A stretch of DNA of 64,000 nucleotides from Nitrososphaeraceae archaeon (GTDB lineage Archaea; Thermoproteota; Nitrososphaeria; Nitrososphaerales; Nitrososphaeraceae), in NCBI GenBank assembly GCA_031316115.1, contig JALDRC010000003.1:124001-188000 (forward strand). The letters are read 5' to 3'. Both the position numbers and the translations under genes were made by a program. Below are positions 1 to 64,000 of this stretch, one piece after another; positions within the stretch are counted from its first letter, which is position 1; every line of letters starts with the position of its first letter. A model generated the notes under the pieces. It was not told the DNA's origin. It made no database searches and saw nothing but the letters and a program-made list of their open reading frames with translations.

Positions 1-310
1 CTATAGGATAAAATTTATATGGAATTTGATCAACAATTTTCCCTAGTTTTTTATCTTTTATTATTATAGATGCGAATAATCCATAAACATCTAGATTGTC
101 CTTTTGAACATTAAAATTCAATTTGGCAGAATCCCCATTTGGAATAGGTTCCTTTGGATATGGTAGAAATAAGATTTTGTAATTTTCAATCTCTGTCATT
201 ATTACGTTTGGAGCATCTTCTGGTATGTGACCGTAGACAGAACCATATGCTAATGAAGCAATGAGACACATAAATGTCAATTCTATTATGAAAAAAGTAT
301 TACATTTCAA
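1..310 (-). CDS. Exported protein of unknown function (3' end outside window)
   Basis: An open frame enters from the left edge and reads leftward. The first plausible start is TTG at 310, followed by a hydrophobic stretch (FFIIELTFMCLIASLAY) typical of a signal peptide or membrane anchor; an ATG at 270 would give a shorter leader. The visible mature part begins around HIPEDAPNV and alternates polar and beta-prone segments, with no motif I recognise. It lies about 20 bases downstream of the exported protein gene at 333-773 on the same strand, so the two are probably one transcription unit with an extracytoplasmic role. The gene is cut by the window edge and the start codon is uncertain. Confidence 0.6.
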   Translation of the reverse strand, partial: MKCNTFFIIELTFMCLIASLAYGSVYGHIPEDAPNVIMTEIENYKILFLPYPKEPIPNGDSAKLNFNVQKDNLDVYGLFASIIIKDKKLGKIVDQIPYKFYPI

Positions 311-332
311 ACTAATATCATTGCCATTGTTG

Positions 333-773
333 TCATTCAGTTTGTAATGAACTAATTGTAAAATTCATTTTGAATACATCAGGGCTCGGCCTATGAGCTA
401 CTAAACCAGAACCTGTAAAGTCTACTTCTCCTTGAGTGGAATCAGATAACAATTTATCTGTTGTATAATAGATTCCACCTATATTCCAAAGATTTGAAGG
501 TGCCGTATTATTTGATGTTATCGTGTAGGCAATTATGTCTACCGGCAGAGTAGAATTGAACTTTACGATTCCGTGAAAGATCTTTTCCCCGGTGGTATTT
601 ACTAGATTTACTATCTGATGGGATTCATGACCCAACGCATTATGAGGTACAGAATTTTGATTTAATATTGTTTGGTCAGTATCTACAGCATTAACATAAT
701 CCACATTTATAAAGAGTATACTCGTGATTAAAAGGATTAAAGGAATAATAATCAAATACTGATGATTTATCAT
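333..773 (-). CDS. Exported protein of unknown function, 146 aa
   Basis: The protein starts with a clear hydrophobic leader (residues 6-24, IIIPLILLITSILFINV) and then a hydrophilic domain rich in N, T and S with several possible N-glycosylation sequons (NTT, NST, NNT, NFT). It therefore probably acts outside the membrane. No catalytic motif is visible and I do not recognise the family. An AT-rich TATA-like stretch (ttttaaataaaa, read on the minus strand) lies about 25-35 bases upstream of the ATG, consistent with a short-leader archaeal transcript. The next gene on the same strand begins about 22 bases further on, which suggests joint transcription. Confidence 0.65.
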   Translation of the reverse strand: MINHQYLIIIPLILLITSILFINVDYVNAVDTDQTILNQNSVPHNALGHESHQIVNLVNTTGEKIFHGIVKFNSTLPVDIIAYTITSNNTAPSNLWNIGGIYYTTDKLLSDSTQGEVDFTGSGLVAHRPSPDVFKMNFTISSLQTE

Positions 774-1263
774 TTAGAAATTTTTATTAAGTTTTTTATT
801 TAAAATTATTGGAACATTCTTCGATATGAATTAAAAATTCCAGGCAGAAAGATTTTAACAAAATTCGTTGTTTATAAAAACCTTAATTGAAATAAAATTA
901 TTTTTACAGTCTTAAATAAATTCAAGTAATCTATCATAGTATCTATTGATACTGATTCTAATATATAAAAGATAAAATTCCATTCAAAATATATGATACA
1001 ATCTGATGTAATCAAATACTTAAGTAAATTAAACTATTGATTTTTTAACAAATTATGAGATTGGAGAAAATGTTTTAACAAATAAGAATTGAGAATATAG
1101 TTAAAAAATGGTTTATTAACTATCTACGCAGTTATCAACATAGAAATTAAAGGTAATTCATACATGATGAAATAATTGTAATAGGATATTTATTACCTAG
1201 TGCTAACCTCATTAATGCGATTTAAGATTTTTAAGCAGGTTATAAGAAATAATAGTCAATCAT
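774..1263. other. Intergenic region between divergent genes
   Basis: About 490 bases separate the minus-strand exported protein from the plus-strand PQQ-dehydrogenase-like gene. The stretch is extremely AT-rich with stop codons in all frames. It should hold both divergent promoters; TATA-like tracts are too common here to choose one for the rightward gene. No structured RNA or small gene stands out. Confidence 0.5.
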
Positions 1264-2469
1264 ATGGTTCAATTTCTTATACTGCAAATTTTAATAGTTT
1301 CGTTAATATTCTTAACTTTTGCCACCACTTTAAAATTTGGCTATTCTGAACCAATTATTAATGATCCTTCTTTAAGTGTACAAATTATAGCAAAAGATTT
1401 TTCCAAACCAACAGGAATGGTATTTTTAGATAACAACATTATGGTTATTGAAAAAGACGGAGATGTAAAATTAATTTCAGAGGATACCAAAGAAGAATCT
1501 ACATTATTACAATTCGATGTTGATACTAAAAGCGAAAGAGGATTGTTAGGAATTGAAACAAACGGAAATGATGTTTTTTTTTATCTCACTGATGCAAGTT
1601 CAGATCCAATTAAAAATAGAGTTTTTAAATACTTGTGGAATGGAAATGAATTGTCTAACCCCAAATTGATATTAGATCTTCCTGCGTTACCAGGACCCAA
1701 TCACGATGCTGGAAAACTAGTTCTAGAAAAAAATAATCAAAATGGAATAACGGAAAATCTTTATGTAATAATTGGTGATCTTAAACATGATGGAATACTT
1801 CAAAATCAAAAATCGGAGGATGAACCCGATGATACAGGAGTAATATTCCGAATCAATGCATTAGATGGTTCACCAGTAGACAATAATCCGTTTATTGCAA
1901 ACTCTGATTTTTCAAAATATTTTGCATACGGAATTAGAAATAGTTTTGGCTTAACATTGGATCCAGAATCTGGTTATCTATGGGAAACTGAAAACGGTCC
2001 TAGTTCATATGATGAGATTAATATTGTTAGACCAGGATTCAATGGTGGATGGAATGAAGTAATTGGTCCTATAGACAGAACAAACAAAAATGAAGGAGAT
2101 CTAGTAATATTGCCTGGAGCGCATTATAAAGATCCAATCTTGAGCTGGAAAGACCCAGTAGCTTTGACTGATATCGAATTCCTGAATTCTTCCAAGCTTG
2201 GAATAGAATATATGAACAAAATGTTTGTTGGTGATTATAAGAATGGTAATTTATATTTTTTATCCCTTAATTCGGACAGAGATGATTTAGATATTAATAT
2301 GTATCCAAGTGAATTGCATGATAGAGTGGTTGATAGTGACGAAGAATCATCATCAATTTTATTTGGTACTGGCTTTGGAGGTATATCAGATATTAAAACA
2401 GGACCAAATGGTGATCTTTATGTTTTATCTTTTAAAGATGAAGTTTTATATAAAATATCTAAAAATTAA
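1264..2469 (+). CDS. Exported PQQ-dependent sugar dehydrogenase-like protein (glucose/sorbosone dehydrogenase family)
   Basis: The 401-aa protein begins with a signal peptide (residues 4-25) and continues as a six-bladed beta-propeller of the soluble glucose/sorbosone dehydrogenase family. Family hallmarks visible in order are GLLGIE near residue 94, GPNHDAGKL near 145, a YGIRNSFGLTLDP segment near 222, then WETENGP, DEIN and PGFNGGWNE. The H in GPNHD and the R in GIRN sit where PQQ or catalytic residues lie in characterised members. Members oxidise sugars or related alcohols outside the cell with PQQ, but many archaeal homologues have no known substrate, so the activity is inference. The gene stands alone, with the convergent 107-aa gene ending directly beside it. 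Confidence 0.85.
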   Translation: MVQFLILQILIVSLIFLTFATTLKFGYSEPIINDPSLSVQIIAKDFSKPTGMVFLDNNIMVIEKDGDVKLISEDTKEESTLLQFDVDTKSERGLLGIETNGNDVFFYLTDASSDPIKNRVFKYLWNGNELSNPKLILDLPALPGPNHDAGKLVLEKNNQNGITENLYVIIGDLKHDGILQNQKSEDEPDDTGVIFRINALDGSPVDNNPFIANSDFSKYFAYGIRNSFGLTLDPESGYLWETENGPSSYDEINIVRPGFNGGWNEVIGPIDRTNKNEGDLVILPGAHYKDPILSWKDPVALTDIEFLNSSKLGIEYMNKMFVGDYKNGNLYFLSLNSDRDDLDINMYPSELHDRVVDSDEESSSILFGTGFGGISDIKTGPNGDLYVLSFKDEVLYKISKN

Positions 2470-2470
2470 C

Positions 2471-2794
2471 CTATCTAGAGATATCGATTATCAAGGAAGT
2501 CGGGATGTCATTAGCTAAGGACCAAATTAAAAAATCATCATAAATTTCAATCCAATCCATTCCTTCGGATACTTTAGCCGTCAAAATGATTTCTTTTTCA
2601 CTGTTTGTAAAGAAACTGGCAATTACTTCTCCATCGGATTTCATCAATTCTTTGGGTAATACTATTCCTTTCCTTCCTCCTTGAATATTTATCGTGTACG
2701 TGGTGTCCTTACAGGACGCTTTCCCTACCAAGTAACTTTGTCCCAAGTCCATCTTAAGAGAAAATTCTAAAGGATAATCAAAAATCTGACTCAT
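2471..2794 (-). CDS. Conserved-looking protein of unknown function, 107 aa
   Basis: I chose the ATG at 2794 (protein begins MSQIFDYPL); the frame is open upstream to 2899 but that extension is hydrophobic, lacks good coding character and looks like untranslated sequence. The protein is small, soluble and beta-rich in its middle (YTINIQGGRKGIVLPKEL), ending in an alpha/beta segment. The IxxxGGRKGIVLPKEL part faintly resembles an AbrB-type swapped-hairpin DNA-binding motif, but this is not strong enough for a call. It converges on the PQQ-dehydrogenase-like gene, with stop codons only a base or so apart. Confidence 0.55.
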   Translation of the reverse strand: MSQIFDYPLEFSLKMDLGQSYLVGKASCKDTTYTINIQGGRKGIVLPKELMKSDGEVIASFFTNSEKEIILTAKVSEGMDWIEIYDDFLIWSLANDIPTSLIIDISR

Positions 2795-3228
2795 TGTGTT
2801 TAGTAATATAAACGCAGAATAATTATTTAAATGTCTCAAGTTCTTAATTAATAGTGCCAACAAGTTGCTAACAAAAAAGAAACAGGAAATAACTATCAAT
2901 TTCTATCGTTATTATTATCCATTATTAGAACTTAATTGACTTTATTTTTTTGAAATAAAATTCATTTTTCAAAATAGTTATTATCTTTAACTAGATCATT
3001 ATTATACAGAAAATATTGTAACAAATTATGTAGATATACGAGAGTAGGATCCTTGTGTAGAAATTTATAATAACCATCAAGTGATTAGTTTTTACCACTC
3101 AAACGTCGATTATTACTTTAAATCATGGTTTTCTGAAATGGAGGATAAGTCGTGCTTCAATCCAATTATCTCGCAATATTCATTATTAACTTATGTAAGC
3201 GGATCACTGTAAACTTTCAATAGTAAAC
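2795..3228. other. Intergenic region, no gene seen
   Basis: About 430 bases of AT-rich sequence between two minus-strand genes. All frames are broken. The part next to 2795 should contain the promoter of the 107-aa gene; nothing else is recognisable. Confidence 0.45.
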
Positions 3229-3732
3229 TTAGTATCGGTTTAGGTCCTTGACATCTTCTGTTTTACAGCATCTTCCACGAGGGATTAAATGTCCATGAGG
3301 ACAGGATCTAGGATGTTTTAATAAGGTACATAATGCATCGGTGAATTTTGTTTTCATATGGTGTTCTATTCCACAAACCATCTCCTCATCAATTTCAATT
3401 TTTAATGCATCATTCATCATTACCTCTAAAAGTCTAGTATTTCGAATCATCTGCTTTCCTATTTTTTCACCCTTTTGGGTCAATTGAACTAAATTTCCTT
3501 TTTCGTATGAAACAAGATTTGAATCGTTTAACTTGTGTAACATCTGCACTACTGAAGGTTGTTTTACATTCAACAATTTTGCGATTGAACTAACTTTAAG
3601 TTCTTTACCCATTTCTCGTATGAACCATATAGCTTTTAAATACATCTCTGTATGTTCGGATTCTGCAGTACCTAGATACAGAGCCTCTTCGCTAACAATT
3701 TCGTGAGTGGTTTTCAAACTTACTTTTATCAT
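3229..3732 (-). CDS. DtxR/MntR-family metal-dependent transcriptional regulator
   Basis: A 167-aa winged-helix repressor. The N-terminal helix-turn-helix spans about residues 25-85 (LKVSSIAKLLNVKQPSVVQMLHKL), followed by the dimerisation and metal-binding helices. The primary site of DtxR/IdeR appears intact: Met in HTEMYLKAI, and Cys, Glu and His in VCGIEHH, matching DtxR Met10, Cys102, Glu105 and His106. A Cys rather than Glu at the third position is the iron-type signature. The ancillary-site histidines appear lost: DtxR His79 aligns with Thr in RNTRLLE and His98 aligns with Glu. The C-terminus has a Cys/His cluster (CPHGH, RCC) in place of the SH3 domain, as in short archaeal members. It is divergent from the 3-hydroxyacyl-CoA dehydrogenase gene. 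Iron as effector is inference. Confidence 0.9.
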   Translation of the reverse strand: MIKVSLKTTHEIVSEEALYLGTAESEHTEMYLKAIWFIREMGKELKVSSIAKLLNVKQPSVVQMLHKLNDSNLVSYEKGNLVQLTQKGEKIGKQMIRNTRLLEVMMNDALKIEIDEEMVCGIEHHMKTKFTDALCTLLKHPRSCPHGHLIPRGRCCKTEDVKDLNRY

Positions 3733-3777
3733 AACGTCAATTCCAACTATTAACTTTATCCCATAAAGGAGAAACTA

Positions 3778-3787
3778 AATTTAAATC
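3778..3787 (+). promoter_or_regulatory. TATA box of the 3-hydroxyacyl-CoA dehydrogenase gene
   Basis: The sequence aaatttaaat is centred about 28 bases before the ATG at 3811. This matches the TATA-to-start distance expected for archaeal leaderless transcripts, so the transcript probably begins at or just before the start codon. Confidence 0.55.
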
Positions 3788-3810
3788 CCTCATTATATGA
3801 ATATCTTTGA

Positions 3811-4956
3811 ATGGATACTATTAACCGAATTACCGTCCTTGGATCCGGCATAATGGGTCATGGAATAGCTCAGGTATCTGCGATGGCAGGATATGAGGTA
3901 GTTATTAGAGATATCCAGCAATCCTTCCTCGATAAAGCGATGGAGAAGATAAAGTGGTCCGTAAATAAATTAGTTGAAAAGAAAAAAATAGATCAAAATG
4001 AAGCAGAAAGGATACTAAATAGGATACATCCTATTGTAGATATAGATCAAGCTTTAAAAAATTCTCAACTAGTAATTGAGGCTGTCCCAGAGGATTTAAA
4101 CCTAAAAAAGAAAGTCTATGAAGAATTAGATAGATATACAAATGAAGATGTAATATTTGCTTCAAATACTAGCACTTTACCTATTTCAGAAATTTCATCT
4201 TTCACATCGAGACCTAATAAGACTATTGGATTACATTTTTTCAATCCCCCACAATTAATGCAATTGGTGGAGATTATTCCAGGAAAACAAACAAAGCAAG
4301 AAATAATAGATATAGCGATCAATTTTATAAACAAGGTAGGAAAGACCCCAATTCTTTGTAAAAAGGATGTTCCTGGGTTCATTGTTAATAGAATTTTTAT
4401 ACCGCTTGTTCATGAAGCCTGTTATTCACTTGAAAGATCCGATGTGTCTCTTGTAGAACTGGACTCTGCATCAAAATACAAAATGTATCTACCTATGGGG
4501 ATTTTCGAATTAGCTGATTATACAGGTCTTGATGTTATACACAAGGCAACAACTGAGATGCATTCTCGTGATAAAAAGGTCATTTTCCCACATCCCAAAA
4601 TTCAGGAGTTATATGACAAAAAGGAATATGGTCAAAAAACTGGAAAAGGGTTCTATCAATATCAAGGGGATAATTATGAACGAGTTCAGCTTACGGAAGA
4701 ATTGGCAAAAAAATTTGACCCTATTGCATTGGTCTCTGTTGCAGTAAATAATGCTTGTTGGCTACTTTCTAATAATGTATGCGATAAAGAAGACCTTGAA
4801 AAAGCATTAAAGTTAGGAATGGGTTTAAAAAAGGAATTATTTCAAACCGCAGAGATCTTTGGTATTGGAAACATAATTAATACATTGAAAGATCTCCAAT
4901 CAAAATTTGGAGTCTTTTATGAGCCAGACCAATATTTACTTATGTTGAACAAATAA
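3811..4956 (+). CDS. 3-hydroxyacyl-CoA dehydrogenase (3-hydroxybutyryl-CoA dehydrogenase type)
   Basis: The 381-aa protein has an N-terminal Rossmann fold with the NAD motif GSGIMGHG at residues 11-18, the catalytic-His segment GLHFFNPP (His about 142), the DVPGFIVNRI linker motif, and a C-terminal helical dimerisation domain containing GQKTGKGFYQY. It lacks a fused enoyl-CoA hydratase domain. Family members oxidise (S)-3-hydroxyacyl-CoA to 3-oxoacyl-CoA with NAD+. In ammonia-oxidising archaea a stand-alone enzyme of this type is assigned to the 3-hydroxypropionate/4-hydroxybutyrate carbon-fixation cycle, converting 3-hydroxybutyryl-CoA to acetoacetyl-CoA; that role here is inference from the lineage. 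It is transcribed away from the DtxR-type regulator. Confidence 0.93.
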   Translation: MDTINRITVLGSGIMGHGIAQVSAMAGYEVVIRDIQQSFLDKAMEKIKWSVNKLVEKKKIDQNEAERILNRIHPIVDIDQALKNSQLVIEAVPEDLNLKKKVYEELDRYTNEDVIFASNTSTLPISEISSFTSRPNKTIGLHFFNPPQLMQLVEIIPGKQTKQEIIDIAINFINKVGKTPILCKKDVPGFIVNRIFIPLVHEACYSLERSDVSLVELDSASKYKMYLPMGIFELADYTGLDVIHKATTEMHSRDKKVIFPHPKIQELYDKKEYGQKTGKGFYQYQGDNYERVQLTEELAKKFDPIALVSVAVNNACWLLSNNVCDKEDLEKALKLGMGLKKELFQTAEIFGIGNIINTLKDLQSKFGVFYEPDQYLLMLNK

Positions 4957-4980
4957 GAAACTATATTTCATATTATCCCT

Positions 4981-5475
4981 TTAAGTTAGAATTTTGTTCA
5001 CAGCTTCCTTTGGACTCTGAGTTTTATAAATTCTGATTCTTTTACGTTCGTCTAGAAATTTGCCTCCATATTTCTCAGCTATTCCTCCGCTACCGATAAT
5101 AGCTACCATTTTCTTTTTCAACATATAGCCTACAGTTAATTCGGTTAATGTTCCTACCCCTCCACCTACTATGATAATTCCATCACAAGAAGATGCTACA
5201 ATAAAATCTCTGCTAAATCCTATTCCAGTAGGAATAACAATATCGCAAAATTTATTGGCATAAGAGAAATCATCCTGTGGCAGAATGCCTACAGTTAAAC
5301 CACCAACATTCTTTGCTCCTTTACATGCCGATTCCATAACTCCCCCTAAACCCCCACACAGTAAAACAGATTTAGATAACCCTATCTCTTTTCCCACGTC
5401 ATATGCTATTTTTTTTGCGATAGGTGTGCACCTATCTTCATTATAACCAATTACAGAAATCTGTGTTTTACGCAT
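4981..5475 (-). CDS. LOG-like / TIGR00725-type nucleotide-binding protein
   Basis: A 164-aa alpha/beta protein resembling the LOG (lysine decarboxylase-like) and molybdenum-cofactor-carrier superfamily. Visible hallmarks are the glycine-rich LLCGGLGGVMESACKGA near the N-terminal third and GGGVGTLTELT in the second half, which together bind a nucleotide phosphate. LOG proteins release cytokinin-type bases from nucleoside monophosphates, but the short archaeal branch has no proven substrate. I placed the start at the ATG at 5475, because the codon before it (TTG at 5478) only adds one residue. The gene converges on the 3-hydroxyacyl-CoA dehydrogenase gene. Confidence 0.8.
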   Translation of the reverse strand: MRKTQISVIGYNEDRCTPIAKKIAYDVGKEIGLSKSVLLCGGLGGVMESACKGAKNVGGLTVGILPQDDFSYANKFCDIVIPTGIGFSRDFIVASSCDGIIIVGGGVGTLTELTVGYMLKKKMVAIIGSGGIAEKYGGKFLDERKRIRIYKTQSPKEAVNKILT

Positions 5476-5598
5476 CAAATATAAAAAAATATTTTATCTT
5501 TATTTTTTTGTTACTTGTAAATTACTATTTGTAATATATCTTATTATGGAAATCTAGTTGAAAATAGATTATATAGAACGGTAATCTCCATTTTCTGT

Positions 5599-6858
5599 AT
5601 GAAATATAGAGTCAAGGATGTTACATTAGCAAATGCTGGCAAACAAAGAATAGATTGGGCAGAATCGCATATGCCAGTACTTTATGCTTTAAAAAAAAAG
5701 TATGAAATATCAAAACCTCTTAAAGGATTCAAGCTTACTGGGTGTCTACATGTTACTAAAGAGACAGGAGTATTAATCAGGACTCTGAAGGCTGCAGGAG
5801 CTGAACTGTCTTGGTGTGGGTGTAACCCTTTGAGTACTCAAGATGATGTTGCTGCATCTCTAGCAAATGATGAGGAGATTGCTATTTTTGCAAGTAGAGG
5901 TGTTTCAACGAAAGAATACTATGAAGATATCCATTCATCTATGAAGATTCTTCCAAATGTTACAATTGACGATGGGGCAGACCTTACTGTCGAAATTCAT
6001 AACGAATCATCCTCTAATGATAAATATGATCTATTTGGAGGAACAGAAGAAACAACTACAGGAGTAATTAGACTTAGAGCACTAGAAAAATCGGGAAAAT
6101 TGATGTACCCAGTAATAGCAGTGAATGATGCAGAAACCAAACATGATTTTGACAATGTTTATGGAACTGGTCAATCCGCTCTAGATGGGATTATTCGTTC
6201 AACAAATGTAATGGTTGCAGGAAAAAATGTTGTTGTTGCTGGTTATGGTCATGTGGGAAAAGGAATATCAAGAAGAGCTGCTGGATTAGGTGCAAATGTT
6301 ATTGTAACGGAAATTGATCCAATTGCAGCACTAAAGGCAAAGCTTGACGGATATGCTGTGACATCAATGGATGATGCATCATCTAGAGGAGATATTTTCA
6401 TCACCACAACTGGATGTAAAGATGTAATTAATTATAAACATATTCTTAATATGCAAGATGGGACCATCTTAGCAAATGCTGGACATTTCAATGTGGAGAT
6501 TGCAGTATCAGAATTAGAAAAGAATTCAATAAATAAACAACCAATAAATGAACATGTTATGTTATACAAATCTCAGCAGAATAAAAAAATCTATTTGATA
6601 GGTGAAGGAAGATTGGTAAATTTAGCAGCAGCAGAAGGACATCCTTCTGAAGTAATGGATATGAGTTTTGCAAATCAATTTTTAGCTGTTCTCAAACTAT
6701 CCAAGGAAGGTAAATCCTGGAAACCCAATGTATATACGGTAGACAAGAGCCAGGATCAAGAGATTGCAATGGCTAAACTAACTTCTATGAATGTTAAAAT
6801 TGATGTTCTTACTCCAGAACAACAAAAATATCTTTCTGGATTTAGTGAGGGAACATAA
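5599..6858 (+). CDS. ahcY: Adenosylhomocysteinase (S-adenosylhomocysteine hydrolase)
   Basis: A 419-aa enzyme of full length for the archaeal/bacterial family. It hydrolyses S-adenosylhomocysteine to adenosine and homocysteine with tightly bound NAD+, removing the product inhibitor of methyltransferases. Diagnostic segments are GCLHVTKETGVLIRTL near residue 48, WCGCNPLSTQDDVAA near 74, the NAD loop GYGHVGKG at about 215-222, DGTILANAGHFNVEI near 287 and EGRLVNLAAAEGHPSEVMD near 335. The C-terminal lysine/tyrosine tail typical of many members is replaced by a short acidic end. It is a single gene followed by tRNA-Val on the same strand. Confidence 0.97.
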   Translation: MKYRVKDVTLANAGKQRIDWAESHMPVLYALKKKYEISKPLKGFKLTGCLHVTKETGVLIRTLKAAGAELSWCGCNPLSTQDDVAASLANDEEIAIFASRGVSTKEYYEDIHSSMKILPNVTIDDGADLTVEIHNESSSNDKYDLFGGTEETTTGVIRLRALEKSGKLMYPVIAVNDAETKHDFDNVYGTGQSALDGIIRSTNVMVAGKNVVVAGYGHVGKGISRRAAGLGANVIVTEIDPIAALKAKLDGYAVTSMDDASSRGDIFITTTGCKDVINYKHILNMQDGTILANAGHFNVEIAVSELEKNSINKQPINEHVMLYKSQQNKKIYLIGEGRLVNLAAAEGHPSEVMDMSFANQFLAVLKLSKEGKSWKPNVYTVDKSQDQEIAMAKLTSMNVKIDVLTPEQQKYLSGFSEGT

Positions 6859-6886
6859 TAAATAAATCCTCAAAGGACATACAGAG

Positions 6887-6896
6887 AATATAAAAA
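6887..6896 (+). promoter_or_regulatory. TATA box of tRNA-Val
   Basis: The stretch tataaaaag lies about 24-27 bases upstream of the mature tRNA 5' end, the normal distance for an archaeal TATA box. Confidence 0.45.
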
Positions 6897-6913
6897 GTAT
6901 TTTAAATCTCTAG

Positions 6914-6988
6914 GGATGGATAGTCTAGTTTGGTTAAGATACCTGTCTCACACACAGGTGATCGAGAGTTCAAATCTCTCTCCATCCA
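6914..6988 (+). tRNA. tRNA-Val (anticodon CAC)
   Basis: The sequence folds as a full cloverleaf. The acceptor stem ggatgga pairs with tccatcc (6981-6987) and is followed by discriminator A. The D stem gtct pairs with agat, allowing one G-U. The anticodon stem cctgt/acagg encloses the loop ctcacac, giving anticodon CAC, which reads GTG. The T stem gagag/ctctc encloses ttcaaat. No intron is present and CCA is not encoded. The surrounding 250 bases to 7236 contain nothing else I can recognise. Confidence 0.95.
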
Positions 6989-7236
6989 TATCGCTAGACA
7001 TAAATTTTAGAACAACTAGTTTTATAGATCGCTTTACAATTTTCCGTAAATCGATATATCTTTTTTTATAATTTTTAAGCTTTTGTTTATAGGTTTATTT
7101 GTCTTACTCATTATTTTGCCCGAATGTCCTCATCGAAAACCAATTAAAAGCGAGATATAATCTGTCACACAATATATGGAAAATGTATAAAATATTTTTA
7201 ATTATAATGTGAGATCATTACATTATTGAATTTCAA

Positions 7237-7899
7237 TCATAGATATTTCTTTAATATTTCCTTTACTTCATTATCGCCTACTTGTTGGAAATTTTCATAG
7301 AATTGTCCAACAGCCTGAAAATCCCTAATTTCTTGTAAGATAATTACGTAGTCTGCAATTCTCTTGAGAATCTCTACTATTTCATCTTTAGGAGCCACAG
7401 GCACTGCTATAATTAACTTTTTTGGATGTTTTTCTCTTTTTAACCACTCTACAGCAGCTATCATGGTAGCACCAGTGGCAATTCCATCATCCACCAATAT
7501 CACAATTTTATCTTCAAAATTTACATTATATTCTATAGAACCGCGAAAGGCATACATTCTGTGTTCTATTTCCTTTTTTTGTCTTATTTTTTCAGAATCA
7601 ATGTATGAAGAGTCAATTTTTAAAGCATTAATTATATGTTGATTGCCATAAAAACTTCCATCTGGCATTACTGCGCCTATTGCTAACTCTGGATTATAAG
7701 GAGCTCCTATCTTTTTTGTTACCACAATATCTAAATCTAAATGGAGTGCAGAGGCTATTATATCGCCAACGACTACACCTCCTCTTGGAATAGCAAAAAC
7801 CAAGATCTTTTCACTAGATAGATCTCTCCTAATCAAGAATTCTGAGATTTGTTCGGTAAGCTGTTTAGCAGCATCTACTCTGTCGAAAAATTTGGCCAT
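7237..7899 (-). CDS. Phosphoribosyltransferase-domain protein
   Basis: A 220-aa type I PRTase-fold protein. The PRPP-binding signature VDDGIATGAT occupies residues 136-145, and AIPRGGVVVGD at 36-46 is the companion flexible-loop region. This branch, with its conserved TKKIGAPYNPELAIGAV segment, is widespread in bacteria and archaea and often annotated only as a phosphoribosyltransferase; its base substrate is not known. The length is normal. The gene is monocistronic, between tRNA-Val and a small exported-protein gene. Confidence 0.88.
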   Translation of the reverse strand: MAKFFDRVDAAKQLTEQISEFLIRRDLSSEKILVFAIPRGGVVVGDIIASALHLDLDIVVTKKIGAPYNPELAIGAVMPDGSFYGNQHIINALKIDSSYIDSEKIRQKKEIEHRMYAFRGSIEYNVNFEDKIVILVDDGIATGATMIAAVEWLKREKHPKKLIIAVPVAPKDEIVEILKRIADYVIILQEIRDFQAVGQFYENFQQVGDNEVKEILKKYL

Positions 7900-8037
7900 C
7901 TAAAACACACTTATATTGTATGAATAATAAATAAATATCCTAATCATAAAAATCCATATACTTTTTAAAAATAAAAATATTAAAAAATTCCCTTGATATA
8001 AAATCACACTACGCATGAGATGAAAATTCTGTAGGAA

Positions 8038-8301
8038 TCAATGTCCCCTATTGGACAATTCCCACACTAGATCATCAAACATAGAATTCATATGATTAAC
8101 CTTTATTTTGACGCCTTCAAGGAAGTTTATGGCTTCTGCAGTGTTGTTATTTTTAATTAATGAAATTACTTGATCAACATTTTGTTCTAATATGTCGTGT
8201 GTAGTACGCATATCTTTAATCATTACATCAGAAGTAAATTGTGCAAAAGCGTTAGGAAAAATAGAGAACAAGAAAAGAATAATAATAGATGCTACTATCA
8301 T
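8038..8301 (-). CDS. Small exported helical protein, 87 aa
   Basis: The first 20 residues form a signal peptide ending at NAFAQ, with an AxA-like cleavage site. The mature part of about 65 residues is predicted helical (SDVMIKDMRTTHDIL..., AINFLEGVKIKVNHM), suggesting a small extracytoplasmic helical bundle. I recognise no family. The promoter region overlaps the region upstream of the divergent RPA gene, so the two share roughly 250 bases of control DNA. Confidence 0.6.
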   Translation of the reverse strand: MIVASIIILFLFSIFPNAFAQFTSDVMIKDMRTTHDILEQNVDQVISLIKNNNTAEAINFLEGVKIKVNHMNSMFDDLVWELSNRGH

Positions 8302-8558
8302 AATTATAATTTCACATTATTTTATTTAAATTTTTAGGAAAATAGCAAAAAGAAACTATCATATTAATATTTTTCCAAATTTTGATTTGGTCATGATAAA
8401 CAGATCCTTGAAAGTCATTTACCAAAGTTTCACAACCTCTTAGCATTCTAATATGATTGAAAAGATATACAATATTGAAAATAAACGAAATCAAAACATA
8501 TAGAACAGGAGATAATAGTATAATAATAGATAGATACTTGTCTCTAGAATTTAAAAAA

Positions 8559-9989
8559 ATGATTGAGATCATTCTTGAGCGACAACCAGAAATAACAGCA
8601 GAACAAATAAGGGATTTAATAGATGAAAAAAAACGGAAGATAGGTGCAGGCTACTTAACTGACCAAGGTGCTTTATTTTTAGTTGCTGCTGATCTAGGAA
8701 TTTCATTTGATAATGACCAAGATAATCAGACGAATATAAGTGACTTATACATAGGTGCTCAAGATGTCAATCTTCTAGCACGAGCAATTTGCATTTATCC
8801 TATTAGAAAGTATATGAGACGGGATACTAATGAAGAAATCCAGAATAGAACTTTAACTATCTATGACAAATCTTCATCTATAAAATTAAGATTATGGGAT
8901 AATCATGTTAATTTTCCTGATAATGAAGGTTTGAAACCAGGAGATTTAATAAAAATTTCTCATGGTTATGTTAAAAGCGGGATAGATAATAAACCCGTTA
9001 TAAATCTTGGAGCTAGAGGTTCCATTGAATTATCAGATGAACAAACAGATATCCCATTAATTGATGAAAGAACAAAAAATATTAGTGATTTAAAAGAACC
9101 TATTGAAAATATTGCTGTAGTAGGATATGTTTCCTCTAACCCAAGAATATCTAGATATACTAATTTTAGAAATGAACCTGGTAAATCACTACAAATTATG
9201 TTGACCAATAAAGAAGAAAATATATCATTTAGAACCATCATTTGGAACATAAATGAAGAGCAAATTCCTGAAATATTCACCAAAGGATCTAAAATAAAAT
9301 TAGTTGGAGTGAAAATTAAGGAAGGCAATCCACAGTACAGCAGTGCACAATTAGAGATTCATGGAGATGAAGCTACCAAAATAGAAACCATCGATTACGA
9401 AGAAAGATTAGATGAGGGTAAGGTTACAATTTTAAAAATAATTTCTAATTCTACGGCAGAGGATTCATCTGAGGAAAATTTTTTAGCTATCGACAAGGAC
9501 AGAAATTTTGTTTCTGTTGTGATAGACCAAAAATTAATAGACGAAGAATTACAAACTAATAACATTATCGAGGGTATACCAAATAGGATTTTTGGGAATA
9601 TTTATTATTTTACGAATGAGGATTCTTTTATAAGGGTTATTGATGAAAAAGATGATGCATCCTTTCCCGATAATTTAGAATTAGAATCAAAAATTAAAGA
9701 AATTGAAATATCAGAGAATCCTTATCTAATAGAAGCAATTGTTTTAAAGTCACCTAATACCTCAGAAGTTACCCTAAAAAGTGGTGAAAATGTTATCGTA
9801 ACTGATACACTTATTGGAGATGACACAGGGGAAATAAGAATAACTGGTTGGAGGGAACAAAGTAAGATGATTTCGAAATTGGTTGTAGGAAATAGAATAA
9901 AAGTGATTGGTGCAATTGCCACTATGGGAAGAGAAAATAAATTGGAATTAACATTGAAAGGATTTTCTGAAATCAGAAAGATAAGTTAA
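8559..9989 (+). CDS. Replication protein A-like ssDNA-binding protein with several OB folds
   Basis: I start the protein at ATG 8559 (MIEIILERQPEI); the frame is open upstream to 8457 but the extension is not typical of the family and contains the promoter zone. The 476-aa product begins with the helical element seen in archaeal RPA (ITAEQIRDLIDEKKRKIGAGYLTDQGALFLVA), followed by at least three OB folds: around residues 60-165 (with IYDKSSSIKLRLWDN), 175-280 (LTNKEENISFRTIIWN) and 385-475 (LIGDDTGEIRITGWRE). It binds single-stranded DNA in replication and repair. A one-OB-fold relative is encoded at 48113-48415. The gene converges with the Lhr-type helicase gene. Confidence 0.88.
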   Translation: MIEIILERQPEITAEQIRDLIDEKKRKIGAGYLTDQGALFLVAADLGISFDNDQDNQTNISDLYIGAQDVNLLARAICIYPIRKYMRRDTNEEIQNRTLTIYDKSSSIKLRLWDNHVNFPDNEGLKPGDLIKISHGYVKSGIDNKPVINLGARGSIELSDEQTDIPLIDERTKNISDLKEPIENIAVVGYVSSNPRISRYTNFRNEPGKSLQIMLTNKEENISFRTIIWNINEEQIPEIFTKGSKIKLVGVKIKEGNPQYSSAQLEIHGDEATKIETIDYEERLDEGKVTILKIISNSTAEDSSEENFLAIDKDRNFVSVVIDQKLIDEELQTNNIIEGIPNRIFGNIYYFTNEDSFIRVIDEKDDASFPDNLELESKIKEIEISENPYLIEAIVLKSPNTSEVTLKSGENVIVTDTLIGDDTGEIRITGWREQSKMISKLVVGNRIKVIGAIATMGRENKLELTLKGFSEIRKIS

Positions 9990-10017
9990 GAATTAAATAG
10001 TATTGAATAAAAAAATA

Positions 10018-12765
10018 CTAACTATCCCAAAAACCTCTAGTCAATATGTATTGGCGTTCTGCCTTGTATAATTGTCTAAATAATTCCTCCTCACTAACAT
10101 AATCACGTAATATTCTCGCAGCAGTATCAGCTCCTATACCATGTCCAGCAATAACGTACACTGCTTGTTTTCCGAAATTATTTATGAGTGAAGATACTTT
10201 CCATGCACGGTCAAATTTATGATTTTCATCTTTTGATAGAATTTTCCTTTCAATTTTTTTTTGTATTATTTGCCTCAATTCTTTATCATACCAATGGGTT
10301 ATAGTTATGAGCCTGGATTTACAATATGGACATCCAATGTCTGTTGGTGTTTCCTTTACAGTAAGAACTCTTTCCCATTTCCCACACCTAATGCAAATAA
10401 ATTTTTGTTTAGTTTTTTCTATTCTTTCCTTAACTAATTCTATAACACCCGCTTCGATGGATGTGGGTGTCATAGAAAATTTTGTTGAATGATCAAGTAT
10501 AGGTTTAGATAGAGTTGAAAAATCAGATACTTGAATCCAATGAAGATTAATTTTTAGTCTTTTAAAATTATCTAGTATGGTCCTAGTTAAGGAAATATCA
10601 TATTTTTCATGAATTAATTCTCTGATAGATTCTTCACTTAAAGGTGTTTTAGAGTATTTATCATAAATAAATCTTGCAATTTTTTTATCATATATTGCTT
10701 CTTTATTAATAATACCAAATCGTTTGGCGACCATCCATACCTTCCAGTTTAAGTGATATGTATTATTCAATGAAGCGATTAAAATTGATTCGATATCATA
10801 ATTACCTAAGAGGACAGATTCAATGTGAAATTTACTAATCCTAGCCGACGAAGTTAGCAGTATCCTATATGGATCGCTTCTAGTTTCTACGATATACCCA
10901 AGTTTTGATGAAATAATTGTGGAAAATAAAGAAGATAGAGTATTATTTATTTTTGTTCCAAAAGTTGAATGAATTATAATCTTGTTTTGAGCATTAGATA
11001 TTTCTACGATTATATTATTCGAATCGGGCACAAGTTTAAACGAGGAAAAAAAATCAGTTAATACAGGATTATCAACCTTTATTTTATTATTTACAATCAT
11101 ATTTCTTATTTTCCCTACTTCAATACACGTATAATAATCCACGGGGATTAATTCTCCTACCCAGTATGGAACATTAATTTTATTTCCATATAATGGTTCT
11201 ACATTTACTTGAAATTTCGGTTCATCTATCGATATTACTCGCCATTGTGATCCTTTTAGAACAAAAATGTTTCCTTTTTCACAATAATCTCCTACAAATT
11301 TTTGATCTAGTGTACCAATTTTTTTTTTACTAATAATATCTAATACATGAAATTTTAAAATGTGTGGAATCATTGAAATATTTTCAAAATAATATTTATA
11401 GGATTTGAGTTTTCTCCTAAACGTTTTAGATTCTCTATTATATTTAATTATTCCAGTTTTGTCAAGTATATCTAAACATGCTTCAATTGTAAATACGGAA
11501 ATATTTTTGAACGGATAAGCTTTTGAAATAATCGAAAACGCAGAATCGATATTTATTTCATCTCTTGTTTCCAATGATAGTCCTACTAAATGGTGACATA
11601 AAACATCCAATGATCTAGTATGAATTAATTGTTGTTCAACAGAGCCATTTTCCATTCTTCTAATTAAAGCAATACATTCAATTTCATCATCAGGATTATT
11701 TGTAACGATCAATCCTTGAGCTGAGAGATTGCGTTGATGCCGGCTTCGTCCAATGCGTTGCATTAATTTAGAGACTTGTCTTGGAGATCCATAATGAATA
11801 ACTAAATCAATCGAACCTATATCCAAACCCAATTCTAAAGAAGAAGTACAGACCACTATGCCCGCTTTACCACTTCTAAGCTTATATTCTGTATCTTCTC
11901 TTATCTCCTTTGAAAGAGATCCATGATGTATATCAATATCAACATCTTTTTGATTACGTAGAATAGTTCCGAAATATTCAGCTTCATCTCTTGTATTGGT
12001 AAAAAGTAGTATGGAACCGGAAATATTATTATTTTTAATATACTCTAGAATGAACTTGACTACATTATTTATCGTTCCTTTTACGAACTTTACTTGAAGA
12101 TCATATTTTCGCATAGACTTGTCTTGAAGGATAGCACATTTGTTATTCGATCCTACTATGAATTTGCCTGTCTCTTTTATGTTTCCGAGACTAGCAGAGA
12201 GCCCTATTCTTGTAACTTTATTTTTAGAATAAAATTGCAATCTTTCCATAGATATAGTCAAATGTGATCCTCTTTCGTTAGATACTAATTCATGTACTTC
12301 GTCGATTATGATGTATTTTAGAGATTGGAAAGCTTTCAATAATTTTTCGATAGTTAGTAATATAGGTATAGATTCAGGGGTTGTTATTAAGATATCAGGA
12401 GGATTATTAGTTATCTGCTTTTTTACTTTGAGCGGTGTGTCACCATGTCTAATCTCTACAGTTAAATTTTCTGTTTTAGCGTAGTAGATTATCCTACGTA
12501 GAACGTCATTATTAAGTGCCCTTAATGGAGTTACATAAATGACTTTAATTCCTGGTTCATTTTTTACTAATGAAATTAATTTCATGACAGGTAATATGGC
12601 AGCTTCTGTTTTTCCTGATCCAGTAGGAGCTACTACTAAGCAATGATAGTCTCTTAAAATGACTTTTATTGCCAGATTTTGTATGAAAGTTAGAGTATTA
12701 AAACCATAACTAGAAAATTGCTCAACAATAATTCTTTCTGCTTTTTCATAGTTAAGTTTTGACAA
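10018..12765 (-). CDS. Lhr-type ATP-dependent DNA helicase (SF2)
   Basis: A 915-aa superfamily 2 helicase. Walker A APTGSGKT is at residues 46-53, motif Ia TPLRALNND follows, Walker B DEVHE is at 155-159, SASLGN is motif III and QRIGRSRHQR is motif VI. After the two RecA folds comes a winged-helix and Lhr-core region, then a zinc-binding segment with C791xxC794 and C812xxC815. The last 90 residues include VIAGHGIGADTAARILR, resembling a helix-hairpin-helix DNA-binding tip. Lhr helicases unwind forked or hybrid duplexes in repair. The gene follows a 47-aa membrane protein by 6 bases, implying one transcript. Confidence 0.92.
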   Translation of the reverse strand: MSKLNYEKAERIIVEQFSSYGFNTLTFIQNLAIKVILRDYHCLVVAPTGSGKTEAAILPVMKLISLVKNEPGIKVIYVTPLRALNNDVLRRIIYYAKTENLTVEIRHGDTPLKVKKQITNNPPDILITTPESIPILLTIEKLLKAFQSLKYIIIDEVHELVSNERGSHLTISMERLQFYSKNKVTRIGLSASLGNIKETGKFIVGSNNKCAILQDKSMRKYDLQVKFVKGTINNVVKFILEYIKNNNISGSILLFTNTRDEAEYFGTILRNQKDVDIDIHHGSLSKEIREDTEYKLRSGKAGIVVCTSSLELGLDIGSIDLVIHYGSPRQVSKLMQRIGRSRHQRNLSAQGLIVTNNPDDEIECIALIRRMENGSVEQQLIHTRSLDVLCHHLVGLSLETRDEINIDSAFSIISKAYPFKNISVFTIEACLDILDKTGIIKYNRESKTFRRKLKSYKYYFENISMIPHILKFHVLDIISKKKIGTLDQKFVGDYCEKGNIFVLKGSQWRVISIDEPKFQVNVEPLYGNKINVPYWVGELIPVDYYTCIEVGKIRNMIVNNKIKVDNPVLTDFFSSFKLVPDSNNIIVEISNAQNKIIIHSTFGTKINNTLSSLFSTIISSKLGYIVETRSDPYRILLTSSARISKFHIESVLLGNYDIESILIASLNNTYHLNWKVWMVAKRFGIINKEAIYDKKIARFIYDKYSKTPLSEESIRELIHEKYDISLTRTILDNFKRLKINLHWIQVSDFSTLSKPILDHSTKFSMTPTSIEAGVIELVKERIEKTKQKFICIRCGKWERVLTVKETPTDIGCPYCKSRLITITHWYDKELRQIIQKKIERKILSKDENHKFDRAWKVSSLINNFGKQAVYVIAGHGIGADTAARILRDYVSEEELFRQLYKAERQYILTRGFWDS

Positions 12766-12771
12766 AATTCT

Positions 12772-12915
12772 TTAGGTATCATTTTTTAGACTGCTTTTAT
12801 CTGGCGTTGGTGAATTTGATTTTTCATAAACCATTATAGAAAATAAACCTGTTATAAAAAGACCTACTGCAATCCAAACATAGGTATCAAAATTAGAAAT
12901 AGACTCTATTGCCAT
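12772..12915 (-). CDS. Small single-span membrane protein, 47 aa, upstream of the Lhr helicase
   Basis: A short gene read directly from the sequence: ATG at 12915, stop at 12772-12774. The product begins MAIESISNFDTY, has one hydrophobic span (VWIAVGLFITGLFSIMVY, about residues 13-30) and a charged tail rich in S, P, K and D. It ends 6 bases before the helicase start, so the pair is likely cotranscribed. Short tail-anchored-like proteins of this kind are common in thaumarchaea. Function is unknown; it could be a small subunit or a membrane stress protein. Confidence 0.6.
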   Translation of the reverse strand: MAIESISNFDTYVWIAVGLFITGLFSIMVYEKSNSPTPDKSSLKNDT

Positions 12916-13005
12916 GATGTATTTACTATTGATTTTATTATCAATATATATTTTATATGGATTAGCTTAAGAATAAATATAGCAACACGTTGGAAAAAGT
13001 TTACG

Positions 13006-14055
13006 ATGACAAAAAATGACAAAAGAGGTGCTAACCTAAAAAACAAATCTAGAAAAAAAAAGGCTGTGGCCCTATTATCTGGAGGATTAGATAGCAATTT
13101 AGCAATTAGAATGATACAAGATCAAGGAATAGATGTTGAGGCAGTAGCTATTAAAACACCGTTCTGCGATTTTGATTGCGGTAAAGGTTGCGGTCATCGC
13201 GTCAAAGAAGTTGCGACAGAACTCGGAATTGCCTTGAAAACCATTTATTTTGGTGAAGAATATCTTCAAATGTTAAAGAATCCAAAACATGGTTATGGAT
13301 CTGGAATGAATCCATGTATTGATTGTAGGAGTATGATGTACAATGCTGCAAAAGATCATATGGAGAATATAGGTGCAGAATTTATCATTACAGGTGAAGT
13401 TTTGGGTCAGCGGCCTATGAGCCAAAACAAAAATGCATTATCAATCATTGAAAGTGAAACCGGTACTAAAGGAGTAGTAGTTAGACCGTTATCTGCAAAA
13501 CATTTACCAATTACCGATCCTGAGAAAAAAGGTTTTATTAAAAGAGAAAATCTTGGATATATAAAAGGTAGATCTAGAAAGGAGCAAATAAAATTAGCAG
13601 AAAAATATGATATAAATGACCCGCCAAACTCTGCAGGTGGATGTTTATTAACCGATCCTATATTCTCTAAAAGGATAAAAGATCTTTATGAACACAATAT
13701 AACTATTCCTGATATTAATGATGTTGAATTATTGAAAATTGGGAGACATTTTCGAATTTCTGGAGAAAAGAAATTAATTGTCGGAAGAAATAGAGAAGAG
13801 AACACAGTTTTAGAGGCTCTAGCGATAAAAAAAGACTTGAAAATTATTGTGAAAGATTATGTTGGGCCTACATGTATATTCAGAGGCAAAAAACCTACCA
13901 AGGACGAAATTATCATGTGTGCCAGAATTGCTGTTAGATATTCTGATGCACCTAAGAATGATTATTCAATAGTAAAAATATGTGGACATGCTTATGAAAA
14001 CGAATTTAGTGTTATGCCTTTAGATGAATATAGTATAGATAATATAAGAATTTAA
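13006..14055 (+). CDS. PP-loop ATPase, tRNA thiolation type (ThiI/MnmA-like without THUMP)
   Basis: A 349-aa protein with a PP-loop SGGLDS at residues 25-30, which binds ATP to adenylate a tRNA base or carrier. It carries cysteines likely to hold an Fe-S cluster or persulfide: C54, C58 and C62 (FCDFDCGKGCGH), C104 and C107 (CIDC), and GGCLLTDP near 218. The C-terminal part (RHFRISGEKKLIVGRNREEN) looks like the NFACT-R-type domain found fused to this PP-loop branch. Such proteins are annotated variously as ThiI-like or tRNA thiouridylase; whether U8 or U34 is modified is not decided by the sequence. It diverges from the helicase operon. Confidence 0.82.
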   Translation: MTKNDKRGANLKNKSRKKKAVALLSGGLDSNLAIRMIQDQGIDVEAVAIKTPFCDFDCGKGCGHRVKEVATELGIALKTIYFGEEYLQMLKNPKHGYGSGMNPCIDCRSMMYNAAKDHMENIGAEFIITGEVLGQRPMSQNKNALSIIESETGTKGVVVRPLSAKHLPITDPEKKGFIKRENLGYIKGRSRKEQIKLAEKYDINDPPNSAGGCLLTDPIFSKRIKDLYEHNITIPDINDVELLKIGRHFRISGEKKLIVGRNREENTVLEALAIKKDLKIIVKDYVGPTCIFRGKKPTKDEIIMCARIAVRYSDAPKNDYSIVKICGHAYENEFSVMPLDEYSIDNIRI

Positions 14056-14095
14056 AAAAGTTTCTAACAAAGATATTTTAAAAGAAAATAAAACT

Positions 14096-14518
14096 TCAAA
14101 TCCTTTGGATTCTTTCAAAGATGTCAAGGTATTTGATTATCAAATCTACCTTTATTTTTTGACTTAGCAAATCATTATCGTCTTTTATGCTGGTAACTAA
14201 ATCAGAAATTTTCCCAAGAATTATCTTATCATAGCCTGATTTTTCGGCATCAAGAGTATTTATATCATTTGTTATTTTTTTTAGGCTCCCAGCCTCATGT
14301 GGTTGAGTTGTGTTACTATTACCAATATCGCTATTTTCTATTATCTCTAAACCGCAGTTTATGCATATGACCTTGTCCTTGTAACGAATCTGCACTCCAC
14401 TGCAGTTATTACAGGAGGTTTTTAATAGAGATCCTCCTTTCAGTAATAATTCTGCTCCATTTTTTAGATTTGCTGTCGGATTAGAATTAGAATTCATTAA
14501 ATATTTTATAAATTTCAT
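14096..14518 (-). CDS. Autoantigen p27/ZNRD2-like zinc-ribbon protein
   Basis: A 140-aa protein with the Sjogren/scleroderma autoantigen p27 domain in its first half: a helix GAELLLKGGSLL leading into a zinc ribbon with C36xxC39 and C52xxC55 (CNNC, CINC). The second half is helical and acidic, ending in a likely coiled segment. Archaeal members are small and uncharacterised; the zinc ribbon suggests interaction with nucleic acid or protein. A shorter start at Met8 is possible. The gene converges with the PP-loop gene. Confidence 0.8.
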   Translation of the reverse strand: MKFIKYLMNSNSNPTANLKNGAELLLKGGSLLKTSCNNCSGVQIRYKDKVICINCGLEIIENSDIGNSNTTQPHEAGSLKKITNDINTLDAEKSGYDKIILGKISDLVTSIKDDNDLLSQKIKVDLIIKYLDIFERIQRI

Positions 14519-14620
14519 ACATAATTAGTTTATCTATGAAAAATAGCAAGGTATTAAAAGAGAGTAAATCATCTAAAGATAAATTATTTGTGTTAAAAAA
14601 TATGACCCTAGAATAGCGAG

Positions 14621-15334
14621 TCAATAAATGATGTTAGTGACTCCTAAACCTTCTCTTATAGTTCTACTAACACTCATATTATAATTATAAATTTTAAATG
14701 AATAGTCGGATAAGATCGGAACCATTTCGTCTATGCTTTTGCTAAGATAATAGCCAGGACAATCACCAGTAAATTGAAATGTTGCGTGAACTATTGGTTT
14801 TCCGTCACGAGATTCTATCCAAGAGGCAAAAGGATAAAGCCAACAAACACCTGGTTTATCATCTTGAATTTTACAATATCCGTCATTGTCCAAGAATCTG
14901 CATTTAAGTGGATATCCATCCTCTTCTGGATTTTCATTTTTTTTCCTTCGTAATGATATCATTGTTAGAAATGTAATTAAATTTCCATATGTATCATTTT
15001 CCTGCCAACTAGATGTATTAGTTTCCTCGTTAATAAACTCAGATTTCGAGGGATATCCTAGTCTTTTACTTATGTGTGTAATGTCATCTTGTGTTAAAGG
15101 TAATCTTCCTTGTTTTTCGCAACAATTATGGCATTCTGGCCACAGGCATTTCCATATAACATAAAGATTATCATTAGATAATTTCGGTATATGAAATACT
15201 ACTTGATTTATCTGAATTAAAGTATCTATAAGGTCATCCCTTTTTCCTAAATGGATATCATAGATTTTTGGATCGATTTTCCATTTTTTAGATATGAAGT
15301 CCAAGGAAGATTGTATAGAATTTTCTTTAGTCAT
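14621..15334 (-). CDS. YkgJ-family cysteine-cluster protein
   Basis: A 237-aa protein with the YkgJ cysteine pattern: C63, C68, C71 and C72 (CLWPECHNCC), then C145, C154 and C164 (CRF...GYCKI...GVCWLYPF). Proteins of this family are thought to bind zinc or an iron-sulfur cluster; some relatives act on flagellin lysine or in metal handling, but most are uncharacterised. The N-terminal 50 residues and C-terminal 40 residues are lineage-specific. It lies in a minus-strand run upstream of the autoantigen p27 gene and downstream of FttA. Confidence 0.82.
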   Translation of the reverse strand: MTKENSIQSSLDFISKKWKIDPKIYDIHLGKRDDLIDTLIQINQVVFHIPKLSNDNLYVIWKCLWPECHNCCEKQGRLPLTQDDITHISKRLGYPSKSEFINEETNTSSWQENDTYGNLITFLTMISLRRKKNENPEEDGYPLKCRFLDNDGYCKIQDDKPGVCWLYPFASWIESRDGKPIVHATFQFTGDCPGYYLSKSIDEMVPILSDYSFKIYNYNMSVSRTIREGLGVTNIIY

Positions 15335-15389
15335 TGTAAGATAATTATAGATGTTTAAATTTAATTATAACTGAAGTTATGAATTATTT

Positions 15390-17249
15390 TTACAATAATT
15401 TAGTAGCTTCGGGTACGAGTAGATATTGGGATTGTATATTTAGTATTTTATTTATTGAAACTGCTAAATTTTGTACTTTGTTCTTTTCCCCATGGATTAC
15501 CAATACTCTTTTGAGCTTTGGTTTCAAACGACTTACATATGCAAGGGTTTGATTATAGTCGCTATGATTACTAAATCCATGGATGGAATCTATCTCGCAT
15601 TTAATTTCAACTTTTTTTCCATTAATCACAATTTCTTTGGTACCTAATTGAATTTCTTTTCCTATTGTTCCCTGTGATTGGTATGACAAGAATAAAATTT
15701 TATTAGTAGGATTATTCGAGATTTGTTTTAATACTTTAAGAGAAGTGCCTCCTAGAAACATCGAGGATGGAGCTAAAATGATACTTGGTTTATTGATTTT
15801 TGATTTTGATGGAATTGGCTTGATGTTGTGATACTTAAACAAATAATTAGTATCAGAATTTTTCAGGTTATATGACAAATAATCTTTATACATCTCGTAA
15901 ATAGTACATCCTTCCAGTATTGTGTTATCTATGTAAATATCTGCGAAATCCAACTTACCTGTATCTTGATTCTGATTTAAAGTATAGATAAGCTCTTGAG
16001 CTATTCCTATAATGGGAACTGGTATCAGCACCTTACCTCCCGATCGAATAGTTTTATTAATACTCTCAATTAAGAGGGGATCTGATTCTTCACGCTTATG
16101 TGGAGAATCTTTTATTCCGAAAGTACCTTCTATCATCAGTGTTTCCACCCTTGGAAAATTCCAAGAGGCATTATCTAGTAGATATGTTTTTCCAAATTTA
16201 AGATCACCTGTGTAAACAATATTGTGATCTCCATTTCCAATATGCATGTGAATAGATGAAGATCCTAATACATGTCCAGAATTGTAAAAAACCAACTTTA
16301 TGTCTGGTGCTATATCTGTAACATCACCTAAATTTAAAGGGATTGTGTGTATGATAACATTTTTTATATCTTGATCGGAGTACAATCCGTGATTTTTGTG
16401 ATAATCTAGAAAAAGCATGGTCATTAAGGGAAGAGTGGGTTCTGTACAATATACTGGTCCTCGATAGCCATACTTGAATAGATATGGAAGAAAACCAGTA
16501 TGATCCATATGAGCATGACTTAAAACTATTCCATCGATTTCTTCAGGGTTAAAACCAGTTATATCCATCCTAGGAAATTTATGTAATGCTCGGTTTTCCT
16601 GCAGATTAATCCCGCAATCTAACAATATTTTGCTTTCATTGGTTACAAGTAGAAAACATGATCTGCCTATTTCACCACATCCTCCTAATGCAATCAGGCT
16701 CGCTTCATAAATATTATTTAATTTTGCTCTAAAAATGTTTTCTCCTACTTTTTTATAAAATGCTATTCGATAATCCGTAGCTTCTTTTAAAGTATTGTTT
16801 ATGAATTGTATTGAAGACATTACTTGAGACGATTTTCTAATCTTTATTTTCCAGCCAGTCTCTACAACTAGATCTACAATTTGAGCTTCCCCATTGATTA
16901 GTTTGTTTAGATTATTGATGTAAATAGTAATCTCCCCTAAGGAATCATCAAAAAATATACTGTCAATGTTCTTCGAATCATAATGTCTATTTATTATGGA
17001 TAATGTTTCTTTGTGGGATTTTCTAATAGACTCGTCAGTTCGTATTACAATTCTTTTTTTAATAAGACTAACCATATTTGTCAAGATCTTTGAAGTTTCC
17101 ATCAAAAATTTCGGGTTAATTGTGTATAAAGAGATGAAAGGGCCTTCATACTCTATTTTTGTTAAACCAGATTCTTTTGGAAGGTTTTTCAAAATTGTTG
17201 CCGTGATGTTTTGATTATCACTTTCATCTTGAGTGTTTATAAAGTTCAT
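15390..17249 (-). CDS. fttA: FttA / aCPSF1, KH-domain beta-CASP ribonuclease for transcription termination
   Basis: A 619-aa protein with the aCPSF1 layout: two KH-type RNA-binding modules over residues 1-180, then a metallo-beta-lactamase domain starting at LGGCGEIGRS, and a beta-CASP domain. The zinc-site motif HAHMDH is at about 244-249, followed by SGHVLGSSS and GDLKFGKTY; HGFSNHSDY and VIHGEKNK near the end are the C-terminal histidine motifs. FttA cleaves nascent RNA 3' ends at U-rich sites and drives transcription termination in archaea. A second beta-CASP protein without KH domains begins at 63086. Length is close to the family norm. Confidence 0.95.
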   Translation of the reverse strand: MNFINTQDESDNQNITATILKNLPKESGLTKIEYEGPFISLYTINPKFLMETSKILTNMVSLIKKRIVIRTDESIRKSHKETLSIINRHYDSKNIDSIFFDDSLGEITIYINNLNKLINGEAQIVDLVVETGWKIKIRKSSQVMSSIQFINNTLKEATDYRIAFYKKVGENIFRAKLNNIYEASLIALGGCGEIGRSCFLLVTNESKILLDCGINLQENRALHKFPRMDITGFNPEEIDGIVLSHAHMDHTGFLPYLFKYGYRGPVYCTEPTLPLMTMLFLDYHKNHGLYSDQDIKNVIIHTIPLNLGDVTDIAPDIKLVFYNSGHVLGSSSIHMHIGNGDHNIVYTGDLKFGKTYLLDNASWNFPRVETLMIEGTFGIKDSPHKREESDPLLIESINKTIRSGGKVLIPVPIIGIAQELIYTLNQNQDTGKLDFADIYIDNTILEGCTIYEMYKDYLSYNLKNSDTNYLFKYHNIKPIPSKSKINKPSIILAPSSMFLGGTSLKVLKQISNNPTNKILFLSYQSQGTIGKEIQLGTKEIVINGKKVEIKCEIDSIHGFSNHSDYNQTLAYVSRLKPKLKRVLVIHGEKNKVQNLAVSINKILNIQSQYLLVPEATKLL

Positions 17250-17390
17250 ATCGCTATCCTGTAATGTTTATGTCATGAAAAAAATGTCATTGGAATATAA
17301 ATCAATTGTAATATCCAATTATCAAACTTTATTTTATTAATAAAAAAAAGTTGAAATACCAATAAATCCTAAGTGAATTAGGAAATAAGA

Positions 17391-17678
17391 TTGGGTAGCG
17401 TAGATGGAGAAAATAAGATAGATAATAATAAGTCTAATATTCAGGAAGGAGAAAAGGAAGAACGTTTTCGTAAATTTAGATCATTTAGAATACCTGTGAA
17501 AGTAGATGAAGAATATGATGTTAAAATAGAAGCTATGAGTAAAAGAGGAGACTCAGGAGTGGCCAAGATAGAAGGTATGGTAATTTTTGTAGCTGGTACT
17601 AATGTAGGCGACCAGGTCAAGATAAAAATTACCAGGGTCGGAATGGGTTATGCTATAGCAGAAACTGTTAAAAACTAA
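17391..17678 (+). CDS. TRAM-domain RNA-binding protein
   Basis: A 95-aa protein made of a basic/acidic N-terminal tail (residues 1-35, low complexity) and one TRAM domain (about 38-93: YDVKIEAMSKRGDSGVAKIEG...GDQVKIKITRVGMGYAIAE). TRAM domains are five-strand barrels that bind tRNA or structured RNA, and single-TRAM proteins act as RNA chaperones in archaea. The frame has no ATG before the domain, so the TTG at 17391 is the likely start. The gene is divergent from fttA and upstream of the G1P dehydrogenase gene, possibly cotranscribed. Confidence 0.85.
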   Translation: MGSVDGENKIDNNKSNIQEGEKEERFRKFRSFRIPVKVDEEYDVKIEAMSKRGDSGVAKIEGMVIFVAGTNVGDQVKIKITRVGMGYAIAETVKN

Positions 17679-17746
17679 TAAGGTAAAAAAAAAGAAAATT
17701 TATTTTAAAGATTGTTTTCATTTGATAACTTGATTAGAAAATCGAT

Positions 17747-18808
17747 TTGGAAATAAAATCCCATTTAATGGAGTTACCGAGGGAGATTTTAATTGGAGAT
17801 AATGTTATTTCAAACCTAGGGAAATTCGTAAGAAGTATTAATAACGATATTTCCAATGTAGTAATCATTTGTGGGCAGAACGTTAAAAACAGAACTGAAA
17901 CTATTATACACAAAACGCTACACAAAGCAAATCTAAATGATTATTGGTATATAAGAAATGAAGCTTCAATCCGAACAGTAGCTAAGTCAAAGTCTGAAAT
18001 AAAGGAATTAGAACCGCATATTATTTTAGGTGTAGGTGGAGGAAAATCTGTAGATGTAGGAAAAATGATTGCATTTTATTTGAAAAAACCTTTCATAAGT
18101 ATCCCTACTTCTGCATCTCATGATGGTATTGCAAGTCCCTTCGTTTCTTTGAGGGGAACTGATAAACCCCATTCGATCAAAGCGATTACACCTATAGGTG
18201 TACTTGCTGATACAAAATTAATTTCTGAAGCCCCATTACGTTTGTTATCAAGTGGGTGCGGAGATCTCATCGGAAAGTGTACTGCTGTAAAGGATTGGGA
18301 ACTGGCTAGAGACGAAAAAAATGAATACTTCGGAAGTTATTCTGCCAGTTTAGCGCAACTAAGCGCAACCATTATCCTGGACAGATCAACCGATTTATTA
18401 ACAAATACAAAGTTAGGTCTCAGAACGATAATTGAAGCTTTGATCAGTTCAGGAGTAGCTGCTTGCATAGCGGGTAGTAGTAGACCTTGTTCAGGATCTG
18501 AACATCTATTCAGTCATGCTATAGAGTATATTGCAGGCGACTCATGTGGGCTGCACGGTGAGCGGGTAGGTATTGGCACAATATTAATGGCAAAATTGCA
18601 TGGATTAGAATATGAGAAAATAATACAAGCTCTCACGAATTTAGGAGCTCCCACAAAGGCAAGCCAATTGAATATTAGAGAAAGCGATGTTATTAAGGCA
18701 TTATTGATTGCTCAATCACTGAGACCCGAAAGATACACTATACTAAGCAAGACTAAATTAAATAAAACCTCAGCTTATGAATTAGCTAAATCAGCAAGAG
18801 TTATCTAA
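17747..18808 (+). CDS. egsA: sn-glycerol-1-phosphate dehydrogenase
   Basis: A 353-aa enzyme that reduces dihydroxyacetone phosphate to sn-glycerol-1-phosphate, the stereochemical basis of archaeal membrane lipids. The NAD(P)-binding GVGGGKSVDVGK lies at 95-106, the PTSASHDGIASP segment at 120-131, and metal ligands come from Asp in CGDLIGK and histidines in the SEHLFSHAIEY and GLHGERVGIG segments. Length matches the family. TTG at 17747 is the longest start; an ATG at 17768 (MELPREIL) would shorten it by seven residues and is nearly as good. It lies 68 bases after the TRAM gene. Confidence 0.95.
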   Translation: MEIKSHLMELPREILIGDNVISNLGKFVRSINNDISNVVIICGQNVKNRTETIIHKTLHKANLNDYWYIRNEASIRTVAKSKSEIKELEPHIILGVGGGKSVDVGKMIAFYLKKPFISIPTSASHDGIASPFVSLRGTDKPHSIKAITPIGVLADTKLISEAPLRLLSSGCGDLIGKCTAVKDWELARDEKNEYFGSYSASLAQLSATIILDRSTDLLTNTKLGLRTIIEALISSGVAACIAGSSRPCSGSEHLFSHAIEYIAGDSCGLHGERVGIGTILMAKLHGLEYEKIIQALTNLGAPTKASQLNIRESDVIKALLIAQSLRPERYTILSKTKLNKTSAYELAKSARVI

Positions 18809-18839
18809 GTGAGATGGTAAGAAACTAGTTTCTCACAAG

Positions 18840-19610
18840 CTACTTGTTCTTTGTTGAGTCTGAAGTGCTTGTTGAGTCTGAAGTGCTTGTTGAGTCTGAA
18901 GTGCTTGTTGAGTCTGATTTGGAGACACTTTGTGAAAGATATGACTCCTGGAAGATAATTTGTTTTAGAGATTTAATAAATTTAAAAATATCTGTAGAAA
19001 CTGCACGTTTGAGAATTTGCAATCCTTCCAAAAGAAAAAAATCTTCAGGAATATGAATTTCAAGAATTTCTCCGTTGATTTCGAATTTTATTTGCTCTGT
19101 GTTGATAGGAAGACGTCTTTTGATTAAATGAATTATCTTGTCTTCATCTGTATCCAATTTCTTAAGAATATTGATATTATATACTAGATTTCTACTTGCA
19201 AGTCTATGATTATAATCTATTTGAACACGACCTGACCCTATATATCGTACTATTCCTGCCCTTTCATCAATCTCCACAACATCACCAACTTTGATATCGG
19301 AAGCTTTTTCACCTAATTTTCTTTGTGGAATCATTCTAACTTTGCTAGGGTCCCTTTGGCCGAATCCTTTTTCTGGAGGAATTTCTATATCTAGTGTCTC
19401 ACCAACATTCCCTTTTGAAAGGACTTCATCCACCCCTTTAAGAACCCATCCTTCCCCTACCGATACTAGTCGAGGCTCATATTTTTTCACTGGGTCGTAT
19501 AAATTCGAATCTTTTGCATCGTTTTCTCGTGTAGTTTCAAAAATCTCATTATTATCTTTTATTCTAGCAGTATAATCTAATAATATTAAGGATCCTTTTT
19601 CAAAAGGCAT
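18840..19610 (-). CDS. FKBP-type peptidyl-prolyl isomerase with a repetitive Ser/Thr/Asp tail
   Basis: A 256-aa cytosolic isomerase and chaperone of the SlyD-like archaeal FKBP class. The FKBP fold (LILLDYTARIKDN, GWVLKGVDEVL, IPPEKGFGQRD) is interrupted by the chaperone insert (about 85-135, GDVVEID...GSGRVQIDYNH) and followed by a helical/beta C-domain to about residue 230. The last 25 residues are near-perfect repeats of SDSTST, encoded by an 18-bp tandem repeat. No signal peptide is present. The gene converges with the G1P dehydrogenase gene. Confidence 0.9.
   Translation of the reverse strand: MPFEKGSLILLDYTARIKDNNEIFETTRENDAKDSNLYDPVKKYEPRLVSVGEGWVLKGVDEVLSKGNVGETLDIEIPPEKGFGQRDPSKVRMIPQRKLGEKASDIKVGDVVEIDERAGIVRYIGSGRVQIDYNHRLASRNLVYNINILKKLDTDEDKIIHLIKRRLPINTEQIKFEINGEILEIHIPEDFFLLEGLQILKRAVSTDIFKFIKSLKQIIFQESYLSQSVSKSDSTSTSDSTSTSDSTSTSDSTKNK
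18852..18918 (-). repeat. 18-bp tandem repeat encoding the FKBP tail
   Basis: The unit gttgagtctgaagtgctt occurs three times perfectly plus a partial fourth copy. Read on the minus strand it encodes SDSTST repeats at the C-terminus of the FKBP protein. The multiple of three keeps frame whatever the copy number. Confidence 0.9.
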
Positions 19611-19662
19611 AAAAATCGCTATTAATTTACCTTATATTAAGCTTGACAAAAGGATAATAGAA

Positions 19663-20805
19663 TTATATGTTCTGAATTTTGTCTTCTGCTACATATAATG
19701 CTTCTTTATTTACCTGCATTCCAAGCATAGACATAGCAGAATATATGGATGACATAGTCCTCATTACGTGATATTTGTTAACTTCTCCCATGCTTCCAAT
19801 TCTGAATACCTTTCCTTTTAGACTTCCAAATCCTCCTGCGATCAAGACTTTGAACTTTTCAGATAATAAAGTTCTAAATTTTTTATCATCCATTCCGCTT
19901 AGATAGTTTAGAGCTATTACTACATTGCTTCTTGCATTTTCATCAGCAAAAGGAGTTAATCCTAATGTACTGAGACCAGAATAAAAGGCATCTGCACATT
20001 TCCTATGTCTTTCTATACGCTTATTCATTCCTTCTTCCAAAATAATATTTAACGCTTCATCGAATGCATAGTAGAGAGGTAATGCTGGTGTAAATGGTGT
20101 TTCTTTGTGTTCATTATAATATCTAAAATACCTATTAATATTTAGATATAGTATAGGTGATGGATTAGATTGCATGTATTTCTTGGTACGTTCATTTATA
20201 GATATAGGAGAGACACCTGGAGGTGCAGCTAATCCCTTTTGCGAGGCAGTAATGCATATATCTATATTCCATTTATCTACAGGGAGTTCATCTCCCCCAA
20301 GTACTGAGACTGCGTCAGCAATAAAAAACGAACCATATTTTCCACAAAGATCTCCAAGTTTGTCCATATACCTTAATGTAGTACCAGTGGATGTTTCATT
20401 GTACACGGCATAAACTGCTTTGGTATCTTTATTTTCTTCCATAGCCGTTTCTATTTCTTCTATTGGAGGATTCTTACCAAACGGTGCATTAATCCTTATA
20501 GCATTTCCTCCCCAACTGTCTATTAAATCCGCAAGACGGGTACTGAATTCTCCGTTAACAGGAATTATGGCCTTATCACCTTTTTTAATCAAATTCACTA
20601 CAGAAGATTCTACGGCACCAGTACCAGATGTAGTAAAAAGAATAATATCACTTGTGGTATCAAAAACCTGTTGTGTCTTTTCAATAATTCCTTTATATAA
20701 GACACGAAAATCATCGCTTCTATGATTTATAATCGGAGCTAGCATCGCATTCATTACACGATTTGGAACGTTAGTTGGACCAGGAAGCATTACTAAATAT
20801 TCCAT
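19663..20805 (-). CDS. Class V aminotransferase (alanine-glyoxylate / serine-pyruvate type)
   Basis: A 380-aa PLP enzyme of fold type I. It starts with the family opening LVMLPGPTNVP, has the cofactor phosphate segment TTSGTGAVES at 58-67, ADAVSVLG near 163-170 with the cofactor-nitrogen Asp, and the Schiff-base lysine K190 in ASQKGLAAPPG. The RIGSMG motif near the C-terminus supplies the substrate-carboxylate Arg. Family members exchange alanine or serine with glyoxylate or pyruvate; the actual pair in this organism is not decided by sequence. It stands alone with about 330 bases upstream. Confidence 0.9.
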   Translation of the reverse strand: MEYLVMLPGPTNVPNRVMNAMLAPIINHRSDDFRVLYKGIIEKTQQVFDTTSDIILFTTSGTGAVESSVVNLIKKGDKAIIPVNGEFSTRLADLIDSWGGNAIRINAPFGKNPPIEEIETAMEENKDTKAVYAVYNETSTGTTLRYMDKLGDLCGKYGSFFIADAVSVLGGDELPVDKWNIDICITASQKGLAAPPGVSPISINERTKKYMQSNPSPILYLNINRYFRYYNEHKETPFTPALPLYYAFDEALNIILEEGMNKRIERHRKCADAFYSGLSTLGLTPFADENARSNVVIALNYLSGMDDKKFRTLLSEKFKVLIAGGFGSLKGKVFRIGSMGEVNKYHVMRTMSSIYSAMSMLGMQVNKEALYVAEDKIQNI

Positions 20806-21134
20806 AATTTTTCAATTACTGTCTGTTTAACCTATATTTTAATATATATTTGATTATAGAATAAAAAATTGAATATTTGAATCCTTTAATTTTGTATCAT
20901 CGAAAGTGATCTAGAATTGTAAAAGGTAAACAAGTATTATACCTTGGATAGATTCCAGAAATGATGATATCTTAGAATTATTATAACTAGTAATCATATA
21001 TTTTAATTCCTTAAAAGGTATTTGTAACTATATATCAAAGTATTTTGAATAATTCCAAGAATTAAGAATAATGGTTCTGATTTTTTATATCAGATATCTA
21101 AATATGATATAAGAATTTACTGTTATCTATTGTT
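20806..21134. other. Intergenic region between divergent genes
   Basis: About 330 bases, strongly AT-rich, between the aminotransferase and M24 peptidase genes. All frames are closed. It should contain two divergent promoters. A sequence near 20959 resembles a C box (atgatga) of a C/D RNA but no well-spaced D box follows. Confidence 0.4.
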
Positions 21135-22226
21135 ATGTTCATAAATCGCAAAAAAAAATTATTGGAAAGAATATCAAAGTTTCGGTGTAACTCATTACTT
21201 GTTTTTCAACCAGAAAATATGTATTATCTTACTGGGTTTTGGGGCGAAGGAGCAGTAGTAATAGATGAAAATAATACAAAGCTATTGTCACCCAAACTAG
21301 AATATGCTAGAGCAATACGAGACTCAAAAAATTGCGAGGTAATTCAAACTGAAAGAGGCAAAGACATTTTGACTAGAATTAGCTCAAACTTAAAAGAGAA
21401 TTTGTCGTTAACAGATTGTGAGGATAACAATACCTTAGAATATCTCGGCGATAAAGTAGGAAAAGATAAACTCATAGTTAATAATGACGTATTTTTTAAA
21501 AGTAGAGCAATTAAAGACAAAACTGAAATACAGAATATATGCAACGCTGCTAAAATAATAGATTTCTTATTTAATGTGTGTTTGGACGAAATAAAGATAG
21601 GGCTTTCTGAGAGAGAATTACATTCAAGATTAGTGTATGAAGCACTTAGAAAAAAGGCAATGTTACCTTTTTACAAATCTACATTATTCCCCTTTATCAT
21701 AGCAGGTGGAAGAAACGGTGCATTGCCACATTCGGATATTACTGATAGAAGATTTAAAAATGGTGATTTTATAGTAGTAGATATCACTTTAAGATATAAA
21801 GGATATGTTGCAGATGCGACTCGGACGTTTGGATTAGGTAATATCAACAAGGAAATGAGAAAAGTGTATGATATTGTAAGAAACTCACAGGATTTAGGAA
21901 TTAAAAAAGCTGGTACCAAACCCTTGGCAGGAGAAATAGATAAGATCTGTAGAGATTTTATTTCAAATTCAGGTTATTCTGAACAGTTTAATCATTCCAC
22001 GGGACATGGGATTGGTTTGGCAGTTCATGAACCACCATGGATACGCCAAAATAATAATGATAAAATAGAGAATCAAATGAGTATAACTATCGAACCTGGG
22101 GTTTATTTTGAATCTAAATTTGGTGTGAGAATAGAAGACACTATTGTCATCGATGAAAATTCAAGGAAAGGTATAAAAATAGCAACAAAATTTTCAAAAG
22201 ATCTGATAATGTTAGGAAAAAATTAA
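21135..22226 (+). CDS. M24-family Xaa-Pro peptidase
   Basis: A 363-aa metallopeptidase with a creatinase-type N-domain (1-130) and a pita-bread catalytic domain. All five dinuclear-metal ligands are visible: D216 (VVDITLR), D227 (VADATRTF), H291 (STGHGIGL), E320 (TIEPGVYF) and E334 (VRIEDT). The catalytic histidine is probably H199 in ALPHSD. Such enzymes release N-terminal residues before proline or split X-Pro dipeptides in the cytosol. The stop lies about 38 bases from the convergent CoaBC stop. Confidence 0.92.
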   Translation: MFINRKKKLLERISKFRCNSLLVFQPENMYYLTGFWGEGAVVIDENNTKLLSPKLEYARAIRDSKNCEVIQTERGKDILTRISSNLKENLSLTDCEDNNTLEYLGDKVGKDKLIVNNDVFFKSRAIKDKTEIQNICNAAKIIDFLFNVCLDEIKIGLSERELHSRLVYEALRKKAMLPFYKSTLFPFIIAGGRNGALPHSDITDRRFKNGDFIVVDITLRYKGYVADATRTFGLGNINKEMRKVYDIVRNSQDLGIKKAGTKPLAGEIDKICRDFISNSGYSEQFNHSTGHGIGLAVHEPPWIRQNNNDKIENQMSITIEPGVYFESKFGVRIEDTIVIDENSRKGIKIATKFSKDLIMLGKN

Positions 22227-22264
22227 TTCTTCAAACCAAGATTATTTGAGAAGTTACTTTTCCA

Positions 22265-23533
22265 TCAGTTGTTTACGTAAGAAGATATTAGCTTTAACAG
22301 TTGTTTTGCTATTATTTCCTTACGACTGAGTTCCAAGTGAATAACTGGTTTATTTGAAGAAATTATGAATACTTCGTTGAAATCCGAACCAATTTTACTA
22401 TTTTTTCGTCCAATATCATTTGCAACTATTATATCGCTATTAGATTCTTTTAATTTTTCATTTGCTTTGGAAATGAGAAACGAATCAGAAACATCATGAT
22501 AGGCCGTAAACCCAACCAAAAAAATATTCTTATCTATTATTTTGATATCATTTATAATTTTTTTTGTGGGGATCAAATCTAACCTTAAACTCTGAACATT
22601 CCTACTATTCATCTTCTTTTTTTTGACTTTATTCAGTTTAAAGTCTGTAACTGCTGCAGCCATTATAGCAATATCGTATTGACCTGAAGATAGTTCTGAA
22701 ACAACCATGTTATACATTTCATCTGATGTAGATACTTGAATAAATCTGAAATTGTTGCTGTGTATTTGTTTGGAAATAGAATTTCCACATATCTGTACTA
22801 CTTGTGCTCCTAGTTCCAAAGCCTCGTTAACAATTGCTTGTCCCATTTTCCCAGAACTCAAGTTAGAAATTACCCTAACTGGATCAATGTATTCCATCGT
22901 ACTTCCTGAGGTGATGAGAATTTTCTTATTCAATAAAATTTTCTTTGAGGTATTTGAAAAAAACCCTAAAATATCAGACAAAGCTTTTTCAGGGGTAGCA
23001 ATTTTGGCTTTTCCCTCAATTATCGAAGGTTCTATTATAGATATTCCTATTTTTTTTAGTTTATCCAAATTCGATAAAACAAATTCATTCTGATAAATTG
23101 ATTCATGCATGGCTGGAGCTATGAAAATTGGTATCTTGGAACCAAGAGACACAGTGAGAATAGATGTAATAGGAGTATCATCTATCCCACAAGCGAATTT
23201 ACTCAAAGTATTGGCAGTACATGGATAGACCACTATTAAATCCGACATGTTAAAATCTCCTAAAGCAATATGTTCCATATTAGCCGTTAACTTATCAATC
23301 ACGGTATTGCCAGTTGCCCATTTTAAAAAATTAGGATTAATTAGTAAAGTTGCGGATTCAGAAATTACTGGGATTACGTTTGCCCCATGTCGCATCAGAA
23401 GTCTGGCAAAGTCTATTGATTTATAAGCTGCAACACTGCCAGTCACGCATAGTATTATCTGCTTACCTTCTAATTCATTACCTAATGAACCAATTATATC
23501 TTTAGATGGGTGTAGGCCTCTTATTCTTTTCAA
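22265..23533 (-). CDS. coaBC: CoaBC: phosphopantothenoylcysteine decarboxylase / phosphopantothenate-cysteine ligase
   Basis: A 422-aa fused enzyme that joins 4'-phosphopantothenate to cysteine and decarboxylates the product to 4'-phosphopantetheine. The N-terminal CoaC flavoprotein half (about 25-200) shows LCVTGSVAAYKS, ISESATLLI, YPCTANTLSKFACGIDDTP and APAMHESI, with the catalytic His in MHESI. The CoaB half begins about 205 with ILITSGSTMEYIDPVRVISNLSSGKMG and contains AAAVTDFK and GFTAYHD. The stop of panB is one base from its start codon, so it is the last gene of the CoA operon. Confidence 0.96.
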   Translation of the reverse strand: MKRIRGLHPSKDIIGSLGNELEGKQIILCVTGSVAAYKSIDFARLLMRHGANVIPVISESATLLINPNFLKWATGNTVIDKLTANMEHIALGDFNMSDLIVVYPCTANTLSKFACGIDDTPITSILTVSLGSKIPIFIAPAMHESIYQNEFVLSNLDKLKKIGISIIEPSIIEGKAKIATPEKALSDILGFFSNTSKKILLNKKILITSGSTMEYIDPVRVISNLSSGKMGQAIVNEALELGAQVVQICGNSISKQIHSNNFRFIQVSTSDEMYNMVVSELSSGQYDIAIMAAAVTDFKLNKVKKKKMNSRNVQSLRLDLIPTKKIINDIKIIDKNIFLVGFTAYHDVSDSFLISKANEKLKESNSDIIVANDIGRKNSKIGSDFNEVFIISSNKPVIHLELSRKEIIAKQLLKLISSYVNN

Positions 23534-23534
23534 A

Positions 23535-24413
23535 TTATGATAATTGCTCTTTTAATTTATTATATTCATTTTTATCCATGTAAAATGTGTGTTTCTCTGC
23601 TGGAAAACTTTCTGTTTTGACATCCTTGATGTAGTTCTGGGTTGCGTTAAGGATATTGGTATGAATATCAGCATAATTCTGGACAAATCTGGGTTTAATA
23701 TTATCGTATAAATTCAGGATGTCATGAAGAACAAGCACCTGACCATCACAAAATGGGCCTGAACCAATACCTATTGTTGGAATTTCTATAGTTTCTGAAA
23801 TTATTTTAGAGACTTCTGCAGTAACCATTTCAAGAACGATGCCAAAGACTCCAGCTTTTTCTAATTCTTTTGCATCAGTAATGAGATCTAATGCAGATCT
23901 TGATGTATTACCTTGAATTTTATAGCCGGTCCAAAATTTGGCAGTTTGAGGTTTCAATCCTATATGTCCTAATACAGGAATTCCGCTATCAACAATGCTT
24001 TTTATTGTACTAGCCATTTTGATACCACCTTCCAGTTTAACTGCGTCACATCCTGCCTTGATAAACTTTATGGCATTTTTTATTGCTCTTTTAGAATCTG
24101 TTTGATAGGACCCGAGCGGCATATCGGAAACAATCAAACCTCTTTTTGTACCCCGTGCTACTGCTTTGGTAAATAATAACATTTCTTTCATGCCTACAGG
24201 TATAGTAGATTCATACCCTAGCATAATCATCCCGCCACTATCTCCTACTAATATCAAATCGATCCCTGCTATATCACAAATCTTTGAACTCCAATAATCA
24301 TAAGATGTAATTGCAGAAATTTTATTCCTTTTTTTCATTAATTTAATATCTCTAATGGTTAATTTTTTTTGAATATTTTCAATATCTTTATTTTTCATAT
24401 TGTGTATTAGCAT
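23535..24413 (-). CDS. panB: 3-methyl-2-oxobutanoate hydroxymethyltransferase (ketopantoate synthase)
   Basis: A 292-aa TIM-barrel enzyme that adds a hydroxymethyl group from methylene-tetrahydropterin to ketoisovalerate. Hallmarks are TSYDYWSSKICDIAGID, VGDSGGMIMLGYEST, DMPLGSYQ, KLEGG, GHIGLKPQT and IGIGSGPFCDGQVLV, which include the metal-binding Asp and Glu residues. The start at 24413 overlaps the end of the upstream synthetase gene by 26 bases; the ATG at 24398 is an alternative. Overlaps on both sides point to translational coupling in the CoA operon. Confidence 0.96.
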   Translation of the reverse strand: MLIHNMKNKDIENIQKKLTIRDIKLMKKRNKISAITSYDYWSSKICDIAGIDLILVGDSGGMIMLGYESTIPVGMKEMLLFTKAVARGTKRGLIVSDMPLGSYQTDSKRAIKNAIKFIKAGCDAVKLEGGIKMASTIKSIVDSGIPVLGHIGLKPQTAKFWTGYKIQGNTSRSALDLITDAKELEKAGVFGIVLEMVTAEVSKIISETIEIPTIGIGSGPFCDGQVLVLHDILNLYDNIKPRFVQNYADIHTNILNATQNYIKDVKTESFPAEKHTFYMDKNEYNKLKEQLS

Positions 24414-25152
24414 TTCCGCGTATTATTTTTAAGGACTCGTCTAGATTATATTGATTATCATATTTTTCCAGAATTTGTTCAAGTGAACCCCTCCCTTGAT
24501 TTTTCAAATCTTTGGTAACTTTGATTAATTGTGGTATAGCCCTGACAATATTATCAATAATACTTATTGTACTTGATTGTGAGGTTCTTGAGAGTGGATT
24601 TAAATCAATTGTAATTACTTTTTTTCTCATCTTCGTTAGAGCATCTGTTCTATCTCCATCTTCTAAAGGTACCAAGACTACATCAGCTTTAAAGATTCCA
24701 TTTTGATCAACATGTCGTCTAGAACTAGTTAATTCGGGAATATCGATCCTTTTGTTGTTTGTACCTAGTACAATTTTAGCTCCACATTTTTTTAATTTTT
24801 GTGATATAAGCTGTTCCCTTTTTTTACTTGTATAAAATAAATTTACTTCCAAATTAGAATTAGTCAATTTAGATAATTCTACTAGTTGTCCAGCACATAA
24901 TGCCGCTGAATTCCCGTTAACAGAAACAACTGGGTTATTAGCCAACAAAATTAAAGCTGATGCAGCCTTAATTGCATTTATAGCATGAATCGATGTGCAT
25001 TCTCCTAAGAGATAATCGAAGGCTTCTCCTCTCCCATGAGCGAGTAATCCTTCTGGAACTACTAACCCTGATCGAAATCCTTGTACAAGTAAATCTCTGA
25101 TCAAGAGCGATTGTGCTCTGGGATGATTGGATGGAATATGACTATTTATCAT
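24388..25152 (-). CDS. 4-phosphopantoate-beta-alanine ligase (archaeal phosphopantothenate synthetase)
   Basis: A 254-aa enzyme of the archaeal PPS family, which condenses 4-phosphopantoate with beta-alanine using ATP and replaces bacterial pantothenate synthetase. Family features are HIPSNHPRAQSLLIRDLLVQGF at the N-terminus, GLLAHGRGEAFDYLLGE, ANNPVVSVNGNSAALCA and ADVVLVPLEDGDRT. It overlaps the pantoate kinase gene by 11 bases and panB by 26, so the order follows the pathway: kinase, synthetase, with PanB and CoaBC downstream. Confidence 0.94.
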   Translation of the reverse strand: MINSHIPSNHPRAQSLLIRDLLVQGFRSGLVVPEGLLAHGRGEAFDYLLGECTSIHAINAIKAASALILLANNPVVSVNGNSAALCAGQLVELSKLTNSNLEVNLFYTSKKREQLISQKLKKCGAKIVLGTNNKRIDIPELTSSRRHVDQNGIFKADVVLVPLEDGDRTDALTKMRKKVITIDLNPLSRTSQSSTISIIDNIVRAIPQLIKVTKDLKNQGRGSLEQILEKYDNQYNLDESLKIIRGNANTQYEK

Positions 25153-26074
25153 GAGATTTCAATATCGCTCCCCGATTATCTATATCACATATGAACAGAG
25201 CTCCCGGAAATTCTTGGAGAATTGGAGGAATCTTCCTTACATCATATTTAGGAATCAAAGTAAATATTGTTTCCCCAAAGAGCGCTACACTCGACAAAAT
25301 TCCAATATTCTCTAGCTTCTTAATTGGTTTTGCACAAACTCCTTTTGTGAGTCCCAGAATGTCTGCAAATTTTTTTGACAATCGTAAAAAATCGCCAATA
25401 TCTCTTGAAAGAAGCAATTGTTCTGTCATTTGGTTACCTAAAATGTTAGATCGATCAAAATGCTTTGAAAGAATCTCTTTTGTCATAATTGGGTTAATAC
25501 AAAATACAACAGCTGCATGGTCTTTTACTCTAATTTTTTCAAGTTGTCCAATTCCTGGTGCACCAAAGCCAGTTCTAATTTCTAGGCCACCATAAAATTC
25601 AGAAATCACCGTACCAAGGCCGGTTTTACAGCTGATCTCTGCGACATGAGCAATCTGTGCAGCTCGTTTTAAACTGAGATTTCTTTTAAGAACATGATTA
25701 AGTGCATAGGAAAGACTCAAGGCAGCTGCTCCACTAGTACCTAATCCAAAACCTATAGGAACATCGATAGTATGTTTTATCTTAATCAAATACTTAGAAT
25801 CAACCTGTGAAAGATAATTTTGGATTACCCAGTCTGACACTATAGCATCGTTAACCAACAATCCGTTGATGTATATTTGATAGGAAGGAGCATTTGATTC
25901 ATATAGTTCTACAGAAGTAGTAACACCCTTGTTTATCGAAAATCCTGCGCCTCTAGAACCATGAAAAAGATAATCAGTGTTATTGGAATCTATAGATTTT
26001 TGAAAAAAACCAGTAATATGGCATGGACTAAAAGCTGTAGAAACAGATAGAGGAACAGCAACAGAACAAGTCAT
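25142..26074 (-). CDS. Pantoate kinase (GHMP superfamily)
   Basis: A 310-aa GHMP kinase of the archaeal pantoate kinase family, which phosphorylates pantoate before beta-alanine is added. The ATP loop is GFGLGTSGAAALSLSYAL (about residues 105-122). The beginning (AVPLSVSTAFSPCHITGFF) matches the family opening, with substrate contacts there. It is the first gene of the operon PoK-PPS-PanB-CoaBC; the roughly 500 bases upstream hold its promoter. Confidence 0.94.
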   Translation of the reverse strand: MTCSVAVPLSVSTAFSPCHITGFFQKSIDSNNTDYLFHGSRGAGFSINKGVTTSVELYESNAPSYQIYINGLLVNDAIVSDWVIQNYLSQVDSKYLIKIKHTIDVPIGFGLGTSGAAALSLSYALNHVLKRNLSLKRAAQIAHVAEISCKTGLGTVISEFYGGLEIRTGFGAPGIGQLEKIRVKDHAAVVFCINPIMTKEILSKHFDRSNILGNQMTEQLLLSRDIGDFLRLSKKFADILGLTKGVCAKPIKKLENIGILSSVALFGETIFTLIPKYDVRKIPPILQEFPGALFICDIDNRGAILKSHDK

Positions 26075-26559
26075 AGAACATATTTAATAAAAAAAATAGA
26101 AAATATAAAAATATCTGTTAATTACCTAGTATTATAATTTATCGTTGATTACAGTAGAGTAAGGGAAGTCAAGCTTTGATACTGCCAATATATCAAAATC
26201 ATTTATTAAAACCTAAAAAGTTTAAAACGTGATGATAGTCTTAATTAATGTAGTCCATTAAGAAAAGATGGTAAAAGAATTATTATTCTTTCTTTTGATA
26301 ATATATTAAGAGCGAAAATTCTCATATAAAAATAGTTTTTATCATTTTTTATATTGCATTAGGATTTAAAGAGAAAATTTCATAAACAATTAAGTATTTT
26401 TTACTTTTATAAAATAATATTATACTTATCTTGAGAAATCTTCATAGAAATAACATTCTAACAAACAAAGATATATCTGCCCTGTTCACTTAACATAATC
26501 TTAAGTCACCTCTAATTTGGAATAGTATCATGTTACGAATTCTTCTATTATATAAATAA
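26075..26559. other. Intergenic region upstream of the CoA operon
   Basis: About 485 bases with no open frame of note. It includes the CoA operon promoter near 26080-26130 and then very AT-rich sequence leading into transposase remnants. Confidence 0.4.
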
Positions 26560-27070
26560 ACGAATAGTTTGATCCAATTGTATACATGTTATAGATCACA
26601 ATTATTATTACTATTCTTCTTGGTCCAAGGATAGTAATCATCAAAACATTCTGTTATGTCCTTAAAATACTGCATTCCTCTTTCAATCCTACTTTATTCA
26701 AAAGTTAAATGCAATCTATGTTTCAAATTCAGAAAATTGCAGGTTAAATGTTACCAAGTATATCCATCGGTGTAAACTATCTATTAGGCATATTTGGATA
26801 TAAGAGATCATATAAAATTCGCTGTTATGAACATGTTTCTTTATTTGGATATATGCATTCCAAGAACAGAACTCAACTGGTTCAATACAGATCCATAAAC
26901 AGAATTCTTGTTACCAATCTGAATAGTGTTTTCATCCATTATAAATTCAGATACTCTTTATCTTTGTTAAATTTGACACGATCCAAACCTTTTGCCTCCA
27001 TTTCTAAATTGCTACTTGAATCCTATTTCGATCCTTTAACAATTCCAAGAATTAATGTATTCCTTAAAAT
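26560..27070 (-). pseudogene. Decayed DDE transposase remnant (IS6/IS240-like)
   Basis: On the minus strand the reading shows a DDE-type transposase broken by many stops and frameshifts. From 26939 leftward one reads MDENTIQIGNKN, then SVLGMHISK, RNMFITANFI, SLISKYA, VYTDGYTW, CNFLNLKHRLHL and RGMQYFKDITECFDDYYPW. The DE-x-(T)-I-x-I-G opening and the YTDG-x-W segment fit the first and second catalytic Asp regions of IS6/IS240-type DDE enzymes. It is clearly nonfunctional. The opposite-strand open frame here is only its shadow. No terminal repeats were identified. Confidence 0.55.
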
Positions 27071-27242
27071 CAAACCAAGAAAATACAGATAGAGAGAATG
27101 AATACATTTTAATGATAGTGGATGTTTTATTTCCTACAAATTTCAACAACATATATTGTTAGAATAGAACATTAACAGCTAAAGCTCTTTGGTCAAGTTA
27201 ATACTGTCGATATATCAAATAGTTCATAGAAAGAACGGAAGT

Positions 27243-28632
27243 TGGTCTGGACCCATTAAAAATGAGAACACCTTGTAATGGAGACTTTTTTACTCCTAAC
27301 AGTGTGAATAGAGGAGGTCAGACAGATGCAAGGTGTTAGTAAAAACAACAACCACAACAGCAATACTAAGAGTAGAAGATGGACACCAGAAGACAAGACA
27401 AGGATTGTAATGGAATCACTGACTACAAACATCACAGTAGCAGAAATATGTAGAAAGTACAATCTAAATCCAAATGTGTTCTATAACTGGAAACAGAAAT
27501 TCATAGAAGGTGGTAAGAGTGCATTGTCAGGTACCAGTAAAGATACAATAACCAAGGATCTGGAAACAGAAAATGAACGTCTAAAGAGTATATTTGTTGA
27601 ACAGACAATAGCAATAGATGCTTTTAAAAAAACGTTAGAAACAGGAAGGAAAGGTTAGCAGTGGTAATGATAATAATAAACCAAAACAACACCACACCAA
27701 GAAGGATTAGCATTAGAAAGGCACTGAGATATTCTGGCTGTAGTAAAAATATTTACTACGGAAATAAAGGTAACAGATATGCTATTGCTACTGCAGTAAC
27801 TGCAGTAACTGCAGCAACGCCATCAACAACAAGGACAGAACAAGAGATACAAAAAATATCACTGCAAAGACCAACTTATGGTACCAGAAGAATGGCTGCA
27901 ATGCTGACAAGAGTATTAGGAATACCTGTCAACAGGAAGAAGGCATAAAGAATCTTCAGAAAGATGGGTTACATCACGCCATCTAAAAGTAAGAAGGAAA
28001 TCTCACGTTCAAAAGTACCCAATGTAAAAGCAAATAGACCAAATCTGGTATGGGAAGCAGATCTTACCTACGTACATTGTGGTATTGATGGATGGGGCTA
28101 CCTTTTCAATGTGTTTGATATATTTACAAGAGAATGGGTTGGCTACTGTTGGATCTGTCTGCAGTAAAGGAAGATGCAATAATTGCGATAGAAAATGCAC
28201 TTGTAACACACAAGGATATCGTACCTGAAAACTTGATTATCAGAACAGACAACGGTTCACTGTATACAAGCAAAGCATTTAGAAAATCTATATCTGTACT
28301 AGGATTGAAACTGGAACATATCTATTACAATACACCAGAACAAAACGGACACATTGAATCGTTTCACAAGACACTAAAGAAAGAATATATCTGGTCAAAT
28401 GATTTCCAAAATTATCAGGAAGCAGAATCAGCAATCAATGATGAGTTCACTGATTACAACCAGAACAGAATACATTCTTCATTGGGATATCTATCACCAT
28501 GTGAGTTTATTTCAAAATTGAAAGGACAACATGAGAAAGAAAAGGAGAAGGTGATAAATATTGGTAATGAAAGAAAATATCAGTATCTATATGAAAATGA
28601 GAAAAGTGTTCCTAAAAACATGGGTCCAGTCA
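27243..28632 (+). mobile_element. IS3-family insertion sequence, degenerate
   Basis: The element has inverted ends: tggtctggacccat at the left and the reverse complement of atgggtccagtca at the right, extending inward to a shared GAACAC block. A 3-bp direct repeat AGT flanks both ends (27240-27242 and 28633-28635), the usual IS3 target duplication. Inside are orfA and a broken orfB in the -1 frame. It lies next to an older transposase remnant between the CoA operon and the solute-binding protein gene. Confidence 0.85.
27326..27658 (+). CDS. IS3-family transposase OrfA
   Basis: A 110-aa protein with the helix-turn-helix of IS3 OrfA (RWTPEDKTRIVMES...NITVAEICRKYNLNPNVFYNWKQKF, about residues 22-60) and a C-terminal leucine-zipper-like segment (LETENERLKSIFVEQTIAI). 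It binds the terminal repeats and is normally fused to OrfB by ribosomal frameshifting. A run of seven A residues at 27626-27632 near its end would allow the -1 shift; reading on from there in the -1 frame gives KNVRNRKERLAVV and runs into orfB without a stop. Confidence 0.85.
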   Translation: MQGVSKNNNHNSNTKSRRWTPEDKTRIVMESLTTNITVAEICRKYNLNPNVFYNWKQKFIEGGKSALSGTSKDTITKDLETENERLKSIFVEQTIAIDAFKKTLETGRKG

Positions 28633-28649
28633 AGTCAAATATATATTAA
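27661..28649 (+). pseudogene. IS3-family transposase OrfB, interrupted
   Basis: The DDE integrase half of the transposase, in the -1 frame relative to orfA. It reads through QRPTYGTRRMAAML, then a TAA at 27946-27948, continues in the same frame with RPNLVWEADLTYVHCG (first catalytic Asp) and VFDIFTREWVGY, and then loses frame near 28145-28152. The remainder carries IIRTDNGSLYTSKAFRK (second Asp), YYNTPEQNGHIESFHKTLKKEY (catalytic Glu) and NQNRIHSSLGYLSP. At least one stop and one frameshift make it inactive. Length is otherwise normal. Confidence 0.85.
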
Positions 28650-28917
28650 AGATATAAATATGTTATAAATTTGATAAATATCGTCAGAACACAACATAGT
28701 TTAACTGTGAACTTTGGATGCATTTGAAAGAGAATTATAAAATTCAAGTCACCGGTATGAAATAAAAATAAAAATATTATGTTCCAACTCGCTTTAGAAA
28801 AAAATCTAGTTCTATATATATCATATTATAATTGATAATATCCTTCTGTATATTATCTTCCTAAAGTAATAATAATTTAGTTCTAGGTATCATATTCCTT
28901 AATCAAAGAGAGAATAA

Positions 28918-31296
28918 TTATGTGGTTACTAACAATAAATTATCTAAAACAACAGGTCGTAATGCGTCTTGTGTATTTGCGAAAATTTTTAACGTTACCG
29001 GTCCCACGGTCAAGTTTTTAGTAATGTCTTCATTTAATATAATTGAAAATGAACCATTTTGATCATTTATCCTAGTTGCCTGTCCGCTATTGATTACGTT
29101 ACCAGAATAGTCTATTAAAAAATAAAAAATTGAAAGATTTGATTCAGGAATATTATCAGAAAATGATTGAAAATTAATTATTTTTTCTTCTCCAATCTTT
29201 ATGTATTTAGAATGTGTAAAATTTTTAAGTTCTAGTGTTTTAGGTTTTTCTAGGTGGGACCAATATCCCTGTTCAAAAGGATATGTACTATCGCGAAAGG
29301 CTTTAATTTCCATAGTCCTTCCTGATGGATTATATCTATCCAAGAAAAAAGGACCGTTGCTTATCACTGCATGTTGCCTATCTTCAATCCATTTTATACT
29401 CGCATCATATCTTTTTATAGCCTCATCTAGTGTCACTATATTTTTTAATGGTAATGGAATAAATTTTTCATCTTTCATTTTGATCAATTCCTTTTTTATT
29501 AAATTAGCATGTTCTGGTATAATTAATGACAACCAATCAGCATTCTTTGTAATTGCTTGAGATTTAGAGTATGAAAGAAGATTCGAGAGAACTAACCTTT
29601 CTGTAGCAGCCGTGATTTCCCATGGTTCTTGTGGCCATAATCCTGCATTTCCAGCTATTTCATTCTTATCAAAATGCCATATGTCTATAAATGATTCTAC
29701 TGTATCATCGGATAAAAATCTAAAACCTTTGTATAAAGGCAGGGCTACTTTCACTCTAGAGGTATATTCTGGATCTTTTGTGAGATCATCAACACCGTCA
29801 TCTGATCCCCATTCGAACATGAAATACAAGGAGTATAGAAGATCTGCTTTATCCATTGGAATACCATGATGCCAATTTGAATAGAGTATTTTATAAGTTA
29901 CCTTACTAAGAGAGTTTGAGTCTTCCCCTGCATTTGTCCAACCAGATTTGCTATCCCAAATTATTGCTTGTGGGTCAACTTCAAGTTTATCATAAGGACC
30001 TAATGTGGTAACGTTTAAGATATCATTTCTCATGGAGATTACTTCACCTGTAAAAGGATGTCTAAGGATAGAACTATCTGCGATATTAGAATAGATATTT
30101 GTGCTGTAGGTATCGCTAAATCCGCCAACCGAATTCCATGCTCCTTGATAAATCTGTTTGACGCCTATATTAAGAGAATTTGTTTTATTAGATTGAGCAT
30201 TGAGTAATGAATACTTGTTAGTTATTCCCCCTCCAAAATCATTTACCAATCCTGAGACAGAAGATGAAGCAGCGAAGGGGTCAATATTATTCACCAAGAA
30301 AATCCTTACTGATTCTTCAATTCCCATTTTGGTAGCATATTTTAATAAATTATTCCTTTCGTATTCTGATGTAAAATTTGAAAATACTAATTTTTGAGTT
30401 ACATCATCCAAAGTCGCGTTTTGGTATTGCCAAAATCCAGGATTTTGGTACCCTGGCATGTTAGCATACCAAGGAGCATAAAATTGAGCCGTATTTCCAT
30501 CGTTATATCTCGAAAAAGCATTACTTGTAAATGCCTCTGTATATGCATGCCATTGAAGTTCTCTGGGATCGGAATTTTGTAAAACCCTCAAAGATTTATT
30601 TAAATCTCCATAATCTTTGATAATTTTGAAACCTATTTTACTCAACTCTGATGAAATTAGTTCACCAAGTATTTTCCGTTGCTGGTCATCACTGCGAATT
30701 AGAACCTTTAATGTAATTGGCTTATCTTTAAAATACCATTTATTATCCTTAAAAATGGCTCCGTTGTACTCTAAAACATCTTTAATTATCTCGAAAGCAT
30801 ATTCAGGATCATAATGAAATCCGTATGATTCGATGATATCCATAATAACAGGATAATCTGGAGAAAATATGCCTAATGAATCATATAAAGGAAACCCATA
30901 GCCTTGTAATATTTCATTAGAAATAAAGTTCCTATTGATAAGATAATTCATAGCGTATCTTACTTCGCGAAATTCAAATGGATTCAGAGTTTCATTTCCT
31001 CCCGGTGCCGGGTTGAGAAGTAATCCGAAGGTTCCAGACACTTTATCGTATAAGCTAATATCAGAACGGGCAAGAATCTCAGGTACTAGATCTAATGGGA
31101 TACGAAAGTAATAGATATCTAGATTACCAGACTTGATTTCCTCCAAAGCAACATTTTCGTCAAGATAGTGAATAAACTTTATGCTATCTAGATACGGACC
31201 TTTAATAGATTCAGAATCTAAACAATATGATTTTGTAGTAATAAATAAAATACACGGTGTTAAAATCAATAATACTTTTAGTATATTTCCAACCAT
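28918..31296 (-). CDS. Exported ABC-type solute-binding protein, family 5 (peptide/opine/nickel type)
   Basis: A 792-aa protein with a signal peptide (residues 5-24) and the long bilobal fold of family 5 solute-binding proteins. The first lobe shows YFRIPLDLVPEIL, FREVRYAMNYLINRNFI and GYGFPLYDSLGIF; later segments include SNWHHGIPMDKADLLYSLYFMFEWG and NGPFFLDRYNPSGR. It is longer than the usual 500-600 residues because of insertions and a beta-rich C-terminal domain (about 700-790, FSIILNEDITKNLTVGPVTLKIFA). No lipobox cysteine or permease genes lie nearby, so the ligand is unknown. The upstream gene is TFB on the same strand. Confidence 0.85.
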   Translation of the reverse strand: MVGNILKVLLILTPCILFITTKSYCLDSESIKGPYLDSIKFIHYLDENVALEEIKSGNLDIYYFRIPLDLVPEILARSDISLYDKVSGTFGLLLNPAPGGNETLNPFEFREVRYAMNYLINRNFISNEILQGYGFPLYDSLGIFSPDYPVIMDIIESYGFHYDPEYAFEIIKDVLEYNGAIFKDNKWYFKDKPITLKVLIRSDDQQRKILGELISSELSKIGFKIIKDYGDLNKSLRVLQNSDPRELQWHAYTEAFTSNAFSRYNDGNTAQFYAPWYANMPGYQNPGFWQYQNATLDDVTQKLVFSNFTSEYERNNLLKYATKMGIEESVRIFLVNNIDPFAASSSVSGLVNDFGGGITNKYSLLNAQSNKTNSLNIGVKQIYQGAWNSVGGFSDTYSTNIYSNIADSSILRHPFTGEVISMRNDILNVTTLGPYDKLEVDPQAIIWDSKSGWTNAGEDSNSLSKVTYKILYSNWHHGIPMDKADLLYSLYFMFEWGSDDGVDDLTKDPEYTSRVKVALPLYKGFRFLSDDTVESFIDIWHFDKNEIAGNAGLWPQEPWEITAATERLVLSNLLSYSKSQAITKNADWLSLIIPEHANLIKKELIKMKDEKFIPLPLKNIVTLDEAIKRYDASIKWIEDRQHAVISNGPFFLDRYNPSGRTMEIKAFRDSTYPFEQGYWSHLEKPKTLELKNFTHSKYIKIGEEKIINFQSFSDNIPESNLSIFYFLIDYSGNVINSGQATRINDQNGSFSIILNEDITKNLTVGPVTLKIFANTQDALRPVVLDNLLLVTT

Positions 31297-31332
31297 GATC
31301 AGAAGATTAGTTACTAGATAGGAAAAATGATT

Positions 31333-32247
31333 TTATAATTTTAAATGCATTTTTAGGCCTTTGTATCTATTTCTGATAGTTACCTCTGTCACACCAGCTG
31401 CTTCTGCAACATCCTTTTGTGTTTTATTTTCTCCATTCATAACACAAGCTACGTAAAGGGCCGCTGCAGCTAACCCCATTGGATCTTTTCCGGCAGAAAT
31501 TTTTCCTTCTTCTGCTTTTTTTAATATTTCCAATGCTTTACGTTTAGTTTTTTCGGATAAACCCGCTTTACTAGCGATTCTTGCTACACATTTGACTGGA
31601 TCTACAACTGGCATACGCAAGTCTAATTCTCTAATTAATAGTCGATAACATCTTGCTACATCTTTTTTCTTGATATTACTAGCATTTGCGATATCTTTCA
31701 GTGTTCTAGGGGTTTCAGTATCCCTGCAGGCAGCATATAATGCTGCTGCAACTAAAGCAGAAATTGATCGTCCTCTAACAAGACCTTTTTCAAGAGCTTT
31801 ACGATAAACATATGCTGCTTTTTCTATTACAGCATCTCCTACTGCTAATTTATCTTTTAATCTGTCTAATTCACTGAATGCCTGCCTAAAATTACGGTCT
31901 ACAGGTTCATGAACTTGACTTCTACTGTCCCATGTTCGTAATCTTTCTATGGTACTTTTCATGGATGAAGACAAGGGTTTACCTGATGCATCCTTGTCTA
32001 CAGGGCCAATTATTGTAGCTAAGCCCATATCATGCATAGCGAGTGAAGTAGGAATTCCCGCCCTGCTTCTATCTTCATGCTCCTCTTTAGAAAAAGCTCT
32101 CCATTCAGGTCCTGTTTCTTCGATTCTCTCGTTTATTACAAATCCACAGTTACCACAGAACATCTCACCTGTAGAATTATCAGTTACCATAGGACCTTTG
32201 CCACATCTGGGACATCGGTCGCCAAATAACGAAATATCTTTAACCAT
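31333..32247 (-). CDS. tfb: Transcription initiation factor IIB
   Basis: A 304-aa archaeal TFB. The N-terminal zinc ribbon has C12xxC15 and C31xxC34, followed by the B-finger/linker region around GPEWRAFSKEEHEDRSRAGIP, and two cyclin-like repeats (about 110-205 and 205-300) containing AALYAACRDTETPRTLKDIA and AALYVACVMNGENKTQKDVAEAAGVTEVTIRNRYK. It bridges TBP-TATA to RNA polymerase. Thaumarchaea usually carry several TFB paralogues; whether this is the general one is not decided here. Confidence 0.96.
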   Translation of the reverse strand: MVKDISLFGDRCPRCGKGPMVTDNSTGEMFCGNCGFVINERIEETGPEWRAFSKEEHEDRSRAGIPTSLAMHDMGLATIIGPVDKDASGKPLSSSMKSTIERLRTWDSRSQVHEPVDRNFRQAFSELDRLKDKLAVGDAVIEKAAYVYRKALEKGLVRGRSISALVAAALYAACRDTETPRTLKDIANASNIKKKDVARCYRLLIRELDLRMPVVDPVKCVARIASKAGLSEKTKRKALEILKKAEEGKISAGKDPMGLAAAALYVACVMNGENKTQKDVAEAAGVTEVTIRNRYKGLKMHLKL

Positions 32248-32409
32248 TCATTTCACCATAAAGTTTTTTAATAACTTGATCAGTATTATTTATGTTTTAT
32301 TCTATTATATAAACATTCTCATAAATGATACAAATAATTTCAATAATATATACAATATTGAAGAATTGAGTAATGAAATCTAAAATATTCCGATAACTGA
32401 TCCAATCGA

Positions 32410-32718
32410 CTATTGTACTTCTATCGCCTGTTCATTAAATCCTTTCTTGACGAGGTATCCTTTCACGTCATCTCTATGGTCACCCTGAAGCATGATAAAT
32501 CCATCTTTGGCAGTTCCACCACATGCAAACTGACTTTTTAGTTCTTTAACGATTGAATGCATATTGCTGACTTTTGGATCGATTCCTTCTATCAGAGTAG
32601 TAGTCTTAGAAAATCTTCTGGTTTCAAGGCGGACTATGATTCTTGTCTCCTCTTTTTCTAGTTCACCACAGGGACATAAATCATCTGGTAATCCACATTT
32701 TTTACAAATAACCGCCAT
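32410..32718 (-). CDS. Translation initiation factor aIF1 (SUI1 family)
   Basis: A 102-aa protein with the SUI1 fold: RIIVRLETRRFSKTTTLIEG, LKSQFACGGTAKDGFIMLQGDHRDDV and a C-terminal KKGF segment. Before it comes a zinc-knuckle-like motif C5xxC8 ... CPC (C15, C17), typical of archaeal aIF1/eIF1-like proteins. It promotes start-codon selection on the small ribosomal subunit. It is a single gene divergent from Sec61beta. Confidence 0.94.
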   Translation of the reverse strand: MAVICKKCGLPDDLCPCGELEKEETRIIVRLETRRFSKTTTLIEGIDPKVSNMHSIVKELKSQFACGGTAKDGFIMLQGDHRDDVKGYLVKKGFNEQAIEVQ

Positions 32719-32851
32719 ATTTTATTTCTTTATTCTTTCCTTACCTTATTAAGCCTTACCAGTAAATAATTTTCTAGCGGACTATATTTTTTATTAAAAT
32801 AAAAAAACTAAATCGATAGCTATTTATTTAATATTGCGACATAAATAAGAA

Positions 32852-33019
32852 TTGAGTAGCAAAAAGAAGAATGCCCCGTTGCCGGCTTCAAGCGCAGGTT
32901 TATTAAGATTTTTTGAAGATGAGACCAAAGGGGTAAAAGTAAAGCCTGAAATAATTTTGGCCCTTACTGGAGCTCTTATAGGTGGATCTATACTTATTAG
33001 AGTCATTTTTCCTGTTTAA
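32852..33019 (+). CDS. Preprotein translocase subunit Sec61beta (SecG)
   Basis: A 55-aa gene too short for most ORF finders, with a TTG start at 32852 and TAA at 33017-33019. The product reads SSKKKNAPLPASSAGLLRFF, then EDETKGVKVKPEI and one membrane span (ILALTGALIGGSILIRVIF). The AGLLRFFEDET-KG-KV-P pattern is diagnostic of archaeal Sec61beta, a small partner of SecY in protein export. The DUF2070 gene starts 2 bases (GTG) or 14 bases (ATG) after its stop, so the two are one operon. Confidence 0.92.
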   Translation: MSSKKKNAPLPASSAGLLRFFEDETKGVKVKPEIILALTGALIGGSILIRVIFPV

Positions 33020-33021
33020 TA

Positions 33022-34791
33022 GTGGCTCAAATAATGAGCGAGGACCTTGACAATGTTTCTGATATTCACAAGCGATGGTCATTAACAAGAATTAATTTTT
33101 CTTCATATAAAATATCTTTAATAATTTCTTTAACTAGCTCATTTGTAATAATTTCTTTAACTGGTATCTATTTCGACCAGGATTTCCTGCATATATTTAT
33201 CTATTTAACTTTTGGATTATGTTTTGTATTAACCAGTTATTTTATGGATTTTTACTTGTTACAGGGAAGTCCTGTTAATAATTTTTCAAAGATTTTGCAT
33301 GTATCTGCATTTTCTAATTTACTTTGGATGACAATTTTGATATTTGGAATCATGTCATATATCATTTTTAAAAAAGATGGTATTCCATCTGGTTACATAA
33401 TAGAAGGAATGATGTTAGCTATTGGATTAAGGATAGGAATTTTCACTTCCGTTTTTGGGGCTGAATTAAAAAAAGCAATACTAGTTGGAATAATTCAACC
33501 TATAATTTTGGTAAGTATTATAACACCGTTAGATTACTTTATTTATTTAACAAAACCTCTTGATATATGTTTTGGTTTGATTATTATAGGCCTGGGTATT
33601 GCATGGGCAATCTTTGCTAATAGATCTGGGCGACCTAATATTGAAAGTACCTTTTCTATTTTACAAGCTTTTCTTTCAGCCTGGACTGAAAATAAAGTAA
33701 AAGATATTGAAAAAATATTAGTATCCAAATCAATAGAAACATCAGTGTTTACTAGAATTTTAAGATTTAAAGATGATGGTAAGGAGATAAATTTAATCTT
33801 ACCTGAAATCCATCCAGGCCCGTTTAAATCAATTGGTGGAAGTAATTTATCACATAGGCTTTGGAAATATTTTAATTATAAAGCAATAGTTTTCCATACT
33901 CCTTCAGACCATTCAGTAAATATTCCATCTTATGAAGAAGTATTAAAATATCTCAAATCATTGTCTATATATGACATTATTCAGAATGGCAACACCTGTT
34001 CCCTCCCTTTAAAGACAAGAAATGGAGATGTAACTTGTACTGGAATTGCATTTGGAGACATACCTCTAATAATGTTATCAAATTCACCCTCAGGCATGGA
34101 TGATATTCCAGAAGTATTACAAGTAGATCTCGAGAGATACTCAAAAAGCATAGGATTTAAACAAATTTTAATGGTAGATAGTCACAATGCAATGGGAAGA
34201 AAGTTAAATGAAATCGAATATAATAAAATGCTTGATATCGCAAAAAAATGTTTGGAAAAACTCCAGAATTCCTTGCAAACAAATTTCAAAGTAAGCATTG
34301 CAAATAGTAGAGAAATATTCAATAATCTGAATTATATAGATGTAGGAAAAGCAGGATTATCAATCTTTCTGATCGAAATTCTAAACAGACGGTATGTATT
34401 AGGTTGGACTGACTCAAATAATATGAAAAATGGATTAAGAGAACATATCATTAGTAAACTTGAACAAAAAGGCGTATATGTTTTGGATATTTGTACCTCT
34501 GATACCCATGAAAATTCCGGATTTAGAACATCAGAAGGATATTATCCTCTTGGAGAAGTTACAAGTTTTGAAGAGATTACGAATATATTCATTCAATTAT
34601 TATCTGTTGCGGAAAACAATTTGATAGACGCAAAATATCAAATCATAGAAACAAAATCAGTGGTAAAAGTAATGGGTAGAAATCAATTTACAGATTATTC
34701 AAAAGCGTTAAATAAATCAATGAATTTAACCAAGGTTTTTTTGGGGGTTACATTTATAGTAATTGTGTTAATGTTGATATTTACAACATAA
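33022..34791 (+). CDS. DUF2070-family membrane protein
   Basis: A 589-aa protein with six or so membrane spans in the first 190 residues (for example ISLIISLTSSFVIISLTG, HIFIYLTFGLCFVLTSYF), a large soluble domain, and a final span at the C-terminus (VFLGVTFIVIVLMLIF). The soluble part has conserved-looking acidic and His motifs: LPEIHPGPFKSIGGSNLSH, FHTPSDHSVNIPSY, MVDSHNAMG and DICTSDTHENSGF, suggesting a metal-dependent hydrolase-like site. DUF2070 is archaeal and its biochemical role is not established. The start may be GTG 33022 or ATG 33034 (MSEDLDNV). Confidence 0.88.
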   Translation: MAQIMSEDLDNVSDIHKRWSLTRINFSSYKISLIISLTSSFVIISLTGIYFDQDFLHIFIYLTFGLCFVLTSYFMDFYLLQGSPVNNFSKILHVSAFSNLLWMTILIFGIMSYIIFKKDGIPSGYIIEGMMLAIGLRIGIFTSVFGAELKKAILVGIIQPIILVSIITPLDYFIYLTKPLDICFGLIIIGLGIAWAIFANRSGRPNIESTFSILQAFLSAWTENKVKDIEKILVSKSIETSVFTRILRFKDDGKEINLILPEIHPGPFKSIGGSNLSHRLWKYFNYKAIVFHTPSDHSVNIPSYEEVLKYLKSLSIYDIIQNGNTCSLPLKTRNGDVTCTGIAFGDIPLIMLSNSPSGMDDIPEVLQVDLERYSKSIGFKQILMVDSHNAMGRKLNEIEYNKMLDIAKKCLEKLQNSLQTNFKVSIANSREIFNNLNYIDVGKAGLSIFLIEILNRRYVLGWTDSNNMKNGLREHIISKLEQKGVYVLDICTSDTHENSGFRTSEGYYPLGEVTSFEEITNIFIQLLSVAENNLIDAKYQIIETKSVVKVMGRNQFTDYSKALNKSMNLTKVFLGVTFIVIVLMLIFTT

Positions 34792-35329
34792 AATTTAATC
34801 AGATTGAATTGCATATAATTTATATATAGGTTATTTGTGTCTATTTTAAAAATAATTTCAGATAGAAAATCTAGCCTTAATGTATTTAAACGAATCAAAT
34901 TCTCCAAATCTACAGATGCAATTTAACTATGAGTTTTCGATTCATTGTTTTTCAGATTCTCTTAATATAGAACCATTCCGACTACAATAGCAAATGAAAC
35001 TTTTCTGATATTTCACATTATACATATACAGAGACAATTTTATCCAATTGTTAAACTAAGAAAAAACTAAAAGAGCCTTGCAATTTATCATAGGAGCCAC
35101 CATATAAAGAAACAGATGAGTTAACCAAGTTCTATTATGATTAAATAAAAGGTAAGGTATTATGAGTTCCAAGTACTTAGAGAATAATTGGTATCTCAAG
35201 TTCTCGTAAGAACCTAACCCCAAAGCCAACAATAAGGGAATAAGCAACAACTATAGCAAGCAGCCCATATCCAAGACATGCCCGAACGGTTTAGACAATT
35301 GCCGTTATTGGTATGGGCTGGTTCTATTT
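34792..35329. other. Gene-free stretch at the left edge of the decayed element region
   Basis: About 540 bases with stops in all frames. It starts the roughly 9-kb low-coding region between DUF2070 and the Tsr3 gene. I see no tRNA, direct repeat matching the right edge, or intact gene here. Confidence 0.4.
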
Positions 35330-35550
35330 AAAATTACATTTTATAGATCCAGACGGAATGCAATTTTTGCCTTAATCATAAGGGTGATCGCACAGCAATA
35401 AAAAAAATAATGAAAACATACCATTTCACTTCAAGCAAACAATTTATGAATCACAACAGAAATACAGACACTTAATTTTGAAAGCAACTAGTATATAAGT
35501 AAATTTTCCCTGGTTATAAGGTTTGGCTTGTTTTAGGCTTTAAATATTTA
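35330..35550 (+). pseudogene. Terminase-like large-subunit fragment, copy A
   Basis: The plus strand reads ENIPFHFKQTIYESQQKYRHLILKATS before a stop, then FPWL and GLACF with further stops. This matches the fragment of copy B (38400-38490), which reads FDYQQIVFDAQESHRHLFILKAT followed by the MAWLALK segment, at the position just before Walker A. Only the N-terminal region survives; the sequence stops a few bases before an integrase fragment on the other strand, so the middle of the element was deleted. Confidence 0.55.
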
Positions 35551-35555
35551 TACCT

Positions 35556-35801
35556 TTAAACTAGAACTTCACAAGTTAAAATGGAACCATGATTATTATC
35601 ATTTTTTGCACATAATAAACAGTCATGTTTTGAACCTAATGGATGTTGCTCTTGTATCCACTCTTTGATACATCGTAACGTACATATCAAAGGTATTGTC
35701 TTTATACCGGTATTACTACTCCCTATGCTTTCCAAATAATATTGGAGACCGTCTTTAGTTGTATCGAACACTAAATTTTGATGGTTAGTGGAGTATAGCA
35801 A
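35556..35801 (-). pseudogene. Tyrosine recombinase fragment, copy A
   Basis: An 81-codon remnant whose sequence LVFDTTKDGLQYY ... IKTIPLICTLRCIKEWIQEQHPLGS ... KNDNNHGSILT lines up with the integrase at 42017-43368 (LEFNTIKDGKHQY ... PRTVPLIDALPYVKECIQ ... SKDNNYGSGLT). Both the upstream half and the catalytic HxxR...Tyr end are missing. The conserved TVPLI/TIPLI strand is typical of archaeal XerC/SSV-type recombinases. It is a dead copy. Confidence 0.6.
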
Positions 35802-36130
35802 AAGTAGAAAATGTCAATGTATGATTACAACTGATTCTTTTTAAAGGGAAATGCTTTAGAAATATAATATTCTCTCGTTTATCCCTTATTGCCCTGTAAT
35901 TATAAGAGTTTTTCTGCTTGGAGCCTTTTTGATTACATTATTACAATCATTTGCTTCCAGTATAATCTGAGCCGAAATGATAATATATTGATCCAAAAAA
36001 ACTTGACCGTAGGGCTGTTATCGTATGTATCAGTCCAGCTACTATGAATGTCATTACTATGATTAAGTATTGATGATCTAGAATATATTGTTGAGTCATT
36101 TCCTTAAGATTGATCATCGTTGCTTAAACG
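35802..36130. other. Non-coding or fully decayed sequence
   Basis: About 330 bases that should correspond to the N-terminal half of integrase copy A, but no alignable reading remains in any frame. Confidence 0.35.
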
Positions 36131-36245
36131 TGATACAAATACAAGTGGTTTTATCTTAATAATCTTGATATAATCATTGATATTAAATTTAGTATTTTTG
36201 AAATTATATAACTATAAGTAATACTGACTTTTTGGATATTATCCA

Positions 36246-36527
36246 TTGCTAAATTTGATGGATTTTCAGGATAAAAGGTTATCACGATTTTGTAACTATA
36301 ACTATATACTGTTATCTTGGGTATCTATTACATATGTCACTGTTTTTGTAGTAAGTATTTCTAATCTAGCTCGGATTTCCATATTTAAATTAAATAATTA
36401 TTATTTGAATCCGCATGTCATAACAATATGTGTTAGGAGTAACCGTCAAACATCACCAAAGAGTTCTATGTACAATTTAAGTTTAATAAATTATAATCAA
36501 ATGTTAGTTTTGTTAATTAATATGTAG
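36246..36527 (+). pseudogene. Small membrane-type ORF next to integrase copy A
   Basis: An open frame of 93 codons with a hydrophobic core and the segment KLNNYYLNPHVITICVRSN. The same arrangement occurs at 43515-43751 (KLNNYCWNPHVITTCARSN), and the DNA upstream is also similar, so the two lie at equivalent places in duplicated elements. Some differences fall at third codon positions, which weakly supports coding. Function unknown. Confidence 0.35.
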
Positions 36528-36851
36528 ATCAATAGTGTTATTTTATAAAATTATAAAATAAAAACCAATTATTTTTACTTTAGTATATAATTCAATTAGA
36601 TAGAGAGAACCTCAGACTCTTACTCTTACTCCACAGTAACGATAGAGGCTTAGATTTAAATCCTCTTTATATCTCCAAACTTAGATTATTCTAAATTTGT
36701 TAATAATAATACAAATAATATTAACAAAACACAAAAAATCAGAATATAAAATTATAAAATTATGAAATTGGATTTGTTTTTACTTTGGAATAGACACTAA
36801 TCATTATGTATAGAAAATATAATGGTTAAAAGAAAAAGTTTACTAATTATT
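36528..36851. other. Non-coding AT-rich stretch
   Basis: About 320 bases inside the decayed region, with no readable gene. A short run of actctt repeats near 36615-36635 is unremarkable. Confidence 0.35.
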
Positions 36852-37602
36852 TGTCATAATCCTCCGCCAATTGTAATTGATTCTGCTTTATTCTTTCTAA
36901 TTCCTTTATATGCCCTTCAATGGTTCGAGACTGCTTCCCATAGACCTTTTCCATGAAAGGAATAGGATCACGCCTCACTAACCATTGTTCGAAAATTTGT
37001 TGATAAAATCTTTAATTGTATCATGTCTTCATTTCATCCTTGCTACTTTTTTATCCTATTCTATAGATATGGGCAATGTGGTTTTTAATACTGGTCTTTT
37101 GTTACCTTGTATCCTACTCATTTCTATTCATCTTCTTCTTTTTCATTGTCAATTTCATAATACTGAAATCGGTTTTGCTACATCTAAGGCATTCGTACTC
37201 TACTGCCATTATAGTTCTGTCTATTCTGTAGGTATATCCTCCTTGTTTCCATTCATGTTCTAAATTATTAGTTGTACATTCTATTGCGATTGTAGACATT
37301 TCTAAATCTCCAAATACAATAAATGAAAAGTCTTAGTAATCGTTCCCAGGATTGTTGTTGCCTGGTCTTGTAATCCATTGCTTCAACCGCTACTATTTCG
37401 AATATGTTTAATGTTCTGATAGATTCATTCTTGTAATGATCCGTTATTGGATTTCTCTTGCTTTGACTTATTGACAACTTCTTATCTATGGATTGGACTA
37501 GACCTAAATCAATAGCGTACTGGACTGGAAAAATGTGCTTGCATTTTGCTGCTCAACTGGAAGCATAGTCCCAACATGTACTAAAGTTATACTCATTTTT
37601 AT
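36852..37602 (-). pseudogene. Decayed element gene of unknown function
   Basis: On the minus strand a single gene can be followed across at least three frame changes: start MSITLVHVGTMLPVEQQN near 37600, then LVQSIDKKLSISQSKRNPITDHY, NESIRTLNIFEIVAVEAMDY, RQQQSWERLLRLFIVFGDLE, MSTIAIECTTNNLEHEW, GGYTYRIDRTIMAVEYECLRC, and finally IFEQWLVRRDPIPFMEKVYG and RTIEGHIKELERIKQNQLQL before a stop at 36852. The product was soluble and helical with a Cys-x-x-Cys. I do not recognise it; position suggests a provirus gene. Confidence 0.5.
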
Positions 37603-37679
37603 ATTATATGAAGTAATATCTATTTATCGACTCGGATTTCACGTAAAAATGGGATTTTGAGTTATTCAATGAATTCATA

Positions 37680-37720
37680 CTGCGAGAGATTGCCAGCCTT
37701 CGGCCGCGGCACTCTCGCAG
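37680..37720. other. GC-rich nested hairpin
   Basis: A 41-base GC-rich island in very AT-rich DNA. The outer arms ctgcgagag (37680-37688) and ctctcgcag (37712-37720) pair perfectly over 9 bp. Inside, tgcc (37691-37694) pairs with ggca (37708-37711) around agccttcggccgc. The arrangement resembles a tRNA acceptor stem joined directly to a D-arm, with the anticodon and T arms missing. It could be a tRNA remnant, an element end, or an independent structured site. Confidence 0.6.
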
Positions 37721-38239
37721 AATCTTGTTGTCAAATATTACAGGTAAACAACTCAGCAGTATCGAGATATCCAATTCCTAAAGCAAAATGCAAAAAATAC
37801 AATATCCTCACATATACAAGGAGTGCTACCTTATGAATATTCTAATTGCATCGATGGTTTAGACGATAGAATAAAAGAAAGTTGGTTGATAGCCACCAGG
37901 TCGCAGAAGACTGGAAATGAAAAATAGAGATTGTCTTCATTAGACTTGATTAAGAATACTTACAGCACAAAAATGGATTTATTGACTGATACTTCCCTAC
38001 TCAAAGACTCTAAAGTTCGTAGAAGATATTAAACAAAAACTAGAAGATTCATTCATCAGCCACCAAGAACAACACTCATTGACAACCAAGTTTTAACATG
38101 TTGATGGGATCTCTGATAAAGTAGAATGACATTCAAAGATCTTGCGAGGCTGGTAAATAACAACCTCGCAATGAATAGGAACTCCGGATATCAACATGCA
38201 CCCACCAGTCATGTATCATCAACCCAGTCAGAATGCTTC

Positions 38240-39604
38240 ACAGAGCAGTTTTGCCAGAAGCAATTTTGGATCTGGGTTGATATTATTAAACGTAGAACTC
38301 TATATATTCAGACTAAATGGAAATGTGGTTTTAATCATATCACAAAATTACCACGAAATAATTAAACTATGAGGAGAATCCATTATTTGACTACCAACAA
38401 ATAGTCTTTGATGCACAAGAAAGTCACAGACACTTATTTATTTTGAAGGCAACTTAATTACGGATCAGTGAGTTATTTCTTCGTTATATGGCGTGGCTTG
38501 CATTAAAGAATAATGATTATCAGAATTCACAGATAGTTATTGTGACTAATACCAATATTGATTTGGCAATTAGACTTATCATGAGAATGAAGGGATTCTT
38601 TGAACCTTTAGGAATATTGTTTGATAGTAAAGAAAATGTATTGGAATTGAATAAATGCATGATAGAAGCATATCCTTCCCTCCATATAGATAGTTTTAGA
38701 TCTTTGGATAATCCCAAATTCATATTATTGGATGAATGCAATTTTTTCCCAAAAGGTCATCAGGAAGATGTCAGAAGCGTTTCGGAGAGATATATTGCTA
38801 AAAGTAATCCCTACATAGTTTTAGAATCAACTCCAAAATCACCAGGGAGATGAATGCGAACAATTGGGCAAGAACCAGAAGAACCATGTCAGTACAAGAG
38901 GATCAATTTAGATTACAATTATGTTTTGAATAAACTCTACACCGATGAAGATAATGAAAAAGCAAAACAATCGCCTTCATTGGAAACGGTTTACAATCTC
39001 AAATACTTCTGTAAAATTGGTAATGTATTTTCTCTAACTGATATCGATAAAGCGATAGAATTAGGAACCAGATACAAAGATTTACTAATTAATCCATTTG
39101 CTCTAAATTTATTGGGTATAGACTTTGGATTTGATTTTAGTGTAACCGATCTATACATTACAGAACTAGATCGACAACTACAAATTGTAAGAATAATAGT
39201 AGGTTATAAATATGATAAGAAAACACCTAGTGTAACCGCGGATAGAATGTTCCAATTGCATTCCCAAATATCAAATCTTTCATGGTTCATAGACTGAAAA
39301 CCGTGGAGGAGTAAACGAATGTAAGAGTAAACACGGTGAAAACCTTGAGTGGGAAAAAGTTGAAAATATCGATATTGAAGATGGTTGTATAATTTCAGTA
39401 AACTTTGGTAAAGAACACAAACAGATACTCCAACGCTTATATCAACTTCTTACAAAACAAAAGGTAGCAATTGATCCCAAGTACGATAAACTTATTCTAT
39501 CATTGAAGACTGGCTATGCAGAAGAGTTTTCATTAGACAAAATATCTGCATTTCACAACCATCATATAAACAGTTTACGGCTTCTTTGTAAACGTGTACG
39601 ATAG
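38240..39604 (+). pseudogene. Terminase large-subunit-like ATPase/nuclease, copy B, broken
   Basis: A recognisable viral packaging ATPase across several frames. It begins near FWIWVDIIKRRT and CGFNHITKLP, then FDYQQIVFDAQ, then a damaged Walker A region (LFILKAT, stop, LRISE), MAWLALKNNDYQNSQIVIVT, the Walker B-like FILLDECNFFP, and VLESTPKSPG as a coupling motif. After a stop it resumes with YNLKYFCKIGNVFS and the nuclease-like LLGIDFGFDFSVTDLYI, ending at 39604. At least three stops or frameshifts make it inactive. The fold order, ATPase then RNase H-like nuclease, fits terminases of head-tail viruses. Confidence 0.65.
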
Positions 39605-39644
39605 GAATGATAGTGATATTTAATTAATACGAGCGAATAACAAT

Positions 39645-40095
39645 AATGGTAGATATACTTGGTACACAAAATAAGAGAAAATTTAACCACATTAACTGGA
39701 AACTATTATAGTTCAAAATCATAAGAGGATAAAAGATATCGTGTCCACTGTGAAACCTTTGGATTTCCATATAAGAAATTAAAGCCAAGAATATATGTTG
39801 ATTTAGAACTGACGGACAGATATCTTCAGACTCTGAATCATGGTTGCAATCCTATGAATGTGGATCATTTATCCTGTAGAACATGGAAAACAAGAGAGTA
39901 ATGTTGCAGGATTCAATGAAGTACCAGAATCAATTCATAACAACAAGCGCTTGAAGATAGAATATTTCATTCAACCCAGAAATAAAAGTTACTAGAATGA
40001 TAGAATGAATTGACTAGAACCTAATGAATTGGACACAGACATTCAACAACGAATTGATAGAGATGCTATACTAATTAGTTATTCTGATAATTGTG
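39645..40095 (+). pseudogene. Decayed element gene downstream of the terminase relic
   Basis: Fragments of a protein are readable in shifting frames on the plus strand: MVDILGTQNKRKFNHINWK, KRYRVHCETFGFPYKKLK, RIYVDLELTDRYLQTLNHG, SNVAGFNEVPESIHNNK and IEYFIQPRNKSY. Position right after a terminase gene is where a portal gene lies in head-tail viruses, but the sequence itself does not show it. The gene is dead. Confidence 0.4.
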
Positions 40096-40120
40096 TAGAT
40101 TTATAAAATATAATGTAATT

Positions 40121-40924
40121 GAAGAGTAGGCAGAAGTATAGGAAATACTAACCTTCTACCGTGGAACACTACTCTCCAAATGCAGTACAATCCCAGTCCG
40201 CTTTATTATAAGTTAGTAAATATAGTATTTAGGATTTTAAGATAAAAGTTAGTGAAAACTAGAGAGTAAGATAATAGAATGAGGATTAATTAATTACTAC
40301 TATCTCACTCTCCAGATTGTTTTCCTGCCTATACGGCAATATATCATGGGAAATATAATATTTAGTAGTTTAATAAAATGAAAGCCTGAGAGTAATTAGG
40401 TATAAGAGACACAGTACAAGCTTTTACCCTATTTTTAATATCATTCTCCGGTGAAATATATAGTCGTGTATAACATCTGTGGGAATTATGATATTTTTTG
40501 GTTATAAAATAGTGAAATAGAAGTTAGAGGGAGTAGTGGAATGAATCGTCGACAATCTAATATATAGACCCTACTATATTTAGACATGATCGTACTCTGG
40601 CTCGAGGTGTTGCGAATGTAATTTATAATTTTTTATTATACATTATTTGACTATTTATACCTAGGCCCAATTTCGGTATTGAAATCATATTTATTTTTTA
40701 TATTTGATCTTGGATTCAGAAATAATAACAGTAAAAGGGGAGAGTGGTAGAAACAGGAAGTTTACAAGTTCGCACCTACCATAATGCTCTCCGTGCTATG
40801 ATATACTTGGTATTTTTTATACTAATCGTAATATCTAGACTTTGGTGATAAAAGTTAGTAAAAAATGAAAGGTAAGATAGTAGAATATTTGACCTATATT
40901 CCTCCTAATACTATCTTATTCTCC
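40121..40924. repeat. Array of about six degenerate hairpin units
   Basis: Hairpin-forming units start near 40121, 40261, 40386, 40524, 40738 and 40871, spaced about 125-215 bases. Each has a 5' arm like gagagtaagatagtaga and a 3' arm like tactatctcactctcc around a loop of 15-35 bases. Examples: gagagt/actctc with aagataatag/ctactatct at 40262-40312; ggagag/ctctcc with tggtag/ctacca at 40739-40792; gtaagatagta/tactatcttat at 40872-40919. The units are joined by similar spacers (gataaaagttagtgaaa, aatatttagtagttt). Stems differ between units yet keep pairing. Units 3 and 4 are weaker. Confidence 0.7.
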
Positions 40925-41014
40925 TGGAGTTTATTCTTTGGGATATAGTAATATGTTAATTATGATATTTAGCAGTTTAATTTACTAACTAATTAGCCAA
41001 TAATCTATTATAAT

Positions 41015-41224
41015 TTATAAACTTCTCTTATCCAGATATTCGTAAAATGCATTGGTCACTACAGTAATTTTCATATTGTTATCAATCGTGTAATGCTTCA
41101 ACTTCTTTCTCAAACCATAATCCAAATGTATAGTTGTCTTTGCAATTATTTGATTCAACGGGATTCTTCTAGGTTCTACCTCTGTTGTGGAGTTTGAAAT
41201 CCTATTATTATAAATGGTTAACAA
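41015..41224 (-). CDS. Possible ribbon-helix-helix DNA-binding protein, 69 aa
   Basis: A short frame next to the hairpin array. With a TTG start at 41224 it reads LTIYNNRISNSTTEVEPRR and then IAKTTIHLDYGLRKKLKHY, TIDNNMKITVVTNAFYEYL. The pattern of one strand (TTIHLD) followed by two helices is like a ribbon-helix-helix repressor. A TATA-like tract (tatttaaatatat) lies upstream on the minus strand. It may be intact, unlike its neighbours, and could regulate or bind the adjacent array. The start codon is uncertain. Confidence 0.4.
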   Translation of the reverse strand: MLTIYNNRISNSTTEVEPRRIPLNQIIAKTTIHLDYGLRKKLKHYTIDNNMKITVVTNAFYEYLDKRSL

Positions 41225-41335
41225 GCATATCTGTCTATAAATATCTCCATTGATCCATAATGACAGAATTCCATATATATTTAAATATTGAGTTTTACAA
41301 TAAACGATATGCCAACAAAAAGCAGATAAACTCAA

Positions 41336-41975
41336 GCAGACATATCAACATAACAAAAGAAGAAAGAGATTCCTGAAATATTCAAAGGTTGGAACAACCA
41401 TACAGAGTAATCATATAGAAAGCAACAATTAACCAATTTGATACCTGAAACTCTAGATTATAAGAACAAGAACTTTTTAATGAGCATATATGCAGATAAA
41501 TATCCAGAAGCAATCCAGAAAGAGGATACCAAGATTGTAAGAGTAAAAGCATCTGATTACAATAGCAAGATAATAAAAAGAATTTGTTTATTGATATGAG
41601 AACTGGTATGGACGTGACTGGCGTAATAGAAGAGTTCCACCGGTGACAGACGTCTTAGAAGGCTTATACATGGAGCAAGATACTGAACCGATCTACGATA
41701 GAGAACAATTAATAGGTTATAACAGAGTAGGACAACATGAAGTAGACTATGTTTCATTCAGAAAGCATTAGATGATATTATAGCAAAGAGTACGATAAAC
41801 AAACATAACATCAATTTTTTAGTAAAGACTTCAAGGCAAAGAAATGACTAATATACTTATGAACAGTTTGTAAATTCAAAATTTGAACAATATGTTGAAC
41901 AAATGATGTATCCAGATGGCCCAACAAGGCACACTTACAACCACCAGAAGCAGAAACAAAAAGATACAGAGTAAC
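41336..41975 (+). pseudogene. Decayed element gene of unknown function
   Basis: Plus-strand fragments in several frames can be joined: INITKEERDS, LIPETLDYKNKNFLMSIYAD, KYPEAIQKEDTKIVRVKASD, WYGRDWRNRRVPPVTD as approximated across breaks, VLEGLYMEQDTEPIYDREQL, IGYNRVGQHEVDYVSFRK and FVNSKFEQYVEQMMYPDGPT. The protein was hydrophilic and about 200 residues. No family recognised; it is part of the decayed element. Confidence 0.4.
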
Positions 41976-42016
41976 TAAAGCAACAGAAACAATATTCCTA
42001 AATTTTATTTATTTAT

Positions 42017-43368
42017 TTATTGTATTTTTATATTTCGTTCTAGTTCTCCCTGTTTTCTAATCTTTTGTCTGCTAGTTTGAAGGATTTGATTGAGCTTTTC
42101 ATCCTTTAGTTTTAGGTTCTGCTTTCCTTCTGAGTCATCAACAACAGAAATGGATTCATATTCAAGATAAATTTGTCACTTTTCATCCTCCTTCTTCCAT
42201 ATTTCTTGTATTTGTCTTTCAATTTCAGCAAATTGTCTGGCATGCTCTCTACTCATTATTCTACCTTCTTGCGATGTAGTATCAAAATTATTTACAATTC
42301 TTTGTAATTTCTTCATCTCATCCTTCATATAAGAAATCTCCTGATCCTTTTGTTGTTGTTTTTCTAAACTTTCGTTATACGATGAATATTATAATACCAT
42401 ATTACAATTATTACACCATTTTGAATCACGTCTATTAGTTTCATATCAATTACGCCATGTATTGGATTTGTTAATGGTTGTAATCTCTCTATCTTCCTTG
42501 GTTAAGATACCTTTTTTATCCAACAATATTTTTGAGGATTCATCATTTAGATGTATATAGACTCTAGGCATCGCAATGTCTGCAGTCCATCCAGCATGTT
42601 TCCTTGATATACCTCTGGCAGAATAGTACTTTTTGTCAGTTAGTTATGAATGCCTTAAAACATAAGGGTTAAAGGGTTTTGGCAATAGATTCCTAATTAC
42701 GGATTTATCTGGATTCGTAATATTCTTCTTATTCTCTTCAGAGTTTGCAAGTAATAACAGAGATGGAAAATATCTAACCTTGTAATATTCATATCTGCTG
42801 GCAAGTCCTTCTTAAGTTAACCCGGAGCCGTAATTATTATCTTTTGACACAAATAACCAGCAGTCAGGATTGGAACCGAATTGTGATTCCTTTGTATACA
42901 TTCCTTGACATAAGGTAATGCATCTATCAATGGTACTGTCCTTGGTCCAGTCTTACCCTTTTGTATTCTAACAAGAGTATATTGATGCTTTCCATCTTTA
43001 ATTGTATTAAACTCTAAATCTTTTATCCGGAGTCCTAATAGTTCATAATGTCTTGCAGAACTACCCATACCCATTGAATGATAACAGATATCACTTCCCA
43101 ATGGACAATATCTTAGAAACATAGCCCTCCCTCGTTGGTTCAGTATTTGTCCGGATGCATAGAATGTTTTCTGCTTGGTAACTTTGAGTCCTTTAATACA
43201 ATCAGGTTTCTCTCTCTTGGTTGAATCTGGTTGGTCAGGATTGTATAACCATCTGAAAAACTTGTTAAATATCATCTGTCTGTAGTTATGCGTATCAATC
43301 CAACGATTGTTATTATCATCAGCATTTCTAAAACTATTGAGATGTTCTAGAATGTCATTTTTAGTCAT
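42017..43368 (-). pseudogene. Tyrosine recombinase/integrase, copy B, broken
   Basis: An almost full-length integrase (about 450 codons) with several lesions. The N-terminal part (MTKNDILEHLNSFRNADDNN, FFRWLYNPDQPDS) is a SAM-like DNA-binding domain. The catalytic domain follows with GMGSSARHYELLGLRIKDLE (first Arg region), GPRTVPLIDALPYVKE, a frameshift near 42835, SKDNNYGSGLT, FNPYVLRHS (HxxR region, then a stop), RKHAGWTADIAMPRVYIHL (final Tyr). A coiled-coil tail ends with LEQ-like KLNQILQTSRQKIRKQ and a stop at 42017. This layout is that of thaumarchaeal element integrases. Confidence 0.75.
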
Positions 43369-43514
43369 TTTTTTAAAAGATATTTAGCTGTAGAATCTAG
43401 ATAGATATACAAGTGCTTTTATCTTTCCTATCTTAGTAGAATCATTGATATTAAATTCAGTTTGTTCTATAATTATATAATCATAGATAGCAGTGATATT
43501 CTCTTGATTCTTGA

Positions 43515-43751
43515 GTGTTAGATCTTAGAATTTTCTTGATGAAAGGTTTAGATGATTTTGTAACTGCATCTATCTTTCTATCGTTATTGCCATTATGTAT
43601 TATTGCTGTCGTTGTTTCTGAGGTTTTAACAAGATCTACCAATTATAATTCTGACTTGCTTTCTAAATTAAATAATTATTGTTGGAACCCTCATGTGATA
43701 ACAACGTGTGCTAGGAGTAACCCTCCTTCTGTTCTTACGAGATTTAGCTAA
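43515..43751 (+). CDS. Small membrane-type ORF next to integrase copy B
   Basis: A 78-codon frame with one hydrophobic span (ASIFLSLLPLCIIAVVVSEVL) and a C-terminal segment KLNNYCWNPHVITTCARSN shared with the frame at 36246-36527. It is divergent from the integrase, and the DNA upstream is also duplicated in copy A. It may be a genuine small membrane protein of the element. The opposite strand also has a 52-codon frame here, so coding strand is not certain. Confidence 0.4.
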   Translation: MLDLRIFLMKGLDDFVTASIFLSLLPLCIIAVVVSEVLTRSTNYNSDLLSKLNNYCWNPHVITTCARSNPPSVLTRFS

Positions 43752-44010
43752 GCGGCCAACCTGAGCAGATGCAGGAATCTTTATCTCTTTTTGGCCTTGC
43801 TCCACCCAGGACGTCAGTTTCATTCTAGACAAAAAAACTCAGGTATAGGCCATCATAGATATTTTCATCTTGTCCAGATAGCTTTTCTGTTACGGCGCCA
43901 ACTGTCTCCAGTTAATTATCACTAATTTGGGTGCCTGCTTTGAGGGAGGAGTTTCCTCTCTTTATTGAGTAACTCGTTCTCTAGCTCACAATTTAAAATC
44001 AAAGGATGTT
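43752..44010. other. Right edge of the decayed region
   Basis: About 260 bases, less AT-rich than the surroundings (for example cgccaactgtctccag near 43895). On the minus strand fragments such as ELENELLNKERKLLP and LETVGAVTEKLSGQDENIYDG can be read, and a 52-codon frame beginning MKLTSWVEQGQKE. This may be the tail of another lost element gene. Confidence 0.35.
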
Positions 44011-44517
44011 CTAATATATATTTGGAAAATATTCTTTTTCTATTTTTACTATTTCAAGAGGATCAGTTTTTGTAGAATATAAAGTTAAAAGTTCTGAATT
44101 CAATTCTAAAAAAGTGTGACCCCATCTGAATTTATTCAGTAAGTTTTCAGCTTCACATGCATAGCCTAATATAAACAAAGAACCAGCCAATGCTTCAACA
44201 GTTGTTAATTTACCGAGTTTAGCATAATTTACTGGATTTCCTGCAAGAAGTAAGGGAAGTCTTCGATTGATCCCTTTCCTCATTATTCTAAATTTGTTTA
44301 AAGTTGATTGTATATGATTCCATGAACAATCAATTGCCATTAATGATTTTCCACTACAAAGGTCCTTCTGAGATAACACAACATTTGAGAATGGATTTAA
44401 AATAATTGCGCGATTAGGAATGAATTTTATTGGTTCTATAATATGCATTTTTGCTAATTTTGCAGCAGTACACTTTTTTGGATCATCTTGTTTTAACATC
44501 AATACAAGTATTTTCAT
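44011..44517 (-). CDS. Tsr3-type rRNA aminocarboxypropyltransferase (DUF367)
   Basis: A 168-aa protein of the Tsr3 family, which transfers the aminocarboxypropyl group of S-adenosylmethionine to a hypermodified uridine of small-subunit rRNA. Diagnostic segments are PIKFIPNRAIILNP, MAIDCSWNHI, RRLPLLLAGNPVNYAKLGKLTTVEALAG and FILGYACEAENLLNKFRWGHTFLELN. The last includes the SAM-site loop. Length is normal for archaea. It bounds the decayed region on the right and is divergent from the helicase gene. Confidence 0.93.
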   Translation of the reverse strand: MKILVLMLKQDDPKKCTAAKLAKMHIIEPIKFIPNRAIILNPFSNVVLSQKDLCSGKSLMAIDCSWNHIQSTLNKFRIMRKGINRRLPLLLAGNPVNYAKLGKLTTVEALAGSLFILGYACEAENLLNKFRWGHTFLELNSELLTLYSTKTDPLEIVKIEKEYFPNIY

Positions 44518-44806
44518 AGAAAATGATTTATTAGTAAATTGGTTTATATAAATAAATACTAACTACCTTTCGAGAGGATTAAATTTTCTGAATTCAACGA
44601 ATAAATAATTTATAGCGTATTAAATTATTATAAACTTAGTTTGATATAGCAACTACATTAATATTTTGTAAAAAAAAGACTAATTGCAATCAATTCTATT
44701 GGTATACTCCAAACCAATAGTTAAAGAAAATTCGTAAATAATAAAATATTTTTATTATATACATTACCAAATTTTCATTCATATATTTAATTGATTAGAA
44801 TTATTA

Positions 44807-46093
44807 ATGACTTTAGATAATTGTCCTCGTTTGTCTGATATATCTTGCTTAAAATTTCCATTTATCTTAGAAAAGGATCAAACTGATGCAGTGAATGCCT
44901 GGTTAAATAATAATAACAGAGGCTCTGTAATTTATAGTACTGGCACGGGAAAAACTGAAATTGCTTTTGAATGTGCTAGAAGATTGGCTATAATTAATAA
45001 TTCCAGTTTTAAAATCCTCTTCTTGGTACCAAGAATCGTATTGATTGAACAAAATATAAAAAGATTGATGAAATATGGTATAAAAAAAAATATAATAGGC
45101 GTATATTATGGTGAAAGAAAGAATGTTAAGAACATAACTTTTAGTACTTACCAGAGCATTGTGAGGAATTTTGATTTATTAAGAAATGCTAATATGGTGA
45201 TACTAGACGAAGTACATCTAATATCGCTTACAGCAAAGAAGTTCAGTAGTATTTTTTCAATTCTTACTAAAGATCCAAGTAAAGCCATTTTAGGTCTAAC
45301 TGCTACTATAAATGAAGATGATCCTAAATATTCAGAAATAATTACTCTTATACCCCCAGTAAAAAAATACATGATTAAAGAAGCAGTTACTGATGGGAGA
45401 TTAACAGAACCAAGAATTACTATTAGACCAGTCAGAATGAATTCTAAAGAGAATGACGATTATCAAAAAATATCTACAACGATTAAAGAGATTTCCCAAA
45501 AATTAAGATCATCTGATCCCTCTGAAATTAAGCGGTTATTAAAAAAAGGAAGTTATAAATCTAAACTGGCAAGTGAATGGTTTTCAAAGGTTCAAGAAAG
45601 AAAAAAATTATTAACTGAAACTTCGTCAAAATTAATTGAGGCAATTAGTATAATTAAACAACATCCTAATCAGAGAATAATGATTTTTAGTGAAACGATA
45701 GAATCAATAACCAAACTGAATGAAATGTTAACACATCAAAATATAAAATCAGAAGTAATACATAATAAGGTCAAGGCTAAACAGAGAAAAGATATCCTAG
45801 ATAACTGGGGTACTGCATTTCATGTTTTGTTATCTGTTCATACACTAGAAATTGGATTCGATATACCTTCAGTGAGTATTGCAATTATAATTTCCAATAC
45901 TCAAAATATACATCAATTAGTTCAACGTATCGGAAGAGTCATCAGGAAATCCCCATTTAAAACACGTGCTTTAATCTATGTTGTATATGTTGAAGGAACA
46001 AAGGATAGGAAAATTCTAAAATTAATAGAATCATCATTAAATGAAAAGGCAAATAGTGAGAATAAACAGAAAAAAATTTCTGCTTTTTTTTAA
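44807..46093 (+). CDS. XPB/RAD25-like superfamily 2 helicase
   Basis: A 428-aa compact helicase. It starts with LEKDQTDAVNAWL (Q-motif-like), Walker A STGTGKTEIAFECA near residue 45, FLVPRIVLIEQ as motif Ia, FSTYQSIV, Walker B DEVH near 131, LTATI as motif III and LVQRIGRVIRKSP as motif VI near 387. The layout is that of XPB-like helicases without N-terminal domains. It may act in DNA repair with a nuclease partner, as Bax1 does in other archaea, but no such gene is adjacent. The C-terminus has a PIP-like end (QKKISAFF), which could bind the sliding clamp. Confidence 0.82.
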   Translation: MTLDNCPRLSDISCLKFPFILEKDQTDAVNAWLNNNNRGSVIYSTGTGKTEIAFECARRLAIINNSSFKILFLVPRIVLIEQNIKRLMKYGIKKNIIGVYYGERKNVKNITFSTYQSIVRNFDLLRNANMVILDEVHLISLTAKKFSSIFSILTKDPSKAILGLTATINEDDPKYSEIITLIPPVKKYMIKEAVTDGRLTEPRITIRPVRMNSKENDDYQKISTTIKEISQKLRSSDPSEIKRLLKKGSYKSKLASEWFSKVQERKKLLTETSSKLIEAISIIKQHPNQRIMIFSETIESITKLNEMLTHQNIKSEVIHNKVKAKQRKDILDNWGTAFHVLLSVHTLEIGFDIPSVSIAIIISNTQNIHQLVQRIGRVIRKSPFKTRALIYVVYVEGTKDRKILKLIESSLNEKANSENKQKKISAFF

Positions 46094-46229
46094 AAGTTTT
46101 ATTGGTATAATACCTGGTTACCAAAATAAGGAAAGCAATTTAGTACAAATTTTTTGGTTTGTTGAACAATTAAGATTCACATAATAGTAATAAAAATCCA
46201 AATTGATTGTAGACTTACCGAGAATAATC

Positions 46230-47429
46230 ATGATCTTAGTTCCACAAGAATTAGAAAATACTGCGAGTAAATATGCCTCCGAAGCTATAAAGCTAGATTC
46301 ACAGGGATCAAGACGAAAAGCTATACAATTATATCAACATGCAATAGAAGCTCTTAACAAATTAATTCAAATCTATCCGGAATATAAATTAAATAAAATC
46401 TACATCGAAAGAGCTAATGCTTATATGAATAGAATAAAATCACTGCAAATATCTAACATTCTTGAAGATGAAAAAAATGATGATAAAGCTTCGAATGAAA
46501 CTGTAGTCAAAAAAAAGACAGTTTCTGTTGAAAGTAACTCTGATCAACTTTGTAATGAATTTGATAATCTGGTTATGAAAGAGAAACCCAATGTCTCTTG
46601 GACTGAAGTTGTTGGATTGGATGATGCAAAAAGAGCTATAAGAGAATCTATTGTATATCCGACAAAAAGGTCGGATCTTTTCCCACTAGGATGGCCTAGT
46701 GGAATATTGTTATTCGGTCCACCTGGTTGTGGAAAGACATTATTGGCTGCTGCAGCTGCTGCTGAAATTGATGGATATTTTATAAATGTAGATGCATCTG
46801 CAATGATGAGTAAATGGTTAGGAGAGGCAGAAAAGAATGTTTCGAAATTATTTAAGATGGCAAATAAGGTCCTTGAAACTGAAAATATTCCAATGTTGTT
46901 GTTTATTGATGAGATTGATTCTTTACTAGGTACCAGAAATGGAGAAGTAGGTGGAGAAATAAGAGTAAAAAATCAATTTTTGACAGAAATGGATGGAATA
47001 AATAATAAATCAAAAAAATCTAAATTATATGTCATTGGAGCAACAAATAAACCCTGGAGCTTGGAAGCAGGATTTCTGAGAAGATTCCAAAAAAGGATTT
47101 ATGTTACCTTACCAGATCATGAATCTAGAAATTATTTATTTAGGCAATACACTGAGCCTTTAAAGAAGGATAAAGGCTTTAGGATAGATGACCTTTCCAA
47201 ACTTGTCCAAGGTTATAGTGCAAGTGATATTAAAGACATTTGTCAAGCGGCTCAATTGCGTGTGGTAAATGAATTATTTGAAAGTGGCAAGGCATTAGAT
47301 GAAAATTCAGATCCAAGACCAGTATCAATGTATGACTTTAAGGAAATAATAAAAATTAGAAAACCTAGTGTTAGTATTGAAATGATTAGATCTTACATAA
47401 AATGGAGTGAACAATTTAAGGCTTTATGA
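46230..47429 (+). CDS. cdvC: CdvC, Vps4-like AAA ATPase with MIT domain
   Basis: A 399-aa cell-division ATPase. The N-terminal MIT domain covers about residues 5-75 (LENTASKYASEAIKLDSQGSRR ... IYIERANAYMNRIKSL in part), which binds ESCRT-III (CdvB) tails. After a linker, the AAA module has WTEVVGLDDAKRAI, Walker A GPPGCGKT at about 163-170, pore-loop SKWLGEAEK, Walker B LLFIDEID near 222 and a GATNKPW sensor. A Vps4-type C-terminal helix follows. It disassembles division polymers in archaea with Cdv division. I chose ATG 46230; a TTG at 46203 would add nine residues. Confidence 0.94.
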   Translation: MILVPQELENTASKYASEAIKLDSQGSRRKAIQLYQHAIEALNKLIQIYPEYKLNKIYIERANAYMNRIKSLQISNILEDEKNDDKASNETVVKKKTVSVESNSDQLCNEFDNLVMKEKPNVSWTEVVGLDDAKRAIRESIVYPTKRSDLFPLGWPSGILLFGPPGCGKTLLAAAAAAEIDGYFINVDASAMMSKWLGEAEKNVSKLFKMANKVLETENIPMLLFIDEIDSLLGTRNGEVGGEIRVKNQFLTEMDGINNKSKKSKLYVIGATNKPWSLEAGFLRRFQKRIYVTLPDHESRNYLFRQYTEPLKKDKGFRIDDLSKLVQGYSASDIKDICQAAQLRVVNELFESGKALDENSDPRPVSMYDFKEIIKIRKPSVSIEMIRSYIKWSEQFKAL

Positions 47430-47502
47430 TCCCTTAATATTCCAGAGATATGTTCGTTCTAATTTAGAAACATAGCTCAATATAGTTTAATCATTAGAAT
47501 AT

Positions 47503-48036
47503 TTATTGAGAAAATCTGGAGACTGCATCTGTTATTTTTTTATCTGCCATTTGTTTATTCCCCCATCCAGAAATTTTGACGTATTTACCTCCTTCCAGTT
47601 CCTTATAATGTTGAAAAAAGTGTTCAATCTGATTTTTAATGTTTTGTGGTATATCATTGACGTCTTTTATAGAAGTAAATCCAGGATCGATTTTGTCTAT
47701 TGGAACTGCAATAATTTTCGAATCAATACCCTCTTCATCTTCCGTATTTAAAACGCCAACAGCTCTCACTCTAATGACAGATAAGGGAACAAGTGAAAAC
47801 TCACCTAAAACTAAAACATCTACAGGATCGCCGTCATCTTCAAGAGTAGATGGAATAAACCCATAATTACATGGATAAAACATAGCAGTGAATAATTTTC
47901 TATCAACTAAGAGAAATCCAGAATCCTTATCTACCTCGTATTTAATATTACTACCTTTAGGTATTTCTACTATTACGTTAAGTTTGTCAATTGAACCACT
48001 GGTTATTTTCTTTATTGCTAAAAGTTCATCTTTCAT
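47503..48036 (-). CDS. ppa: Inorganic pyrophosphatase (family I)
   Basis: A 177-aa soluble pyrophosphatase hydrolysing PPi to phosphate and pulling biosynthetic reactions forward. The metal-binding signature DDGDPVDVLVL is centred near residue 67, preceded by PCNYGFIPSTL. Also visible are VIVEIPKGSNIKYEVDKDSG at the N-terminus and FFQHYKELEGGKYVKISGW near the C-terminus. All catalytic acidic residues appear intact. It converges on cdvC and is followed on the same strand by the OB-fold gene upstream. Confidence 0.97.
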   Translation of the reverse strand: MKDELLAIKKITSGSIDKLNVIVEIPKGSNIKYEVDKDSGFLLVDRKLFTAMFYPCNYGFIPSTLEDDGDPVDVLVLGEFSLVPLSVIRVRAVGVLNTEDEEGIDSKIIAVPIDKIDPGFTSIKDVNDIPQNIKNQIEHFFQHYKELEGGKYVKISGWGNKQMADKKITDAVSRFSQ

Positions 48037-48112
48037 ATCTGCGATATTTTCTTGCCCATTTATAATTTGTAATATAATATAAATGACAATATGACTTAAG
48101 GGGTAGAGATTA

Positions 48113-48415
48113 CTATAATTTTACGATTTTACCATATTTACCTATATTGAGATTATTCTCTCCTCTAAATGCATGAGTATATCCATTTTCTATTAGTATT
48201 GTATCCCCCTCATTAATCATATTGATTTGGTCATCCCATAAGGATAATTTTATGCTACCAGTGTCATCAGAAACCTGAGCATCTGCAACTTTTGCTTGTC
48301 CACCAGTTCTTAAATTCACATTTCTGGGTTCAGAAATACTGTCTATTTTAACTTTAACATTGATTCCCCTCATTCCTGGTCTTAGTTCGTTAATCTTTTT
48401 TTCATTAACACTCAT
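48113..48415 (-). CDS. Small single OB-fold ssDNA-binding protein
   Basis: A 100-aa protein consisting of one OB fold: INELRPGMRGINVKVKIDSI, then ADAQVSDDTGSIKLSLWDDQI and GDTILIENGYTHAFRGENNL. The DDTGSIKLSLWDDQ strand matches one fold of the RPA-like protein at 8559-9989. Proteins of this size serve as SSB-type proteins in thaumarchaea. It is probably cotranscribed with ppa (about 75 bases apart), which would tie it to replication or repair. Confidence 0.86.
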   Translation of the reverse strand: MSVNEKKINELRPGMRGINVKVKIDSISEPRNVNLRTGGQAKVADAQVSDDTGSIKLSLWDDQINMINEGDTILIENGYTHAFRGENNLNIGKYGKIVKL

Positions 48416-48516
48416 TTTATACGAATATAGAAATAAGAATAATAAAAATGAATAAGTAACGAAACTTGAAATCTATATACTTAACTAACCTAATAAACAG
48501 TTATCCTACTAATTGA

Positions 48517-49560
48517 TGTACTTACACACATAGGTTACAATTTCATTTACTGACATGGGTAACACTCTCTAGCTCTGCTAGGAAGTTTATAGGAAATAGA
48601 TTTACAAACAAAATATAATTTACTTCATGAAAAAGAATGGCCTGGAGATACTGTAATTGATATCTGTATTAGATATCAGATATCTAGAAAGATATACTAC
48701 AAGTGGAAAAACAGGTACCTAAAGTATGGAATAGAAGGTTTACATGATAAAAGTACAAAACCTCATAATATCCAACCTGGAAAAGTAACAAAAGAGATAG
48801 AACAGGAAATACTAAATTTACGTACAACAAAAAGATTTGGATGCAATCGTATAAAATTCAGATTAAAAAGACTAAAGGAGGTATCACTAAGTACCAGAAC
48901 CATATACAATATACTGAAAAGACATGGTTTGAATATCTTTTCATGTAAAATCAGACACAGAAAATACAAAAGATTTGCAATGAAAAAACCTAATCAAATG
49001 GTACAGATGGACATTTTAGGACCATTTTACATAGAGAATTGTGCTCAAAAGAACTATGTTATCAGTTGTGAAGATGATTGTTCAAGAAAGATAGCAAGTG
49101 AATGGACTGAGAGAAAAAGGAGTGTAGATGTAATAGATGTACTGGAAGACTACATAGTAGATAATGGTAAACCAGAAAAGGTAATGCATGATAATGGTAA
49201 ACAGTTTACATCCAAGATATTCAGACGTTTTCTACGACGTAACAATATAAAAGATAAATCCATACCTGCTAGATATCCACAATTACAGGGAAAAATTGAA
49301 GCATATAACAAGATTGTAAAGAATGAGTTTCTAGCAGTAGAAAATATTCCTAATGTAGAAGATGGAAAAATAATGTATTCCATGTTTGTCAAAGCATACA
49401 ATGAAGAAAGAGAACATGGTGGTATAGGTGGTCATACACCATCTGAAATGTTTCTTATAAAAGGAAGATTAAATAGTTATAATGGTAACAAGAAAATCAA
49501 GCAGATAAAAAGTGTTACCCATGTTGGTAAGTGAATCTGTTACCTATGTATACAAGTACA
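48517..49560 (+). mobile_element. IS481-like insertion sequence with long terminal inverted repeats
   Basis: The ends are tgtactt at 48517 and aagtaca at 49560. Inward from there the left 47 bases (48520-48566) and the reverse complement of the right 47 bases (49511-49557) agree at about 38 positions, including a perfect acatgggtaacact. Ends starting with TGT, a length near 1.0 kb and one transposase gene fit the IS481 family. A clean target duplication is not certain, but actaatt occurs just outside both ends. Confidence 0.75.
48583..49534 (+). pseudogene. IS481-like transposase lacking a start codon
   Basis: From 48583 the frame reads EIDLQTKYNLLHEKEWPG, ICIRYQISRKIYYKWKNRYL (helix-turn-helix) and RTTKRFGCNRIKFRLKRLK, then the integrase domain: PNQMVQMDILGPFY (first Asp), KVMHDNGKQFTSKIFRR (second Asp), RYPQLQGKIEAYNKIVK (Glu) and EEREHGGIGGHTPSEMF. 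A stop (48580-48582) precedes it and no ATG, GTG or TTG occurs before 48929, so only a truncated 201-aa product could be made conventionally. The DDE residues are intact, so loss is recent or an unusual start is used. Confidence 0.75.
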
Positions 49561-49860
49561 ACAACTAATTATGAAGAAGAGTATATAATCAAAATTAATA
49601 GGATTGAATAATATAAAAAAAAATAATAAATTGCACATTATCGATTGTAATATCAGTAATACTTCAAATCCATAAATCCATCCATGTATATATTTCTTAA
49701 TTTATCACATATCAATTTCATTAATTATATATCATTTTGAATATATTACTATTAATTAGATAATTTAATTCTCTTTTATTACGATACTATTTTTATGGAA
49801 TAACGAATTATTCCTAATTTCAAGTTATAGATAAGATAATTATTTTGGTTTCTAATAGAA
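49561..49860. other. AT-rich gap after the insertion sequence
   Basis: About 300 bases of very AT-rich sequence with no readable gene. It contains many taat and attaatt tracts but no clear repeat or RNA. Confidence 0.4.
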
Positions 49861-50034
49861 TTATGTATTTTTTTTGTAATCACTCAAGATATCACTATAA
49901 CGAGCATCCTTATATGCTATATATTTAACATATTCCCCATAACTCATCTCAAGAGAACAATGTGAACATTTTACTAGAGTAAAATCATCTGCAAGAAATG
50001 CGATTTTTTTACAATCTGGACAGATAATTTTCAT
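49861..50034 (-). CDS. Small zinc-ribbon protein, 57 aa
   Basis: A short gene read directly: ATG at 50034 and stop at 49861-49863. The product begins MKIICPDCKKIAFLADDFTL and continues VKCSHCSLEM, giving two CxxC knuckles (C5/C8, C23/C26) that would hold one zinc, and ends with a basic, tyrosine-rich tail. It resembles small archaeal zinc ribbons near RNA polymerase or ribosome genes. It is downstream of rpoP on the same strand with about 70 bases between. Function unknown. Confidence 0.6.
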   Translation of the reverse strand: MKIICPDCKKIAFLADDFTLVKCSHCSLEMSYGEYVKYIAYKDARYSDILSDYKKNT

Positions 50035-50105
50035 ATATCTAATATTTTGCTTGTAAGGAAATATAATGTTATCGTGAGTTTGAGGATTATGAGGAGGGTT
50101 ACTTA

Positions 50106-50267
50106 TTAAATCGCTTTTATTTGTTTTACTACTGGCTGTCTCCCTTTTCTAAAAACTCGAAAACCACAAATGCATTTTATTTCTGGTAAGGTGGATAATT
50201 CTTCAATTGTTACACTAGTACCACACCTCATACAGTCATATGTAACACTTCCTAATCCAGAGCTCAT
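50106..50267 (-). CDS. rpoP: DNA-directed RNA polymerase subunit P (Rpo12)
   Basis: A 53-aa gene found by reading the minus strand. The product has a zinc ribbon with C12xxC15 and C32xC34 (YDCMRCGTSV, IKCICGFRVF), followed by the characteristic RKGRQPVVKQIKAI tail, which matches the R-x-x-(P)-VVK-x-(I)KA ending of archaeal Rpo12. It is a small structural subunit linking Rpo3/Rpo10 to the core. The usual CxxC in the second knuckle is CxC here, as in some archaea. Confidence 0.88.
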   Translation of the reverse strand: MSSGLGSVTYDCMRCGTSVTIEELSTLPEIKCICGFRVFRKGRQPVVKQIKAI

Positions 50268-50369
50268 GTTATAATGAATTACTAACCATGATTTAATTGT
50301 TGTTGAAAAGCATTCGATTGAGTCTTGATCACATAATTAATAAGAAGTCTTGTAAGATATTAAATAAAG

Positions 50370-51068
50370 ATGAGAAAGAAAATAGTAATTGCTAGTCTTG
50401 TTCTTATGGCTATTATGCTTTTAGGAACTTTAGCTGGTTTTTTAAATTTTGCTCCTAGAAATAATTCATTAAATTCAAATCCTGAACAGGCTCAAGAAAT
50501 AATTAACAATCTACTAAAACCAGTCAGTGTCAATGCATCAGCTCTTGGAAATGAGCAGTCTAACTTAACGATAGTGGAGTTTGGTGATTATCAATGTCCA
50601 AACTGTGCAAGATTTCAACAAGATACTAAAGATCTCTTGTTCAAGAATTTTGTAGATACAGGAAAGGTCAAATTTATTTTTAAAGATTTTATAGTTAATG
50701 ACCTACCTAGTGATAGAGCATCTACATTAGCTGCAGAGGCTTCTTACTGTGCGGCAGAACAAGGAAAATATTGGGATTATCATGATGAATTATATCGAAA
50801 TTCAAATGGCGAGAATACTGGATGGGTAACAAAGGACAATCTAAAACAATTTGCTAATAATATACGGGTACCAGATCTGATGAAATTCTCTGGATGTCTT
50901 GAATCACATAAATATTCTTCCTTAGTAACTCAAAATGATAATTTAGCCAGAACTATTGGCTTAACTGGAACTCCAACATTTATTTTGTATAATGGCACTA
51001 CTCCGATTGCTATACAGGGAGCATATCCATATCAAGTCTTTGACCAAGTAATTAATGAAATGACGTAA
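50370..51068 (+). CDS. DsbA-like membrane-anchored thiol oxidoreductase
   Basis: A 232-aa protein with an N-terminal membrane anchor (residues 5-25) and a DsbA/thioredoxin-4 domain facing outside. The active site is C76PNC79 in FGDYQCPNCARF, and the cis-proline loop is TGTPTFILYN near 205. A helical insert (RASTLAAEASYCAAEQGKYWDYHDELY) is typical of the BdbD/DsbA branch. It would form or exchange disulfides in extracytoplasmic proteins. Divergent from rpoP. Confidence 0.92.
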   Translation: MRKKIVIASLVLMAIMLLGTLAGFLNFAPRNNSLNSNPEQAQEIINNLLKPVSVNASALGNEQSNLTIVEFGDYQCPNCARFQQDTKDLLFKNFVDTGKVKFIFKDFIVNDLPSDRASTLAAEASYCAAEQGKYWDYHDELYRNSNGENTGWVTKDNLKQFANNIRVPDLMKFSGCLESHKYSSLVTQNDNLARTIGLTGTPTFILYNGTTPIAIQGAYPYQVFDQVINEMT

Positions 51069-51118
51069 ACAAAAATCTTGGATTTTCTGAGTTATAAACA
51101 AAGAGAAATGGAGAAAAT

Positions 51119-51958
51119 TTATGATATTATTTTTTTGTGGAAATATTTTACAGAAATTACTGAAAGAAAAATACCTACTGATAATAATACAATGACACCG
51201 CTTGGAGCTAAATTAAAAAAATAAGATAGGATAATTCCAAAGAAAACAGAGAATATTGAAAGTAAAATAGATATTATCATTGTAGTCCTGAACCCTTGAT
51301 TAAAAGTAAGGGCAGTTATGTTAGGAATTACAATCAATGAAGATATCATCAGGATACCAACTAATTTCATTGAGACTATTACAGTGATTGCCACCAACAC
51401 CGTAAACAAATAATCAAGTTTTTGAACAGATATTCCACTAATTTTTGCTTGATCTTCATCAAATGCAATATAAATAAATTTTTGATAAAGCGAGAATATT
51501 ATAATGGAAACAGTAACTGTGATTCCAAGTATTAGTAACATATCATCTAAACTCACTAACAAGATGCTTCCGAACAGAAAACTAAAAAGATCAACTGAAA
51601 AGCCATCTGAGATACTTATTAATGTCACACCAATACCCAAACCCAAGGAGAGTAAAACTGCAACCATTGAATCAGCATTTAACTTAGTATAATATCGTAT
51701 CTTGTTTATTGCCAATGCAGAAGATGCTGAAAAAATTATCGCTGTCCAGATAGGATATATATTTAAAAATGTTCCTATTGCTATCCCACCAAAAGCCATA
51801 TGAGAAATTGCATCACCAAATAATGATTGTTTTTTTAAAACAAGGAATAATCCGATCAGTGAAGAAATAATTGCAACAGATATTCCTGTAATCATAGAAC
51901 GTTGTATATAAGCAAATGAGAGTAATTCAAAGAGATCGGTCATGATAGAAAATGACAA
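51119..51958 (-). CDS. Metal ABC transporter permease (ZnuB/MntB type)
   Basis: A 279-aa protein with about eight membrane spans in the ABC-3 family, which forms the channel for zinc or manganese import. Recognisable parts are ISSLIGLFLVLKKQSLFGDAISHMAFGGIAIG near the N-terminus (coupling region), YQKFIYIAFDEDQAKISGI and the family segment LVGILMISSLIVIPNITAL. It follows the ATPase gene by about 23 bases on the minus strand. No substrate-binding protein is nearby. Which metal it carries is not shown by the sequence. Confidence 0.9.
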   Translation of the reverse strand: MSFSIMTDLFELLSFAYIQRSMITGISVAIISSLIGLFLVLKKQSLFGDAISHMAFGGIAIGTFLNIYPIWTAIIFSASSALAINKIRYYTKLNADSMVAVLLSLGLGIGVTLISISDGFSVDLFSFLFGSILLVSLDDMLLILGITVTVSIIIFSLYQKFIYIAFDEDQAKISGISVQKLDYLFTVLVAITVIVSMKLVGILMISSLIVIPNITALTFNQGFRTTMIISILLSIFSVFFGIILSYFFNLAPSGVIVLLSVGIFLSVISVKYFHKKIIS

Positions 51959-51981
51959 ATAGTCAAAAATACGGTATTTGA

Positions 51982-52713
51982 TTAATGATGTGTATGCATG
52001 TGTATTTGCATTTTTGATTCCGAATATTGTTTAATATTATTTTCATCAGAAAAAAATTTTTGTTTAGTCCCATGATAAAATATTTTTTTGTTGATACAAG
52101 CCACCTTATTAGAAAATTGATTTACTGCATCTAGATCATGTGATGTCCATATAATAGTAATATTATCTTCCTCATTTAGTTTCTCTAACAATAGATATAG
52201 GTTATCCTGATTCTTTTGATCTAATTCATTAGTAGGTTCGTCTAACATTAGTATTTTAGGATTATTTACTAGTGCTTTGGCTACAAAAACTCGTTGTTGT
52301 TGTCCTCCTGACAATTGACCAATTATTTTATTACGCAGATCATAGAGTTCAAACTGTCTTAAAACTTTCTCTATATTTCCACAATTTTTTTTGTTTGTAA
52401 CTGAAAATGATACTAGTTCTTTTATAGTTAATGGAAATTTTCTATCTACATATTTTCGTTGTGGGATATATCCTATTTGGGTTAAGAGTTTTTTATTTTT
52501 TTTAAGATCCGTTCCAAATATTTTGATTCTCCCAGTATATCCATCTAATAAACCCAACATACAATAAAACAAAGTACTTTTACCTGCACCATTAGGTCCT
52601 ATGATTCCCAAAAAATCACCTTCATCAACAGAAAATGAGATATCATCCAAAATTTTTTCAGAATCATATCTAAAAGATACTGAATCAAGCTTCACTAGTT
52701 CCATCCTACGCAC
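51982..52713 (-). CDS. Metal ABC transporter ATP-binding protein (ZnuC/MntA type), His-rich tail
   Basis: A 243-aa ABC ATPase. Walker A GPNGAGKST is near residue 41, the Q-loop IGYIPQRK near 85, signature LSGGQQQR near 138, Walker B ILMLDEPT near 158 and the switch His in TSHDLD. The closest family pattern is that of zinc/manganese importers. The extreme C-terminus is MQIHMHTHH, which could bind metal. It overlaps no other gene and is followed by the permease. Confidence 0.93.
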   Translation of the reverse strand: MRRMELVKLDSVSFRYDSEKILDDISFSVDEGDFLGIIGPNGAGKSTLFYCMLGLLDGYTGRIKIFGTDLKKNKKLLTQIGYIPQRKYVDRKFPLTIKELVSFSVTNKKNCGNIEKVLRQFELYDLRNKIIGQLSGGQQQRVFVAKALVNNPKILMLDEPTNELDQKNQDNLYLLLEKLNEEDNITIIWTSHDLDAVNQFSNKVACINKKIFYHGTKQKFFSDENNIKQYSESKMQIHMHTHH

Positions 52714-53008
52714 CCTAAAGTTTTATTCTGTAAAATCATATGGTGACTGGAATAGTCATACTGTAAAGGTTGTAAGCATAATAAACACATACAATATAAT
52801 TAATAAATATTAACTATATATGCTTTTTTTAATAATCATTATAAATTTTATGTATTTTTGTTAATATTTATTGATTTTGCTGCAAGGGGTGGTGTATTAA
52901 TTTTTTATGATAAACCAATTAAAAATAATCCACTTTCGTATTTAATATTGAATGAATATTTATTTGATATGTCTATATTGAAGATTCCTTGAGATAAAAC
53001 CAAATGGG

Positions 53009-54385
53009 ATGAAAATGATCACCAAACAAAAAACTTCTAAATTTCAAGAGATGAGTGCAAGAAGATGGTTAATGAGATATCTCATATTAACAACCATAGC
53101 AATTGTTTTGTCGATAAAGGTATATTTTATGCTTTTTATTATTGATTTTACAGTAGGATTTTATAGTGTTCTAACAACTGCAATATTATTCACGTTATTT
53201 GCGCTTTCATTTTTAAAATACAAGGATCCGTTCATTGAAATTAACCAAGAAAATCAAACTAGCGAACACCCATTGATATCCATAGTTATTCCTGTAAAGA
53301 ATGAAGAGGGAAATATTGAAAGATGTGTTGAATCATGTATAAATTCATCATATAAAAATAAGGAGATTATTGTGGTAAATGATGCAAGTACTGATAATAC
53401 CCCTATTATTCTTGAAGAAATGAAACAAAGATTTGAAAATTTGATTATCATACATCTGAAAAAGAATGTAGGAAAGAAACATGCGATAAAAGAAGCTACG
53501 AAAATAGCAAATGGTGAGTTTTATTTTTTTATGGACAGTGATTGTAATATGAGTACAAATGCAGTAGAAAATGCTGTTAAAATATTTTTGTCAGATAAAG
53601 AAATAGGAGCAATTACTGCTCATGGCAGAGTTCGAGATGCAGAAAAAGGAAACCTCCTAGAAAAAATTCAAGATGTTTGGTTTGATGGACAATACAGAAT
53701 TTTAAAAGGAATGGAAAGCTCATTTTCATCTCTTACCTGTTGCTCAGGTTCATTATCTGCCTTTAGAAGAGAAGCAATCCAGCCACATATTTATGATTGG
53801 GCTAATGATCGATTTGCAGGAATTGAGTTTCGATTTGCTACAGATAGAAGATTAACAGCATTTGTTCTGGCTAAAAAGTCAATGAATAGTAGACATGATA
53901 TACATCCTCCACTTATTCGCGAAAATAGCAAGACTAGAAAAAAATATTTTTGGAAATTAAAGTATAGTACAAATGTTAATGTTGAGATCGGTGTTCCAGT
54001 AACTTTACGTTCCTTGATAAAGCAACAGATACGATGGAGAAAAAGTTTTATCAGAAGTATTTTTGCTACAGGGTTAATCTATTGGCATAGGCCACTCCCT
54101 GTAGCTATATTTTATTATTTTACCATAGTATTAAGACTTTTTAGACCATATATAATCATAAAATCACTTATTATGCTACCATTGAGTGGAGATTATCTAA
54201 GTGGATTAATTTATCTTTCAGGTGCTGCATTTGCTGGACTTATGTATGGAATTGATGTAAGATTAAGAAGACCTGGATATCCCAGATGGTTTTATAGACC
54301 TCTAATGAATCTACTATCTACTTTCTTTTTTACATGGTTATTAGTTTATGCTGCAATTACCATAAGAAATAAAACTTGGAGATAA
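53009..54385 (+). CDS. Membrane glycosyltransferase family 2 (processive, HAS/chitin-synthase-like)
   Basis: A 458-aa protein with two N-terminal membrane spans (about 22-42 and 48-65), a GT-A catalytic domain and three or four C-terminal spans. The domain begins PLISIVIPVKNEEGNIERC with VVNDASTDNTP; the metal-binding DxD is FFMDSDCN; the acceptor region SLTCCSGSLSAFRREAI and the QQIRWRKS motif (QxxRW) identify processive beta-glycosyltransferases. It probably builds or exports an extracellular polysaccharide or glycolipid. It is divergent from the metal transporter genes. Confidence 0.9.
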   Translation: MKMITKQKTSKFQEMSARRWLMRYLILTTIAIVLSIKVYFMLFIIDFTVGFYSVLTTAILFTLFALSFLKYKDPFIEINQENQTSEHPLISIVIPVKNEEGNIERCVESCINSSYKNKEIIVVNDASTDNTPIILEEMKQRFENLIIIHLKKNVGKKHAIKEATKIANGEFYFFMDSDCNMSTNAVENAVKIFLSDKEIGAITAHGRVRDAEKGNLLEKIQDVWFDGQYRILKGMESSFSSLTCCSGSLSAFRREAIQPHIYDWANDRFAGIEFRFATDRRLTAFVLAKKSMNSRHDIHPPLIRENSKTRKKYFWKLKYSTNVNVEIGVPVTLRSLIKQQIRWRKSFIRSIFATGLIYWHRPLPVAIFYYFTIVLRLFRPYIIIKSLIMLPLSGDYLSGLIYLSGAAFAGLMYGIDVRLRRPGYPRWFYRPLMNLLSTFFFTWLLVYAAITIRNKTWR

Positions 54386-54545
54386 TATATTTTAGGATTT
54401 TGAATTCAATTCTGTCCGATAACTGAATTTGTCCTTTATATCAGGACATAATTTGCGATTTATATTTCTAATTAATTGAAAGCTCATGTAACTATTAAAA
54501 TGGATCAATAATTTATATTAATTCATTGTTCTTATTAAAATGAAA

Positions 54546-55478
54546 CTAATCAATAATTACCTCTTCGTAATACCTCAAAATTGTAATTTCTGAGATCTTT
54601 GGAATGGATATTTTATGATTAAGAACCATTTCTAAAATCATAGAAGGAAAATTGGCTCCAGCTAGAGTTGTAAAAAAAGTCCCGCCCCCAAGTCTAGGGT
54701 TAATTTCAATTATTTTTAATTCACCAGATTCAGATTGTTTCAACTGTATAAGACATGGCCCACGGATTCCAATATCTTTTGCTACATTTTTACAGAGATT
54801 TTCTATAAATATATTTTTTTCAATCTTTCCCTTAACAGAGATACCAGATTCTGTATGAAGCCTTCTTCTTGAGACAGCTAGAAGAGGATTTTCGTCTAGA
54901 TCTGAAAGCACATCAACAGAGTATTCAATTCCTGGAAGATATTCTTGAAAAATCATATCTTTATATTTTGAGGTTACATATTCTAGGTCAGAAATATCAT
55001 CTATTTTAAAGATATTTTTACTACCTTTCCCAAACCTAGGTTTAGCTATAAGAGGAAATTTGTGAATATCATCGTATGATAATGTTGAATATGCAAATGG
55101 AAATTTGTCATATAATTTTTTATATGATAACAATTTATCCTTGCATATCTCCATAACCTCTTTTCTACTTACTATAGGTCTAACATCAAGTTCAGATAAG
55201 ATTTTGTAGTGAGTGCTATATTGATAAATGTCAAATCCAGAAGAAGGGAGTAAAACCTTAACTTCATATTTGTTGATAATTTTGATTAACTCTTCTAAAA
55301 AAAATTCGTCATTTGCCTTAGGGATAACTGAGTAGAAATCGCTTAGATAAAACCCTGCAGAAAGTGGATCTGAATCTGTTGAAATAATATTTCCTTTAAA
55401 ATTACCTAGTCGCAAAGATTTAATGGTGCTAATTCCTGCTGGACCTCCTGCACCTGGAACAAGTACGTTCATATTCAT
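54546..55478 (-). CDS. ATP-grasp ligase-like protein (CarB-like)
   Basis: A 310-aa ATP-grasp protein. The N-terminal nucleotide-fold is VLVPGAGGPAGISTIKSL with a Gly-rich loop; the ATP-binding parts are PLIAKPRFGKGSKNIF, MIFQEYLPGIEYSVDVL and IIEINPRLGGGTFF, the last supplying the Mg-binding Glu and Asn. The overall layout resembles stand-alone carbamoyl-phosphate-synthase-like ATP-grasp enzymes that make amide or ester bonds. Substrate unknown. It is divergent from the PHP-domain gene. Confidence 0.87.
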   Translation of the reverse strand: MNMNVLVPGAGGPAGISTIKSLRLGNFKGNIISTDSDPLSAGFYLSDFYSVIPKANDEFFLEELIKIINKYEVKVLLPSSGFDIYQYSTHYKILSELDVRPIVSRKEVMEICKDKLLSYKKLYDKFPFAYSTLSYDDIHKFPLIAKPRFGKGSKNIFKIDDISDLEYVTSKYKDMIFQEYLPGIEYSVDVLSDLDENPLLAVSRRRLHTESGISVKGKIEKNIFIENLCKNVAKDIGIRGPCLIQLKQSESGELKIIEINPRLGGGTFFTTLAGANFPSMILEMVLNHKISIPKISEITILRYYEEVIID

Positions 55479-55627
55479 AAAGAATAAGTAATAGAAGATT
55501 ATATATTAGTGGGATTCAATTAACAATAGAACTAAAAGTTTAAACCGGAAATGATATCACAAATAGATATATTCATATAGAAATTGATAAGCTTTTATAA
55601 AATACATAATATTGGTTGATATTGTAG

Positions 55628-56269
55628 TTGAATACTCAACAGGATTATCATATTCATACAAATTATAATGATCATTCTGATCCGGATTTAACCATAGAAA
55701 ATGTTTTAACACAAGCTAAAAGAAAAAATTTAAAATCAATTGCAATTACAGAACATGTTAGGAAATCATCTGAATGGGTTTACGATTACGTAGAGGAAAT
55801 AGAACACCAAAGAAAATATAGCGATATCAAAGTAGTGATTGGATTTGAAGCAAAAATTCTGTTAGATGGTACCATCGATTGTCTTGAGAATTTAGCAAGA
55901 GATTTTTTTATTATTGCAAGTTTTCATTCAATATTTGCTAATAAAAAACTGTGGTTGAATGCCCTAAAGATCGCCATTGATAATAAAAATGTCGATGTAT
56001 TAGGACATTTAGCTCCAGAAAAATCTTTCCAACTCTATGATCATGAAATAGAAGAATTAGGTGATCTGATTTCCAAAAATAACAAAATCGTAGAGTTAAA
56101 TGCCAAGTACCATAGACCACCTAAAAAATGGGTTAATATTTTATTAAAAAAAAATGTAAGATTTCACTTAGGTAGTGATGCTCATTCCCTCGGTGAAATA
56201 GGAAGATTTGATTGCATAATGGATCTTATTCAGATAATAGATAAATACAATAATAATAAGTTAATCTAA
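55628..56269 (+). CDS. PHP-domain phosphoesterase
   Basis: A 213-aa PHP protein. The metal site is formed by DYHIHTNYNDHSDP at the N-terminus, ITEHVR near 45, FEAKILLDG near 75, ASFHSIF near 98 and LGSDAHSLGE near 180, all typical His/Asp/Glu ligands. Such proteins hydrolyse phosphate esters (histidinol phosphatase-like) or act in DNA repair; no polymerase or other domain is attached. The start codon may be TTG or ATG near 55628. Confidence 0.87.
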   Translation: MNTQQDYHIHTNYNDHSDPDLTIENVLTQAKRKNLKSIAITEHVRKSSEWVYDYVEEIEHQRKYSDIKVVIGFEAKILLDGTIDCLENLARDFFIIASFHSIFANKKLWLNALKIAIDNKNVDVLGHLAPEKSFQLYDHEIEELGDLISKNNKIVELNAKYHRPPKKWVNILLKKNVRFHLGSDAHSLGEIGRFDCIMDLIQIIDKYNNNKLI

Positions 56270-56742
56270 AGATAATACATATTCTTTCAAATATAAAAAG
56301 TTTATTAGATAATATCTAAAAACATTAATATTTATTTATATGCTATAGTTTAGAAGATTAAAATATATTCTAATTTTGTGATGGCAAATAATTTTTATTT
56401 AAATTTTTGTACTGATATATATGAAGCATTCAGTTGTATGCTTTATATAGCCATATATAATGTAACCTGTTTCAAATTATAGGAAACAAAGGATATAAAA
56501 TGTTTATAGATTCTATATCCCATGTGATTCTATTCTTCTTTCTTTGGGAACATTAAATCATATTAGATCATGAATATTTCTTAACATACTTGTAAAAATA
56601 GGAAACTCTAACAATTGGTTGTGACAAGATAGTATTTTTGATTTATTAAGGGAATTTGACTATAAAAAACTTGTTTGTAATCCAAAGGAAATCCAGAGTT
56701 ATGGCCATAAAATTTTATATCTCTATAATCAATTTATCGATA
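56270..56742. other. Intergenic region upstream of the NikR-like gene
   Basis: About 470 bases. An open stretch reaches upstream to 56656 in the regulator's frame, but its hydrophobic leader does not fit the family and I treat it as non-coding. TATA-like tracts such as ctttatatagcc near 56440 occur; no RNA recognised. Confidence 0.4.
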
Positions 56743-57126
56743 TTGCCCATAGTAAGTATCTCATTAAATGATGATATTATTGATGATATAAATAAATTGC
56801 AAAAGGAGTTAGGATTTTCAGGACGATCAGAGATCGTAAGAGCCGGATTGAGGAATATCATAGCAGAACAAAAAGAAAGAGAAAATTTAAACGGAGAATT
56901 GACAGCATTATTATTAATAATTCATCAGGAAAGAGATGATGACCAGGTAACTAACATGAGGCACGACTACGAAGAAATTATTACTACCCACCTGCATAGC
57001 AAAATAGACAGAGATAGATGTGTGGAAGTATTCCTTTTAAAAGGTGAAGCTGTATTGATAAGAGGAATGACAAAGAACTTTCAAACAAATAAGAAACTCG
57101 ATCATGTTAAATTAATTACCATGTAA
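56743..57126 (+). CDS. NikR-like ribbon-helix-helix regulator
   Basis: A 127-aa regulator starting at TTG 56743 (PIVSISLNDDIIDDINKLQ), which matches the usual start of this family; upstream codons are probably untranslated. An RHH DNA-binding domain (residues 1-45, ending FSGRSEIVRAGLRNII) precedes a NikR-type ACT-like C-domain. Aligned to E. coli NikR, His76 (RHDYE), His87 (in THLHSK) and Cys95 (RDRCVEV) are kept but His89 is a Lys. It probably senses a metal or small ligand. Nickel as effector is uncertain because of that change. Confidence 0.85.
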   Translation: MPIVSISLNDDIIDDINKLQKELGFSGRSEIVRAGLRNIIAEQKERENLNGELTALLLIIHQERDDDQVTNMRHDYEEIITTHLHSKIDRDRCVEVFLLKGEAVLIRGMTKNFQTNKKLDHVKLITM

Positions 57127-57215
57127 TAACTAGAATATTTTCTATCCTGAAAATATTATAAAAAGGGAAAAGATTAATAGATTTTAATTCTTTGTTATGT
57201 ATCCAGTAAATAGAA

Positions 57216-57860
57216 TTATCTCACAGTTAAATCTAATTTGAAATTGTCAAGGTTGGTAATCAATTTTGAAGGTCCCATATAATTGCTTGTAAAATCTACA
57301 GCTTGAATTGAATTTTGCATGGATGATATACACTCAAATGCTAATATATTTTGAGAGGTAGTGCAGAATTTTATCAATTCATTGTTAAATTCTGTTAAAG
57401 AGTTACTTTTTAGTATTGTTTCATCATTATTGTCTTTATTTACTACTTTTAGTATAAATTTAACTATATCATTATTAGGTACATCCTGTTTAGATTGTGC
57501 TGTAGGCTGAGTGTTAGATTGAGGATTATTAACATTAAAAGAACCGGTATTTGATGCGATAATTGAATTTATGTCACGTAATGATTTTGGTTCTTGTTGA
57601 TTATTTTGAATTTGATCTTGGTTGGGGGCTGCATTCATACCACTTACTATAGAATTCATTGTACTATCAATTATATTTCCTCGACTAACCTTATCAAGCA
57701 TATTTATAATTGCAGTATCAATGGCCGTTGTATTTGCTTGATTATTTTTTGTATTAATATTTGTAGGTTGAGCAAACGTTTGTAAAAATTGGACAATATT
57801 AGATCCTATAAAAATTGTTATGATAGTTATAACTACAATCAAGACCATATTAATTCGCAT
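57216..57860 (-). CDS. Exported Asn/Gln-rich protein of unknown function
   Basis: A 214-aa protein with an N-terminal signal peptide or anchor (residues 3-24, ending FAQP) and a low-complexity N/Q/T region (about 33-130: NTKNNQANTT, QNNQQEP, NVNNPQSNTQPTAQ). The last 80 residues form a more ordered domain with two cysteines (KFCTTSQNILAFECISSM). No family recognised. It lies upstream of the LamG protein gene on the same strand and both may be surface proteins. Confidence 0.65.
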   Translation of the reverse strand: MRINMVLIVVITIITIFIGSNIVQFLQTFAQPTNINTKNNQANTTAIDTAIINMLDKVSRGNIIDSTMNSIVSGMNAAPNQDQIQNNQQEPKSLRDINSIIASNTGSFNVNNPQSNTQPTAQSKQDVPNNDIVKFILKVVNKDNNDETILKSNSLTEFNNELIKFCTTSQNILAFECISSMQNSIQAVDFTSNYMGPSKLITNLDNFKLDLTVR

Positions 57861-58055
57861 TTAATGATCCTCCATGAAAAGTATAGATCTATTAGGTATT
57901 AATACAAACAGGAAGAATTTTTAAACAATTTCAACTATATCATTAAATGAGTTGTTTTTATTGTATAAATATTATATGAAAATCCATATACGTCAGGCTT
58001 TGTCAAAAACATTATAAAAATAAGTTAAAAGGAATTTTTGTTGATAGAATGAAAA

Positions 58056-60356
58056 TTATTGGTTATCAGTCATATTTGGTTTATCTATAAGTTCCATTAT
58101 ACAGGTTTTAGGACTTTTGGTTATTTCTCCACTACAACTTGAAGCTCTATTGATCTGATATCCAAATAAGTCAATTGGCTCTACTTCATATTTTCCAGGA
58201 TCGATGGATATAAACTGAATATCAGAACTTCCTCTAATAACATCAGGAACAGGATTTTCTCCTTTAACTACAAATGTAAAATCTGATGGTGCTTTATCTC
58301 CTCCATGAATATTTAATACCTCTATGATAACCCTTAATTTTGCATCATTCAATGCTGGTGGTATAGGTCTATTGTTATTGCTAATTTGAGAGGTTTCCTT
58401 GGGAATAGACGGTTCTAATGGCTTGGTTGTTACTTGGCTCTGGTTGGTTGTTACTTGGCTCTGGTTGGTTGTTACTTGGCTCTGGTTGGTTGTTACTTGG
58501 CTCTGGTTGGTTGTTACTTGGCTCTGGTTAGTGGCTAGAGATGGAATTTGCTGTATATCATCTAAGGTGATTACGCAATCTTTACTATCACCTGCTCCTA
58601 TTGTTCCTGAACAACCAGCAGAATATATTGCTTTGTAGCCTATTGATTCAGATATAGTGACATTATAATTTCCTGCCTTTAGCGAGACTACTTGTCCGTC
58701 AGGATTTCCTAGAAATGAACTAGGAGTAGCTTGTATACCTGTTACTGAAATGTTAAAATCTTTAGGTTGTTTATCGCCACCGTCATTATTGATAACTTTG
58801 GTTAAAATCATAACTTGAGAGGAAGATGAATCGGTTAGAGAAGGTACCTGTTTACCAAATATGCTTATATCAGATATGCTAGACCAGTTATTCATACTGT
58901 TACCAGTGACTGTAATCCTTACAAATTTGGCTGTTGTATCTGGAATATCATAGACTTCTAATTTTGACGTCTCTCCGCTGCTTCTATTCGTGAATATTTG
59001 TCTATAATCACTTCCATCAGAGGATACTGAAACTGCAAAGTCTAGATTTCTAAGGTGTCCCTTATACCAAGCTATTCCAATATCGCAAATCTCTGTTTCT
59101 TTACCTAGATCTATATCAATCCAGGATTCCAAACCAAGATTTGACCATCTGGTTTCTAAATTACCATCCACAGCGTCTACTTCCGGATGATTAGGTTGAT
59201 TTCCTATAGATGATACTCGTTCAGGGTTTATAGGAATTTCTGGGCATGGTGAGGGGAAGCCGGGAACAAATGGATTATTTATATCGATATCTGTAATACT
59301 AGCCCAATTATTCAGAGTATTCCCTATTACATCAATTTTTAAAAATCGTGTTTTGATATCAGGTATATCATATTTTTCTGGTTCACTAGTGAGACCACTG
59401 CTTGTTTCTGAGAAAATATTACTAAAGATTTCACCATCAGATGATGTAGAAATTGTAAATGTCATTTTCCTCTCGTCACCCTTGTACCATGATATATCAA
59501 TGTTACAAACTTCTTTTTCCGTTCCAAGATCCAAAATTAACCAAGAATTAAGTCCTAAGTTCGACCATCTAGTTGATTTTTTACCATCAATCGCATCTGT
59601 AGGTGGACGGCCCTCTTGATTTCCTATCGCTCTAACATCTACAGGTACTTCTTTTTTACAGGCTGTGTTATCTCCAAAAGATACAAAAACTATTTGACCA
59701 TCTAGATTAAACTTGTTATTAGCAAATCCATCATATACTTCTGCATTAGTTAAAGCTCTGTCCCAAATTCGGATTTCATCTATTTCTCCTTTAAACAATT
59801 TGTCTTTAAATAATGAATTTGCACCTACCGTTATACGAGTTTTTCCAGTCGAATCAGGTTCAGCTCCTTCTGTATTCATGTCGTTAACTAAAACTCCGTC
59901 GACAAATAATTTCAGAATTGAACCATCATAGGTTAAAGTCACATAATGCCATTCATTATCGTTTAGTTTATTTGGTGAGCTAATAAAATAGTTTGTTCCA
60001 TCTAAAGTTTCAAATCCAGCATGCAGTTTTCCCATAGGATCGAAAAAAATTCCAAAATTCATATTTTCTCCATTAGCTTCTGATCCTATGCCTCCTTTAT
60101 CTATGAGAAAAGAGTCAACCGAGTCATTGGAACCAGTTTTAAACCAAGCAGCTACCGAAAAATTATTCAATTGAAATAATTCTGAATCTTTAATATATTT
60201 GAAATTAGTACCTGTGAATTGACCAGTTTTACCTATTTGTGCATCTGCTGAGTATTTTTGAATAATATTAGAAGCTAGAATTATAAATGCTAAAAAAGTA
60301 ATAAATATCGAAATCGTCCTTATATTTTTATTATATATATATTTTGACTTCGCCAT
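58056..60356 (-). CDS. Large exported LamG and discoidin (F5/8 type C) domain protein
   Basis: A 766-aa surface protein. After a membrane leader (11-34) comes a LamG/concanavalin domain (about 40-205: FSVAAWFKTGSND, EWHYVTLTYDGSILKLFVDG, GEIDEIRIWDRAL). Two F5/8 type C domains follow (about 225-365 and 375-510), each with an RWSNLGLxSW segment. Then two related beta domains (about 520-605 and 680-765, each with a GGDK...DF opening and a Cys pair) flank a linker of five TNQSQVT repeats. LamG and discoidin domains bind glycans; this suggests adhesion or matrix binding. Confidence 0.88.
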   Translation of the reverse strand: MAKSKYIYNKNIRTISIFITFLAFIILASNIIQKYSADAQIGKTGQFTGTNFKYIKDSELFQLNNFSVAAWFKTGSNDSVDSFLIDKGGIGSEANGENMNFGIFFDPMGKLHAGFETLDGTNYFISSPNKLNDNEWHYVTLTYDGSILKLFVDGVLVNDMNTEGAEPDSTGKTRITVGANSLFKDKLFKGEIDEIRIWDRALTNAEVYDGFANNKFNLDGQIVFVSFGDNTACKKEVPVDVRAIGNQEGRPPTDAIDGKKSTRWSNLGLNSWLILDLGTEKEVCNIDISWYKGDERKMTFTISTSSDGEIFSNIFSETSSGLTSEPEKYDIPDIKTRFLKIDVIGNTLNNWASITDIDINNPFVPGFPSPCPEIPINPERVSSIGNQPNHPEVDAVDGNLETRWSNLGLESWIDIDLGKETEICDIGIAWYKGHLRNLDFAVSVSSDGSDYRQIFTNRSSGETSKLEVYDIPDTTAKFVRITVTGNSMNNWSSISDISIFGKQVPSLTDSSSSQVMILTKVINNDGGDKQPKDFNISVTGIQATPSSFLGNPDGQVVSLKAGNYNVTISESIGYKAIYSAGCSGTIGAGDSKDCVITLDDIQQIPSLATNQSQVTTNQSQVTTNQSQVTTNQSQVTTNQSQVTTKPLEPSIPKETSQISNNNRPIPPALNDAKLRVIIEVLNIHGGDKAPSDFTFVVKGENPVPDVIRGSSDIQFISIDPGKYEVEPIDLFGYQINRASSCSGEITKSPKTCIMELIDKPNMTDNQ
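58424..58530 (-). repeat. 21-bp tandem repeat in the LamG protein gene
   Basis: Five nearly identical copies of ggttggttgttacttggctct. Read on the minus strand they encode TNQSQVT, each with one N-x-S glycosylation sequon. The 21-bp length keeps frame, so copy-number changes would only lengthen or shorten the linker. Confidence 0.9.
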
Positions 60357-60498
60357 TTATTATCACCAAAAATTAGAATTACTTTGATTTATCACTTTCA
60401 GAAATTTACTGATATGTGCTATAATCTGTTTTAACAAAAAAGTTTGATAAAAGAATAAAAAAAATTTACCGAATGGAATTTTTAAAAATTATTTTATT

Positions 60499-61131
60499 TT
60501 ATTTGTTTTTCAGATAAAGATTTAATGTTTGTTTACCAAAATCAGAACTGACTTTTTTATCTTCTGTCATTCCACATTCCACACATTTTACACTATTATT
60601 TAACTTGACGGTGTCTCCACCGCAATTATTACATAAACAATATACAACACCTAGATTTTTATCATTTATAGTAGCATGAACAGATGAATTCATCAAGCTG
60701 AAGACCCGTCCTCTAACTATATCTCCTACCCTGAATACGAATCTTGGTTTTCTTTCTCTGTCTCTCCTGAAGTGATGACCTCCACTATCAGAAATTTTGG
60801 TAGATGCTATCGCTGAGAGACCTGAATCTGATTTTATATTATTTATATATAATATTCTAATGGAGATCATACTGCTGAATAACATTTCAATATATCCAAC
60901 CAATTCATCACCTATTTTAGGAAAAGTAGCAACATTCTTTCTATTTATGCTGACTCGCCTATATTTAAAGTCGAAATTTCCTGTTCCGAGTGCAGAAGAC
61001 CTTACAGAGCCATCTACTTCATAAGTATTGTTACCACTTTCAAATTCTTCAATATACGCAATATGATCGCCTGGAAGGAGAAATTTATCATCTACATATC
61101 TCAAACCTTTTAATTTTGTAACTTTACTCAT
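60499..61131 (-). CDS. csl4: Exosome subunit Csl4
   Basis: A 210-aa RNA-binding cap protein of the archaeal exosome. The N-terminal domain (LLPGDHIAYIEEF) is followed by an S1 domain (about 65-155: PKIGDELVGYIEMLFSS, FRVGDIVRGRVFSLMNSS) and a zinc ribbon at the C-terminus with cysteines in CNNCGGD and CVECG. The order N-domain, S1, Zn-ribbon is diagnostic. It recruits substrates to the Rrp41-Rrp42 ring. Upstream lies a 46-aa membrane protein gene. Confidence 0.93.
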   Translation of the reverse strand: MSKVTKLKGLRYVDDKFLLPGDHIAYIEEFESGNNTYEVDGSVRSSALGTGNFDFKYRRVSINRKNVATFPKIGDELVGYIEMLFSSMISIRILYINNIKSDSGLSAIASTKISDSGGHHFRRDRERKPRFVFRVGDIVRGRVFSLMNSSVHATINDKNLGVVYCLCNNCGGDTVKLNNSVKCVECGMTEDKKVSSDFGKQTLNLYLKNK

Positions 61132-61229
61132 AGAAGAATTGCTATAAATGAAAGTTAATAATTGTTCTTTTTATTTTGAATTTTTTATTTTTTATAAGAG
61201 CATTTTAAAGTGATTCCGTTATAATTGTT

Positions 61230-61370
61230 TCATATGAGTAAACTAATAGCCAGAATAAATGCTAACCCAATTAAAATCATGCTGATTCCTGCATAAATCA
61301 ATAATTTGGTGTGTTTCTTATCTAAATTTTTTTTTAAATTGTTAAAATCAAAGAATTTTGAAATACCCAT
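61230..61370 (-). CDS. Small single-span membrane protein, 46 aa
   Basis: A short gene with ATG at 61370 and stop at 61230-61232. It begins MGISKFFDFNNLKKNLDKK and has one span (KLLIYAGISMILIGLAFILAI in part) at the C-terminus, giving a tail-anchored topology with a basic cytosolic head. It lies between UPF0147 and csl4 on the same strand and may be cotranscribed. Function unknown. The membrane-protein character and clean frame support it as a gene. Confidence 0.55.
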   Translation of the reverse strand: MGISKFFDFNNLKKNLDKKHTKLLIYAGISMILIGLAFILAISLLI

Positions 61371-61439
61371 GGACGTTCATCTATATTTTAAATATCTTTG
61401 TATTGATAAAATTGTATTTGAGATGATTATTATAATAAA

Positions 61440-61727
61440 TCATTCTCTAATACTTTCTAACTTGGATACAACATGCCAAAGAGTTGTTCGAATATGAGAT
61501 TCCATATGTCTGTTTTGCGTCAAACTATCCAGCATGCTTACTGCATTGGCAGCCCTAACTGATATGCTACCATTTTTCTCTTCTCTTAAAATATCATAGA
61601 TATCTCTTATCTGATTTCTTATCACACGAGGAAGATCTCTATTCTCTTTAAATGATTCTAAAGTTTCTATTGTACTTGCTAATCTTTCCATATTTTCTTT
61701 ATCTCGAATTTCTTTTTTAAATTTCAT
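61440..61727 (-). CDS. UPF0147-family protein
   Basis: A 95-aa all-helical archaeal protein of the UPF0147 family, with the family core ENRDLPRVIRNQIRDIYDIL and RAANAVSMLDSLTQNRHMESHIRTTLWHVVSKLE. No catalytic residues are known for the family and its role is not established; it is often near translation or RNA-processing genes, as here beside csl4. Length is normal. Confidence 0.88.
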   Translation of the reverse strand: MKFKKEIRDKENMERLASTIETLESFKENRDLPRVIRNQIRDIYDILREEKNGSISVRAANAVSMLDSLTQNRHMESHIRTTLWHVVSKLESIRE

Positions 61728-61875
61728 AGCAATTAATTAAACCTCAATCACAAATAGAATAAATTATACATCGTTATTACGTATTTATTTGTTTTTAATT
61801 GTTGTTAGGATAGCAAGTCATCTATCGATTAGAAAAAGGGATTAAAATAAATATTCCCTTATCGATATTTTTTTT

Positions 61876-62136
61876 ATGGAATGTGCAGTTTACGATACAT
61901 ATGTAACGAAAAAAGATGGTAAAATTATGCATTTTGATGTAGTAGTAGAAGCTAGTACGTCACATGAGAAAGCTATTGAATATGGTAAGTCATATTTAGA
62001 GCAAGTTGGTCAAGGTGATCAAACAATGACTCAAGAAGAGTGTCAATTTTGCCATGTCCAAGAAGCTCCGCCTATAGTTGACAAAGAGATTCGAGAGAAA
62101 GGTTATTATATTCAGAAAATGGAAGGATGTTTATAA
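61876..62136 (+). CDS. DUF2024-family protein
   Basis: An 86-aa protein with the DUF2024 pattern: AVYDTYVTKKDGKIMHFDVVV at the start, EECQFCHVQEAPP in the middle and GYYIQKMEGC at the end. The CxxCH segment and terminal Cys suggest a small redox or metal site. The family is widespread and uncharacterised. The gene is divergent from UPF0147 and precedes the methyltransferase relic. Confidence 0.85.
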   Translation: MECAVYDTYVTKKDGKIMHFDVVVEASTSHEKAIEYGKSYLEQVGQGDQTMTQEECQFCHVQEAPPIVDKEIREKGYYIQKMEGCL

Positions 62137-62218
62137 TTTTTTATTAACTATTTGTTTATGTACTATATTCGCGGAAAACAGACCTACAAATTTATTTAGT
62201 ATAAACCTGGTTAAATAA

Positions 62219-63033
62219 ATGTCTTACAATTTTTCTAATCTAAAGATAGCAGAACATAAATTAGAAGAATTTAAATCAAAATCAGTACATAAAGAACATT
62301 CAAGATTTTTTTTCCCCTATTTATGTGGAACATATTTTACCTATAGAAAAATAGATGTTTTACGGATTAATACAATAGCCGGATCTATCAGTAATCAAAA
62401 AAAAAAATTAGATATTTAGATATTGGATGTGGAAATGGTGATTTTTTAGAGAAAGTCAGGACAATCATTCCAAATGCAAAAGGGATAGATAACAACATTG
62501 ATCTTTTATATTTGATTAACAAAAATACACCAAATTATATAGAATTTTACGATGTCAAATTTGGTTTAAATAAATTTTATGATGTTATCTTTGTAGGATG
62601 GATGGACCCTGGTCAGGATTTTAGAGATCAAGTTTCAGAAAGTACCAATGTAATAATTACAACATTAGATCAAGGGCTAAGCTTAGCTGCAGAGTACGAG
62701 GGAAATGGATTTAACAAAATTGCAGAATGGATTACTCCGTCGTGGGAGGATGTAAATATTGAGATATCCAATAAATATTATTCAAATTTAACAAAATCTC
62801 GGATAGAATTTCTTTCAGGTCTAAGAGGAAGCCACAATTATTGGTATGTTTATTGCAATAATGATACATATTGTAGACAAATTAAAAGTGGTTTGAGCAA
62901 ACAGGCGTTATTTGAAGAAACAATAATCAAATCGAACAAATATGATTTTGAAGAAGTTCTTGATGATTTGGGATTTGGATTTTTAGAGACTGTAAAAAAT
63001 AAAAAATTATGGGAGATTATTTTTTCCGATTAA
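62219..63033 (+). pseudogene. SAM-dependent methyltransferase split by a frameshift at an A11 run
   Basis: The first part (62219-62419) reads EHSRFFFPYLCGTYFTYRK and INTIAGSISNQKKK, then leaves frame at a run of eleven A residues (62397-62407). Reading on after the run in the next frame gives IRYLDIGCGNGDFLEKVR, the SAM-binding motif, then KGIDNNIDLLY, FYDVIFVGWMDPGQDF and onward to a stop at 63033. One more A would restore a full protein of about 270 aa. It may be a true pseudogene, a sequencing error, or a gene using polymerase slippage on poly-A. Confidence 0.75.
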
Positions 63034-63085
63034 GTGTTTTCATAAACAATACTTTAAGTAACGATGTTTGATATTGGATATCATA

Positions 63086-64000
63086 TTGGAAATTAAAGTT
63101 TTAGGTGCAGCAAAGGAAGTAGGTCGGTCAGCTTTTTTAGTAAGTAGTGAAAATTCTAATATTTTATTAGACTATGGTATTTTACTTAAAAGAGAACCGG
63201 AGTTCCCTATACATGTTAAACCAAAAGATATTCATGCGATCGTTATTTCTCATGCTCATCTTGATCATTCTGGAAATGTGCCTTCTCTATTTTTATCCTC
63301 ATCTAGAAGTCAGGTTATTGCTACTGCTCCCACGATGGATTTATCATATTTATTAATTAATGATATGCTAAAGATTTCAGGGTTTTACCTACCTTTTGAA
63401 AATATAGAAGTAGAAAATATGGTGAAGAATCATACCGATTTAGATTTTAGAACAAAACATGCTATTAATGATTTAAACATAACATTATTTGAATCTGGTC
63501 ATGTAGTAGGAGGATCATCTATAATTGTAGAATGTAAAGGTAAAAAAATTTTTTATACTGGAGATATTAATACGAGAGGGTCAAAATTGTTAAGACCTGC
63601 AGACTTAGACTTTGAAGAAATAGATATGATGATAATAGAAAGCACATATTCACAAACTAATCAAAAGCAGAGAGAGCAATCAGAAAAAGAACTTTTAGAA
63701 TTTGCTTATGATATTGTTGAAAATGATGGTACGCTATTTATCCCTGCTTTTTCAGTAGAAAGATCACAAGAAATTGCTTGTGTATTTAAAGCTGCTAACT
63801 TTCCCTATAAAGTAGTAATGGACGGAATGGCCCTAAAGGTAAATGAGATAATATCCAAATATCCAGAATTCTTAAGGGACTCGGAACTTTTTAAAAATGC
63901 AATAGAAAATGTTGAATGGATTCGAGATTGGAAAAGGAGAAAACAAGTTATAAAACAACCTTGTGTAATAATTTCTCCTGCTGGCATGCTGGTAGGAGGT
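63086..64000 (+). CDS. aCPSF2-like beta-CASP ribonuclease (3' end outside window)
   Basis: An open frame from TTG 63086 to the edge of the window (305 codons). It begins EIKVLGAAKEVGRSAFLV, the usual opening of aCPSF2-type enzymes, with no KH domains before it. The metallo-beta-lactamase motifs are HAHLDHSGNVPSL near residue 54, FESGHVVGGSSI and YTGDINTRG; ESTYSQ and IPAFSVERSQE mark the start of the beta-CASP domain. It processes RNA as endo- or 5'-exonuclease. The full gene continues to the right. Earlier TTG codons at 63069 and 63074 are also possible starts. Confidence 0.9.
   Translation, partial: MEIKVLGAAKEVGRSAFLVSSENSNILLDYGILLKREPEFPIHVKPKDIHAIVISHAHLDHSGNVPSLFLSSSRSQVIATAPTMDLSYLLINDMLKISGFYLPFENIEVENMVKNHTDLDFRTKHAINDLNITLFESGHVVGGSSIIVECKGKKIFYTGDINTRGSKLLRPADLDFEEIDMMIIESTYSQTNQKQREQSEKELLEFAYDIVENDGTLFIPAFSVERSQEIACVFKAANFPYKVVMDGMALKVNEIISKYPEFLRDSELFKNAIENVEWIRDWKRRKQVIKQPCVIISPAGMLVGG

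Follow-up and report, generated by a model that had tools for sequence, protein, structure and literature searches.

A multi-copy family of hairpin arrays in archaeal integrative elements, possibly encoding a minus-strand non-coding RNA

The window, a 64,000-nucleotide stretch (G000:C14:124001-188000) of a Nitrososphaeraceae genome of 3.16 Mb in 20 contigs (G000), contains six related units at 40121-40926. Reading and folding of the sequence agree on these units, in line with the six-unit hairpin array proposed in a preliminary description of this DNA, and the stem sequences quoted there are present. The unit starts are spaced by 138, 127, 143, 208, and 128 nt from u1 to u6. The spacers between the units are AT-rich and mutually related, and variants of one spacer motif (AAATATAATATTTAGTAGTTTAA) are found at 40218-40240 and 40958-40980. 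The array and its surroundings comprise the following features, with fold energies and z-scores given per strand.

37705..38093, plus strand: remnant of a TerS-like gene (tblastn, three pieces in shifted frames)
38126..39598, plus strand: frameshifted remnant of a terminase large subunit gene (tblastn; intact relatives match PHROG terminase families)
39668..40103, plus strand: remnant of a CxxC zinc-finger gene of ~150 aa, immediately before the array (tblastn, three pieces)
40121..40177, minus strand: hairpin unit u1 (minus -22.8 kcal/mol, z -4.2, 0/300 shuffles; plus -14.1 kcal/mol)
40259..40315, minus strand: hairpin unit u2 (unbroken 19-bp stem on minus; -25.4 kcal/mol, z -6.3, 0/300 shuffles)
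40351..40373, no strand assigned: AT-rich spacer motif AAATATAATATTTAGTAGTTTAA (pattern search of the own genome)
40386..40451, minus strand: unit u3, a decayed hairpin (z about 0 on either strand; its homologue in the C17 array folds)
40529..40598, minus strand: unit u4, a decayed or rearranged hairpin (z -0.2 on plus, -1.0 on minus)
40737..40794, minus strand: hairpin unit u5 (z -2.2 on plus, -2.5 on minus)
40865..40926, minus strand: hairpin unit u6 (z -2.5 on plus, -1.8 on minus)
41012..41021, minus strand: candidate TATA-like box TTTATAAATT (86 nt ahead of u6 as read on minus; weak on its own, with a longer conserved element at comparable distance in sister species)
41024..41143, minus strand: RHH gene, on the better-folding RNA strand (tblastn, 39% identity; the C17 relative matches RHH_1)
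41309..41998, plus strand: remnant of a 233-aa element gene (tblastn, 48% identity over 233 aa)

When each unit was compared with 300 dinucleotide shuffles, u1, u2, u5, and u6 were found to fold, whereas u3 and u4 fold no better than shuffled sequence, so the earlier count of four surviving stems out of six stands. The plus-strand z-scores are -1.9 (u1), -2.4 (u2), -2.2 (u5), and -2.5 (u6), with values near 0 in u3 and u4; the z-scores become modest once wider flanks are included in the fold. The protein genes of this element are decayed, yet four hairpins persist. The array had been placed inside a decayed element, which is correct for the window copy, a terminase-bearing integrative element, and not for the array family. 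Elsewhere in the window, perfectly repeated 18- and 21-base units lie in tandem at 18851-18917 and 58423-58529, within long ORFs or next to them.

A blastn search with the window array found 12 places in G000, and about ten array loci are present in this genome (window included). The other arrays read are located on contigs C17, C3, C5, C1 (two arrays), and C12; a spacer pattern search added two more arrays on C12, and C20 has a single hairpin. The number of units per array ranges from one to nine, and all units within one array share direction. The outer stem of this type is GGAGAG/CTCTCC. The alignment of these hairpins is poor, and a covariance model exists for the sister type only (see below). 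In the C3 array (L010 3000-3290, minus strand), the last two units change to the outer stem CCAGATGGTAGAGA / TCTACCATCTGG.

Every array found in G000 sits in an element context with conserved gene order. In most cases a TerS-TerL-zinc-finger module directly precedes the array, which lies on its 3' side, and several arrays face an RHH gene in antisense orientation. No recognizable terminase genes were found at the C5 locus and one C12 locus, and a zinc-finger copy on C1 (about 182 kb) is without an array. The C20 element (G000:C20:3299-22308; L052 and L192) is an apparently intact copy of ~19 kb bounded by a 19-nt direct repeat (C20:3299 and 22290). It carries one hairpin and genes for a primase-helicase, TerS, TerL, the zinc finger, the RHH protein, the 233-aa protein, and a tyrosine integrase, as well as a Kef-type antiporter-like gene. 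No capsid or portal gene was recognized among the ten C20 proteins scanned, and some of its ORFs have no match. Transposases near the arrays are of DDE types. Searches of a plasmid collection, and of IMG/VR with two TerL queries, gave no match.

Some of these host elements carry a predicted terminase but no recognized capsid gene, a combination of integrase, TerS, and TerL that is apparently shared with NitKor-E1, a terminase-only integrated element described as enigmatic and as a probable relic (PMC6563490). Unlike NitKor-E1, the G000 elements are multi-copy in one genome, include the apparently intact ~19-kb copy, and have a primase-helicase; they also bear hairpin arrays.

The stems are kept complementary while their sequence changes. 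Exchanging arm halves among the six window units weakened folding on the minus strand, from a mean of -16.7 to -12.2 kcal/mol, and 16 of 5,000 permutations were as good as the native pairing. Over 37 own units, such exchange costs about 6 kcal/mol (0/2000 permutations as good), and the sister units gave likewise 0/2000. Among 88 distinct sister hairpins, which were selected by the outer seven pairs alone, the inner five pairs are standard in 65% of cases, compared with 46 ± 2.5% after shuffling (0/5000). These swap and inner-pair tests treat units as independent and ignore relatedness; within that scope, they reveal the pairing-preserving compensatory changes expected of a structured non-coding RNA and support the earlier proposal that the pairing is under selection and does not result from mere copying.

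Several comparisons point to the minus strand as the informative one, opposite to the strand used in the preliminary description. On this strand u1 is more stable by about 9 kcal/mol, and u2 reaches only -14.1 kcal/mol on the plus strand. Better folding on minus was also observed for 37 own units (p 0.016; chosen by eye) and 66 sister units (p 5e-5; chosen by arm patterns), and the longest helix measures 10.4 bp on minus versus 8.2 bp on plus (p 0.01). On the plus strand, A.C mismatches exceed G.T in all three unit sets, with the non-last sister units falling short of significance; this bias could equally reflect strand-biased deamination or single-stranded DNA hairpins. In a pattern-free scan, stems of at least 13 bp in the window array occur on minus only (u2 at 40255-40318), and stem clusters in the C17 and C3 arrays are likewise confined to that strand. 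The better-folding strand is that of the RHH gene and is antisense to the terminase genes.

Arrays with a similar AT-rich spacer and an unrelated outer stem (CATAGCC/GGCTATG) are dispersed in five of five sister species, whereas G000 has none. One of them, in G060, lies downstream of a decayed TerL gene and has stems unrelated to those of the window. The distinct last-type unit of these arrays was modeled separately, and its covariance model gave 112 matches in the five sister species, two in the Nitrosocosmicus MAG G019, and none in the remaining genomes of the family. The presence in G019 possibly reflects horizontal transfer or a binning error. Many sister arrays lie between ordinary chromosomal genes, and most have no terminase gene on the stretch examined around them. 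For the element gene E152, 9 of 17 cases fall on array contigs versus 1.25 expected (contigs of every length weighted alike); the association between arrays and integrases in the sister genomes is not significant. Beside terminases of other genera, the pattern-free scan found no shared long-stem clusters and one isolated cluster (L054) inside coding sequence.

Among the neighbors of the sister arrays, a small gene of about 65-80 aa with a WW..ELECK motif was noted near about eight arrays (L101, L104, L105, L108, L174, L176, L178, and L193). The G019 array (G019:C78; L166 3206-5106) has a promoter-like element and is located near a 149-aa gene, a relative of which was also found near arrays in G062.

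On the minus strand, sister arrays are preceded by the promoter-like element AACATAGAATGAGAATTT-N4-AAWTWATAAATA, which as a rule lies 92-126 nt ahead of the first arm. With up to three mismatches allowed, this pattern has 30 matches spread over six genomes, the five sister ones plus G019, and the reversed pattern has none. It has no match in G000, G007, G027, or G043. Three G000 arrays have in common a TTATAAGTAATAAATCCC-like stretch, which is a weak promoter candidate. An intrinsic terminator or U-run at the minus-strand 3' end found no support (18/50 vs 25/100), and k-mer enrichment for a conserved loop motif was weak and mostly reflected the stems.

Eight array loci have no Rfam match up to an E-value of 1, and the only Rfam matches in the window, RNase P and a weak snoR64, are outside the array; the archaeal RNase P RNA gene is at 43706-43989 (minus strand, 176.9 bits), at a distance of 2.7 kb. 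The array is not a CRISPR, as had been noted before, because its units are diverged and its spacers are related to each other. Integron attC arrays were considered for their hairpins and tyrosine recombinase, and the spacers here are too short for cassettes. In a comparison based on general knowledge, unit size and neighbors do not fit type III toxin-antitoxin repeats. The BOX elements of streptococci, boxA-(boxB)n-boxC, resemble this family in having modular first, internal, and last units in variable number, in forming hairpins if transcribed, and in having many intergenic copies (PMC3049150). Unlike BOX, the present family is archaeal, has stems that differ between units and species, has its own promoter-like element, and in the genome of the window sits in terminase-bearing integrative elements. 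REP/BIME repeats with RAYT transposases are also clustered imperfect palindromes that are genus-restricted, have many copies, and keep complementary changes (PMC2817692). However, their alternating orientation is not seen here, where all units of an array point one way, and no RAYT gene was found beside the arrays. GOLLD, ROOL, and OLE are large structured non-coding RNAs, some of which reside on prophages or mobile DNA (PMC12286853); the present arrays differ in being built from repeats in varying number, with no fixed global fold seen and no Rfam match. Since no description of such an array family was found in the literature either, within limited coverage, the family appears to be novel.

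The array is probably, by a modest balance, a minus-strand multi-hairpin non-coding RNA gene of a thaumarchaeal integrative-element family. The RNA reading is favored because it covers all three of the selection on pairing, the strand bias, and the promoter-like element, and these same features suggest that the array is transcribed. An array of small structured RNAs was one option of the preliminary description and is now the leading one, given the observed strand bias, the pairing tests, and the sister promoter-like element. A site acting at the DNA level, with single-strand hairpins or duplex tandem palindromes recognized by an element protein (the primase-helicase, TerS, the tyrosine integrase, or the adjacent RHH protein), would account for the pairing and the strand bias only if single-stranded, as single-stranded DNA also tolerates G.T better than A.C; duplex palindromes offer no reason for such a bias. 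Such a site could be a replication origin or a packaging, partition, or recombination site, and the element does encode a primase-helicase, with most own copies located right after TerS-TerL and beside the RHH gene. The replication or packaging signal suggested earlier is consistent with this position after the terminase genes in the window and is weakened by the sister arrays, which lie mostly away from terminases and are many per genome, an odd pattern for a signal of either kind. Only one hairpin is present in the intact C20 element, and the promoter-like element favors RNA. We regard a DNA-level site as unlikely.

We are equally doubtful that the units are non-autonomous BIME, BOX, or MITE repeats, spread in trans by a transposase or recombinase and functionless for host or element, in which the arms would stay complementary because the mobilizing enzyme needs a hairpin. 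Such selfish repeats would account for the dispersal of sister copies between ordinary genes and for the pairing, and the variable unit number, the genus restriction, the complementary REP palindromes (PMC2817692), and the modular, co-transcribed BOX elements (PMC3049150) are in their favor. Nevertheless, the G000 arrays are all in an element context with conserved gene order, a dedicated promoter-like element would be unexpected, and no mobilizing enzyme was identified. Chance palindromes in AT-rich DNA combined with simple duplication could explain the shuffle-level u3 and u4 and the modest z-scores with flanks; this explanation is contradicted by the conservation and swap tests, with homologous hairpins at ten loci, 0/2000 in the swap test, and a sister-species family, and is thus highly improbable.

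If the array is a minus-strand RNA gene, its promoter would sit next to the RHH gene, where the coordinates of the array are highest, and the transcript would be a series of hairpins, differing in number from array to array, with AU-rich linkers between them. A hairpin-binding protein may then meet several similar hairpins in succession on one transcript, which would serve as its multivalent scaffold or sponge. Sponge RNAs such as CsrB and RsmZ have several similar hairpins per transcript; the likeness is one of working principle only, and the array differs from them in having no established loop motif or known protein partner. A sponge or scaffold function is a guess that we hold to be rather unlikely as it stands. 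A broader and still less likely possibility is an RNA system that archaeal integrative elements share across the genus. Its tandem promoter-driven hairpin RNAs would have stems rewritten wholesale between species, with architecture, spacer, and strand held constant; this would point to a binding partner that evolves along with them and to a part in inter-element interference or, in terminase-bearing elements, packaging.

The array family is multi-copy, sits inside integrative elements in G000, folds with a minus-strand bias, and in sister species has a conserved promoter-like element. It would mark integrated elements that otherwise stay cryptic, and it would be an example of one architecture bearing different stems in sister species. 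The host elements bear on an open question, as NitKor-E1 was deemed a likely relic (PMC6563490) and the G000 elements are multi-copy, with one copy apparently intact. RNA-seq of soil ammonia-oxidizing archaea would have a clear target in this multi-copy hairpin family if it is promoter-driven.

Follow-up and report, generated by a model that had tools for sequence, protein, structure and literature searches.

The window, a 64,000-nucleotide stretch of DNA from a Nitrososphaeraceae archaeon, encodes a 766-residue multidomain protein, probably exported, that we read as a multivalent lectin for acidic glycans, either secreted or retained at the surface, whose spacer is probably N-glycosylated and variable in length; we give this reading a probability of slightly under 60%. 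The protein occupies a single unbroken reading frame that spans exactly positions 58056–60356 on the minus strand. Its architecture is solid: a signal region is followed by a LamG domain, two F5/8 type C (CBM32-like) domains, a SpaA-type domain, five TNQSQVT units and a second SpaA-type domain. For the repeat linker, the reading that we find most probable, though unproven, is a glycosylated spacer of adjustable length, and we infer glycan occupancy, a role in adhesion or in a matrix, and disulfides in this protein.

In the mechanism that we propose, the signal peptide would export the protein, and the LamG and two CBM32-like domains at the front would bind glycans outside the cell; for the CBM32-like pair, these would most likely be uronic-acid ends of the cell's own or neighboring exopolysaccharide. 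The two SpaA-like modules at the back, with two conserved cysteines each, would form a stalk, and the flexible linker that joins them would offer an Asn to AglB in each repeat. N-glycans could make this linker stiff, hydrophilic and protease-resistant, and repeats gained or lost by multiples of three bases would lengthen or shorten it and leave the frame intact.

Domain architecture and predicted ligand

Residues 1–39 (60240–60356, minus strand) form a probable signal peptide, recognized by a hydrophobic stretch and by a cleavage position, judged by eye, after ADA39 and before QIG. A39, Q40, I41 and G42 are invariant in an alignment of the six orthologous sequences, the window's own included, and the full-length structure model has a helix at residues 2–35, overlapping this region. 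The hydrophobic N terminus and the conserved A/QIG-type site support the export predicted in an earlier note on this DNA, and the conserved A39/Q40 junction suggests that the signal peptide would be removed. No C-terminal hydrophobic segment was seen by eye in the translation, and apart from the signal region, an N-terminal segment that may or may not be cleaved, the protein has no visible anchor. The same note had called the protein giant, a description that we reject at 766 residues; a paralog reaches 1,402.

The LamG domain spans residues 47–231 approximately (59664–60218, minus strand). Its Laminin_G_3 match in Pfam (residues 55–207, 1.7e-27) scores 96.9 bits against a curated cut-off of 27.6 and covers positions 9–150 of the 151 in the profile. 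The two F5/8 type C domains follow on the same strand at residues 232–366 (59259–59663) and 371–502 (58851–59246), with F5_F8_type_C matching in two stretches at 116.3 bits against a cut-off of 28.2 (1.2e-33). One LamG and two discoidin domains, as proposed from the first inspection of the sequence, are thus recovered above curated cut-offs in a protein that looks exported rather than cytosolic. The proposal that such a combination is uncommon in archaea fails within this family: LamG and discoidin domains also occur in one frame in another genus (L022), and LamG and F5/8C share, by coordinates, one 1,029-residue frame (G030:C21) in a further genus of the family.

Against PDB sequences, the F5/8C domains find their best matches in the CBM32 of AlyQ (7d29/7d2a) and in YeCBM32 (2jd9/2jda), with E values of 6.4e-28 and 2.9e-18. 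According to passages of the AlyQ study (PMC5651945), D209 and T214 form the Ca site of its CBM32, R248 may bind a uronate carboxyl, and the YeCBM32 equivalent of W303 matters for polygalacturonate binding. Equivalents of all four residues are kept in 12/12 F5/8C domains of the orthologs; in the window protein the Arg is residue 296 in domain 1 and 436 in domain 2, and the Trp is residue 351 and 491, respectively. The window domains therefore share with AlyQ CBM32 and YeCBM32 the structural Asp and Thr of the Ca site and the Arg and Trp of the proposed uronate site, but they stand as two copies behind a LamG domain, in an archaeal protein without a lyase or other catalytic domain. The profile matches and conserved ligand residues support glycan binding, in agreement with the label 'glycan-binding-type' given earlier, and an acidic glycan would be our best guess for the ligand. 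This site does not single out the window protein, because among 39 other discoidin domains of at least 90 residues (loci L018–L041) 26 have the Arg and Trp pair, ten have Arg and Tyr, and three differ.

SpaA-type prealbumin-like domain 1 (residues 503–606; 58539–58850, minus strand) reaches the SpaA_2 cut-off of 25 with 25.4 bits, and domain 2 (residues 658–758; 58083–58385, minus strand) falls below it with 21.0. The two are 30% identical and both cysteines are kept, which bears out the pair of similar beta domains that the earlier note had seen. In the orthologs, SpaA_2 scores 36.8 bits in two stretches of L013, and L016 is unlisted for this profile. A model of domain 1 built from a 20-sequence alignment has a pLDDT of 90.6. 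In Foldseek its top matches, the best at E 4.9e-4, come mostly from Streptococcus pilins and pilus adhesins; TM-scores reach at most 0.60 among the 50 matches listed, which also include SpyCEP-type proteases (within the first 20) and UGGT; a profile of the domain gave 0 matches to PDB sequences at E 0.1. The window protein thus shares with Gram-positive pilins and adhesins (SpaA_2, PF19403) a profile match at the cut-off, for domain 1, and fold matches. It differs from their modules in the weakness of the structural scores and in the two conserved cysteines of its domains, and a sortase signal was not seen in it by eye.

In searches with the whole protein, Pfam gave no catalytic domain match, NCBIfam gave only a sub-threshold TafC match, and a scan of genome contigs gave one distant LamG match, in a Paceibacterota MAG. 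The full-length structure prediction has a mean pLDDT of 53 and was used for linker disorder and general beta content only; in a fold search with it, the 50 matches listed are mostly F5/8C-type proteins (neuropilin, factor VIII and AlyQ).

As a candidate lectin for acidic exopolysaccharide, the protein has an ortholog in 6/6 examined genomes of its genus, its own included, and no match at 1e-75 in any of the 64 other genomes searched in the family. The five other orthologs are 54–56% identical to it. A gene like the one upstream in the window (60499–61131, exosome-type, with an ECR1_N match in the window) precedes 5/5 of them, and a gene similar to the downstream one follows in 4/5, the fifth contig (L049) stopping just after the array; neighbors in other genomes were matched by eye. 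The downstream gene in the window (57216–57860, minus strand) encodes 214 residues, is probably exported, judged by eye, has no Pfam match at E 0.001 and is a possible partner gene. Its counterparts in other species (L045–L048) have Ser/Pro-rich stretches or repeats, among them SSLPPSSSPN ×4.8 with an NSS sequon in L048, and the window gene has a Gln/Asn-rich stretch instead. The genome itself encodes an archaeal AmoA (2.3e-118), so the host is an ammonia-oxidizing archaeon.

Surface lectin or free extracellular protein

The earlier note took the protein for a surface adhesin. The word 'adhesin' is unproven, and 'surface' could be wrong because no anchor was seen. The protein might instead act as a scavenger free in the extracellular space, as an accessory factor that targets polysaccharides or as a structural protein of the matrix, and we consider this rather unlikely, although several observations lean toward it. 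The C terminus shows no hydrophobic segment by eye, the A39/Q40 junction suggests loss of the signal peptide, and tandem-CBM32 proteins already described in the family carry an acid phosphatase. Passages of PMC11131427 describe these as extracellular proteins of Nitrososphaera-associated NS-delta and NS-epsilon archaea, highly expressed in delta MAGs, and its authors suggest that CBM32 and GH5 proteins may be co-secreted. The proteins share with ours the archaeal family, a signal peptide and contiguous CBM32, or F5/8 type C, modules (two or three there); the 3CBM32 protein ends in an acid phosphatase, unlike the window protein. The CBM32 section of that paper mentions no LamG or SpaA-type domains, repeat linkers or sequons, and the word 'glycosylation' is absent from its text. 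Extracellular tandem CBM32 was thus already known in the family, and the LamG/SpaA layout and the sequon-repeat linker were not found in those passages.

Four further loci (L018, L020, L021 and L026) encode three discoidin domains and a phosphatase-like end, and resemble the published 3CBM32 type. In relatives, discoidin or LamG domains are also joined to what we take to be metallophosphatase- or subtilase-like parts, which again would suit an accessory factor. Against this stand the lack of a catalytic domain match in the window protein (Pfam) and its SpaA-type modules, which are typical of surface stalks and whose top fold matches are mostly pilins and pilus adhesins. We continue to favor a lectin that is secreted or retained at the surface.

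Two other groups of archaeal proteins invite comparison. The LamG-domain and giant surface proteins of nanohaloarchaea, in the parts of PMC10266531 that concern them, are likewise archaeal, have a proposed role in cell–cell interaction and carry predicted N-glycosylation sites; they belong to DPANN ectosymbionts and include giant Ig-repeat proteins, and those parts describe no sequon-bearing short repeat linker. Large biofilm adhesion proteins of Nitrososphaera viennensis and Nitrosopumilus maritimus, about 1000–3000 residues long, have been proposed to attach these ammonia oxidizers, and Nitrosocosmicus is reported to be without large adhesion proteins (passages of PMC12448741). The words discoidin, laminin, concanavalin and lectin are absent from the text of that paper. 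In the open-licence full-text papers searched we found no description of the window protein or of archaeal sequon-repeat linkers.

The repeat linker and its variation between species

The two SpaA-type domains are joined by a linker that holds a perfect 21-bp array (58423–58529, minus strand), found by repeat search at 107 bp, 5.1 copies, 100% matches and a score of 214. It reads in phase as (NQSQVTT)5 and carries five NQS sequons, the whole protein having 12; parsed instead as TNQSQVT ×5, it takes its first Thr codon, an ACT rather than ACC, from immediately outside the perfect array. The surrounding linker is predicted to be disordered, with pLDDT below 50 at residues 602–671 in the full-length model. 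The earlier note had the LamG, discoidin and beta domains separated by five such units, each with an N-x-S sequon. The five units and the NQS in each of them stand, but all of them are found between the two SpaA-type domains, with none separating LamG from the discoidin domains or these from each other.

TNQSQVT is absent from the linkers of all five other genomes examined in the genus. SNNLT arrays take its place in four species, with three (L013), eight (L014), seven (L015) and eight (L017) sequon-bearing units, and the remaining ortholog (L016) has two ANNLSTIT units at the same position; the counts, taken from draft assemblies, may be inexact. An N-x-S/T sequon is kept in every linker unit in all six species. 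Full units are codon-identical within each of five genomes, and between genomes they use CTG ACA, CTT ACA or CTT ACC. Fourfold sites (linker columns included) differ by 19–44% among the SNNLT species and by 60–67% from the window. Because units are identical within genomes despite this divergence, the arrays were probably re-expanded or homogenized after the species split. The homogenized arrays and the differences in unit and copy number would fit length change by slippage or unequal recombination.

The idea that copy number shifts within populations to tune the protein, which would make the array a contingency locus, seems to us quite improbable. It would account for the perfect repeats, for units and copy numbers that differ between species and for a paralog in the same genome with a frame break inside its repeat array. 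The periods of 21, 15 and 24 bp are, however, all multiples of three, so on/off switching is not expected, and a spacer that varies in length with its frame intact remains our preferred reading. The broken paralog, of SpaA type (L010:958–2076 and 2057–3055), is interrupted inside a CTAGQHFDTTTNSCVPDTPQPPV array, and its second frame continues with more repeats and a part that we take to be phosphatase-like; the break may reflect an unstable repeat, a pseudogene or a misassembly.

Among paralogs, sequon repeats are a frequent choice and no rule. Own-genome LamG/SpaA-type paralogs have sequon-bearing linkers before LamG, made of SNESVNQSL (two sequons, L055) or QANTTMA (L058), and others have arrays without a sequon, made of PPTTEQ (L050) or a Cys-containing CTAGQHF... 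unit (L053).

Sequons, AglB and probable N-glycosylation of the linker

The genome has one STT3/AglB match, with WWDYG present. In N. viennensis, N-glycosylation at N-X-S/T was found on an S-layer protein and two multicopper oxidases, only three proteins exceeding the threshold, and in Np. piranensis no such protein was detected (passages of PMC12153357).

In the window's own genome, N-x-T occurs 176 times in 67 exported ORFs where 105 are expected (1.68, 95% interval 1.25–2.14), 81 times in 57 membrane ORFs (62 expected) and 265 times in 267 soluble ORFs (266 expected; 1.00). The exported/soluble split follows a crude hydrophobicity rule, and the count covers 749,934 bases, leaving out L051 (which overlaps the window), two duplicate proteins and 11 array-bearing ones. 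A second genus (g2), which we take to be Nitrosocosmicus, gives N-x-T ratios of 2.04 in 42 exported and 1.04 in 161 soluble ORFs. Such enrichment speaks for N-x-T acceptors being in use. N-x-S is not enriched in exported ORFs, either in our genome (114 against 123 expected, 0.93) or in g2 (1.00); because the window linker offers only N-x-S, the case for its own repeats is weaker. The earlier proposal of a glycosylated spacer thus gains indirect backing from the sequons in six species, AglB, the N-x-T enrichment and the N. viennensis precedent, and is weakened by the unenriched N-x-S.

That unenriched N-x-S would also suit a plainer account, in which the linker is a disordered polar spacer without glycan and its sequons arise as a by-product of the preference of an AT-rich genome for Asn, Ser and Thr codons. 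The window has a G+C content of 0.311, and the chance of a sequon in shuffled unit residues is 0.50 for TNQSQVT, 0.83 for SNNLT and 0.71–0.72 for ANNLSTIT, so single units hold a sequon no more than composition predicts. We collected arrays of at least three copies in exported ORFs, in stretches from our genome (793,441 distinct bases), the other genomes of the genus and g2. Of these, 14/26 are eligible, being able to hold a sequon, and one is present in 12 of them where 6.2 would be expected (P 0.0005); in soluble ORFs 2/13 arrays are eligible and 0 have one. Within this set, ANNLSTIT of L016 and the short array of L013 fall below the three-copy rule, L015 and L017 are merged with L014, and a 4.5-kb overlap between L078 and L122 in the genus set leaves the list unaffected because arrays were merged by unit.

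One unit, GNDWLDGNE... in L100, we take to be an RTX-like calcium repeat whose sequon is probably incidental. Without it, a sequon is present in 11/13 eligible exported arrays, where 6.0 would be expected (P 0.0019), and without it and the seed family the count is 9/11 (P 0.0042). The set mixes stretches picked by homology with stretches picked by position, and L144 (G017:C1:440001-460000, g2) covers a discoidin match and so was not blindly picked. Position-picked stretches without L144 give 4/5 against 2.32 expected (P 0.12) with the RTX-like unit dropped and 5/6 (P 0.029) with it kept; with L144 the corresponding counts are 5/6 (P 0.076) and 6/7 (P 0.019). The pooled support for sequons therefore leans on homology-picked loci, and the position-picked 4/5 falls short of significance, in line with an AT-rich by-product.

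That account sits poorly with the pooled exported arrays, which keep their excess without the seed family, and with N-x-T enrichment in exported and not soluble ORFs of the same genome sample. It is also at odds with g2, where two stretches have a G+C content of 0.32–0.33 and yet the discoidin proteins (L025, L039 and L040, each with two near-identical discoidin domains) carry linkers of TDPNPG (or PNPGTD) or PTP type. N-rich linkers are thus not a necessary outcome of low G+C, even though N-rich arrays do exist in other g2 proteins. We regard a by-product of base composition as unlikely and retain the N-glycosylated spacer.

Cellulase linkers and mucin tandem repeats are mostly O-glycosylated. 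As in the window protein, they provide a flexible region with sugar acceptors, and the fungal cellulase linker joins a carbohydrate-binding module to another part (PMC3490864 and PMC8980628); the window protein, which is archaeal, differs in offering N-glycan sequons, within perfect short repeats, as its candidate acceptors. More broadly, we entertain as a tentative proposal, possible at less than even odds, that exported proteins of soil-type ammonia-oxidizing archaea repeatedly evolve arrays with one sequon per unit. These would be evolvable N-glycan rods in which units and copies turn over fast and the sequon is selected, with length set by repeat number and stiffness by AglB. If true, archaea would have mucin-like glycosylated spacers, but with N-glycans and with repeats rebuilt in each species. 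The arrays would then also offer a simple test of the purpose of N-glycosylation in ammonia oxidizers, for which the glycoproteome, as described in passages of PMC12153357, yielded few targets.

The AglB/STT3 of the window's genome (L043:1432-4167:+; C1 STT3 match 375228-376394) carries a prolyl isomerase domain of cyclophilin type at its C terminus (PF00160, 4e-48, residues 769–912). Among relatives, 14/27 AglB loci share this layout, and they span three families of the order; the 13/27 loci without the domain include some fragments. We found no description of an AglB–cyclophilin fusion in the literature searched.

Further exported-class ORFs have a sequon in each unit: NATSGST ×7.4 (L134:4280+), NATSSA ×17.2 (L144:5140-), DTNSTG ×5.7 (L142:18472-) and QTTSNFTIKDP ×7.8 (L101:3409+). 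The window itself holds a second perfect array, of 18 bp ×3.7, which encodes STSDST near the end of a 256-residue soluble-class ORF (18840–19610).
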